A stretch of DNA of 37,247 bases from a virus. The translations under genes were made by a program, and so were the position numbers. Within the stretch, counting starts at the first letter, position 1; each line of letters opens with the position of its first letter. Positions 1 through 37,247 of the stretch are shown one piece after another. The notes below the pieces were generated by a model. That model saw only the letters and a program-made list of their open reading frames with translations, was not told where the DNA came from and did not search any database. Location: positions 1-37,247 of IMG/VR virus record IMGVR_UViG_3300049856_000063; one strand, given 5' to 3'.

Positions 1-127
1 ACTGTTATCGCCAATACCAGCACCGATGTAACCTATGCCGACTCCTCTACCTTGGGCGCAACATTCACCATTAACCGTTCAGGGCTTTACTCCATTAGCT
101 ATACCGATGCTGGTAGCACTAGCTGCA
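1..127. repeat. Terminal direct repeat, assembly overlap (copy 1)
   Basis: Bases 1-127 are identical to bases 37121-37247. The repeat lies inside the tail-fibre reading frame, which stays open across the join (the distance from its ATG at 34733 to 37121 is a multiple of three). This shows that the molecule was circular in the assembly, or a circularly permuted linear phage genome. A 127-base overlap equals a common largest assembler k-mer, so it is probably an assembly artefact and not a biological terminal repeat; that last point is inference. Confidence 0.95.
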
Positions 128-351
128 ACATGGGAGTTAGCTTAAACAGTAGTCAGTTAACTACCAACATAGCCGGTATTACCCAAGCTGATAGACTGTT
201 CTTGTTTAGTCCAACAGGTAATGACCTATTTCAAACTGGTTCGGTAACCTTGTACCTCAACTCTGGGGATGTAATCAGGGCACACACTGACGGCGTAGCG
301 GCTGCATCCTTTACAGCAAGGACTCAGTTTACTATACAGAGGATTTACTAA
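1..351 (+). CDS. Tail fibre, C-terminal part (continues from the gene starting at 34733)
   Basis: This is the last 116 codons of the fibre gene that begins at 34733 and wraps across the circular join. The frame is open from base 1, reads TVIANTSTDVTYADSSTLGATF and onward, and stops with TAA at 349-351. The segment is Ser/Thr/Gly rich with predicted beta strands and resembles a C1q/TNF-like or similar trimeric beta-sandwich tip (FTINRSGLYSISY, then VTLYLNSGDVIRAHTDG), a fold common at receptor-binding ends of phage fibres. The fold call is from pattern only. An internal start at 52 is not needed, because the frame is open upstream through the join. The full protein would be 912 residues. Confidence 0.9.
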   Translation, partial: TVIANTSTDVTYADSSTLGATFTINRSGLYSISYTDAGSTSCNMGVSLNSSQLTTNIAGITQADRLFLFSPTGNDLFQTGSVTLYLNSGDVIRAHTDGVAAASFTARTQFTIQRIY

Positions 352-399
352 CCTAACCTCCACCCACCCACTGAGGCAACAATAAGAAGGGATACGCGA

Positions 400-1197
400 A
401 TGAGATTTCCCATTTTTCTAGTTTTTTGGTATATTTCATGCGGCCGTGGAAAATCTCCAAGTAAATCAGACCGTATTGACGAACTTAGGGGTAGGTACGA
501 AGCGGCTAAGGTCGACTTTGACGCCCCTGGTTGGCCCTCTACGGAGGACAATGACGGGGCTTTGTGGGCGGGTTTGGCTACTAGAGCCGGTTTAAATGTC
601 CAAGTAAGTGCAGCAGTGCAGTCAGACGGGCGGGTAACTAGGCGACCTTTCAAAGATAGCTTGGTTCCCTCCGAGTCTGCCTCCTCGATTAGTAACGACA
701 TGATACTGGGGGTTATCTCCGGGCTACATAGCCAGGGTGACCTTCGTAACCTACAGGTTATATTTCAATATGGGAAAATTAACCTTTGGGTTATGGGTTA
801 CCCTGGCTATATGGTGGGTAGAGTGGTACTTAAGCCTAACAATATAGCCCTATTGGCTAAGACAATAAAGCATTTGGGGGGACCAGAATACCCGGAACGG
901 CTAATACCTTTGGCTTACGTACCTCTTCAAGACAGCGACTACCCTACGCACTTACAGCTAGTTAGCTTCTTACTAGCCAAAGACTTAGGAGAGGGCGTTT
1001 TGAGTGAGTGGGTAGTCCAGGAGACTTGTACCTACAATACCCGTGACGCCTTTGCTATGGCGGTTTGCGGACGTTACAGCGAGGCCGCTGACCTACTCTT
1101 AGGGGATTACGAGTATCCTGCATACGTCAGGGGCTCACAGGCATATAATCGGGTACACTGGCTCTTGGCAGCTAAGGTCGTATTGGAGGGACATTAA
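400..1197 (+). CDS. Unknown phage protein with hydrophobic N-terminus
   Basis: A 265-residue protein that follows the tail fibre by 48 bases. The first 13 residues are hydrophobic (MRFPIFLVFWYIS) and are followed by Cys, so a signal peptide or atypical lipoprotein anchor is possible. The body has recurrent motifs (DNDGALWAGLATRAG, SSISNDMILGVISGLHSQGDL, NLWVMGYPGY) that resemble, from memory, a family of uncharacterised phage proteins found near fibre or lysis genes. I do not recognise a catalytic motif. The start at 400 has a GAAGGGA site 8 bases upstream. Its place just before a holin candidate makes a lysis or envelope role possible, but this is only context. Confidence 0.8.
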   Translation: MRFPIFLVFWYISCGRGKSPSKSDRIDELRGRYEAAKVDFDAPGWPSTEDNDGALWAGLATRAGLNVQVSAAVQSDGRVTRRPFKDSLVPSESASSISNDMILGVISGLHSQGDLRNLQVIFQYGKINLWVMGYPGYMVGRVVLKPNNIALLAKTIKHLGGPEYPERLIPLAYVPLQDSDYPTHLQLVSFLLAKDLGEGVLSEWVVQETCTYNTRDAFAMAVCGRYSEAADLLLGDYEYPAYVRGSQAYNRVHWLLAAKVVLEGH

Positions 1198-1198
1198 C

Positions 1199-1471
1199 AT
1201 GGAAGACTGGACAGAAATAAAGGTGTCATTAGCGAAAATTGAGACGACCCTAGACCGTAATACGGACCAGCTAGCAGAGCATATGCGACGTACCGACCTT
1301 TTAGAACAGAAAGTGGAGACGCTAAAGACCGATATTGTACCCCTATTACCTGAGATACGTAAAGTATTGAAATATTACCCGTATATTACGGCAATTGTAT
1401 TAATCGTTTTGTCGGGTAAACCAGAGCTACTAGAGAAGGTTATTGCCTATTTTACAAGGGGAGCACCATGA
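1199..1471 (+). CDS. XhlA-like membrane protein, holin candidate
   Basis: A 90-residue protein. Residues 5-55 form an amphipathic coiled coil (EIKVSLAKIETTLDRNTDQL, then MRRTDLLEQKVETLKTD). One membrane segment follows at about 60-75 (YPYITAIVLIVLSG), with a short charged tail. An N-terminal coiled coil plus one C-terminal membrane helix is the layout of the XhlA haemolysin/holin family. The start follows the previous stop by one base and the GGAGGG site lies inside the preceding gene, so the two are probably translated together. It could also be a spanin-like or other membrane adaptor. The lysis role is inferred from architecture and position. Confidence 0.75.
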   Translation: MEDWTEIKVSLAKIETTLDRNTDQLAEHMRRTDLLEQKVETLKTDIVPLLPEIRKVLKYYPYITAIVLIVLSGKPELLEKVIAYFTRGAP

Positions 1472-1659
1472 GCAACGTTTTTAGTATCTTTATGCCGACT
1501 AAAAAAGAGATGGCCCGGCTAGCCGCTAAGGAAGAGCCCGTATCACCCCTTACGTTAGACCCAGGGTTTAGAGACGAGTCTGACAAATATGACGGTAAGT
1601 TAAGAGAAGCAATGAAGAAATACGGATCGTTCAAAGGACACTTTAGGAGTAAAAAATGA
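1468..1659 (+). CDS. Small basic hypothetical protein
   Basis: A 63-residue, Lys/Arg-rich protein (MSNVFSIFMPTKKEMARLAA to GSFKGHFRSKK). The start overlaps the holin candidate stop (ATGA), and AAGGGGAG lies 5 bases upstream. It also overlaps the next gene by four bases, so 1199, 1468 and 1656 form one coupled translation unit. There is no recognisable domain. Its place between the lysis candidate and the head-tail adaptor suggests a minor virion or assembly role. Confidence 0.75.
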   Translation: MSNVFSIFMPTKKEMARLAAKEEPVSPLTLDPGFRDESDKYDGKLREAMKKYGSFKGHFRSKK

Positions 1660-1907
1660 AAATGATGAAGAAGATGGTAGACGAAGCCGACGACATGTTA
1701 ATCGACGACCTCGTAGGTAAGTGTGAAAGCAAGATGGTCGGACCCCTCAAAAAAGAGAAGGTCGAGATTGCCATGGACCCTGAAGACGGAATGGAGTCTA
1801 AAGACCACGAAATGGGCGAGAGTGATGGCGAAGAGACAGCCGAGAACTCGCTTGACCCAGAAGACATGCAGAAACTATTAGACTTTTACGAACAATTAAA
1901 GGGGTAA
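1656..1907 (+). CDS. Small very acidic hypothetical protein
   Basis: An 83-residue protein, rich in Asp, Glu and Met (MKMMKKMVDEADDMLIDD, DGMESKDHEMGESDGEETAE). The N-terminus is basic and the rest strongly acidic, ending in a short predicted helix (DPEDMQKLLDFYEQLKG). The start overlaps the preceding stop (ATGA). It ends three bases before the adaptor gene. I recognise no family; acidic proteins at this place can be assembly chaperones or DNA mimics, but nothing in the sequence decides this. Confidence 0.75.
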   Translation: MKMMKKMVDEADDMLIDDLVGKCESKMVGPLKKEKVEIAMDPEDGMESKDHEMGESDGEETAENSLDPEDMQKLLDFYEQLKG

Positions 1908-1910
1908 CCC

Positions 1911-2774
1911 ATGGCTTTTAACACCTCAAGATTCCTGGACTTAGTTAAACTCAAGGGGGCAATCCCTACCGGACGTCTATCTGACTCCGAGATTTTAGAG
2001 GTGGCCTACGACGTGCTATTAGCAGAGGTTCAGCCCCTGCTGATCAGTCTTCGAGAAGAGTACTACGTTAGCCAATCCTCTACCTCGGTAGTGTCAGGTA
2101 CCGCTAACTACCCCATTAACCCGCTTGCCCTTGGTTTAGTGTTGAGGGAGTTAAAGCTGACCGTAGACGGTACGATTTACGACCTCGAACGGATCGACCC
2201 AATAACGGTGAACGACTCAAACTCAGGCATACCCACCAAATTTTGGCTACAGGGTGAGAGTATTGTGCTATATCCTACCCCCTCAGTCTCAGGAACGCTT
2301 ACACAGTCCTTTTTTCGACGTATCAATAAGCCTGTGGAAATATCTAGCACGGCAGCTATCACGCAAATTAACACGGTTTCCGGCGTCGTGACGGCCACTC
2401 CTGTTACTGGGTGGACTACGACCAATACTTTTGACCTGATTAGCCGTAACAATGGCAACGCGGTCCTTGCATCGGGGCTGACCGCTACCGCTGTTGGGTC
2501 TAGCGACATAACTTTCACCGCTTCCGACCTACCCGCTGCCTTGGCTGTAGGGGACTACATCGCCCTTGTCGGTGAGTCGCCCTATATACAGGTCCCTGAC
2601 GACGCTATCCCCCTGGTTCAGCATATGACCGTCCGGGATATACTTGAGTCCATGGGTGACGCTGCTGGTATGCAAGCTGCAATGGCCAAGATAGACAGGA
2701 TTACCGCCGCAATTGGACGCATCATGTCGGACAGAGTATTTGGAGCACAGATTAAATTTAAACCCCAATTTTAA
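1911..2774 (+). CDS. Head-to-tail adaptor (tail tubular A / gp4-like)
   Basis: A 287-residue protein. The N-terminal helical part (residues 1-50) is followed by a YVSQSSTSVVSGTANYPINP strand segment, a PTKFWLQGESIVLYPTPS segment and a C-terminal helical domain ending in RIMSDRVFGAQIKFKPQF. The helix, beta-hairpin, helix layout and the WLQG..I.LYPTP motif match adaptor proteins that sit below the portal in short-tailed phages (P22 gp4 or T7 gp11 role). It directly precedes the nozzle gene, as in such phages. Residues about 145-210 form an extra beta domain (ITQINTVSGVVTATPVTGW onward). The start has GGGG 5 bases upstream. Confidence 0.7.
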   Translation: MAFNTSRFLDLVKLKGAIPTGRLSDSEILEVAYDVLLAEVQPLLISLREEYYVSQSSTSVVSGTANYPINPLALGLVLRELKLTVDGTIYDLERIDPITVNDSNSGIPTKFWLQGESIVLYPTPSVSGTLTQSFFRRINKPVEISSTAAITQINTVSGVVTATPVTGWTTTNTFDLISRNNGNAVLASGLTATAVGSSDITFTASDLPAALAVGDYIALVGESPYIQVPDDAIPLVQHMTVRDILESMGDAAGMQAAMAKIDRITAAIGRIMSDRVFGAQIKFKPQF

Positions 2775-2967
2775 TAATATATACAGGTACTACCAAAATA
2801 GTTCTAAAGTATTTATTAAAACCTGCCGATATACTTTTTAAAAAGTAAATAGCACGGGCGAGCAACTTTATATATATAAAGTACTGTATATTAAAGATGT
2901 ATAATATACATTCACGGTTTATGAATTTAGATATTAACGTGGATATCTAACACTATAAAGGTGTAAC
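2775..2967. promoter_or_regulatory. AT-rich intergenic region with four dyads
   Basis: This 193-base gap lies in an otherwise tightly packed rightward operon and is far richer in A+T than its flanks. It holds two perfect palindromes, 2832-2847 (TACTTTTT half) and 2865-2882 (ACTTTATAT half), and two inverted repeats, 2885-2893/2902-2910 (TGTATATTA, 8-base loop) and 2927-2934/2943-2950 (TTAGATAT, 8-base loop). A consensus TATAAT lies at 2900-2905, without a convincing -35 box. AAAGGTG at 2957-2963 is the ribosome site of the nozzle gene. It may be a late promoter with operators, an RNA-processing site or a replication origin. Confidence 0.7.
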
Positions 2968-5475
2968 ATGGCACAGACATTAAGTTTTAATATAAAAGGG
3001 TTGTACACCTTCCCCAACGATGCAAGTCAAACGCCTCAGGGGGCTTTACTTAGGGCTAATAACATTGACCTTTTTAAACCTGGCATTGCAACGCCCAGAA
3101 GGGGCTATTCTAACCACTCTACCCTCTCAGGGTCCTCTGATAGGGCCTACTCCCTCCTCGCCTATTCTAGCACCCTTTTTGCCCACGTGGGGGGCACATC
3201 GTTCCAAGGGTACATCTCAAGCGCGTGGACTAGCCGAGGTAGCCTAACCAAACCAACCAACGCAACGGCCATCCGAGGGGTAGCAACCAACAAGTGTCTT
3301 TACATCACATCCGACGCCGGGCTTAAGAAGCTTGACTCAACGGCTAACAATATTTATGGCGCAGGGATACCCAAAGGCCTAAACATGACCCTGACCGTAT
3401 CGGGATCTACCGGTACGGCGGTTGCGGCGTCCGAATATGTAGCCTATCGGTACGTAATAGGACGTAAGGACGCACAAAACAATACCATTTATGGCGGGGT
3501 CTCCGCTAGGGCAGTGATACAAAATACCCAGGTAGACGCTAGAGATATCAATGTGACGGCCTACCTCCCAACGGGTTTAACCGCGGGGGAGCACTTTATA
3601 CAGTTTTACCGTACAGCCGGGTCCTCGGCAGTACCGAACGACGAAATGCAGCTATGCTATGAAATTGTTTTGACTTCAACGGATATTACTAACGGTTATG
3701 CCACCATACCAGGTGGGGACATTGTAACGGACGACCTCCTAGGGGCAAGTCTTTACACCTCCCCTAGTCAGCAAGGGATTGCTCAAGATAACCTACAGCC
3801 CCCATTAGCGAGCGACATTGCCCTCTTCAAAGGTAGCCTATTCTTTGCAGACGTTGCTAGCAAGTACAAGTTTACAACCACGCTAATTGCCTGTGGAGGC
3901 TCAAGCGGGTTAGTCGTTAACGACACCTTTACAATAGCGTCCGGAGCAACTACCGAGGTTTACACCGCTAAAGCGGCTGAGGCATTTGCGTCTAAACAAT
4001 TCTTAGTAGACACCGCATCGGCTTCGATTGCTGTCCGTATCGACACAACCATACGAAGCCTTGTTAACTGTATAAACCAAAAGTCCGCGTTAGTATACGC
4101 CTATATCTTATCCACTGGAGATTCTGACTTACCAGGTAAGATTGTTCTGGAAAATCGGACCTTGGGCGCATCGGCTTTCACCGTTGCATCGTCAAGGTCA
4201 ACGTGCTGGTCTCCCGCCTTAGCAAGTACCCCTGGAGCGTCACAGACGGCTACTAATGACGAATATAAGAACGGGTTAATGTTCAGCAAGTTTGAGCAAC
4301 CCGAAGCCGTCCCAGGGTTTAACGTGTTCTTTGTAGGGTCCTCCGACGACCGTATCAAACGAATCATCCCCTTAAAAGATAGCTTATTGATATTTAAAGA
4401 GAAGGACGGTATTTTCAGACTCTCGGGTCAAACAGCGGGAGGTTTTACCATCGAGCTTTTAGACTCGACTGCTCGAATCGTGGCACCTGAAAGTGCGGTG
4501 GTGGTTAACAACCTAGTCTATCTGCTCACTGAGGCAGGGGTTTGCGAGGTCTCAGACAACCAAACCAAGATTGTCTCCCAACCGGTAAAGAACAAAATAC
4601 TCAACTTACTGGGCACCTCCCTTCTAACGGCAACTAAGGCCTACACGTTTGGTGTGGGGTACGAAACCGAAGGAAAATACTACCTTTGTACGGTAGCAAA
4701 CGAAGCGGACACTTACAGCACCTACCAGCTAGTCTACGACGTGTTTAACTCTGCTTGGACCGAATCGGACTTCAATTGTAAGTCGGGATTTGTAAATCCT
4801 GTGGATAACAAGCTCTATTTTGGCTCAGGGTCTACGGATAAGATACGAATTGAGCGTAAGAGCTTTGACTACACAGATTTTGTGGACTTTATACAGACCT
4901 GTACGGCAACGGCTCAGACGGGTAGGGTGGTTACCATAAACGGTATCGACTCATTTACGATTGGTGACGTGATACTTCAGGGGTCCTTAGAGCCCTGCTA
5001 TATCACGGCAATAGACCTAGCTAACTCGACGGTAACAATTGATACCGACCAGACACTAACCTTAAACACAGCCGACATTAGCCACTTTGCAGCGATACGG
5101 TGCGAAATAGAATGGTCTAGGGAGTTCAGCGGTAACCCAGCAGGATTTAAGCACTACTCCGAAGGACTATTTGGGTTTAAGACTCAGTATATTGGAACGG
5201 GGACTTTTAGTTTTAGCTCGGACATCAACCCGTCGGTTACCGAAGTCGATATAGCGGGACCCGAAGCCCCTACAGGGTGGGGGTACGTAGCTTGGGGGGA
5301 CGGTAACTGGGGAGGTAACACAAACCCGCTGCCCGTTCGAGTAGGTATCCCCTATGCCGTAGCCCGATGTAACGCTCTGTCAGTACAATTCTCAAACTAC
5401 AAGGCATATTCTGACTTTGAGTTGTCGGGCGTATCCTTGGTTTATAACCCAATAAGCACCCGAGGTGACAGGTGA
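2968..5475 (+). CDS. Tail nozzle / tail tubular protein B-like (gp10/gp12 role)
   Basis: An 835-residue protein. The opening (LSFNIKGLYTFPNDASQTPQ, then GALLRANNIDLFKPGIATPRRGY) is typical of nozzle or DNA-stabilisation proteins (P22 gp10, T7 gp12 role), whose N-terminus lists the parameters of a beta-propeller. Propeller-like segments include SSDDRIKRIIPLKDSLLIFKE and WTESDFNCKSGFVNPVDNKLYF. Residues about 305-440 look like an inserted beta domain (VNDTFTIASGATTEVYTAKA, then IAVRIDTTIRSLVNCINQ). It follows the adaptor after the dyad-rich gap. The start has AAAGGTG upstream; its stop overlaps the next start (GTGA). Confidence 0.8.
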   Translation: MAQTLSFNIKGLYTFPNDASQTPQGALLRANNIDLFKPGIATPRRGYSNHSTLSGSSDRAYSLLAYSSTLFAHVGGTSFQGYISSAWTSRGSLTKPTNATAIRGVATNKCLYITSDAGLKKLDSTANNIYGAGIPKGLNMTLTVSGSTGTAVAASEYVAYRYVIGRKDAQNNTIYGGVSARAVIQNTQVDARDINVTAYLPTGLTAGEHFIQFYRTAGSSAVPNDEMQLCYEIVLTSTDITNGYATIPGGDIVTDDLLGASLYTSPSQQGIAQDNLQPPLASDIALFKGSLFFADVASKYKFTTTLIACGGSSGLVVNDTFTIASGATTEVYTAKAAEAFASKQFLVDTASASIAVRIDTTIRSLVNCINQKSALVYAYILSTGDSDLPGKIVLENRTLGASAFTVASSRSTCWSPALASTPGASQTATNDEYKNGLMFSKFEQPEAVPGFNVFFVGSSDDRIKRIIPLKDSLLIFKEKDGIFRLSGQTAGGFTIELLDSTARIVAPESAVVVNNLVYLLTEAGVCEVSDNQTKIVSQPVKNKILNLLGTSLLTATKAYTFGVGYETEGKYYLCTVANEADTYSTYQLVYDVFNSAWTESDFNCKSGFVNPVDNKLYFGSGSTDKIRIERKSFDYTDFVDFIQTCTATAQTGRVVTINGIDSFTIGDVILQGSLEPCYITAIDLANSTVTIDTDQTLTLNTADISHFAAIRCEIEWSREFSGNPAGFKHYSEGLFGFKTQYIGTGTFSFSSDINPSVTEVDIAGPEAPTGWGYVAWGDGNWGGNTNPLPVRVGIPYAVARCNALSVQFSNYKAYSDFELSGVSLVYNPISTRGDR

Positions 5476-5864
5476 AAATCTCGACAAGTCGTAAGATTCT
5501 ATTAGAGGAGTTACCAAGCGAGGTTCGAAAGTGGTTTGGTACCATACAAAACATTGTAAACCCTTTCTTTGATCAAGTATATCAGATTCTTAGTAATGGG
5601 ATTACTATTGGGGATAACCTTAAGGCCCAAAAAGTATCTATAAAGATACAGGCTAGCCAGGTTTACCCCGTTAAAGTATCCTATCGCCTTAATGAGCGCC
5701 CTTATGCGGTCATATTGGCCAGCATAAGCGAGGACGTGGGGTCTACCCAAGTGGTTCAAAACTTCTCATTCAATTGGTATTACGTAAACGGAAATATCGA
5801 GTTTTATTTCAGCGGGTTAGACGCCGCAAAAGCTTATACTGCAACCTTCTTTACTATGGTGTAA
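5472..5864 (+). CDS. Structural protein candidate
   Basis: A 130-residue protein with a GTG start overlapping the nozzle stop; GAGGTG lies just upstream. The N-terminal half is helical (RKILLEELPSEVRKWFGTIQ, then NIVNPFFDQVYQILSNGI), and the C-terminal half is predicted beta (FSFNWYYVNGNIEFYFSGL). It is translationally coupled to the nozzle and followed one base later by the first internal protein gene, so a minor tail or fibre-attachment role is reasonable. I do not recognise the family. Confidence 0.75.
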   Translation: MKISTSRKILLEELPSEVRKWFGTIQNIVNPFFDQVYQILSNGITIGDNLKAQKVSIKIQASQVYPVKVSYRLNERPYAVILASISEDVGSTQVVQNFSFNWYYVNGNIEFYFSGLDAAKAYTATFFTMV

Positions 5865-5865
5865 A

Positions 5866-7215
5866 ATGGCAATTATAAAAGACTTTAATGACGAGAGCGC
5901 AGGGGCGGGTGGTGGCGGAGTTTTAGGCGGAGGTGCGTCTACGGGAGGTGGCCCCGCAGGTGCTCCTGCTACGCCCACAGGGGGCGCTCAAGGGTCAGGA
6001 TGGACGAACCTACAATCCTACCTTGGGGCTAACCAAGGGCAAGCGGGAGGCCTTGCTAACCAGATTACACAGGATGCCGATAAGAAGGTCGACGAGTTCA
6101 AGAACACCGACGTTAGCGGTCAGGTTGCCGAGATAGGTAAAGCAGCAAAAACTGAGGACGTTAACAACATCACTGGAGACGTTGCAAAGAACGCCGATAA
6201 GGCCAAAGGATTTCTGTCTTCCGGCTATGGTGGGGCAAATGTCGACACCTACACCTCAGGGATCCGAAACGCGGCTAAGGGAGTAAATGACACTCTCGGG
6301 CAGATAACAAACCAGGGGTATCAAAAGTCCACGCTTCAACGGCTTAACAACAGCCCGACCCAGGCGTACTCAGGCGGGTTTGGTGCTCTTGACAGCTTCT
6401 TAGTATCTGCAGACCCTAACGCTAAAGCCAAGCTTAAGATGACGCAAGGGCGAACAGGCGAGGTTGACCAGACTTTAAACGCCGCAACGGGGCAAATTAC
6501 AGCTGCAGATACGGCAGCGCGGACCGCATTTGAGGCCAACAAGCAGAAGGTACGAGACGCAGCTAAAACTCAAGCGGCGGGGATTACAAGCGCGGCTCAA
6601 GGGCGTATCGACCCCACTAGAGCAGCACAAACTCAAGGAAGTAACAACCAGGCCGCCGACATACTGGGCAAAATTAAAGGCGAGTACGGCAACGAGTTTG
6701 TTACTGACGCAGACGGTAACATAAGTTCTAAATACATAACTCAAAATAATGATTTTGGAGTATCCGATGTCATTTCAGATACGGAGCTGTCTGCTTTAAA
6801 CTCGTTAGCGGGGATCGACCCAACACTTGGGATTAGTCCGGTAACAAAACGCGGAGCAAGCGCCTCCAACTTTGATGCACAAGGATTTGAAAAGGAACTT
6901 AGAGGTTTAGGGGAAACACGCAAAGCAGATAAGGCGCGCAAAGCCGCAGACGCCGCAGCAGCAGCAAAAGCCGCGGAACAAGCTAAACTTGATGCAGCAG
7001 CAAGGGAAACTCAAGCCGAACAGGATAGATGGAAGGCAAGTTCACTTGCGACTAACCCCCCGCCTGGAGGTATCGACTTCTTTACCCCCTTTACAACAAC
7101 CGGAGTTAATCCTGAGACGGGCGAACAGGTTACCATAGCTAACAATCAACCTGCGGGGCAAGTTACCGCAGTCGACGACCCTAATGATCCTTTACGCTGG
7201 GTATTTAATCAATAA
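5866..7215 (+). CDS. Gly/Ala-rich internal virion (ejection) protein candidate
   Basis: A 449-residue protein. Residues 10-45 are a flexible Gly/Ala/Pro stretch (AGAGGGGVLGGGASTGGGP). The middle is rich in Ala, Gln and Lys with helical segments, and residues about 350-385 form a charged Ala-rich helix (KADKARKAADAAAAAKAAEQ). There is no catalytic motif. Four large low-complexity proteins in a row after the nozzle are the usual arrangement of internal core or ejection proteins in short-tailed phages, which enter the cell envelope with the DNA. The role is inferred from place and composition. Confidence 0.7.
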   Translation: MAIIKDFNDESAGAGGGGVLGGGASTGGGPAGAPATPTGGAQGSGWTNLQSYLGANQGQAGGLANQITQDADKKVDEFKNTDVSGQVAEIGKAAKTEDVNNITGDVAKNADKAKGFLSSGYGGANVDTYTSGIRNAAKGVNDTLGQITNQGYQKSTLQRLNNSPTQAYSGGFGALDSFLVSADPNAKAKLKMTQGRTGEVDQTLNAATGQITAADTAARTAFEANKQKVRDAAKTQAAGITSAAQGRIDPTRAAQTQGSNNQAADILGKIKGEYGNEFVTDADGNISSKYITQNNDFGVSDVISDTELSALNSLAGIDPTLGISPVTKRGASASNFDAQGFEKELRGLGETRKADKARKAADAAAAAKAAEQAKLDAAARETQAEQDRWKASSLATNPPPGGIDFFTPFTTTGVNPETGEQVTIANNQPAGQVTAVDDPNDPLRWVFNQ

Positions 7216-7230
7216 AATAGGGAGATATTT

Positions 7231-8376
7231 ATGGCATATAAGCCACCAAAATTGAAAATTGACAGCAAAACGCTCAGAAATGTTTATGATCCTGCTAACA
7301 TATACGGACGGTCTGGTCTGGAAGGCAAAGTAAACGCCACGTTTAACCCTGAAAAGCCAGATTTGTCTCAACAAGACGAGGACTTAGCCGCCGCTGCTGC
7401 TCTTTATGGTCAGTCGGTAGACGAGTTTATTGCGTCTGGCCCCGCCAAGTATGAGAACGGACCTCAATTTGAGACGGGGGCGCCCCTTGAACTACAAAAT
7501 CTTAGTGTGGGCGACAAACTAGCATTACAACAGGCGGGTGCTTTTGACCAGCTTGGGCCTTCCGAGTTGGCAGGTATCACAACCGACCCCCGATACAGAG
7601 ATGCGGAGCTATCCGCACTCTCCGACCTTGAGCAACAGTCTAAAACAGGCTTTACGGCCCGTGACGAAGCGGACCTAGCCAAACTTGAGGGTGACGTTAA
7701 CCGTCAAAATAGAGGTCGTCTAGGCGCTATACAGCAGAATATGGCAGCTAGAGGCATGTCCGGCTCAGGTATGGACATTGCTGCACAGGTAGCCGCATCT
7801 CAGGACGCAACCGAGCGTCAAGCATTAGCTGCTCTTGAAAAGAACGCCCAAATGGGCGAACGTAAACAGGACGCAACCAGCCGTCTTGGTAGCCTTGCTA
7901 GCCAACTCCAAGGACGGGACTTTGGACAGGCAGCTACGAAAGCTCAAGCCGCCGACGCAATCGCGCGATTCAATACTGCCAACTCTATAGACAGAACCAA
8001 AATGAATACGGGCATTGCTAACCAAGGAATTCAAGCTAATTGGCAACGGGGCAATACCGTATCCGATCAGAATGTTGGGATAAATAACCAAGGAGCTACC
8101 CAGAATTGGAATCGAGGTAACCAAGTGTCTGACCAGAATGTTGGACGCGCCCAATCGACGGGCGACCGTAACGCCGCCGCTTTAGGTCAGTTTAACACCC
8201 AAAAGATGGGGGCTCAACAGGGTAAAGCGGAGTTTGGTTATAGCCGAGCAACGGATAAGGCTAACCAAAAGCTTGGGGCGTACCAACAAAAGCTTAACCG
8301 TCGTGACATGTGGACAGATAAGGGCGTTGACGCACTTATGTCGGGCGGCTCTGCGGTATTTAAAAAATACGGCTAA
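7231..8376 (+). CDS. Internal virion protein candidate with tandem Asn/Gln-rich repeat
   Basis: A 381-residue protein, helical and rich in Ala, Gln and Asn. Residues 110-245 contain long helices, including GRLGAIQQNMAARGMSGSGMD, a segment reminiscent of internal or structural proteins of short-tailed phages. Residues 261-304 hold two tandem 22-residue repeats (GIANQGIQANWQRGNTVSDQ...). The start has AGGGAG upstream (spacing 8). It is the second of four consecutive large proteins after the nozzle, so an ejection or core role is inferred. Confidence 0.7.
   Translation: MAYKPPKLKIDSKTLRNVYDPANIYGRSGLEGKVNATFNPEKPDLSQQDEDLAAAAALYGQSVDEFIASGPAKYENGPQFETGAPLELQNLSVGDKLALQQAGAFDQLGPSELAGITTDPRYRDAELSALSDLEQQSKTGFTARDEADLAKLEGDVNRQNRGRLGAIQQNMAARGMSGSGMDIAAQVAASQDATERQALAALEKNAQMGERKQDATSRLGSLASQLQGRDFGQAATKAQAADAIARFNTANSIDRTKMNTGIANQGIQANWQRGNTVSDQNVGINNQGATQNWNRGNQVSDQNVGRAQSTGDRNAAALGQFNTQKMGAQQGKAEFGYSRATDKANQKLGAYQQKLNRRDMWTDKGVDALMSGGSAVFKKYG
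8011..8142 (+). repeat. Tandem 66-bp coding repeat
   Basis: Two adjacent 66-base units (8011-8076 and 8077-8142) encode 22 residues each: GI.NQG...NW.RGN.VSDQNV. They differ at many third positions but keep the repeated protein pattern, so the repeat is old and under protein-level selection. Similar repeats could build an extended helical or fibrous section in an internal virion protein. Confidence 0.85.
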
Positions 8377-8396
8377 CACTAACTAAAGGAAATGTT

Positions 8397-9476
8397 ATGG
8401 ACTTTTCAAAAATACAGAATCCTAGAGTACGTCAGTACCTAGAAGATAAGTACGCAAAGCAGCAAGAAGTTGACACGGCCAAGAGTAATGAGGGGTTTTA
8501 TGGTGGGTTAGCAGACGCAGGGGCTAGCCTTGCTACGGCTGCCGTCAACTCCTCTCCTAAAGTCCAGTACTACAATCGTATGCAGGACCTCGGAAAAGCC
8601 CCTAAAATGGGCGAGGGCTATGAAGGTAATATAGACGCCACCCCCGTCAAGCAAATGCTAAAAAGACGGACTGCCGACGCTCAAGAAGGGCTAGCCAAAG
8701 TTAGCCAGGACTTTGAGGAGCAAAATAAGCTTGACACATATAGCAGAAATGAGGCAGACTTAGCCGAAAAGTCGGACCCAACTAGCAAGACCTCTAAGAC
8801 TTACCAGGAGTTAGCTAAAAGATATATGCCGGGGCAAGACTGGTCTAATATTTCAGCCGCTCAGCTTGAAAAGTCCTTACCGATTTTAGGTAAGGCTTAC
8901 GAGGCGGAGATAGCGTCTAAAGACCGAGCTATGAAAAACGACCAGTGGGAACAGGAAATGGCAATTAAGCGCCAGGACGTAAATCAAAAAGGTATGCGGG
9001 CAGAGACACCTAAAGCTCAGCCCACCGTCCCTAGTGAGGTAGCGGGAAATATAGGTAAGTTTGATTCTGCGGTCCAACTTGTAGACGATTTAGATAAAGC
9101 CTGGAATGAAAAAACCGGAACCTTTTCAGGGATTACGCAGTGGCTACCTAATACCGATTCCGGTAAATACAACGACCAGGCCAAAGTCGCCGCCCAAACA
9201 ATTGGGAGTATCCTTGAAGGCGGAAAGTTAACCGACAATGACTACTCCAAATATCTTGCAATGCTTCCGGCTCCCGGCGACTCGCAAGATACTAAAAACA
9301 ATAAAATTGCAACCCTTAAACGGCAAATAGACTTAAAAAAGAAGGGGTCAATTGCAGGACTTGAGCAAGCCGGGTATAACACAAAAGGATTTAAGCAGGC
9401 CCCCGCCTCCGACCCCTCGGACCCAATGGGTTACAATCAATTACCGGGAACTAAAAAACCCTCCTGGGCTAAATAA
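8397..9476 (+). CDS. Internal virion protein candidate
   Basis: A 359-residue, mostly charged helical protein (MDFSKIQNPRVRQYLEDKYA, QWEQEMAIKRQDVNQKGMRA). Residues 215-325 contain a segment (KFDSAVQLVDDLDKAWNEKT, then GSILEGGKLTDNDYSKYLAML and NKIATLKRQIDLKKKGSIAGL) resembling a repeated phage internal-protein pattern. The C-terminus is Pro/Ser rich (DPMGYNQLPGTKKPSWAK). AAAGGAA precedes the start. It is the third of four consecutive large proteins; the function is inferred only from position. Confidence 0.7.
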   Translation: MDFSKIQNPRVRQYLEDKYAKQQEVDTAKSNEGFYGGLADAGASLATAAVNSSPKVQYYNRMQDLGKAPKMGEGYEGNIDATPVKQMLKRRTADAQEGLAKVSQDFEEQNKLDTYSRNEADLAEKSDPTSKTSKTYQELAKRYMPGQDWSNISAAQLEKSLPILGKAYEAEIASKDRAMKNDQWEQEMAIKRQDVNQKGMRAETPKAQPTVPSEVAGNIGKFDSAVQLVDDLDKAWNEKTGTFSGITQWLPNTDSGKYNDQAKVAAQTIGSILEGGKLTDNDYSKYLAMLPAPGDSQDTKNNKIATLKRQIDLKKKGSIAGLEQAGYNTKGFKQAPASDPSDPMGYNQLPGTKKPSWAK

Positions 9477-9484
9477 GGAGTTTT

Positions 9485-11215
9485 ATGAAAGTACGTAACA
9501 AATCGGGCCAGGAGTTCGAAGTCGACGAAGGTAAAGTATCTGAAGCGGAAGCGGACGGTTTTTACCCCGTTGTAACCAACGGTAAAGACGAGCAAGTAGT
9601 TGCTTATAAACAACTTTCGGATGCCTATAAAGACGGCTATAAACTTAAAGACGTAGAGCAAGAGACTTCTGGGGTAGACGAAGCGACTGCGGCGTTATCG
9701 GGGTTTAGCAAAGGTGCCACTATGGGGTTTGGTGACGAACTAGTCGGTACGGCTAAAGGCGCAGGGGACTACCTATTAGGTAAAGCCGCTTATGCCGTTG
9801 AAGGTCAGCCTTATGACCAGGGCACTTTCAGTCAAAACGTTAACCGGAGCGTCGCAGAGGAGCGAGGTATACAGGATAAAGCACAGAAGCAAGCCCCAGA
9901 GTATGCCTTGGCTGGACAGATCGCAGGTGGGATTGCTAGTGGGGCTAAGTTGCCGACTAAAGGAATGACCCAAATACCTACACTATTGGGCGTGGGTGCA
10001 GTGCAAGGGGTAGGCGAGAGAAATAGTAATGTAGGTCTGGACAGCGCAAAGGATGCAGCATTAGGCGCGGGAGGTGCGGCTTTAGGGTATGGAATAGGTA
10101 AGGCCGTTGGGGGCATTGCAGGGGGCGTTAAAAACGCATTACAAAGTAAACCCACAGAGAAGGTTGCAACAACCGCCGCTGAGATTGTAGGAGAATTACC
10201 TTCTGAAGTAGGTCAAAAGATTATTAAAAACCCAAATTTAGCTGCGGAAGGAAAAGGACTTACCGCAATATCTGAGGATTTAGTTCAAACCACTAACACC
10301 CTTAAAAAGCAGATGCTTAACGAGAGTGACGCCGCTTGGGACATCCTTAAACAATCAAAAGTCGGGTTTGACCCGTCTCAATTTAAAGGGCTCACCGCTC
10401 AAATAGCACAGGAGAGGGGAATCGCAGGGTCAAGCCAAGGCGCACAGAAGCAAGCCTTACGGGCACTAATGGACGCTGAAAAGGACCTTCGAACGGCTAC
10501 GAGTTGGGAAGGGTTAAAAAAGGCGGTCAAGCAAATCGATGACAATATTGACTGGAATACCCCAGGGCGGGAGACGGCTAACGAGGCTTTAATTCAATTA
10601 AGGAGTCAAGTAGATGACATATTAAAAACAGCCAACCCAAATTACGCAGAGGCCATGAGGCCCGTAGCGGAAAAAGCGTCCCAACTATCTCAAATAACCC
10701 GAGCAATGAAACTCGGTAAGGGCCCTGAGGGGTACGAGGTAACCGACCAGACGGTTAGCGCACTCAAGTCTTTAACCCGAGACATGGCTAAAGATGTAAA
10801 ACCTAAGTTAAAAGAGACTATAGGAAACGCCTCAAAAGGGTTACTAGAAGACCTGGAAGTCGAGAGTATGTCCAAAGCAACTCGACAAGATATAGGCCGG
10901 GGAGCAAGGTCCGCATTAACTGGAGGGGCGTCAGGGGCGGCTTTAGGTAGTGTGGTAGCAGGACCAGCGGGCGCTGTAATAGGCGGCGGTCTAGGGGCTA
11001 TTGCAGGATTTACACGGGATAAGTATGGTAGACAACTGGCGGCTAACGCCCTTAAATGGGGCGGTAACGCAATACAAAACCAGGACGCAATCTTAGCGCG
11101 TATAGGAGACACTTGGGATAATCTTAGCCCCCAAGCAAAGGAGGCGATTGTACAGGCCTCGTTGCGGGGTCCAGCAGCAATGGTTAGTACGTGGTCAGTG
11201 ATGCAAGATAAATAA
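9485..11215 (+). CDS. Large internal virion / DNA ejection protein candidate
   Basis: A 576-residue protein, the last gene of the rightward operon. The N-terminal 60 residues look like a small beta module (MKVRNKSGQEFEVDEGKVSE). Two Gly/Ala-rich, membrane-like stretches follow: about residues 195-225 (ALGAGGAALGYGIGKAVGGI) and about 480-510 (ALTGGASGAALGSVVAGPAG), both with a glycine-zipper spacing able to insert in membranes. The middle is helical (QKQALRALMDAEKDLRTATS). Glycine zippers in a large protein beside other internal proteins suit a pore-forming ejection protein. It ends five bases before a strong bidirectional terminator. The start has AAGGAG upstream. Confidence 0.75.
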   Translation: MKVRNKSGQEFEVDEGKVSEAEADGFYPVVTNGKDEQVVAYKQLSDAYKDGYKLKDVEQETSGVDEATAALSGFSKGATMGFGDELVGTAKGAGDYLLGKAAYAVEGQPYDQGTFSQNVNRSVAEERGIQDKAQKQAPEYALAGQIAGGIASGAKLPTKGMTQIPTLLGVGAVQGVGERNSNVGLDSAKDAALGAGGAALGYGIGKAVGGIAGGVKNALQSKPTEKVATTAAEIVGELPSEVGQKIIKNPNLAAEGKGLTAISEDLVQTTNTLKKQMLNESDAAWDILKQSKVGFDPSQFKGLTAQIAQERGIAGSSQGAQKQALRALMDAEKDLRTATSWEGLKKAVKQIDDNIDWNTPGRETANEALIQLRSQVDDILKTANPNYAEAMRPVAEKASQLSQITRAMKLGKGPEGYEVTDQTVSALKSLTRDMAKDVKPKLKETIGNASKGLLEDLEVESMSKATRQDIGRGARSALTGGASGAALGSVVAGPAGAVIGGGLGAIAGFTRDKYGRQLAANALKWGGNAIQNQDAILARIGDTWDNLSPQAKEAIVQASLRGPAAMVSTWSVMQDK

Positions 11216-11219
11216 CAAA

Positions 11220-11247
11220 ACCCCCTCACCATTACGGTGTAGGGGGT
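11220..11247. terminator. Bidirectional terminator between convergent operons
   Basis: ACCCCCTCACC (11220-11230) pairs with GGTGTAGGGGGT (11236-11247), with one bulged base and a five-base loop. To the right it is followed by ATTTTATTAT; read leftward it is followed by TTTTGTTATT. The stem is strong and both sides are T-rich, so it can stop the rightward late operon (last gene ends at 11215) and the leftward operon (last gene ends at 11313). Confidence 0.85.
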
Positions 11248-11291
11248 ATTTTATTATCCTTATTAGGACTATTATGTGGAAAATGTGGGAT

Positions 11292-11315
11292 TAAGTGTCC
11301 TAATAGGGACACTTA
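11292..11315. other. Hairpin at the end of the last leftward gene
   Basis: TAAGTGTCC (11292-11300) and GGACACTTA (11307-11315) form a perfect 9-bp stem with a 6-base loop. Read leftward, the stem starts with the TAA stop codon of the 52-residue gene at 11313-11471. There is no T-run directly after it, so it is more likely an mRNA 3-prime stabiliser or a weak terminator ahead of the main terminator at 11220-11247. Confidence 0.7.
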
Positions 11316-11471
11316 GGGCGTAGATGGCATTGTGTCGATTATCTTAACTATCCTGTAAAACTCGCTGTCCCATCTTTTTAGCTCTTTTGTTGCTGCTGCC
11401 TTTGTTGGATGGATACTAAGAATATATTTATAGCAATCAGTGATAATGGCGTAGGACGTTGTTGTTTTCAT
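11313..11471 (-). CDS. Small hypothetical protein, 52 residues
   Basis: ATG at 11471 overlaps the stop of the preceding leftward gene (ATGA). The frame reads MKTTTSYAIITDCYKYILSI, continues with KAAATKELKRWDSEFYRIVK and ends IIDTMPSTP, then TAA at 11313-11315. It looks like a compact helical protein. The stop-start overlap, the protein-like composition and the hairpin that begins at its stop codon support it as the last gene of the leftward operon. Function is unknown. Confidence 0.7.
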   Translation of the reverse strand: MKTTTSYAIITDCYKYILSIHPTKAAATKELKRWDSEFYRIVKIIDTMPSTP

Positions 11472-12172
11472 ACTTCCCTCGCTGGCAATATGCCGGTTAA
11501 TTCTACTATTTCCAGTGATATACTAGATTCCTTAACTACATCTAAAGCCCTATCAAAGCTATTGCAAGTATCGATACTTGTTCCACGACTGTGCCATTTA
11601 CTTTCGGTAGCAGTAACCACGCACCACTGTTTAATCTCCATGGCTGGCAGGGGGTCGGTCCAGAGTGCTATGATGTCGCCGCCGGGGTCATCGGGAGCAT
11701 CTAGATGTCGATAGGGTTCCCGATAGGTGGCATATACCATAGAGTCCTCATACAGATAGTAACCGGCTCCAGTTCTCCCTATATACAAACGTTTCGTGCC
11801 TTCCTTAGTCCTATAATACTGCCCAGGAATTGGTTCGGGTGGTAACTTGGATGGTACAAAGTCACCATTACTGTCCGTGGTACCCCACTGCAATTCTACC
11901 TTATCATCTGGACTAAATGGTGATTCAAACTTAACATATTTTGTCTTATTACTCACATTATCCTCCGTGTCTTTGACTAGGGTTATTAGGTCAAGTGCAA
12001 TCGTAGTATGACTCCATACTTGCCCATCCTTGTTGTGTGTTGCTTGCTGACCATCAGACGCTTCAGAGGTTATATTATAGAAAGTATCAGCTTCACAACC
12101 TATCTTAGTAATTATTCGTAAATTACCTATCCTATCAGCCCACACCTGACCTACTTTGAATTGTTTAGTCAT
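11468..12172 (-). CDS. Hypothetical protein with duplicated small beta modules
   Basis: A 234-residue protein. The N-terminal 60 residues (KVGQVWADRIGNLRIITKIG, then GQVWSHTTIALDLITLVKD) resemble a small SH3- or Tudor-like beta barrel often seen in accessory phage proteins. A second module starts near residue 110 (PIPGQYYRTKEGTKRLYIGR, then GYYLYEDSMVYATYREPYR) with a related pattern (GQ.Y....G...IG). There is no catalytic motif. A GGAGAA site precedes the ATG. It belongs to a run of small accessory genes downstream of the polymerase. Confidence 0.75.
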   Translation of the reverse strand: MTKQFKVGQVWADRIGNLRIITKIGCEADTFYNITSEASDGQQATHNKDGQVWSHTTIALDLITLVKDTEDNVSNKTKYVKFESPFSPDDKVELQWGTTDSNGDFVPSKLPPEPIPGQYYRTKEGTKRLYIGRTGAGYYLYEDSMVYATYREPYRHLDAPDDPGGDIIALWTDPLPAMEIKQWCVVTATESKWHSRGTSIDTCNSFDRALDVVKESSISLEIVELTGILPAREV

Positions 12173-12184
12173 TTTGATTCTCCT

Positions 12185-12787
12185 TTAAAGGTTTTTAGCG
12201 TCAACTAGTTTACCGTTCTCGTCTACTGTTATTTCTATGCACCCCTTCCTATCAGGGGACGAAGGGTTCGCGGCTACTGCATTAGCTATACCGACGGACG
12301 ACTTAGGACCACCAATAGTATTTTCATAGACATTAAAATAGTAGGTTCTAAGTTTAGGTTCCTCGACTATTTCCCAGTCCAATGCCATTTCCCCAGTGGA
12401 GAAGTAGCACTCACACTCGACAGAAAAGTCGTCTGTTGAGTAAGTAAGCCCATCATCTTTGGCGCTTTTCCTAACCTTCTTACCTGCCAACGCAGCCTCT
12501 CTAGCTTCCCAGAAGTTAAGTGTCTTTTTGGGTAGCGAATTAGATTCATAACCCGTCCCAGTATTGAAAGTAACTTCTGTTGCGCGCTCTTCGTACTCCT
12601 TAACCAAATCCTCCTCGTTTCCCGCGAGGGTAAAACAATATGAACCGTCGAGCGCATAAGTCCTGTTGGTAACTAAGTCTAAAAACGGATAGTCACGCTT
12701 AGTATATTCATATGTTGATTTTACCAATGGTCCAGTTATCTCCCCCGACCTAGACACATAACGCTTACCTACTTCAAGTTTTATCAT
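12185..12787 (-). CDS. Hypothetical accessory protein
   Basis: A 200-residue protein when begun at the internal ATG (12787), which has GGGAGA seven bases upstream; an earlier in-frame ATG at 12808 lacks a good site and would extend into the zinc-ribbon gene. The N-terminus (MIKLEVGKRYVSRSGEITGP) again looks like a small beta-barrel module, like the next gene downstream. The middle section (NFWEAREAALAGKKVRKSAK, then FSVECECYFSTGEMALDWEI) matches a recurring phage pattern of a W-x-EA helix followed by a D-W-E-I strand. Function is unknown. Confidence 0.75.
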   Translation of the reverse strand: MIKLEVGKRYVSRSGEITGPLVKSTYEYTKRDYPFLDLVTNRTYALDGSYCFTLAGNEEDLVKEYEERATEVTFNTGTGYESNSLPKKTLNFWEAREAALAGKKVRKSAKDDGLTYSTDDFSVECECYFSTGEMALDWEIVEEPKLRTYYFNVYENTIGGPKSSVGIANAVAANPSSPDRKGCIEITVDENGKLVDAKNL

Positions 12788-12920
12788 CTGGTTTCTCCCA
12801 TCCGTCATCAGTTAATGTTTCATATACGTAATTTGTTTTACAGTGATCGCAGTACCAGTCATCCCTGGACTTTGACCACCGTAGCTCCTGCCAGCACCCT
12901 GGGCATAGTAAATTAGGCAT
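12774..12920 (-). CDS. Small zinc-ribbon protein, 48 residues
   Basis: The frame starts at ATG 12920 and reads MPNLLCPGCWQELRWSKSRD, then DWYCDHCKTNYVYETLTDDG and WEKPDDKT. Two Cys pairs (CPGC and CDHC, 16 residues apart) form a classic zinc ribbon. AAGGTGGG lies 4-5 bases before the ATG. It overlaps the stop of the upstream gene (12913) by eight bases and runs 14 bases into the downstream gene, as expected for coupled small genes. It is probably a nucleic-acid- or protein-binding accessory protein; the target is unknown. Confidence 0.8.
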   Translation of the reverse strand: MPNLLCPGCWQELRWSKSRDDWYCDHCKTNYVYETLTDDGWEKPDDKT

Positions 12921-13116
12921 ACTTCCCACCTTTTATAAGTCTAAACCTAGTAGCTGCACCCCGGTTAGTTTTAGCTAGGTATAGGTCTACTCTGGGTAGT
13001 ATGGACACCTCGCACTCGTCAGAGTATAGGTCTTCTACCATCTTAGCCTCTGCTACACCCAAGACAGGTATAAACACGTCGCCCGCTGCATAGTGCAGTA
13101 TTACATCATACATCAT
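12913..13116 (-). CDS. Small hypothetical protein, 67 residues
   Basis: It reads MMYDVILHYAAGDVFIPVLG, then VAEAKMVEDLYSDECEVSIL and RVDLYLAKTNRGAATRFRLIKGG. The predicted pattern is beta-alpha-beta. The ATG overlaps the stop of the upstream 42-residue gene, and AAAGGGG lies five bases upstream. It shares a rough V.L....-EA.A-..Y pattern with the upstream small protein, which also has a strand then a helix containing an EA pair. Function is unknown. Confidence 0.75.
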   Translation of the reverse strand: MMYDVILHYAAGDVFIPVLGVAEAKMVEDLYSDECEVSILPRVDLYLAKTNRGAATRFRLIKGGKYA

Positions 13117-13241
13117 ACTAAACCCCTTTGTTTTGCGTAGGTTAAAGCGCCTGCTTCAGACATAAAGGTTGCTACAACTAACCGATTTACTAAGACTAAG
13201 TACACTTCTAAACCTAACTTTTTTGTTTTTACAATTTGCAT
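13113..13241 (-). CDS. Very small hypothetical protein, 42 residues
   Basis: ATG at 13241 with AAGGAGG about 7 bases upstream; the reading is MQIVKTKKLGLEVYLVLVNR, then LVVATFMSEAGALTYAKQRG and LV, ending TGA at 13113-13115. The stop overlaps the ATG of the next gene. It looks like two strands and a helix (SEAGALTYAKQRG), similar in outline to phage DUF-type small proteins. An ATG six bases earlier opens only a five-codon frame. The strong site and coupling support it. Confidence 0.75.
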   Translation of the reverse strand: MQIVKTKKLGLEVYLVLVNRLVVATFMSEAGALTYAKQRGLV

Positions 13242-13263
13242 GTCATGTCCTCCTTATAATATA

Positions 13264-13707
13264 CTATTCGGTAAGACGTCCTTGAGACTTTAGCTCTTTT
13301 AGTAAGTCCTCGGTACTATTGATTAAAGCGTCCCTTACTTTAGGCATAGCTAGATTTGGGCAGGTCTTACCCGAGTCTAGCTCATAGTGTCCGTATGCCT
13401 TGGCTTTGGGGTATCTGCCCCACAGTAGGGTAAAAAGACTGTGTAACGCCTGTCCCTGTTCGGGGGTATATTTATCCTGCCCCACTAGACAGATGCCAAT
13501 AGACGTGGTGTTGTGGCCCTTACAGTGGGCGCCTATCTCCTCGTCTTGTCTGCCCCGTTGAACTAAGCCGCCTCTGCGAATGACGTAATGGTATCCTATT
13601 GTTTTAAATCCCCTTTCAATATGCCATTCGGTGATTTCCTTGACTCCGATGTCCATATTGTCGGGGCTTGCCGAGCAGTGAAGTATCAGTTTAGTAATCG
13701 GTCTCAT
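13264..13707 (-). CDS. N-acetylmuramoyl-L-alanine amidase, T7-lysozyme type
   Basis: A 147-residue Amidase_2 enzyme that cuts the bond between N-acetylmuramic acid and L-alanine in peptidoglycan. Visible signatures are LILHCSAS (zinc ligand H10), TIGYHYVIRRGG (Tyr39, H40), IGAHCKGHNTTSIGICLVG (residues 58-76) and YGHYELDSGKTCPN (zinc ligands H107 and C116). The length matches T7 gp3.5. In T7 the same protein also inhibits the phage RNA polymerase, but no such polymerase is present here. It is encoded in the leftward replication block, not beside the holin candidate at 1199. The start overlaps the stop of the preceding gene (ATGA). Confidence 0.95.
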   Translation of the reverse strand: MRPITKLILHCSASPDNMDIGVKEITEWHIERGFKTIGYHYVIRRGGLVQRGRQDEEIGAHCKGHNTTSIGICLVGQDKYTPEQGQALHSLFTLLWGRYPKAKAYGHYELDSGKTCPNLAMPKVRDALINSTEDLLKELKSQGRLTE

Positions 13708-13886
13708 GGCTGTTTCCCCTTTACGCTTGCGCTACTATCCCAGACCGATAGTATATCGTCTACAGCGGCGACAAAGTCGTCATCCCAAGTAGCTTCGGAC
13801 TGTTCAGCCAGCTTTTTTAAACCAGCTAAAATAATTGCTCTTACTGCGGCTTCGCTTAACACTTTGATTATCAGGTTGGCAAACAT
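13704..13886 (-). CDS. Small protein upstream of amidase
   Basis: A 60-residue protein when started at ATG 13886, which has AAGGAG seven bases upstream; a longer frame from 13964 has no good site and runs inside another gene. It reads MFANLIIKVLSEAAVRAIIL, then AGLKKLAEQSEATWDDDFVA and AVDDILSVWDS. The amphipathic helix followed by a WDDDFV..V segment is similar to small proteins seen next to endolysins in other phages. It could assist lysis, but it has no clear membrane segment. Confidence 0.75.
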   Translation of the reverse strand: MFANLIIKVLSEAAVRAIILAGLKKLAEQSEATWDDDFVAAVDDILSVWDSSASVKGKQP

Positions 13887-14022
13887 CGTATAGCTCCTTA
13901 TATTGTTTATCGGTTTCCTCCTGAATGAAGGAAACTTCCTCGAACCATTCGTTAGAGTTGACAACCATAGGGTTATCGTCTGAGTTTAGGGGTAGCTGAA
14001 TTAAGTTATCTTGTGTGTTCAT
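13804..14022 (-). CDS. Small hypothetical protein, 72 residues
   Basis: The start at 14022 has a near-perfect AAGGAGG site seven bases upstream. The protein reads MNTQDNLIQLPLNSDDNPMV, is acidic in the first two thirds and basic at the end (SVKRSRSKSNYFSWFKKAG). Its last 83 bases overlap the next gene (13704-13886) in another frame. There is no recognised domain. A 64-base gap separates it from the polymerase C-terminal part upstream. Confidence 0.7.
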   Translation of the reverse strand: MNTQDNLIQLPLNSDDNPMVVNSNEWFEEVSFIQEETDKQYKELYDVCQPDNQSVKRSRSKSNYFSWFKKAG

Positions 14023-14086
14023 GTTACGTCCTCCTTACCTTCTATATAACGGAGGAATGATCATAAAACTTTAATGTGTCTGTTAA

Positions 14087-14953
14087 CTATTTAGCTTCGA
14101 AGAGGTTTTTCCCTACGGCCCAACCCGTCCTGATATTAACCGTCCAGCCCAAATCCTCATTTAAGCTGGCAACCGCTTGACTCATTAGGGCTTTTGCCTC
14201 AGGTTCGCGCTCGGTGGGTACGGCTATGATAATCTCGTCATGTATAATTGTCACAAATTGCGCGAAGTTACAAATCGAAAAGAACTTACTGTATAATACT
14301 GCAATAATACCGGAAACGGACGACTGAATGAAGTAATTGAGACACTTATAGGACTCAGCAGGTTTTAGCCTATACCCAAAATCGTTAACAAGATACCCGG
14401 TTGTCTCATATTCCTTCTCCAGAATCTTACCAAAACGGTAGACCCCCGAGAATAGCTCCCAGTAGCAGTCGTAAAAGGCTCTAGCCGCTTTAGGGGGTAA
14501 ATGGAAGCCGTTATCCCTGGCTTGCTTAACCAGCTTTTTAGGCCCCATGGAGTAACTTAAACCAAGGGCAAGGATTTTGTGTAATTGCCTATCCTTCTTA
14601 AGAACCTTCTTTTGGATAAATTCCTTGTCTTTAGCCCACTGCTCAACAAAGGTTAGACCGTCGTACTTCGCTTCCCACGCCTCCCTAAGCCTATCAGAGC
14701 CTATTGGAGACCTGGACATAACCATCAGGTAAATATCGTCTATCATGAGGGTTTTACCGTCATAATAAGGCGTTTTACCTACCATACCAAAGTTAGCGGC
14801 CATGTAGTTCTTATCTTGGGAATAGTGGGATGTACATGCTGGTTCCCCCGCCGCTAAGTCAATAGATACAAACACATAGCCTGAAGGTGGGAGCATTGTT
14901 GACATAAGCCCTTTATGTTGACGCGCTAAACCTTGAATATTTAATTTAGCCAT
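14087..14953 (-). CDS. Family A DNA polymerase, C-terminal (palm/fingers) part of a split gene
   Basis: A 288-residue catalytic part of the replicative polymerase. It starts with MAKLNIQGLAR, the second half of the conserved segment whose first half (TGRLSGGN) ends the other part at 15444. Motif A is VSIDLAAGEP (D32, E37 for the canonical DYSQIE). Motif B is R122-x3-K126-x3-L130-x3-Y134. Motif C is IIHDE (H238, D239, E240). All catalytic carboxylates are kept. Position 130 equals E. coli Phe762 and is Leu. GGAG lies six bases before the ATG inside the end of the HNH gene, and the start overlaps that gene's stop region by eight bases. It has no exonuclease or thumb of its own, so it must pair with the product at 15444-16679. 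Confidence 0.93.
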   Translation of the reverse strand: MAKLNIQGLARQHKGLMSTMLPPSGYVFVSIDLAAGEPACTSHYSQDKNYMAANFGMVGKTPYYDGKTLMIDDIYLMVMSRSPIGSDRLREAWEAKYDGLTFVEQWAKDKEFIQKKVLKKDRQLHKILALGLSYSMGPKKLVKQARDNGFHLPPKAARAFYDCYWELFSGVYRFGKILEKEYETTGYLVNDFGYRLKPAESYKCLNYFIQSSVSGIIAVLYSKFFSICNFAQFVTIIHDEIIIAVPTEREPEAKALMSQAVASLNEDLGWTVNIRTGWAVGKNLFEAK

Positions 14954-15434
14954 TGTATACTCCGTACCACTCTAAACATGTTGTTTTATATGCTTCACTT
15001 GCGGTTTGAGGGTCCATAAAACACCCTAAATGTATATCGTGGTAGTCAACAGACATTTTAGCAACCCATCGACTACGTGAGGTATCCCAAAACACTCCTC
15101 GGTAACCCGAGTTATTATCTTTACGTTTTCGCCCATTCGCAGTATTTTGATTATATGATGTAACTCGCAAGTTTACCCTTCTATTGTCAAGGGGATTTTG
15201 ATTAATGTGGTCGACCATTTTAGCGCGTAAAAGTGCATTATGCAAATAGACTTTTTTATCTTTTATAGTGGTTAACATATAAGCTAAGCCTGGGCGTTTA
15301 GTATATGTTCGAATATACCACCGTTTATCGCAAACATCTAACCAGTCTTTAAAGTCGATAAGCGACGTCAAATTTTTAGATCCATGAATTGTAACAACAT
15401 CATTTTGGAGTACAAAAAAGTTTTTAATTTGCAT
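14946..15434 (-). CDS. HNH-AP2 homing endonuclease inside the DNA polymerase gene
   Basis: A 162-residue protein. The HNH_3-type core is at residues 65-90 (H65, then MVDHINQNPLDNRRVNLRV with D75 and H76), followed by an AP2-type DNA-binding domain at 108-148 (NSGYRGVFWDTSRSRWVAKM). Such enzymes nick or cut uninterrupted alleles and spread their gene by repair. It begins nine bases after the stop of the polymerase N-part, with AAAGGGG upstream, and overlaps the start of the C-part. The insert is about 490 bases, all coding, so little room remains for a group I intron core. It is more AT-rich than its flanks, which fits a recent arrival. Confidence 0.92.
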   Translation of the reverse strand: MQIKNFFVLQNDVVTIHGSKNLTSLIDFKDWLDVCDKRWYIRTYTKRPGLAYMLTTIKDKKVYLHNALLRAKMVDHINQNPLDNRRVNLRVTSYNQNTANGRKRKDNNSGYRGVFWDTSRSRWVAKMSVDYHDIHLGCFMDPQTASEAYKTTCLEWYGVYNG

Positions 15435-15443
15435 AAATCCCCT

Positions 15444-16679
15444 TTAATTTCCGCCGGAAAGCCTACCGGTAGCTGTACCTACAGCTTTTAATGTAAGGTG
15501 GTAGCTACCGTCCTTCTCGGACAGTTCAAGTAAACTCTTTAGCTGCCTTTCGACAAGACCTTTTTTCTTATAATTAATCAATAGTTTACCCCCCTCTCCA
15601 TAGGTCTCTAAATGCGCCGCTTTGAATGAGGGCTTAGGGGTAAAGTCCACCTGTTCCCCCCGCTTAATCTTGTCTTTATGCGCCTTACCTGGCTCGGTCC
15701 AAAAGGTGGGTTTAATCCCCAGAATCCCGACAAATAGCCGGGTTAATTGGGCAGTAGACCCGACATTAAACCCCCATTCTTTGCGGGTTAGATATGCGTC
15801 CTTGCCTTTTTGGGTCTTATATCCCGCTAACCCCACCGCCTGATTATCTGTTTCAATTTGAGCTATCTCCGTCTTAAACCTAGTCAAAAAGGTCTCCCGT
15901 ATCTCATTAATCTCAATTTGTATCTCGGTTAAAGCCGCCTTAACCGCCTCTCTATTTACCCTAATCCCACGAGAGCGGGCGTCTGCTACTCCTCTAGCTA
16001 CGGGCACGTAAAGGTTATGGTCTAGGCGGTAGTCGTACCCTATCCTATCAAAGTACTCAGTAGTAAACGTGAAAAGCTTAAGGGTCGTTACCGCGTCGGC
16101 GGTAGCGTACTCCTTTAGCTCCGTAGGTGTCAATAAATGAAGGTTACTACCCTCCATACCCGCCTTGACGGCCTTCCCGTCCGAACCAGTACGGGAACGG
16201 ATAAGCGAGTAAAATTTGGCTTTATGGTCTCGGTATTCAGGCAAAATACGACCGGCAGAGTTAACAAGGCTAAAGCCCGAGTAATACGTTTCCGTTGTCG
16301 TTTCGTCCAGTACTTCGTATTCATTAGGTATCTCCCGGTCATAGGTTTGGAATTTGTTACCTCCGTTATCGTAGACTTGCGCTAACCTGGCCGTGTCCCA
16401 TAGGAAGTCTAGCTCGTACCCGGGGAATCGGTGTTTAGTCACCCCGTATTCAAAAGAGAGGTTATGGCACACCTTAGGAATACCCTTTGAACGTGCCAAA
16501 AACCCCCCTATCTCGTCTTCGCTTTCGAAGTAAGAAGTGCGTATAGTCCCATCCTTACCGTACCAAGCTACGGCCAAACTGATAGCCCTAAAGTCGTCAC
16601 GGTAGTATTCGTGGGACGGTGTGCCGTCGGTTAGGGCCGTCTCAAAGTCGGCGGCCAGTAAGGTAGGGACATAACTCAT
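15444..16679 (-). CDS. Family A DNA polymerase, N-terminal (exonuclease/thumb) part of a split gene
   Basis: A 411-residue part. The 3-prime to 5-prime exonuclease domain shows motif I AADFET (D11, E13), motif II HNLSFEYG (N73, F76, E77 where Asp is usual) and motif III Y191-x3-D195. LDFLWDTARLA is the usual strand between II and III. The thumb follows, and the protein ends in TATGRLSGGN then TAA, exactly within the conserved segment that precedes motif A. The upstream 98-aa gene overlaps its start (ATGA) and supplies its AAAGGGGGT ribosome site. The Asp-to-Glu change in motif II could weaken proofreading; this is inference. Confidence 0.93.
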   Translation of the reverse strand: MSYVPTLLAADFETALTDGTPSHEYYRDDFRAISLAVAWYGKDGTIRTSYFESEDEIGGFLARSKGIPKVCHNLSFEYGVTKHRFPGYELDFLWDTARLAQVYDNGGNKFQTYDREIPNEYEVLDETTTETYYSGFSLVNSAGRILPEYRDHKAKFYSLIRSRTGSDGKAVKAGMEGSNLHLLTPTELKEYATADAVTTLKLFTFTTEYFDRIGYDYRLDHNLYVPVARGVADARSRGIRVNREAVKAALTEIQIEINEIRETFLTRFKTEIAQIETDNQAVGLAGYKTQKGKDAYLTRKEWGFNVGSTAQLTRLFVGILGIKPTFWTEPGKAHKDKIKRGEQVDFTPKPSFKAAHLETYGEGGKLLINYKKKGLVERQLKSLLELSEKDGSYHLTLKAVGTATGRLSGGN

Positions 16680-16705
16680 TTCTTACCCCCTTTAGCTTTA
16701 AACTC
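16676..16705 (-). repeat. Duplicated EFKAKGGKK gene-end cassette (copy after the 98-aa gene)
   Basis: Thirty bases encode EFKAKGGKK plus TGA, and match 16969-16998 except at four third-codon positions. The GGG GGT AAG part is also the ribosome site of the next gene (polymerase N-part), and the AAATGA junction overlaps stop and start in both copies. Confidence 0.9.
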
Positions 16706-16972
16706 GGGTATAGACAATAATTGTAGATCTTTAATAATGTAAACTTGCAAATTTAACGTCCCAGATATTGGAAAGGGATACGTAACTTGTCCATCTGGCT
16801 CTACACAGGTTAAAACATGATATAGTCGTAAATGTGATGGTATCTCATAGGCACCCCAGTTGGCTTTATGCATGATGTCTTTTAATTCGTCATACCACTC
16901 TTGCCAATTTTTTAAAGTTTCCGACCAATTGTCCCACTCTTTTTGACTAATCTCATAAGGCCCGTAAATCAT
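16676..16972 (-). CDS. Tryptophan-rich 98-residue protein inserted between ATPase and polymerase
   Basis: It reads MIYGPYEISQKEWDNWSETL, then KNWQEWYDELKDIMHKANWG, with five Trp in the first 40 residues, followed by a predicted beta part (GTLNLQVYIIKDLQLLSIP). The last nine residues, EFKAKGGKK, are identical to those of the upstream ATPase. Both ends overlap neighbours by four bases (ATGA). Base composition is more AT-rich than the flanking genes. I do not recognise the family. It looks like a small cargo gene placed between two replication genes while keeping the translation coupling to the polymerase. Confidence 0.8.
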   Translation of the reverse strand: MIYGPYEISQKEWDNWSETLKNWQEWYDELKDIMHKANWGAYEIPSHLRLYHVLTCVEPDGQVTYPFPISGTLNLQVYIIKDLQLLSIPEFKAKGGKK

Positions 16973-16998
16973 TTTTTGCCCCCTTTGGCTTTAAATTC
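16969..16998 (-). repeat. Duplicated EFKAKGGKK gene-end cassette (copy after the ATPase)
   Basis: This is the second copy of the 30-base end cassette. GGG GGC AAA AAA TGA contains the ribosome site and start overlap of the 98-aa gene. The amino acids are identical to the copy at 16676-16705, with four synonymous differences. Confidence 0.9.
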
Positions 16999-17799
16999 TG
17001 CTAGTTTCTTTAAGTCCGCTGGTATTGAACTAGGTAATTTATCCAACGTAATACCTGACACCCGAGGCGAAAAGTTTAACAGTTTCTTAATGGTACCGTT
17101 AGCTTCCTTGGAGACCTTTGATACGGTCCCATTAAACTGAAGGCGGTGGCTGATCTTTTCATCCTTAACCATCTTACCGACTAATAGAACATCCCCAAAC
17201 TGCTGCAGGATACCCTCAGCTACCATATACCCACCAAGTCTAGGCGCTGCCTCAGAGACTGCCCCCTCCTCATCTAGCCCTTTGGTATCAATTAGGCAGG
17301 TCATGGCTACATGAATACCGTGCTTATTGAGCGCCTTAAGGGCGTGAATTACGTCACGAAACATACCATTGGTAGCGCCGGTTTCAGCAAAAGTGTTATG
17401 CTTACCCTTGTCAGTAAGGCAAGCAGACGCCCAACGCTCAGTCTTTTGAATCAGGACCTCCAACTCAGTAGCTCCGTCTACCGCGACGGCACCAAAACCC
17501 TTAGCCTTAATCCCTTCAGCATCCTTTAGGATGGTGACTAAGCGGCTAAATGCGGCGTCAGGCTTAAGGTCCTGTCCTCCTTGTTTATCCCAACAAATAC
17601 CAACAACTTCCCCGCCTAGGGACTGAGCGGCTGCCACACCGTGGTCCTCCCCGGAGCCGTACAGATACAAGGTCTTAACTCCAAAGGTTCCCAATATGGA
17701 GGACTTACCCCCACCGGAAGACCCTAGGATTGCTGCACATAGCTTGTCGTTTTTAGCTTCTGATTGACTCTCTGCAATGGCCTCGTCGAAATTAAACAT
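16969..17799 (-). CDS. Sak4-like RecA-type ATPase (recombination/replication)
   Basis: A 276-residue ATP-binding protein. Walker A is GSSGGGKS (residues 26-33) and Walker B is FGAVAVDGAT (D108). The layout (LYLYGSGEDHG after the first helix, HVAMTCLIDT in the middle, a region ending in VLLVGKMVKD) matches the short phage RecA-like family represented by Sak4, a single-strand annealing partner that works with SSB. Neighbours are a phosphoesterase, helicase and polymerase, consistent with recombination-dependent replication. AAAGGAG precedes the start by six bases. Confidence 0.85.
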   Translation of the reverse strand: MFNFDEAIAESQSEAKNDKLCAAILGSSGGGKSSILGTFGVKTLYLYGSGEDHGVAAAQSLGGEVVGICWDKQGGQDLKPDAAFSRLVTILKDAEGIKAKGFGAVAVDGATELEVLIQKTERWASACLTDKGKHNTFAETGATNGMFRDVIHALKALNKHGIHVAMTCLIDTKGLDEEGAVSEAAPRLGGYMVAEGILQQFGDVLLVGKMVKDEKISHRLQFNGTVSKVSKEANGTIKKLLNFSPRVSGITLDKLPSSIPADLKKLAEFKAKGGKK

Positions 17800-17851
17800 A
17801 GTAAACTCCTTTCACGGTTATAAACACTTGTCGGACTATCCGACCTAAAAC

Positions 17852-18562
17852 TTAAGGGACGTACCCGGTCCAACGGCTTTTATTATTTAAAACCATAGGT
17901 AATAGATGTGGTAACCCGTCGATTATAATCCCATGCCCAAGGACCGGCCTTTGGAGGTTGTTTTTTCCATATGCAAAAGCCAGGGAATGAGTGTCAATGG
18001 AGCAACCCACCTGCATACCCCACAGAAGGTTATTGGGGTTACCGATATATCCCACCTTAAACGTGTTGTGATAGTGGCCCTGTACCGCGTTCATTCCACG
18101 AAGCTGAACCAGTTTCATTACGTCGGCGCAAAGGCCATGGTGAAAGTAAATTTGAGCCCCTTTTGTTGGTTGCAGGATTAAGTCCATGTGCCAATTCCAG
18201 CCTTTAGGTGCTTTTAGTACGTCCCTGTACGGCTTAAGGTGCTTCAAAGACAGCCCCGCAGACTTCGCCTTACGTATTGCCAAGGACCCATGGTTTGACT
18301 CAAGGACGTCAGCGACGGGAAACAACTTATAGATCGGCTTAAGTTGTATAACCGCCTGGTCTAACTCGTCTCCGGCTCCAGGTAAATCGGGATCGGTCTC
18401 GTGATAGGACTCGGCATGTCCGTCTCGCTCGTCTCCTGTTAATACAACGCGAGTGGGTTTGTATTTCTTTGCTACCGCGGCTAAAAATGCGGCTGTATCT
18501 TGGTGCATATAGGGGGCATGTAGATCGCTAATAACTAAAATCCTATCGTTTTTCTTACTCAC
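17852..18562 (-). CDS. Calcineurin-like metallophosphoesterase
   Basis: A 236-residue protein with the metal-binding motifs of the family in order: ISDLHAP (D-x-H), LTGDERDG, ESNHGS (NH motif), FHHG and GHYHN. The chosen start is GTG at 18562, because it overlaps the helicase stop (GTGA) and has GGAGGG seven bases upstream; an ATG at 18577 lies inside the helicase gene and is poorly placed. The family includes DNA exonucleases (SbcD/Mre11-like) and protein or nucleotide phosphatases. Between a helicase and a RecA-like ATPase a DNA-processing role is likely, but the substrate is not shown. A 5-bp hairpin lies downstream at 17830-17844. Confidence 0.85.
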   Translation of the reverse strand: MSKKNDRILVISDLHAPYMHQDTAAFLAAVAKKYKPTRVVLTGDERDGHAESYHETDPDLPGAGDELDQAVIQLKPIYKLFPVADVLESNHGSLAIRKAKSAGLSLKHLKPYRDVLKAPKGWNWHMDLILQPTKGAQIYFHHGLCADVMKLVQLRGMNAVQGHYHNTFKVGYIGNPNNLLWGMQVGCSIDTHSLAFAYGKNNLQRPVLGHGIIIDGLPHLLPMVLNNKSRWTGYVP

Positions 18563-20037
18563 TTTATCACCCTCCAATTAATTGCGGTAGTTACCGCTTT
18601 TGGTAAGTCTTTATTACATTCGTGGGCGTATCGGCTCCATGCCGGGTCCCCGATAATAGTTAAACATTCGTCAGTCTCACTTCTAGCCCCCCTGCCCGCT
18701 TGCTGTATGGTGGTCTCAAGCGTCTTTAGGCTGTACCACCGTTGCCCCCCTTTAAGCGCTAACCGCTTCTTTACTGCGGGGTCCCCTAGGTAGGGCTTTA
18801 AGAGCACTGGTACCAAGATAAGGCGACAATAATCCCCAGGTAAATCCACGCCTTCGCTGCAAGCACTAGCCAGAAAAATACCCCCCACCCGCTTAAATTC
18901 CTCAAGTCGCTCATGTCGAGTGTCCTTATCATGTGTAATTATTGGTAAATCGGCCAAGTATGCTGCTACCTGTTCCGCCCGTCCATATGTTAAATGGACT
19001 AATATGTTTTTATTTGGGTATTTCAATACCCATTTACGTACCCATTTAGCAATGTCCTCTGACGGCGTGTCTTTATTTACACGCTCTGCAACGGGGGCAA
19101 ACCGAATCTCCCGTTGTTTTGCGGGTATAGGGCTGTCTAAGTCAAGCTGTTCTACCTTACCAAGACACCCAAACGCCTCGATTGTATGTGGGAACATTGT
19201 AGCAGACAATATCACCAACTTCTTTGAGTCGCAAATTCGGCGTATAAGCGACGCGGGCGGGGTAATTGGACTAAAGGTAAGGGTCCGCTCTTTACGCCCT
19301 TTAAATGACGTTTCCAACTCGTATACGACAAAGTTCTCAGGCTCCGTTTGAAACGTCTCAGCCAGAATAGACAGGCTTTTAACTTCTCTGTCCAATTTCA
19401 GATACTTATCCGTATCCTCTCGGCTCGTAGCGTCACGTTCAAGGATTAGGGTGCGAATGGTCCCCTCTAACCAGGTTTCGACGTCCAAAGTGTCGAGCTG
19501 TTTAGGCCAAGGCCCATATTTTGAATATTTAAACGTCCGCGAAGCTAACCCTGTCACCATTTCCAGGAATTTGTGAACTTCGTCAATAACCATATAGTCG
19601 GACGGCCTATACCGCTTGTCTGAGTGAAGGAAAAACAGGGACAGGGGGTTAAAATACACCCCTGTCCGCTCCAAAGCGTTTTTTCGACAGGTGCGATAGA
19701 CGCACCCCTCACAGGGAGGCATGTGCATCTCTTTGACGTCTGCACATGTCAATTCGGTATGATTTTGGCAAGAGTATCTAGAGCGGCCTTTTAGGTAGTC
19801 CGCGTTGGAGTAAGTCTCAAGTACCTGGTCCATTAGGGAGTTAGTCACGACGACACATCGAGCACAAAGTTGTGTACGTAGCGTCTCTGCGATTAGACTC
19901 TTACCCGTTCCGGTTGGTGCATTAATAGCGCACACGTCGGCAATAGGCAGCGTTTTATTAAGCCAGGTTAGCGCCTCGACCTGTTGAGGTCTTAGGGGGC
20001 GACCCGAACTATCAGCTTTTTGTACGTCTAGCAGCAC
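18559..20037 (-). CDS. DinG/XPD-like superfamily 2 DNA helicase with Fe-S cysteines
   Basis: A 492-residue helicase. Walker A is PTGTGKSL (residues 41-48), motif II is MVIDEVHKF (D152, E153, H155), and motif VI is QQAGRGAR near residue 460. Between motifs Ia and II lie C90, C98, C109, C112 and C117, spaced like the 4Fe-4S domain of XPD and DinG. SATMFP near residue 280 is motif III-like. The start is GTG at 20037 with AGGAGGT upstream, overlapping the HNH-like gene by 26 bases. It is probably the replicative or recombination helicase, as no DnaB-type helicase is present. Confidence 0.9.
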   Translation of the reverse strand: MLLDVQKADSSGRPLRPQQVEALTWLNKTLPIADVCAINAPTGTGKSLIAETLRTQLCARCVVVTNSLMDQVLETYSNADYLKGRSRYSCQNHTELTCADVKEMHMPPCEGCVYRTCRKNALERTGVYFNPLSLFFLHSDKRYRPSDYMVIDEVHKFLEMVTGLASRTFKYSKYGPWPKQLDTLDVETWLEGTIRTLILERDATSREDTDKYLKLDREVKSLSILAETFQTEPENFVVYELETSFKGRKERTLTFSPITPPASLIRRICDSKKLVILSATMFPHTIEAFGCLGKVEQLDLDSPIPAKQREIRFAPVAERVNKDTPSEDIAKWVRKWVLKYPNKNILVHLTYGRAEQVAAYLADLPIITHDKDTRHERLEEFKRVGGIFLASACSEGVDLPGDYCRLILVPVLLKPYLGDPAVKKRLALKGGQRWYSLKTLETTIQQAGRGARSETDECLTIIGDPAWSRYAHECNKDLPKAVTTAINWRVIK

Positions 20038-20401
20038 GTAACCTCCTATCTATAGTGTCTTTAATCTCTTTGCAACAATCCTTGCCAAACGCCTTCGTAT
20101 TTCCTGGGTCGCGCATTGCCTCCCATAAAGCCTCGGCAGTATTTAAGTCTTTTAGTGCTAATGATTCAACGTGTTCCACATAAAGTTTAGATTTGTTAGT
20201 GTACCGTTTACCGCAATTCTGACAAGTGTAGTCTGCCCCGTCAATAATTGCCTTCCACTCTTTAGACCACTGCCACCCTTGCCGTATCGCGCGTTTGACT
20301 AAACCCCAGGTCCTACTGTCGCCCCTAAGGCTTGTGGGTGCTTCCTGTATCCTTGTTTTACGGCTTCTAGTACTTCCGCTTCGCTTTTTGGTTCCGGCCA
20401 T
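20012..20401 (-). CDS. HNH-like nuclease with altered second half
   Basis: A 129-residue protein. The N-terminus is basic and disordered (MAGTKKRSGSTRSRKTRIQE). Residues 58-75 (YTCQNCGKRYTNKSKLYVEH) match the first zinc knuckle and strand of an HNH fold. The second knuckle reads FGKDCCKEIKD where KDCHK would be usual, so the last His is replaced by Cys. It overlaps the primase C-terminus by 103 bases in another frame. It may be a DNA nuclease or a structural zinc protein that has lost activity. A weak GAGG site lies about ten bases upstream of the chosen ATG. Confidence 0.7.
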   Translation of the reverse strand: MAGTKKRSGSTRSRKTRIQEAPTSLRGDSRTWGLVKRAIRQGWQWSKEWKAIIDGADYTCQNCGKRYTNKSKLYVEHVESLALKDLNTAEALWEAMRDPGNTKAFGKDCCKEIKDTIDRRLRAARRTKS

Positions 20402-21117
20402 TTTGAGTTTACCTCACAAAGTAGTTCATAAACCGTTGTTGGGGACATCCCCGCAGACGCTAAAGCCTCTGCACAAGACCATAGTTTCATATGCCTGTTA
20501 CCGGGGGTAGGGGGGTCAGATATTAACCCTAGGACCTGTAAGAGTCCCCTTTCTAGCCCTATAACCGGCTCAAAGTTAAAAGCCAGTGTTGCAGGGGCAG
20601 GGGACAGGTCTAAACTAATAGGTTCCCCCGCCTCCTCTGCTATTAAGCGTTTAGGCCGCCCCGTCTTTGGGTGAATCCTGCCGGGTAACGACAGTATTCT
20701 ACCATGCTGGTAAAGTGACAAGTCGCACACAAAGCCTTGGGTCATTACCCACCTCTTTTGACAGTAGGGTAGGTGTTGGGCGTAGGCGGGGACCTGCTTT
20801 ACATGAATGTGGCCTCCTTTAGAGCCTGAATCCCACAAAGAGTGCGCTATCCCCTGGTCCGTTAACAGGGCGCTAACCATCGCAGCGTCCTCTAGCCCTG
20901 TATCAAAGTCCATGTAGAGGGTATCGGCAAACACCGCAAACCTACTAAAGCCTGAGCTATTACCCGAGTCTTTAATGGTTTGGGCGTCCTCCTTGGAAAA
21001 ACCGTAAATAGAGGAGTACCCTGGGTCTGGGGCAAGTAGTAACTGTTTAATATACTTAGCTGGCATCATATTACCCTTTCGGTGATTAAACTTAGCGCAC
21101 CACTCAAACCAGTACAT
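20299..21117 (-). CDS. AEP-superfamily DNA primase with PriCT-like C-terminus
   Basis: A 272-residue primase that makes primers for the polymerase. The catalytic pair is LYMDFDTG (D70, D72), followed by DSGSKGGHIHV (the G-rich H motif, H103), CDLSLYQHGR (D132, R140) and LPGRIHPKTGRPK. These match archaeo-eukaryotic primases. Residues 225-265 (WSCAEALASAGMSPTTVYEL, then KWPEPKSEAEVLEAVKQGYRK) resemble the PriCT domain. The start at 21117 has GGGGGG six bases upstream; an internal ATG pair at residues 17-18 has AAAGGG and is possible. A 26-bp palindrome lies between this gene and the SSB candidate. Confidence 0.9.
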   Translation of the reverse strand: MYWFEWCAKFNHRKGNMMPAKYIKQLLLAPDPGYSSIYGFSKEDAQTIKDSGNSSGFSRFAVFADTLYMDFDTGLEDAAMVSALLTDQGIAHSLWDSGSKGGHIHVKQVPAYAQHLPYCQKRWVMTQGFVCDLSLYQHGRILSLPGRIHPKTGRPKRLIAEEAGEPISLDLSPAPATLAFNFEPVIGLERGLLQVLGLISDPPTPGNRHMKLWSCAEALASAGMSPTTVYELLCEVNSKWPEPKSEAEVLEAVKQGYRKHPQALGATVGPGV

Positions 21118-21132
21118 AGGTACCCCCCATAG

Positions 21133-21158
21133 AATATGGAGTATATATACTCCATATT
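21133..21158. repeat. Perfect 26-bp palindrome between SSB and primase genes
   Basis: AATATGGAGTATA (21133-21145) is followed directly by its reverse complement (21146-21158). The gap between the two leftward genes is only 44 bases, so the palindrome fills most of it. On RNA it forms a tight hairpin just after the SSB stop. It is AT-rich in the centre (TATATA), which suits a protein operator, a cruciform, an origin element or an RNase processing site; no T-run follows it for termination. Confidence 0.9.
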
Positions 21159-21161
21159 ATT

Positions 21162-21812
21162 TCAATCCCAACTATCTTCGGCTTCTACCTTCTTTTCAAC
21201 TTTTGCTTTACCTGGGGTATATTTCAACACCGTAATAAAGGAGGTCTTAATCTTTTTGGATTCGGCAGTAGAGGCCGCAGACTTGCGGTCGGGAAGGACG
21301 TACAACTCTCCCTCGTCGTCAAGCAAGTCCTTACCGTTAGCCTGTACAATCTTAAATCCGTCCTCGCACTTCTCGATGCGGGCACCTTCGTACCCCAAGT
21401 CGGCATTTATTGCCTTTCCTTTGAGTCCTTTGTCTGGGTCTGCAAAGACCTTAGGTACTACTTTTTCAAGATTGTCGATTGTTACCGGGTTACCCGTAGC
21501 GGCCATAAACTCACTAAACTTACGAAATACCGCATAGGTCTTCTTTTCGCCGTAGGTGATCCGCTCCGTAGGAACCTGAATGAACACGTTAAGCTTACGG
21601 TTGTCCACTGCGGTTAATTCGACTTTAAGGTTTTGCCAGGTTGGGTCTCCTGCACATGCGGAACTACTATCCTTAAGGTGCCATTCTGCCTTAGTAATTG
21701 CCAAGTCGTAGTTACCTGGCTCGAAGTTGCTAAACTGGTTCTCCAGTTTGGTTTGCAACTCCTCCTGAGACTTGACTTCGAAGTTAGACTTTTTAAGTTT
21801 GAAACTAATCAT
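21162..21812 (-). CDS. Single-stranded DNA-binding protein candidate
   Basis: A 216-residue protein. Residues 30-110 show a beta-rich pattern (GNYDLAITKAEWHLKDSSSA, then NLKVELTAVDNRKLNVFIQV), followed by an FRKFSEFMAATG helix. The C-terminus is Lys-rich then acidic and aromatic (KKVEAEDSWD), as in bacterial and phage SSBs, where it recruits partners. The position in the cluster (next to nuclease, primase and recombinase) supports an SSB role. I cannot name an exact family; a DUF669-like helper protein is an alternative. Confidence 0.7.
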   Translation of the reverse strand: MISFKLKKSNFEVKSQEELQTKLENQFSNFEPGNYDLAITKAEWHLKDSSSACAGDPTWQNLKVELTAVDNRKLNVFIQVPTERITYGEKKTYAVFRKFSEFMAATGNPVTIDNLEKVVPKVFADPDKGLKGKAINADLGYEGARIEKCEDGFKIVQANGKDLLDDEGELYVLPDRKSAASTAESKKIKTSFITVLKYTPGKAKVEKKVEAEDSWD

Positions 21813-22597
21813 GCTTTACCCTTTCGTGCTTTCGTTATCTTAGCTGGCCGGACAACCACTGCCTCGGCCTTGCTCTTACACTCACTTACAAACTGATCAT
21901 ATGATGTAACCGTACCTTTGTCAACACTATCGCACACTGAGCTATAAGGACAGTATCGGCACGGTGACGCCCAAACTTGATCTAAATTTACAGGTCGAGG
22001 CCCATCTATACGTTTTTCCAGGATTGTTTCTGTAACAGTGGTTACCCACCTTAAGTAGCCTTGTAGCGTGTAGCTTGTATGTACCCCGTCTACGATAAGG
22101 GCGCCGTCTTTGTCTACCCCTACGCTGAACGTTCTCATTTTAGTACACCCTAGCTCCTCGTTTATTATTTGATACCGCCCAACGTGTAGGAAACCGTCTG
22201 TGGCTTTGAGGGCGACAAAGTAGGCCGACATTTGGGCTAAGTGGTTTACCTTCACTTTCCCTAGGTCGATAACATCCCGGGCCGTAGATGCCGAAAAGGT
22301 CGATTTACACTCATGCACTGTGGTGGGGCCGTCCGTTATAAAGTCTATACGCCCCGATACGGTGGCAACCCCAAGTTCCTGTTTAAAACTCACCTCTTTT
22401 TGTCGGGTTTGTGGTAAGGCGGTATCAATTAAGTCTTCGAACAGTGCCCCGATCTCTTGACTTCTAGGGTCTATTGAACTAGACCTAACTCCCGCATTTT
22501 GGAGCATGACAACTTTAGGACATGCCGATTCATATTGAGTGAACACGGTGCCGTTGTTATCTGCAAATCCCGCAGATGAGGGGTAAATCTTAATCAT
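21809..22597 (-). CDS. Cas4/RecB-like PD-(D/E)xK nuclease with Fe-S cysteines
   Basis: A 262-residue nuclease. The catalytic core is SGRIDFI (D85), then VHECKS (E96, K98), followed by QMSAYF. Four cysteines in the AddB/Cas4 pattern (C26 near the N-terminus and C213, C216 and C222 in CRYCPYSSVC) should hold a 4Fe-4S cluster. In phages this type of protein works as a 5-prime to 3-prime exonuclease in recombination, fitting the SSB and Sak4-like ATPase nearby. It overlaps the genes on both sides by four bases (ATGA). Confidence 0.9.
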   Translation of the reverse strand: MIKIYPSSAGFADNNGTVFTQYESACPKVVMLQNAGVRSSSIDPRSQEIGALFEDLIDTALPQTRQKEVSFKQELGVATVSGRIDFITDGPTTVHECKSTFSASTARDVIDLGKVKVNHLAQMSAYFVALKATDGFLHVGRYQIINEELGCTKMRTFSVGVDKDGALIVDGVHTSYTLQGYLRWVTTVTETILEKRIDGPRPVNLDQVWASPCRYCPYSSVCDSVDKGTVTSYDQFVSECKSKAEAVVVRPAKITKARKGKA

Positions 22598-23055
22598 ACG
22601 TCCTGCCTTCCTGTAAAACGTCTATACACATGATCATTAACGCTGTCTTTATAATATTTGTCAAGTTTAACCTCCTCGTTTACCATGGCCCTAAACTCCT
22701 CCCTTGCCCCTTTGAGGGCCTCTGTGGCAGGAGGCGTGGGTATTTTAACCTCCGAGCTATAACGGTCATCCTGGCCGTATCCCAACATTACGTGGTCGAT
22801 TAAGAACAGGATACAGCAGCCCGCGTGTGCAAGGTGAGATATGCCCGTTTCAGGGTCTAAATTCTCGCCCTTTGAGTAGGCAAATAAGTGCCTCAATGCG
22901 GCCCCTATTAATCTGGAATATTTGAACCCTTTCCTCCAGTTATGTTCCGCATATTTCCCCGCCCCGTATTCTAATACTCGGGCTATCTCCGTTAACGCTA
23001 CGGGGGGTAGTAGATCTAGGCGAGGTTTCCCCTGGTCGTGTTTCGTCCCCTGCAT
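22594..23055 (-). CDS. MazZ-like dATP/dGTP diphosphohydrolase
   Basis: A 153-residue all-alpha protein. GTKHDQGKPRLDLLPPVALT, then EYGAGKYAEHNWRKG (residues 29-43), ALRHLFAYSKGENLDPETG and HLAHAGCCILFLIDH match the nucleotide diphosphohydrolase family found in many phages, including MazZ of phages with 2-aminoadenine DNA. Its activity would lower or redirect purine deoxynucleotide pools. There is no PurZ-like synthetase or DatZ-like HD protein in the window. The ATG at 23055 has GGAG eight bases upstream, and the gene overlaps the upstream one by 116 bases. Confidence 0.85.
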   Translation of the reverse strand: MQGTKHDQGKPRLDLLPPVALTEIARVLEYGAGKYAEHNWRKGFKYSRLIGAALRHLFAYSKGENLDPETGISHLAHAGCCILFLIDHVMLGYGQDDRYSSEVKIPTPPATEALKGAREEFRAMVNEEVKLDKYYKDSVNDHVYRRFTGRQDV

Positions 23056-23515
23056 ATAATCGCTCCATTAGTTTTGAAGATAGAGACCCGGTATCGGGTA
23101 ACATCTCTTCGGGTGAAAGGTACATATTTGCTGCCGAACTACGCTTAATAACCCTGACAAACCATCGATTGTCTTTATGGTGTTTACGGATAATGCGCCC
23201 TATAGCGTCCTGAAATACGTGATACGGTAAAGCTACCCGTATAATCATTTCAGGTCGGTACTCAACATAGGGGTGCCCGTATGGTGCCCAAGCTTGCTCT
23301 TCTGATAACATTTGAGCTAATGGGTTAGGGGCTATTGACGCCACTTCTGAGTTATCATACCCCCGCTCGGCAAACCGCATTGCGTCGTGCCTAGCCGTTT
23401 TAACCGCCCGGTATTGGGCACTAATACCTTCTGGAGACCCTACAAGCTCAATGTAGCTTGCTTTATCGGTAAACCAGGGGCTAAATGCACGCTCAAACTT
23501 AGTTTTAAAGTCCAT
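22940..23515 (-). CDS. Hypothetical protein in the early block
   Basis: A 191-residue protein. Residues 1-145 look like a folded alpha/beta domain (MDFKTKFERAFSPWFTDKAS, RPEMIIRVALPYHVFQDAIG, RWFVRVIKRSSAANMYLSPE). The last about 40 residues (GDETRPGETSPRSTTPRSV...) are low in hydrophobics and overlap the MazZ-like gene in another frame, as if the original stop was lost. There is no known motif. It lies downstream of the small zinc-ribbon gene and is probably co-transcribed. Confidence 0.7.
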   Translation of the reverse strand: MDFKTKFERAFSPWFTDKASYIELVGSPEGISAQYRAVKTARHDAMRFAERGYDNSEVASIAPNPLAQMLSEEQAWAPYGHPYVEYRPEMIIRVALPYHVFQDAIGRIIRKHHKDNRWFVRVIKRSSAANMYLSPEEMLPDTGSLSSKLMERLYAGDETRPGETSPRSTTPRSVNGDSPSIRIRGGEICGT

Positions 23516-23530
23516 GATTACCGCCTTCTA

Positions 23531-23713
23531 TCAATATCGATCATTAAGAGAATCGTGTAAAACCCCATTACTAGAACCATAGGTAAAATAATCATTTCCA
23601 TTGTCGTCTCCATCGTCTGGGTCATGTCCAAGACATTTCGGACATGCCATAGTTTGAATGAAAGGTGAGTAAAACATTTCGACTTGACACTTTGAACAGA
23701 TTAAAAATCTCAT
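23531..23713 (-). CDS. Small zinc-ribbon protein, first gene of the leftward operon
   Basis: A 60-residue protein. CSKC (residues 6-9) and CPKC (24-27) form a zinc ribbon, followed by an acidic stretch (DPDDGDDNGND). AGGAGG lies six bases before the ATG. It is the first gene after the divergent region and the leftward promoter candidate at 23785-23814, so it would be the earliest leftward product. An early zinc-ribbon protein may affect host transcription, but the target is not visible. Confidence 0.75.
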   Translation of the reverse strand: MRFLICSKCQVEMFYSPFIQTMACPKCLGHDPDDGDDNGNDYFTYGSSNGVLHDSLNDRY

Positions 23714-23784
23714 TTAAACCTCCTTGGCATCGCTGCCTGATACAAACGTATCGGCACATTGGCTAAAATACTTTAGCTAAATCT

Positions 23785-23814
23785 ATCATAACATGAAAAT
23801 TAAGTACTTAGCAA
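23785..23814 (-). promoter_or_regulatory. Leftward promoter candidate
   Basis: On the minus strand the region reads TTGCTA (23814-23809), an 18-base spacer and TATGAT (23790-23785), with TG one base before the -10 (extended -10 TGTTATGAT). This matches sigma-70 promoters and would start the leftward block about 65 bases before the zinc-ribbon gene. A hairpin lies just downstream at 23762-23777. No phage RNA polymerase is encoded, so host polymerase use is expected. Confidence 0.5.
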
Positions 23815-23981
23815 CCCCCCTTGATATCATTAGAGTTTTTATAAGTGTCAATTTGTTAGGCGTATTGAAGGTGAGGGTGTTGCGGGGTGCCGTACGACAA
23901 ATCTGCGACAAAACACCCCTAGAACACCCCGCTGGCGGGGTAGATTTGTCGAAGATTCGGGGGTACTCACTGTCTAAGCCT

Positions 23982-24011
23982 TTGAATTTACTCCGGGGTG
24001 GTTTAAATAAT
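23982..24011 (+). promoter_or_regulatory. Rightward promoter candidate
   Basis: TTGAAT (23982-23987), an 18-base spacer and AATAAT (24006-24011) resemble a sigma-70 promoter with one change in the -10. The expected start of RNA is near 24018, and the AAGGAG site for the first gene is at 24027-24032. The -35 match is weak (four of six), so this is a suggestion only. Confidence 0.4.
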
Positions 24012-24037
24012 ACAGATAACTATAAAAAGGAGTGGGT

Positions 24038-24514
24038 ATGAAAAGTGAAGGGTTAATTATACGGCTTCAAAAACGCCTTGAACGGCACCACGTACGTAGA
24101 GTCCGGACAATTGCAAGATGGTTGTTAGACTATTTTGAACTAAACCGGGAATTTTTATATTTAACCAACCAATCAAACCCATGTTCGGAAAGCGTATTGG
24201 TATCAGACCTACGGGACCAGCTTATACAAACTGGATTGTTTATTGTAACAACGGACACGTCAGAGCAAAAATGGAAACTGTACCCTACAATTCAATTTTT
24301 AAGTATATTAAAACAATATAAGGAGGCGCGAAATATGGAAGCCCCTACTCGACAAGAATTAAAAGATAGTATGTACATGCTTAGGTCTGAGGTTGATAAT
24401 AAACTAAAGACGCTTGCAAAGAATATAATCGAAAAGTTAGACCCCCCGTTCACCGAGGAGAAGTACAAACAATACACACAGGAGACAACTCATGACGACC
24501 TATGGGATAAGTAA
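24038..24514 (+). CDS. Hypothetical protein, first gene of the rightward operon
   Basis: A 158-residue protein. The ATG at 24038 is preferred over a GTG at 24032, because AAGGAG lies five bases upstream. The N-terminal 90 residues (MKSEGLIIRLQKRLERHHVR, then ARWLLDYFELNREFLYL) look like a helix-turn-helix-rich domain, and the C-terminus is a helical charged segment (MYMLRSEVDNKLKTLAKNII). It could be a DNA-binding regulator or packaging helper, but no family is recognised. Confidence 0.75.
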   Translation: MKSEGLIIRLQKRLERHHVRRVRTIARWLLDYFELNREFLYLTNQSNPCSESVLVSDLRDQLIQTGLFIVTTDTSEQKWKLYPTIQFLSILKQYKEARNMEAPTRQELKDSMYMLRSEVDNKLKTLAKNIIEKLDPPFTEEKYKQYTQETTHDDLWDK

Positions 24515-24845
24515 CGTGCGGAGGGGTATGGCAGGACTATATAAAAAGTACACCCGTATCCGTGAGGCGCTAGACGGTTGGGACTTGCCCACCCTCCTCG
24601 CATTACCGGACAGCGACCTAGAGTATATGCTCCGGTATGCAATCGAAGCCTCAGGAATGGCCGCTATCAAATACGAAGACGCCACCCTGGCTAACCCGGA
24701 GGAGATACGACGACAAAAGAGCGCGCACTATTATAGAACCAAAGGATATAAAAACGTTGTGTTAGAGGATGACCTTCTACATGATGACCTAGACCCCGAA
24801 AAAATCTTAATCTTAAAGGAGACATTTTATGGCCAAGTTAAGTAA
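24492..24845 (+). CDS. Hypothetical protein, possible packaging or regulatory helper
   Basis: A 117-residue protein (MTTYGISNVRRGMAGLYKKY, then LPTLLALPDSDLEYMLRYAI). AGGAGA lies seven bases upstream of the ATG, and the gene overlaps the previous one by 23 bases. The mid-part resembles a short helical bundle and the C-terminus is acidic (DDLLHDDLDPEK). It lies three genes before the terminase block. No family recognised. Confidence 0.75.
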   Translation: MTTYGISNVRRGMAGLYKKYTRIREALDGWDLPTLLALPDSDLEYMLRYAIEASGMAAIKYEDATLANPEEIRRQKSAHYYRTKGYKNVVLEDDLLHDDLDPEKILILKETFYGQVK

Positions 24846-25071
24846 ACGGAAAGTTCAAGCTCTGTTCGAAGCCGAAGTCCTCACATTCATGATTCTGGAT
24901 GGGTGGTGCTCCCAATCTGTCCAACACGCTAAGGTAGGTCAGGCGGCCCTAGGTAAGTCCTCCGCGGTGCTTAACGAGCTATCAAAGCGGTTTAGTGAGG
25001 CTGAGGCGTCAGCTATAAGCCAACAAGTTGTGGATAATGCAACTAAAGTCCTATCAGGAGAACAAGTATGA
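24829..25071 (+). CDS. Small helical hypothetical protein
   Basis: An 80-residue protein (MAKLSKRKVQALFEAEVLTF, then GQAALGKSSAVLNELSKRFS), predicted helical. AAAGGAG lies seven bases before the start. It overlaps the previous gene by 17 bases and the next by four. No recognisable domain. Confidence 0.75.
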   Translation: MAKLSKRKVQALFEAEVLTFMILDGWCSQSVQHAKVGQAALGKSSAVLNELSKRFSEAEASAISQQVVDNATKVLSGEQV

Positions 25072-25295
25072 AAGTCCTACCTATCGTCTCCCTACCCGAC
25101 TCCTTTGAGGCGGTAACAGGGTGGCAGTGTAGCTATCTAACTAATATGGTTGTTAAACTTACAGTAAAGAACGGTAAGGTGGTAAAAGTCGAGCCCCTCA
25201 TTGACGCCCCGGACGTGCAAGCCCGGTGTTCACAGGTAGGTAAAGACGTCATTGAGACCGTAATCAGCACCACACGGGGGAGGGAATATAAATGA
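25068..25295 (+). CDS. Small hypothetical protein
   Basis: A 75-residue, beta-rich protein (MKVLPIVSLPDSFEAVTGWQ, then NMVVKLTVKNGKVVKVEPLI). The start overlaps the previous stop (ATGA) and the end overlaps the next start. Two Cys are present (C22, C54). No family recognised. Confidence 0.75.
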   Translation: MKVLPIVSLPDSFEAVTGWQCSYLTNMVVKLTVKNGKVVKVEPLIDAPDVQARCSQVGKDVIETVISTTRGREYK

Positions 25296-25507
25296 GAGAG
25301 TACATCGAATCAGGAATAGCCGTTGTCGTTGTCATAATGGCCCTTATTTTGAATCCTTGGGTTGGTGGGCTACTTGGACTAGGGGTAATAGCTGAGCGAG
25401 CATTTAAGGCCTATTCTGTCACTCGGGATATTGACCGCCTAGACAAGCTTGAGGCGGAGGTTAGAAGCCTCCACACCCTGGTGGGCATGAAACAAGTTTA
25501 CAAGTGA
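25292..25507 (+). CDS. Membrane protein with coiled coil, holin-like or anchor candidate
   Basis: A 71-residue protein. Residues 8-34 are hydrophobic (GIAVVVVIMALILNPWVGGL), broken by a Pro at 23, so two short membrane stretches are likely. Residues 43-62 are a charged helix (TRDIDRLDKLEAEVRSLHTL). The arrangement resembles small holin-like or membrane-anchored coiled-coil proteins. It is upstream of the packaging genes and away from the amidase, so a holin role is only one possibility. The start overlaps the previous stop. Confidence 0.75.
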   Translation: MREYIESGIAVVVVIMALILNPWVGGLLGLGVIAERAFKAYSVTRDIDRLDKLEAEVRSLHTLVGMKQVYK

Positions 25508-25514
25508 GGGATTT

Positions 25515-25799
25515 ATGAGTACACCTAGACCGCCTAAACGAACGATTGTAAAGCCCCCCGTAATCAGCTTCCGGGAGATTGTCGAGGCCCAACTAGCGGC
25601 CTTAGCGGCTCTTGCAGGGGGTAGACTGTTAGACAAAGAGGAGTTACACCTTTTCAAGACTATTGCCGAGGCATACGTCACCCTATCTCCAGACGAGAAG
25701 CATAACCTATCTTCTAGTTCTATCATTGTTCCAGAACAGGAAACAACTCGGGATATAGCGGAGCTACTAAAATTAGCTACGTCACAAGTAAGGAAGTAA
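25515..25799 (+). CDS. Small terminase subunit candidate
   Basis: A 94-residue protein (MSTPRPPKRTIVKPPVISFR, then EIVEAQLAALAALAGGRLLD). It is placed one base before the large terminase gene, the usual position of the small subunit. It is helical with a Pro/basic N-terminus and an EELHLFKTIAEAYV segment similar to oligomerising helices. No helix-turn-helix is obvious, so the call rests on position and size. It starts with AGGG upstream. Confidence 0.55.
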   Translation: MSTPRPPKRTIVKPPVISFREIVEAQLAALAALAGGRLLDKEELHLFKTIAEAYVTLSPDEKHNLSSSSIIVPEQETTRDIAELLKLATSQVRK

Positions 25800-25800
25800 T

Positions 25801-27123
25801 ATGACACCAGACCAAGCTAAAATAAAGCTGTGGAAACTCGGGGAATTGTCTTGGTTATTGCGCCCCGAACAGCAAAACATGTTAGCCCTGCTACATGAAT
25901 CTAAAGATTTGGCGGTATTCAATATATCACGAAGGCTAGGAAAGTCAACGACTTGTGCAACATTTTGTGTTGAGAACGCCATTCGTAAGAAACAGCATAT
26001 ACGGTATGCTACCGCGTTTTTATCCGACCTCGCGCAATTTATCTGCCCTATTTTTGAGTGGGTAATGGAGACCTGCCCCGAAGACCTTAGGCCGCAATGG
26101 CAGGTATCAAAGAAGGAATACCGATTTAAGAATGGGTCTACGATCAAGTTAATCGGGCTAGACAAAAATCCTAATGGTATTCGTGGAAATGCCATTGACA
26201 TTTTAGTTGGAGACGAGTCCGCCTTTGTAAACAACTTGGAATATCTTTACAAATCTATAATTATCCCGGCTACTATGAAGCGGCGATTTAAACTGATATT
26301 CCCCTCAACCCCTCCCGAGTCTCCTGAGCATTTTTGGGCCAAGGAGCTAATACACAAAGCCCAAGAGCGGGGGACCTACATCGAGCTAACCATTGACGCT
26401 ATCTCAGACCTGCCCCCAGAAGAGCGGAAACGTCTCTTAGACGAGGTTGGAGGTGAGGATAGTGCTACGGCCCAAAGGGAGTTCTTTTGTAAAATTATAG
26501 TCGATGTAACCCGCTCTATAGCACCCTCATTTACTGAGGCGCACATTTTACCTATCGACCCACAGTTTGTGAATTGGGGTTATTTCGGTGACGGCGGCGG
26601 TGTCCGAGACATGACGGTATTTTACCGAGCCGGGTATGACCACAACCTACGTAAGATCATTTTTCGGGATGAGTTGGCCTTTAATCGTAATACAGAAACC
26701 CCCACAATCATTAAAACATTTAAAGAGAAGTGGGGAGACAAACGCACAATCATGTTTGACGTTGCAGGACAGCTAGCAATCGACTGGTCTGCTGCCGGGC
26801 TGCCTACAACTACGGTTATTAAAGACGAGTTTGATGCCGGGATTAGACTTCTGAATACAGAGTTTCACCTTAACCGGGTAATAATACACCCTGATTGCAA
26901 GCTATTGATTAGGACACTGAAAGGCGGACTACTTAATAAACAGCGTACTGATTTTGAACGAACAGAGTCCTTAGGCCACTGTGATGCAGTAGCAGCCTTT
27001 ATATACGGATTACGGGGGGTTGACAAGGTAACGGACTTGCGACCTAAGCCAAAAGGTGAGGACATGTTTAGACCTAAAGTAGAAGACCCCTTAGTAGCAA
27101 CCTTAACCAAAATGGGATGGTAA
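25801..27123 (+). CDS. Large terminase subunit (packaging ATPase-nuclease)
   Basis: A 440-residue motor protein that pumps DNA into the capsid. Variant Walker A is SRRLGKST (residues 43-50), Walker B is DILVGDES (D138, E139), and FPSTPPES is motif III. The C-terminal RuvC-like nuclease begins at about 255 (GYFGDGGGVRDMTVFYRAGY) and ends with GHCDAVAAFIYGL near 405, where the last catalytic Asp lies. Size is typical for a headful or short-tailed phage terminase. It follows the small-subunit candidate by one base and precedes the portal by three. Confidence 0.93.
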   Translation: MTPDQAKIKLWKLGELSWLLRPEQQNMLALLHESKDLAVFNISRRLGKSTTCATFCVENAIRKKQHIRYATAFLSDLAQFICPIFEWVMETCPEDLRPQWQVSKKEYRFKNGSTIKLIGLDKNPNGIRGNAIDILVGDESAFVNNLEYLYKSIIIPATMKRRFKLIFPSTPPESPEHFWAKELIHKAQERGTYIELTIDAISDLPPEERKRLLDEVGGEDSATAQREFFCKIIVDVTRSIAPSFTEAHILPIDPQFVNWGYFGDGGGVRDMTVFYRAGYDHNLRKIIFRDELAFNRNTETPTIIKTFKEKWGDKRTIMFDVAGQLAIDWSAAGLPTTTVIKDEFDAGIRLLNTEFHLNRVIIHPDCKLLIRTLKGGLLNKQRTDFERTESLGHCDAVAAFIYGLRGVDKVTDLRPKPKGEDMFRPKVEDPLVATLTKMGW

Positions 27124-27126
27124 CCA

Positions 27127-29082
27127 ATGGAAATCAAAAGATACTGGGCACTGGAAAGCACGGACAACATTGCACAAGAGATTAACGACAAGATGACCGA
27201 GTACCGTAGGTTTATGTATGACTCGGGCTATTCTTACAAGCTACAGACTGCCTATAATGCCTATTACGGTAACAAGAGTGGGGCGTTTGGTATTGACACC
27301 TTCAGCGACGGTAAGTCTAAAATACAGGCTAACCATTTGAAGTCATTAATACAACGGCTGCACAATTTATGCACCCAAGCCAAACTTGCCTGGCAAACTC
27401 GGGCACGTAACTCAGACGCTAAGTCTCAAATTCAGGCAGACTTTGGTAAAGGTCTTCTTGAATACTACGGAGACAGTAAGAACCTTAACCGGGTGCTTAA
27501 GCGCGCAGTTGAGACTGCCTTAGTTATGTTCGAGGGGTTTGTGTTCGCCCCCTGGGACTTTAACTCGGGCGACGAAATTAGACCCGACGAATCGGGGCAG
27601 ACTATACGGCAGGGCGATCAGGCTTTTAAGGTCTTACATGCCTTTAACGTAGCTCGACCTCAAGCTGAGACCGAGACCCCATGGTATATTATTGAGACCT
27701 CACAGAATAGGTACGACCTAGCCGCTCAGTACCCAGACTTCGAAGAACAGATTCTAACCGCGGCCTCTCCTATCCGGGATTCGGCTATCCACGATTATTT
27801 GGTAACCCCCTATAATACCGTACAAGTTGAACAGGATACGGACCACGTAGTCATTCGATACCTGTTTCACCCTAAGACCTCCGCAATGCCTCAAGGCAGA
27901 GAGACGCTGGTTTGTAATGATGTGGTTCTTTACGACCGAGCCCTGATCTACTCTAAGCTTCCCGTCGTCCGGGTTAGCGCCGGGGACGTAATCGACGCTA
28001 TTGTTGGGGACAGCCCTAACTCTTCCCTGATTAGCCTACAGGACGGATTTGACCGCCTGCTTAGCGCAGTGTCTACCAACAACCTTAACGGCGCAGTACA
28101 AAATATTTACAGTCAAGACCCTAACGTCGAGATTCAAAAGCTTAACGAGGGTATGAACTTAATCAAAGGACAGACTGAGCCAAAGGCAATCGCACTGGTA
28201 AACAGTAGCAAGGAGACGTACAACCTAATCTCCGAATATGTTAATCATATGCAGCTTTTGTCGGGCGTTAACGCTACGGCAAGGGGTAACCCCGAGGAGT
28301 CGGTTAGTACTGCTGGTGGTCAGGCCCTCATGATTGCCCAAGCTATACAATTCGTGAGTGACCTTCAGGCTTCGTATGCTCAAGCCGCATCTGAGTTGGG
28401 GACTATCATTATAAAGAACCTCCAATCCTTTGCGTCTGAGCCCCGACTTGCCTACATTGGTGGGGTGTCTAGGAAGGCGTACATCAAAGAGTTTACATCC
28501 AAGGATATTGAATCGATCGACCGGGTGTCTGTAGACTTGGGCGACCCAATGACTCAAACCATCGCAGGTCGGTGGGAGTTGGTTCAGCAGTGGGCGCAAA
28601 TGTCCATGATTAAAGACCCCGTTAAGATGGTAGAGTTCCTTAGGACGGGGCAGGCGGACAGTTTAACAGAAGACCAGTTTAAAGATAGCCTACTGATTCG
28701 TGAGGAGAATGAGCAACTTAAGCGGGGGGAGACGCCCTTAGTTCTTATGACCGACGTACACCCTCAACACATCTTGGAACATAAACAGTGCCTTAGCGAC
28801 CCGGAGGCCCGTATGGACCCGAATGTCAACCAAGCGGTACTTGAGCATATCCAAGCACACATCGAGGCGTACAAAGGCATGGACCCAGACTTGGCAGCGA
28901 TCATGAACTTACCTCCATTACCCAGTATGCAGATGCAAGCGCCCCCACCGGACCAGGGCGTACCCGAAGTAGGGGGCCAAAATTTACCTCCTGCACCACA
29001 AGGTACACCCCCTCAGGTAGAAGCAGCATATAACCAGTTTGCGGAGCAAGCCGCAGCATCACCAGAAGGACAAGAAGTATGA
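27127..29082 (+). CDS. Portal protein (P22-like)
   Basis: A 651-residue dodecameric portal through which DNA enters the head. The N-terminal helices (TDNIAQEINDKMTEYRRFMY), the wing region and the long helix in the middle (GVNATARGNPEESVSTAGGQ, with FVSDLQASYAQAASELG) match short-tailed phage portals. The C-terminus has a Pro/Gln-rich tail (MQMQAPPPDQGVPEVGGQNL). It follows the terminase directly and overlaps the next start (ATGA). Confidence 0.9.
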   Translation: MEIKRYWALESTDNIAQEINDKMTEYRRFMYDSGYSYKLQTAYNAYYGNKSGAFGIDTFSDGKSKIQANHLKSLIQRLHNLCTQAKLAWQTRARNSDAKSQIQADFGKGLLEYYGDSKNLNRVLKRAVETALVMFEGFVFAPWDFNSGDEIRPDESGQTIRQGDQAFKVLHAFNVARPQAETETPWYIIETSQNRYDLAAQYPDFEEQILTAASPIRDSAIHDYLVTPYNTVQVEQDTDHVVIRYLFHPKTSAMPQGRETLVCNDVVLYDRALIYSKLPVVRVSAGDVIDAIVGDSPNSSLISLQDGFDRLLSAVSTNNLNGAVQNIYSQDPNVEIQKLNEGMNLIKGQTEPKAIALVNSSKETYNLISEYVNHMQLLSGVNATARGNPEESVSTAGGQALMIAQAIQFVSDLQASYAQAASELGTIIIKNLQSFASEPRLAYIGGVSRKAYIKEFTSKDIESIDRVSVDLGDPMTQTIAGRWELVQQWAQMSMIKDPVKMVEFLRTGQADSLTEDQFKDSLLIREENEQLKRGETPLVLMTDVHPQHILEHKQCLSDPEARMDPNVNQAVLEHIQAHIEAYKGMDPDLAAIMNLPPLPSMQMQAPPPDQGVPEVGGQNLPPAPQGTPPQVEAAYNQFAEQAAASPEGQEV

Positions 29083-29402
29083 TATTTGCAAGTATTTTAG
29101 TATGGTTATCTGCCATTGTAGTCGGTATGTCGTCGGAAATTCCTAACTGTGTTGATAAGGCCAATCAGGCAATCGTGGCAGACGGGCTTCAAAACACACG
29201 GGCAAAGGTTGAAAATTACCCTTTCGGTATATCCCTTCTGTTTCAGAATGGTGACTATAAGTATGATTACTTCTTTACCGACGACGAGGCTATGAACCAA
29301 GAAGCTTTAGATAGCGGGTACGTATCTTTAGGAAAATGCCTGTTAGATAAGACCCCTGTCTATTTTTCACGCGGATCTATAAACATTACTAAAGGAGCGT
29401 AA
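29079..29402 (+). CDS. Secreted small protein between portal and scaffold genes
   Basis: A 107-residue protein. Residues 1-18 are a signal peptide-like segment (MIFASILVWLSAIVVGMSS). The rest is soluble with two Cys (CVDK at 24 and GKC at about 87), a likely disulphide outside the cytoplasm. AGAAG and the overlap with the portal stop set the start. A periplasmic or exported protein between portal and scaffold is unusual, and suggests an accessory (superinfection exclusion or similar) gene. No family recognised. Confidence 0.75.
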   Translation: MIFASILVWLSAIVVGMSSEIPNCVDKANQAIVADGLQNTRAKVENYPFGISLLFQNGDYKYDYFFTDDEAMNQEALDSGYVSLGKCLLDKTPVYFSRGSINITKGA

Positions 29403-29404
29403 CT

Positions 29405-30361
29405 ATGAGCGATACACCAAATACCCCAGCAGCAACTCCGGCAGCAACCGACGCCCCAGTGTCACCTAACTTAGCCGTAGACGCGTGGGACACCCCAGCA
29501 GAGCCTAAGGAACCTAAAGCCGAACCTAAAGCGGAGACCAAGCCCGAGCCTAAACCTAAACGTTGGTTAACGGCCAAGGTAGATGGTAAAGAGGAGAAGG
29601 TAGACGAAGACACCCTAATCCGGGAATATCAGAAGGCTAAAGCCGCGGATAAGAAATTCCAAGAGGCCGCCAAAATCCGACAGGAGTACGAGGACTTTAA
29701 ACGTAAACTAAAAGAGTCTCCTGAGGAGCTCCTGAACGATCCGGACTTGGCAATTGACAGACAGAAGTTAGCCGAGTCTTGGATTATGAAGCAAATTGAA
29801 GCCGAGATGCCTAAAGACCCCAAAGAGATTAAGCTTAAGGAATACGAGGAAAAACTAAAGAAATACCAGGAGATAGAGAAGCAAGCACAAGAAGAGCAAC
29901 AACGTCAAGAGTTTGATCAGGTGGTATCTAAGCGGCGAGAAGAGATAGGGAATCTACTAAGCGACGCTATGAAAAAATCCCCACTTAGTAAGAATCCCGA
30001 AACCGCTGCAGCAACGTTACGGGAAATGGCACTTTACTACAGGTCGTATAAAGCTGAGACGGGGGAGGCACCTAACGCTGAAGAGCTCGCTAACCATGTA
30101 GAGCAGAAGTACTATAAGGGTATGTATGAGCTATCGGGCACACTTGAAGGTGAGGACCTGGTACAGTTTTTAGGTGAGGGGGTCGTTAACAAGATTCGCA
30201 AGTACGACCTTGCCAAACTCAAGGGGGGTAATAAGGAAGCACCCGCCCCCCAAGTCAACCCAAGTAAGGACGCCCCTACCCTACCAAAAGTGTCTAAGGG
30301 TAAGACAGAGTCCCCTTTCGAAGCCCGTGAAAGGATTCGTAAGATGTTAGGTAAGGGCTAA
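29405..30361 (+). CDS. Scaffold-like protein
   Basis: A 318-residue, highly charged protein. Residues 1-55 are Pro/Ala/Lys-rich (MSDTPNTPAATPAATDAPVS, then EPKAEPKAETKPEPKPK). Residues 80-200 are coiled-coil helices (EYEEKLKKYQEIEKQAQEEQ). The C-terminus is a basic helix (FEARERIRKMLGKG), as in scaffolds that bind the capsid by a C-terminal helix. The place between portal and capsid genes is the usual position of a scaffold. AAGGAG precedes the ATG. Confidence 0.85.
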   Translation: MSDTPNTPAATPAATDAPVSPNLAVDAWDTPAEPKEPKAEPKAETKPEPKPKRWLTAKVDGKEEKVDEDTLIREYQKAKAADKKFQEAAKIRQEYEDFKRKLKESPEELLNDPDLAIDRQKLAESWIMKQIEAEMPKDPKEIKLKEYEEKLKKYQEIEKQAQEEQQRQEFDQVVSKRREEIGNLLSDAMKKSPLSKNPETAAATLREMALYYRSYKAETGEAPNAEELANHVEQKYYKGMYELSGTLEGEDLVQFLGEGVVNKIRKYDLAKLKGGNKEAPAPQVNPSKDAPTLPKVSKGKTESPFEARERIRKMLGKG

Positions 30362-30444
30362 AATTAGCCATTGCAGAATAGAGGCTATCCTAGGACGCCT
30401 CTATCCTGTATGCTACCCCACTGGGATGCACTAAGGAGGTTTGA
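30362..30444. promoter_or_regulatory. Hairpin leader before HNH and capsid genes
   Basis: ATAGAGGC (30378-30385) and GCCTCTAT (30397-30404) form an 8-bp stem with an 11-base loop that itself contains the palindrome TCCTAGGA. CTAAGGAGG follows near the HNH start at 30445, an unusually strong ribosome site for a homing nuclease gene. It may be the old leader of the capsid gene, with the stem stabilising the capsid message. There is no terminator T-run. Confidence 0.6.
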
Positions 30445-30918
30445 ATGTTCGCACGAAATTATCCAAAACAACTAGAGCTATTGTCTCAGTTTGAACTGGT
30501 TGAAGGCAAACTCAAAAGCAAGATAACTGGTAAGTTTGTAGGATTTTACCATAAAGGTATGAATCGACAAATGGTTAAGATTAAAAGTAAAAACTTCCAT
30601 TATTCCCGTTTGTTATACATTATGGTATATGGGGACATTGAACCTACTTTAATCGTTGACCATATTGATCGAAACCCTTTAAATAATGATATTGCAAACC
30701 TACGAGTATTATCTAAGTCCGACAATAACCGGAACTGTATAAAGCCCAACAAGTCTGGAATACGCGGTGTATATTATAGAGCAAGTCATCAAGCTTATTA
30801 CACACAAGCCACGACAAAAATAGGTAAAATGAAGTTCTTAGGTTACCATAAAGACATTGAAGATGCCCGACAAGCAGTCGAACGGTACAATAAAACCGAA
30901 CACCCACATTTATTTTGA
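30445..30918 (+). CDS. HNH-AP2 homing endonuclease directly upstream of the capsid gene
   Basis: A 157-residue protein. HNH core: ready pattern LIVDHIDRNPLNNDIANLRV (D72, H73, N80, N85), then an AP2-type domain at 103-150 (NKSGIRGVYYRASHQAYYTQ). It belongs to the same family as the nuclease in the polymerase gene but lacks that protein's N-terminal extension. AAGGAGG lies five bases before the ATG. Its TGA stop overlaps the TTG start of the capsid gene. It is more AT-rich than the flanks, so it is likely a recent insertion whose target lies in or near the capsid gene. Confidence 0.92.
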   Translation: MFARNYPKQLELLSQFELVEGKLKSKITGKFVGFYHKGMNRQMVKIKSKNFHYSRLLYIMVYGDIEPTLIVDHIDRNPLNNDIANLRVLSKSDNNRNCIKPNKSGIRGVYYRASHQAYYTQATTKIGKMKFLGYHKDIEDARQAVERYNKTEHPHLF

Positions 30919-32147
30919 AAGTAGAGGGTACCTATATCGCGGTCACAAATACCCCATCAACACTAGCATCCAGACTAAAAATCGTATATCCCAACGGGAT
31001 TACAAGCTTAGTTCCAGATGGAACAGAGCTAATCAAACGGCTCAAATTCAAATCGGACCTTATCGTAGGTAAACGAGCAGAGTTTGACGTTCAACTTAAC
31101 CACGAACTTGGATTTAGCGTTGGTCAAGGGGAACTTACCCTTAACGCTGCAATCGCACAAGAGACCGCAACGGCTCAAGTCGACCCTTACCAAGTTATCC
31201 TCCGTAGCCGAGTCAGCTACGACTTGATCAGCCGAGCCAAGTCTGAGAAGGCAGCATTCGCAACCTTTAACGATAGCAAATTTATCCCTATGACGGAATC
31301 TTTTCGTAAGCGTGAAGAAACCCTTGCTATGCACGGACGGGTTGGCCTTGGTATCGTCTCTGGTAACTCCTCTGGAGTCTTGACGATTCGGGCTGATCAA
31401 TGGTGTCCAGTACTGTGGCTTGGACTCAAAGGCGCTGTCCTTGAGGCTTTCACTGCTACGACTGGCGGCTCACAACACGACGGCGACCTCACGATTTCCT
31501 CGGTTGATATCGCTAACCGGACTGTAACTGTAACCGGAACCTCTACCTCAGTTGTATCTGGCGATTACCTGTTCTTTAAATCTCACAGGGGTGCTGAGCC
31601 ACAAGGTCTTTGGAGCATTGCTCGAAACACCGGAACGCTCTATAACATCTCTGCTTCTACCTATCCACTGTGGGCTGCTAACGCCTACGACGTCAGTACA
31701 AGCGCACTGAGTTTCGGTAAGATCCTCGAAGCTTCTGCCCTCTCGGCGAACAAAGGTTGCGCTGAAAAGTTGGTTTGCTTGGTTCCACCTAAGGCTTTCC
31801 AAAAGCTGAACGCTGACCAAGCTGCCCTTAAGCAGTATGGCGTCACCAAGACAGCAGAGAACGGATTTGAGAAGCTTGTGTTCCACGGAGCATGTGGTCC
31901 TATCGAAGTCGTTTCGCACCTTTACTCTAAAGAAGGTGAGTGCGTAATGTTCCCTGAGCGTTACACTTATTTCATTGGAAGCCAAGAAATGACAAACGTT
32001 GTTGGCCCCGGTGGAGACATCGTGTTTGACCTTGAGTCTAGCTCCGCTAAAGAGATGAGACTTTATGCTGAATGGACCGTGTTCTGTGAGAAGCCTGGTT
32101 ATATCACATACATGACCCGTTCGGATAACCTCGCTCTGCACACCTAA
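30915..32147 (+). CDS. Major capsid protein candidate
   Basis: A 410-residue protein. Place after the scaffold, size and composition fit a HK97-fold capsid protein. The N-arm-like region (LASRLKIVYPNGITSLVPDG), a spine-helix region (ILRSRVSYDLISRAKSEKAA), an inserted beta domain about residues 150-230, and a C-terminal segment (KEMRLYAEWTVFCEKPGYIT) are visible. Codon use differs from its neighbours (many GCT, ATC, CTC and CGT), as in very highly expressed genes. The only usable start is TTG at 30915, overlapping the HNH stop; no ATG or GTG occurs in frame for the first 120 codons and no ribosome site precedes it. Confidence 0.85.
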   Translation: MKVEGTYIAVTNTPSTLASRLKIVYPNGITSLVPDGTELIKRLKFKSDLIVGKRAEFDVQLNHELGFSVGQGELTLNAAIAQETATAQVDPYQVILRSRVSYDLISRAKSEKAAFATFNDSKFIPMTESFRKREETLAMHGRVGLGIVSGNSSGVLTIRADQWCPVLWLGLKGAVLEAFTATTGGSQHDGDLTISSVDIANRTVTVTGTSTSVVSGDYLFFKSHRGAEPQGLWSIARNTGTLYNISASTYPLWAANAYDVSTSALSFGKILEASALSANKGCAEKLVCLVPPKAFQKLNADQAALKQYGVTKTAENGFEKLVFHGACGPIEVVSHLYSKEGECVMFPERYTYFIGSQEMTNVVGPGGDIVFDLESSSAKEMRLYAEWTVFCEKPGYITYMTRSDNLALHT

Positions 32148-32310
32148 TTTACACCGCACAGATAGCGCGGACCGTAAATATTAAGTCCTGACACTCGGCC
32201 CAATAACCGAGACCGGAGGGCCAGTTAAGAGGTTCTGTAAAAACCTCGCCTATCCTTTCACTTATACCCCTGCCCTATTCCAGGGTGGGGGTTCTTTTTT
32301 GGAGCTTAAC
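32148..32310. other. Non-coding structured region after the capsid gene
   Basis: This 163-base gap contains, in order, CTCGG/CCGAG, GGCCC/GGGCC and GAGGTT (32229-32234) / AACCTC (32242-32247) dyads, then the terminator at 32266-32300. No protein-coding frame of any length starts here. It may stabilise the capsid message or separate capsid expression from the downstream genes. Confidence 0.65.
32266..32300 (+). terminator. Terminator after the capsid gene
   Basis: ACCCCTGCCCT (32266-32276) pairs with AGGGTGGGGGT (32282-32292), with two G-T wobbles and a five-base loop, and is followed by TCTTTTTT. It is a good intrinsic terminator in the middle of the late operon, so the capsid message would be the most abundant and later genes would depend on read-through or another promoter. 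Confidence 0.85.
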
Positions 32311-32850
32311 ATGTCCTCGACACTTACATATGTGATTTCCCTTGACAAAGACCAAGACGCTACGGACCTTACCCCCAACGGTAATCGTATGAAAAACAAG
32401 GCACTTAACAATGCCGAGAATATTATCAAAGGCGTTAAATCGGGCTCACTCCTTGGTTCTGTAGACGTCCACTACGTTGCCACAAGTCCTGTGGCCGCCG
32501 CAGCAGCCGTTGCTATCACCCACGCTAACGTAACCAACAATGACACCGTAACTATCGGTAACGTGGTTATCACGGCCGCAACCTCGGGTAACGGGACGAC
32601 AAGCTGGACAATTGGGGCTAACGCTACCGCTGACGCTGTCGCAATGGCCGCTTGTATCAACGCTAACACGACCCTCAGTAAGATTGTAGTCGCCACTGCT
32701 GCAACGGGTACAGTGACCATTACCAGCGTCGTCAAAGGGGTGATCGGTAATGCCATAGCCCTTACTACGAGTGATGCAACAGCCTTTGGGTTGACTGCCT
32801 TTGCTTCGGGTGCTGGCGGTCAAAACGGCTCACCTACGACCTACACCTAA
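32311..32850 (+). CDS. Head decoration or head fibre protein candidate
   Basis: A 179-residue protein. The ATG at 32311 with GGAG six bases upstream is preferred over a TTG at 32299 inside the terminator. Residues 55-165 form a Thr/Val/Ala-rich beta domain (NDTVTIGNVVITAATSGNGT, then ADAVAMAACINANTTLSKIV and VVKGVIGNAIALTTSDATAF). A similar order of elements (DTFTI, IN, LE) appears in the inserted domain of the nozzle protein. Position after the capsid suggests a decoration or stabilising protein. Confidence 0.7.
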   Translation: MSSTLTYVISLDKDQDATDLTPNGNRMKNKALNNAENIIKGVKSGSLLGSVDVHYVATSPVAAAAAVAITHANVTNNDTVTIGNVVITAATSGNGTTSWTIGANATADAVAMAACINANTTLSKIVVATAATGTVTITSVVKGVIGNAIALTTSDATAFGLTAFASGAGGQNGSPTTYT

Positions 32851-32864
32851 CCCTACGGTGTACT

Positions 32865-33146
32865 ATGAAAATACCTCGCAGCATTAAGCTTAACGGTGTA
32901 ACCTACAGTATTGAGATAAAGCAAGACAAGGGGTATTACGGTAGTTGCGACATTGACACCAAGTCTATATTGCTGTCCCCCCACAAGCATAAGCAAGCGT
33001 TATATCTCACCCTAATACATGAGATAATACACGGCTTGCTGCATGAGCACGGGATTAAGGCCGACTCTGAGGAATTGGAGGAGGCTTTTGTGCGTGAGGT
33101 AGAAAAGAACATCAAACGGTTTTTTATAGCCAAGGAACTTATATGA
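32865..33146 (+). CDS. Small zinc metallopeptidase (SprT/ImmA-like)
   Basis: A 93-residue protein. LIHEIIHGLLHEHG has the HExxH zinc motif at H52-E53-x-x-H56, followed by EELEEAFVREVEK with a candidate third ligand Glu. It is close to small phage proteins of the SprT/IrrE-like class. Typical roles are cleavage of a repressor or processing of a virion protein, but neither is shown. Its place inside the head-tail block and the coupling to the next gene (ATGA overlap) are unusual for a regulator protease. The ribosome site is weak. Confidence 0.85.
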   Translation: MKIPRSIKLNGVTYSIEIKQDKGYYGSCDIDTKSILLSPHKHKQALYLTLIHEIIHGLLHEHGIKADSEELEEAFVREVEKNIKRFFIAKELI

Positions 33147-33475
33147 ACAAAGTCTTATCAGAGTCGACGGTTGCCGACGTATCCTCGGTTGTAGCAACAA
33201 CCAACTACACATTTGAATCGAAGCACAACAAATCTATAGCTGTCCAAGCAGTTTACACTTCTACGACTGCCTCGTTTACCTTGACGCTTCAGTACTCGGT
33301 AGACAACGTTAACTTCCAAGACTTTACCACTGGTACGGCTGTCAGCAACGCCTCGGGTAACGTCATATGGGATATAGGGACTACCAAGGATGCGCCTTAT
33401 TGGCGAGTTAACGCCACAAGGACCTCAGGGACCTTGACGACACTCAAGATTTACAGGGCGTCAGTACCAAGATAA
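33143..33475 (+). CDS. Beta-rich virion protein candidate
   Basis: A 110-residue protein with repeated strand patterns (SIAVQAVYTSTTASFTLTLQ, then YSVDNVNFQDFTTGTAV and YWRVNATRTSGTLTTLKIYR), like an Ig-like or jelly-roll domain used in decoration and tail proteins. AAGGAAC precedes the ATG, which overlaps the metallopeptidase stop. No named family. Confidence 0.75.
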   Translation: MNKVLSESTVADVSSVVATTNYTFESKHNKSIAVQAVYTSTTASFTLTLQYSVDNVNFQDFTTGTAVSNASGNVIWDIGTTKDAPYWRVNATRTSGTLTTLKIYRASVPR

Positions 33476-33500
33476 CAATACTTCAAACTCTGAGGTTTCA

Positions 33501-33509
33501 GGGGGGGGG
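33501..33509 (+). repeat. Poly-G run of nine before the LamG gene
   Basis: Nine G follow one another in the ribosome-site region, ending six bases before ATG at 33516. Such runs slip during replication, so the distance between the ribosome site and ATG, and hence translation, could vary between copies. No longer single-base run was noticed in the window. Confidence 0.9.
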
Positions 33510-33515
33510 TAATTT

Positions 33516-34478
33516 ATGGGTAGTCTAATCGACTATGTTGACACAAGCAATAAGCTTTACACACGGATAGACGAGATAGACGCGAATACCTGGGTAGTTG
33601 GGTATACCAACGCTCCCTCCTCTGTTCCCGATTCTGAGCCATTCTGGGCCATTCAGCGAATATCTAAAAGTGGTCAAGTGGTTACAACCGAGTGGGCAAA
33701 TGCTGGTCGGTACATAAGTAACTGGACTGCTCGATATTCTTATTTTGGTATATCGGGATTTAGTAATCTCAAGTCAGTGTTTTTTGACGGTGCAAACGAC
33801 TATTGTCGGCCTTCCGCGGTGATTACCCCGTTTGTTAGGAACAGTACCTTTAGCGTAAGCATATGGGTACGGCCTCTATCCCTCGCAGCTAACCAATTCC
33901 TTGTCGGCAATATGCAAAATATATCCAACCAAGGATGGTCAATTAGAACGGAGAACGCCGCTGGATCGGGTAAGATTGTCTTTGCCATGTTACAGAACGT
34001 AACGACCAACGAGTTGCGGGTTACCACAACCAATAACCACTTACAGATAGGGTCCTGGACCCATATAGTTATGACGTTTAGCGGTAACTCCCTTGCGTCC
34101 GGTGTTACGATCTATATCAACGGTACCGCCGTTGCGCTAACAACTAACTTGGACGTCCTGACCACCAATCCCTCCTCCTCGGTAACGATGCACGTGGGGG
34201 CCAACGCAGCGGCCTCCCCATCAAACTTCTTTTTGGGTAATGTTGACGAGTTGTCTATATGGAACAGGGTGTTAACGGCTGGGGAAGTGACTACTATCTA
34301 CAATCTAGGTAAACCTAACGACCTAGCTGCTCAGTCTTTTTATGCTTCAGCCGCTATCTATTGGTGGAGAATGGGGGATAACGACACCTTTCCCGTGTTA
34401 GTTGAGCAGAAGGGTACTGGTACGTCATTACAGATGTATAACTCGGTATCGACCCAAATAGACGGAGCCGTACCATGA
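33516..34478 (+). CDS. LamG/concanavalin-like domain protein, adhesin or fibre candidate
   Basis: A 320-residue protein. Residues 85-260 match the laminin-G-like jelly roll: VFFDGANDYCRP, FSVSIWVRPLS, SWTHIVMTFSGN, GVTIYINGTAV and GNVDELSIWNRVL followed by TAGEVTTIYN. The fold binds sugars or proteins, so a virion receptor-binding or decoration role is likely. Its N-terminal 80 residues are a separate beta domain (NTWVVGYTNAPSSVPDSEPF). Start and upstream poly-G are described separately. It overlaps the next gene (ATGA). Confidence 0.88.
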   Translation: MGSLIDYVDTSNKLYTRIDEIDANTWVVGYTNAPSSVPDSEPFWAIQRISKSGQVVTTEWANAGRYISNWTARYSYFGISGFSNLKSVFFDGANDYCRPSAVITPFVRNSTFSVSIWVRPLSLAANQFLVGNMQNISNQGWSIRTENAAGSGKIVFAMLQNVTTNELRVTTTNNHLQIGSWTHIVMTFSGNSLASGVTIYINGTAVALTTNLDVLTTNPSSSVTMHVGANAAASPSNFFLGNVDELSIWNRVLTAGEVTTIYNLGKPNDLAAQSFYASAAIYWWRMGDNDTFPVLVEQKGTGTSLQMYNSVSTQIDGAVP

Positions 34479-34720
34479 TTGATTCTGTATATATCTTAGT
34501 GAAACCCACTAACATTACGACCCGAATGATTAACCTATCGACATCACACGCATTAACTAATGCTCCAGTCTTACCAGATGGTCGAGTTGTCTTAGAGTTT
34601 TGTGAAGACGCAAAGCTTGAGGTCCTCAGTCATGTATGGTATACCTCAGAGGAAATAGCCAGTATTAGGCAGGACCTCGAAGCACAAGGCCAATCATCAC
34701 GATGGTGGTGGCCATTTTAA
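34475..34720 (+). CDS. Small protein before the tail fibre
   Basis: An 81-residue protein (MIDSVYILVKPTNITTRMIN, then VLPDGRVVLEFCEDAKLEVL, ending SSRWWWPF). The start overlaps the LamG stop (ATGA). The C-terminal WWWPF cluster is unusual. It may be a fibre chaperone or a minor tail protein; there is no known domain. Confidence 0.7.
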   Translation: MIDSVYILVKPTNITTRMINLSTSHALTNAPVLPDGRVVLEFCEDAKLEVLSHVWYTSEEIASIRQDLEAQGQSSRWWWPF

Positions 34721-34732
34721 GGAGTAACTTCA

Positions 34733-37247
34733 ATGGCATTTAACGTGACTTTTAATGGCACGACCTACCCCCTTCCATCCGTAGGGGACAGGATATACGC
34801 TACATATATCAACACCTTCCTGACTGCTGTAGCTAACAACGCACTAGCTAAATCAGGTGGTACTTTTGCTCTTGTATCAGATACTAACTTTGGAGCAACA
34901 GCTGGGCTAGTAGCCAAATACTTCAAAAGCATATCCTCAAATATCTCTACTACTGGAGTGCTGAGGCTAGCCAACAATGAAGGTATTGGCTTTAGAAATG
35001 CTGCTAACGGAGCAGATGTAATCCTTAAGGTAAATGCTAGTGATAGGTTAGAGTATGATGCAGTAGCAGTACCAACTATCTCTTCTACTGATGTCCTCAC
35101 CAACAAATCCATATCAGGTGCAACCAACACCCTAACCAACATACCCTCGGGGGCTCTAGGCTCCACAACGGGGTCTGGGGCTGTCGTATTGGCTACTAGC
35201 CCTACGCTCGTTACCCCCGCCCTTGGAACGCCCTCAAGTGCCACACTGACTAACGCCACAGGTTTGCCTATCGATGGTGGGACCACTGGAACCTTGCCTG
35301 TATCCCGAGGGGGTACGGGTATCACCTCGTTTGGTACAGGTGTAGCTACCGCATTGGGACAAAATGTGTCTGGTTCTGGCAGTATCGCCCTTACCGGGTC
35401 GCCTACCTTTACAACGCCGGCCCTAGGCACTCCCTCTGCTGCTGTCTTAACGAACGCAACCGGCCTTCCTTTGACCACAGGTGTTACAGGAACCTTACCT
35501 ATTGCCAATGGTGGTACAGGTCAAACTACTGCCCAAAATGCTCGTAATGCCTTACTCCCTACACAGACCTCTAGTAGCGGTAAGTTCCTTAAGACTGATG
35601 GTACAGATGTTAGTTGGGCTAGTGCTAGCGGTGGTGCTGGTGAAATAAACGCTATCCTAAACGCCTCGGGTGCTGACGGCACCACAGGTTGGACAGGTAC
35701 TAGTGTTGTTAGTGGCTCCAGTTCACCTCTAAATCCTATTGTGACTACCGCCTTCTCGATAGCCAACAGTGCTACCACCGAGTCTAGTACCTCAGGTGGT
35801 TACTATCCTTTCACAATGCCTAGTGGCCTCCTGAATAGGAAATTAAAAGTTGAATTTACCTTCACTACCCCAGCTACCGATGTGTGGAGGGTGTCAGTAT
35901 ACCAAGGTAGTACTAGGGTCGCACTTAGTACCGATAGCTCCTCAGTAACCACTCTCCCAGCTTCAGTAACAGGTGGGAAGTTTACAGCTTATTTCGACAC
36001 TGATTCGTCTACAAGTTGGACCTTAAGCGTTACCAGGACAAGTGGTTCCACAGGTGCTTGTGTGATAACGAATGTTATCGTTGGCCCCGGAATACAGCCA
36101 CAGGGAGCTGTTGTAGGTACGCCTGTATCCTATACCCCAACAATAACTAACTTTGGTAACGGAGTTGGGTATCTAAATTGGTCCAGAAGTGGCTCGAAGA
36201 TTAAAATAACGGGGTCTCTAGTAGTCGGGTCTACTGTTCCTACTGGGATTTTCAACTTCTCTTTACCAACCGGACTAACAGCTGACTATTCTACCCAAAC
36301 CAAAGGCCTGTTGGGCACTGACGCCTATCAAAGGGTTGGATTAGCGACCACATACCTTTCCGAGTATTTTACAGGACATATTGTTCGAAATGTGTCTTCA
36401 AATACAACTTTTTATGTAAATGGAAACGGAACTTCCTACACATCCCCTCAAGACTGGGGGGCCTCTGTTGGGGGTGTGACCTTAGCAAACGGCGATGTAA
36501 TCACTATCGATATGGAAGTCCCCATCGCAGAATGGGCAGGCAGTGGCACAGTCAATTTGGCACAGAATGATGTGGAGTGGGCTTACAACAGCTCAACTTC
36601 TACCAGTGCTAGTGATACTACGAGTTTCGCTTATGGTCCTTCAGGTGCCTCAATTCAGTCTATCACTGCTGCTCTATCTCGTAGAGTTAGATTTCAAAGA
36701 CCGATTCAAAGTGGTGATGTAATTGTAGTTGAGGTGGACACAGATAATACAGGAGTTTGGGTTCCGCTACCCGCTACGCAAGGTTCTACAGGTCGCCAAA
36801 TATCAGCTCTTACCGTATTAAACAATACACAGTATGGAATGGGGTCCGTAAAGTATATCAACTCCACTGACGTTGAAATAGACTTTGGGCAGTATAGGTC
36901 CTCAGATGCTACAACTCTAGGCGGAGCCGGTCCAGCCTGGTCCACTGTATCAGGGGCTAAATGGCGAGTACGCAAGTCCTCCGCTGGTGCCGCTGTAGGG
37001 TTTGGTATCGTTACCTCTACAAGTTCTGGATTAGTGCCTGCCTCCGGTAGCTTAGGTTATATAAGGCTAGGTACACAAAATGGGCATGGAAGTACTAACA
37101 CCACAATCCGTAGGTTCAGCACTGTTATCGCCAATACCAGCACCGATGTAACCTATGCCGACTCCTCTACCTTGGGCGCAACATTCACCATTAACCGTTC
37201 AGGGCTTTACTCCATTAGCTATACCGATGCTGGTAGCACTAGCTGCA
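34733..37247 (+). CDS. Tail fibre protein, N-terminal part (runs past the right edge)
   Basis: ATG at 34733 with AAGGAG eight bases upstream. The frame is open to the right edge and continues at bases 1-351 (total 912 residues). The N-terminus (FNGTTYPLPSVGDRIYATYI) resembles phage fibre attachment parts. Two 41-residue repeats follow, with SPT...TPALGTPS and LTNATGLP motifs and a GTLP...GGTG end, typical of trimeric beta-stalk fibres. NGGTGQTTAQNARNAL closes the stalk. The C-terminal half is Thr/Ser/Gly-rich beta structure with a C1q-like tip. It recognises the host surface. Confidence 0.92.
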   Translation, partial: MAFNVTFNGTTYPLPSVGDRIYATYINTFLTAVANNALAKSGGTFALVSDTNFGATAGLVAKYFKSISSNISTTGVLRLANNEGIGFRNAANGADVILKVNASDRLEYDAVAVPTISSTDVLTNKSISGATNTLTNIPSGALGSTTGSGAVVLATSPTLVTPALGTPSSATLTNATGLPIDGGTTGTLPVSRGGTGITSFGTGVATALGQNVSGSGSIALTGSPTFTTPALGTPSAAVLTNATGLPLTTGVTGTLPIANGGTGQTTAQNARNALLPTQTSSSGKFLKTDGTDVSWASASGGAGEINAILNASGADGTTGWTGTSVVSGSSSPLNPIVTTAFSIANSATTESSTSGGYYPFTMPSGLLNRKLKVEFTFTTPATDVWRVSVYQGSTRVALSTDSSSVTTLPASVTGGKFTAYFDTDSSTSWTLSVTRTSGSTGACVITNVIVGPGIQPQGAVVGTPVSYTPTITNFGNGVGYLNWSRSGSKIKITGSLVVGSTVPTGIFNFSLPTGLTADYSTQTKGLLGTDAYQRVGLATTYLSEYFTGHIVRNVSSNTTFYVNGNGTSYTSPQDWGASVGGVTLANGDVITIDMEVPIAEWAGSGTVNLAQNDVEWAYNSSTSTSASDTTSFAYGPSGASIQSITAALSRRVRFQRPIQSGDVIVVEVDTDNTGVWVPLPATQGSTGRQISALTVLNNTQYGMGSVKYINSTDVEIDFGQYRSSDATTLGGAGPAWSTVSGAKWRVRKSSAGAAVGFGIVTSTSSGLVPASGSLGYIRLGTQNGHGSTNTTIRRFSTVIANTSTDVTYADSSTLGATFTINRSGLYSISYTDAGSTSC
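35198..35320 (+). repeat. Fibre stalk repeat, copy 1
   Basis: A 123-base coding unit (41 residues) from SPTLVTPALGTPSSATLTNA onward to PVSRGGTG. The second copy begins at 35399 with the same length. These units are common in trimeric tail-fibre stalks and can expand or contract by recombination. Confidence 0.85.
35399..35521 (+). repeat. Fibre stalk repeat, copy 2
   Basis: A 123-base unit encoding SPTFTTPALGTPSAAVLTNA onward to PIANGGTG, about two thirds identical in protein to copy 1. Confidence 0.85.
37121..37247. repeat. Terminal direct repeat, assembly overlap (copy 2)
   Basis: Identical to bases 1-127; see the first feature. It is inside the tail-fibre gene. Confidence 0.95.

Follow-up and report, generated by a model that had tools for sequence, protein, structure and literature searches.

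A gene for a candidate free-standing homing-type endonuclease of the HNH family lies in the leader of the major capsid gene in a 37,247-base record of an uncultured virus (IMGVR_UViG_3300049856_000063, analyzed over its whole length and hereinafter the window), and ATC stands at the codon where the capsid genes of close relatives have their start ATG. The actual oddity of this locus is most likely a lost start codon and not, as the original prediction had it, a ribosome-binding site that was taken over by the nuclease gene. In the reading that we favor, with about even confidence, the HNH gene was inserted into the capsid leader, the ancestral ATG was lost to ATC, and the capsid protein is now made via a translational restart at a TTG codon that overlaps the nuclease stop.

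The nuclease gene (positions 30445-30918, plus strand) encodes a predicted protein of 157 amino acids that was recognized by profile matches to HNH_3 in Pfam (E-value of 2.4e-14) and to phrog_99 (2.3e-32). An AP2 domain, which had been assigned to this protein previously, was not detected by Pfam at E<=0.01; the other HNH gene of the window yields a weak AP2 match (1.1e-3). Just before the nuclease ATG (30445) there is a strong Shine-Dalgarno site, TAAGGAGG (30432-30439, plus strand), and the predicted duplex with the anti-Shine-Dalgarno sequence (-13.2 kcal/mol) is the strongest among the 44 starts scored in the window. Together with a hairpin at 30375-30407, this agrees with the strong leader and preceding hairpin described in the original prediction. 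The gene ends with TGA at 30916-30918. Searches of the viral contig collection found neither this nuclease at another place nor a version of the phage whose capsid gene has an ATG. A relative sharing the insertion, which would point to an inherited arrangement, was not found either, and this counts against the favored reading.

The downstream open reading frame (30915-32147, plus strand) encodes the major capsid (head) protein, with 410 amino acids if counted from TTG and 403 if counted from ATC; it matches phrog_14242, 'major head protein' (4.6e-14), its coding sequence is complete, and the genes around it follow the same order as in the relatives, with terminase, portal and scaffold before the capsid gene and a head protein after it. 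The capsid reading frame opens at 30894 and offers four candidate starts, ATT 30912, TTG 30915, TTG 31224 (codon 104, the sole other early TTG) and ATG 31290. The latter is the first ATG of the frame (codon 126) and is not preceded by any GTG, as expected from the earlier observation that both codons are missing from the first 120 codons. The TTG at 30915-30917 (plus strand) joins the nuclease end in the same-strand stop-start overlap TTGA (30915-30918) and has no Shine-Dalgarno site of its own (+0.1 kcal/mol). Thus, the description of this codon as the only start, and one without a site, is accurate insofar as it is the only early common start, but it overlooks TAGAGGG (30922-30928, plus strand), a candidate native capsid ribosome site that is placed 8 bases before the ATC at 30936-30938 (plus strand). 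The GAGG within this site (30924-30927) gives -6.3 kcal/mol, a value reached by about 11% of arbitrary window positions, so that its strength alone is a weak indication; the 8-base spacing is identical to that of TAGAGG in the close relative L086.

To place these features, we compared the locus with related capsid genes. A capsid profile that included a relative from a Silvanigrella phage (26% identity) retrieved 80 loci, and the close relatives L084-L091, the best of which show 60-63% identity, came from a narrower profile; a terminase alignment search produced no additional relatives, and capsid queries had no match in bacterial genomes. This nuclease gene is absent before the capsid gene in all relatives found (about 90 capsid loci), and the empty site can be seen in the capsid leaders of L004-L006 and L084-L091. 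After the window itself and two loci without a readable start (L021 and L073) were set aside from the 73 non-redundant rows, 70 relatives remained; the capsid gene starts with ATG in 69 of these and with GTG in one (L062), and all 70 have a Shine-Dalgarno match of at least 4 bases in register. A relative that lacks the nuclease and nevertheless uses TTG without a site, the arrangement that would speak against an insertion-related change of start, was not encountered among them. When the capsid genes are aligned codon by codon, the ATG of L004, L086, L087 and L091, among the closest relatives with 59-63% identity, falls on the window ATC at 30936 (M/I, A/P, x, T, N, T, P and onward); in the ungapped alignment with L086, ATC-GCG-GTC-ACA-AAT-ACC of the window is paired with ATG-GCT-ACT-ACC-AAT-ACA. 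The 50 bases before the ATC resemble the leaders of the relatives with p of 0.07 against dinucleotide shuffles, 0.024 against other positions in the nuclease gene and 0.012 against the whole window, and the leaders anchored at the TTG or at the nuclease ATG are less similar to the relatives than the ATC-anchored one. These values (p of 0.01-0.07) are a modest indication that the tail of the ancestral leader persists downstream of the nuclease and were not used as proof.

The head of the leader appears to be on the other side of the nuclease gene. Tandem hairpins precede the capsid ATG in all 10 close relatives, with the apex of the second hairpin 63-90 bases from the ATG. In the window, the homologous pair stands before the nuclease ATG instead, at a distance of 32 bases. 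The first hairpin (30375-30407, plus strand) has a core at 30378-30404 with the apex C-UAUC-CUAG-GAC-G; the second (30411-30430, plus strand) folds as UGC-UA-CCC-CACU-GGG-AU-GCA and has a short outer stem, possibly cut by the insertion. The UA/C form with a tetraloop (C-UA-YC-N4-GR-C-G) was counted 9 times on the coding strand and not once on the opposite one, with 0.6 expected per strand. Wider patterns yielded 25 and 4 matches on the two strands (3.3 expected) and, for the UA/AU form, 17 and 3 (1.3 expected). Given that the sequences were partly picked for having stems, the difference between the strands serves as a better control. The stems differ between the loci with compensating changes, and no Rfam family matches them. 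The tandem hairpins are found before the capsid gene in the window, L084-L091 and L004-L006, and before a scaffold-like gene in L015, L018, L028, L041, L046, L049, L050 and L066. Judging by the shared apex, C-UA-YC(C)-loop-(G)GR-C or AU-G, and the covarying stems, these hairpins are candidates for a new type of cis-regulatory RNA in this group of phages.

The position of the hairpin pair, 32 bases rather than 63-90 bases from the next start, suggests that the leader was invaded at a point downstream of both hairpins, and the same short distance, along with a site far stronger than those of the relatives, makes it most likely that the nuclease brought its own AAGGAGG. This bears directly on the original prediction, under which the nuclease was inserted right after an AAGGAGG-TTTGA-ATG that belonged to the capsid gene, so that both the site and the ATG were lost to the capsid and translation restarts at the TTG. 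Such a history, which we consider unlikely, would explain why the ATG is missing, with no need for an additional mutation; moreover, the leader hairpins do precede the nuclease ATG, and CACTAAAGGACTTTTCAAATG in L005 loosely resembles CACTAAGGAGGTTTGAATG. However, a hairpin-to-ATG distance of 32 bases and a duplex of -13.2 kcal/mol, compared with -3.8 to -7.0 kcal/mol for the capsid sites of the close relatives, are unlike every one of these relatives, the leader anchored at the nuclease ATG is no closer to them than random positions are, and the GAGG in front of the ancestral start position would have to be a coincidence. On the grounds of hairpin spacing, site strength and this GAGG, a stolen ribosome site was rejected as the main reading. 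The premise that a capsid gene normally has one of the best sites does not apply to this group either, in view of the modest range in the close relatives. Likewise, TTTGAA was dropped as a target-site repeat: it is present in 21 copies in the window, with 11 expected, including one at 30490. This repeat is the only uninformative item among the observations of the original prediction, whose numbers all hold. Of the proposal of an insertion at the capsid start, the insertion itself stands, whereas the capsid gene appears to have kept its site. The two histories differ in what the form without the nuclease would look like: insertion into the leader predicts GAGGGTACCTATATG before the capsid gene, and a stolen site predicts AAGGAGGTTTGAATG joined to GCGGTC.

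Under the leader insertion that we favor, the HNH gene together with its strong ribosome site would have entered between the tandem hairpins and the weak native capsid site, with the exact points of insertion inferred from these flanks, and the ancestral capsid ATG would have changed to ATC at 30936. Ribosomes would then end the nuclease at the UGA at 30918 and start again on the UUG that overlaps it (30915), so that the N-terminus of the coat protein gains the seven residues MKVEGTY; capsid output would thereby also be driven by the strong nuclease site, which could compensate for the poor start. Restart at the TTG is the leading reading because the nuclease is an insertion, the relatives use ATG or GTG with a site and never TTG without one, and no intron is detectable; in this respect, the dependence of the capsid on re-initiation that was proposed originally survives. 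Coupling was detected in 13 of the 14 tested gene pairs with stop-start overlaps (PMC6728339), and UUG starts provide 29.8% of the AUG output in E. coli (PMC11497404). Of five E. coli pairs tested for removal of the upstream site, three lost 60-90% of the restart and one lost it completely (PMC6728339); the TTG at 30915 has no such upstream site, which counts against the restart. Another point against it is that a coat protein made only via the nuclease message would mean overproduction of the nuclease. A stronger version, in which the coat protein is obligatorily made by restart at the nuclease stop, so that loss of the nuclease gene is lethal to the virus and the parasite gene is locked in, is possible but doubtful.

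The ATC lies exactly at the ancestral start, behind a site that is normal for the clade and has the native spacing, and the capsid might accordingly begin at AUC 30936 from the native GAGG, possibly aided by ribosomes that leave the nuclease 18 bases upstream. We regard this alternative as quite unlikely. In E. coli, AUC starts give a few per cent of the AUG output or less, which would hardly be enough for a coat protein; among the 70 relatives, the only departure from ATG is to GTG. It is still less probable that the phage actually has ATG at 30936-30938 and that the C in the consensus is erroneous or stems from a minor variant. A single base change would give back an ordinary leader with a site and an ATG, and the collection contains no second copy of the sequence to confirm the base, but a consensus seldom carries substitution errors, and the gene is otherwise intact.

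The original prediction also mentioned an unseen processing step, as well as spliced RNA in which an ATG farther upstream is linked with the capsid frame. Splicing of this kind, along with -1 frameshifting to the same effect, is highly improbable. Group I introns do reside inside the capsid gene of some relatives (94.3 bits in L064 and 50.3 bits in L035 and L036), but in the window the nuclease reading frame fills the interval and leaves no room for a ribozyme core. A group I intron was rejected given that no Rfam match at E<=10 was obtained in 30300-31000, in line with the lack of a detectable intron. A -1 frameshift was rejected as well because the overlap of the two frames spans 24 bases (30894-30918) and contains no slippery heptamer.

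If the AUG is indeed lost and the capsid depends on the restart, a selfish gene would have become essential for virion formation, a simple route from a parasite to a fixed gene; the locus would also show, in nature, a protein of very high abundance whose UUG start lacks a Shine-Dalgarno site. With a wrong base or with use of the AUC, it would be an ordinary insertion of a homing gene into a leader.

The arrangement resembles several known systems. The free-standing HNH and GIY-YIG endonucleases of phages, such as those of the mob and seg genes of T4, are similarly intron-less, located between conserved genes behind a structured leader, equipped with their own site and absent from most relatives, and segD of T4 is located between genes 23 and 24 (PMC2988022). 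In contrast to these, the predicted nuclease described here lies in the leader of a capsid gene that has lost its ATG, and its stop overlaps a TTG in the frame of that gene. Insertions that alter the translation of an essential gene are also known from split genes, namely, mobE in nrdA of Aeh1 and mobA in the T4 topoisomerase gene (PMC2988022), whereas here the capsid gene is not split and the changes are confined to its leader and start. A counterpart of these split genes is found elsewhere in the window, where the second HNH gene (14946-15434, minus strand) divides the DNA polymerase A gene (14087-16679, minus strand) between TGRLSGGN and AKLNIQ; the relative L092, with an intact polymerase, reads GGSSGPVKLNIQ across the junction. 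The downstream polymerase piece starts at an ATG (14953) inside the 3' end of the HNH gene and has a GGAG site. In the HNH-split DNA polymerase of the Klebsiella phage vB_Kpn_K40PH129C1 (Drulisvirus), the 3' end of the HNH gene likewise overlaps the start of the downstream cistron, with an AAAGGAG site and an ATG inside the HNH end as opposed to the TTG without a site before the capsid. Given that nuclease ends overlapping the next start are known from these two polymerase genes, the capsid case appears to be a variant with a poorer start. It shares the stop-start overlap of co-directed genes with known cases of termination-reinitiation coupling (PMC6728339) but involves TTGA instead of ATGA or TGATG, has no internal Shine-Dalgarno site, and one of the two partners is a selfish gene.

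From the genomes compared here, the capsid gene of this phage group emerges as a hot spot for mobile elements. Group I introns (RF00028) were identified in the capsid genes of L064 (5740-5952), L036 (5683-5935) and L035 (2674-2926), and interrupted capsid genes were also observed in L019, L021, L030, L031, L066, L067 and L083; the interruptions in the relatives are at about codons 46-74. The scaffold-capsid interval itself seems to attract homing genes, as suggested by a GIY-YIG-like reading frame in this interval of L005 (5433-5726, minus strand, opposite to the capsid gene), with an E-value of 2.1e-4 that falls just under the Pfam cut-off. On the other side of the capsid gene, the stretch between it and the next head gene in the window (32148-32300) contains possible hairpins, such as ATTTAC...GTAAAT and CTCGG...CCGAG.
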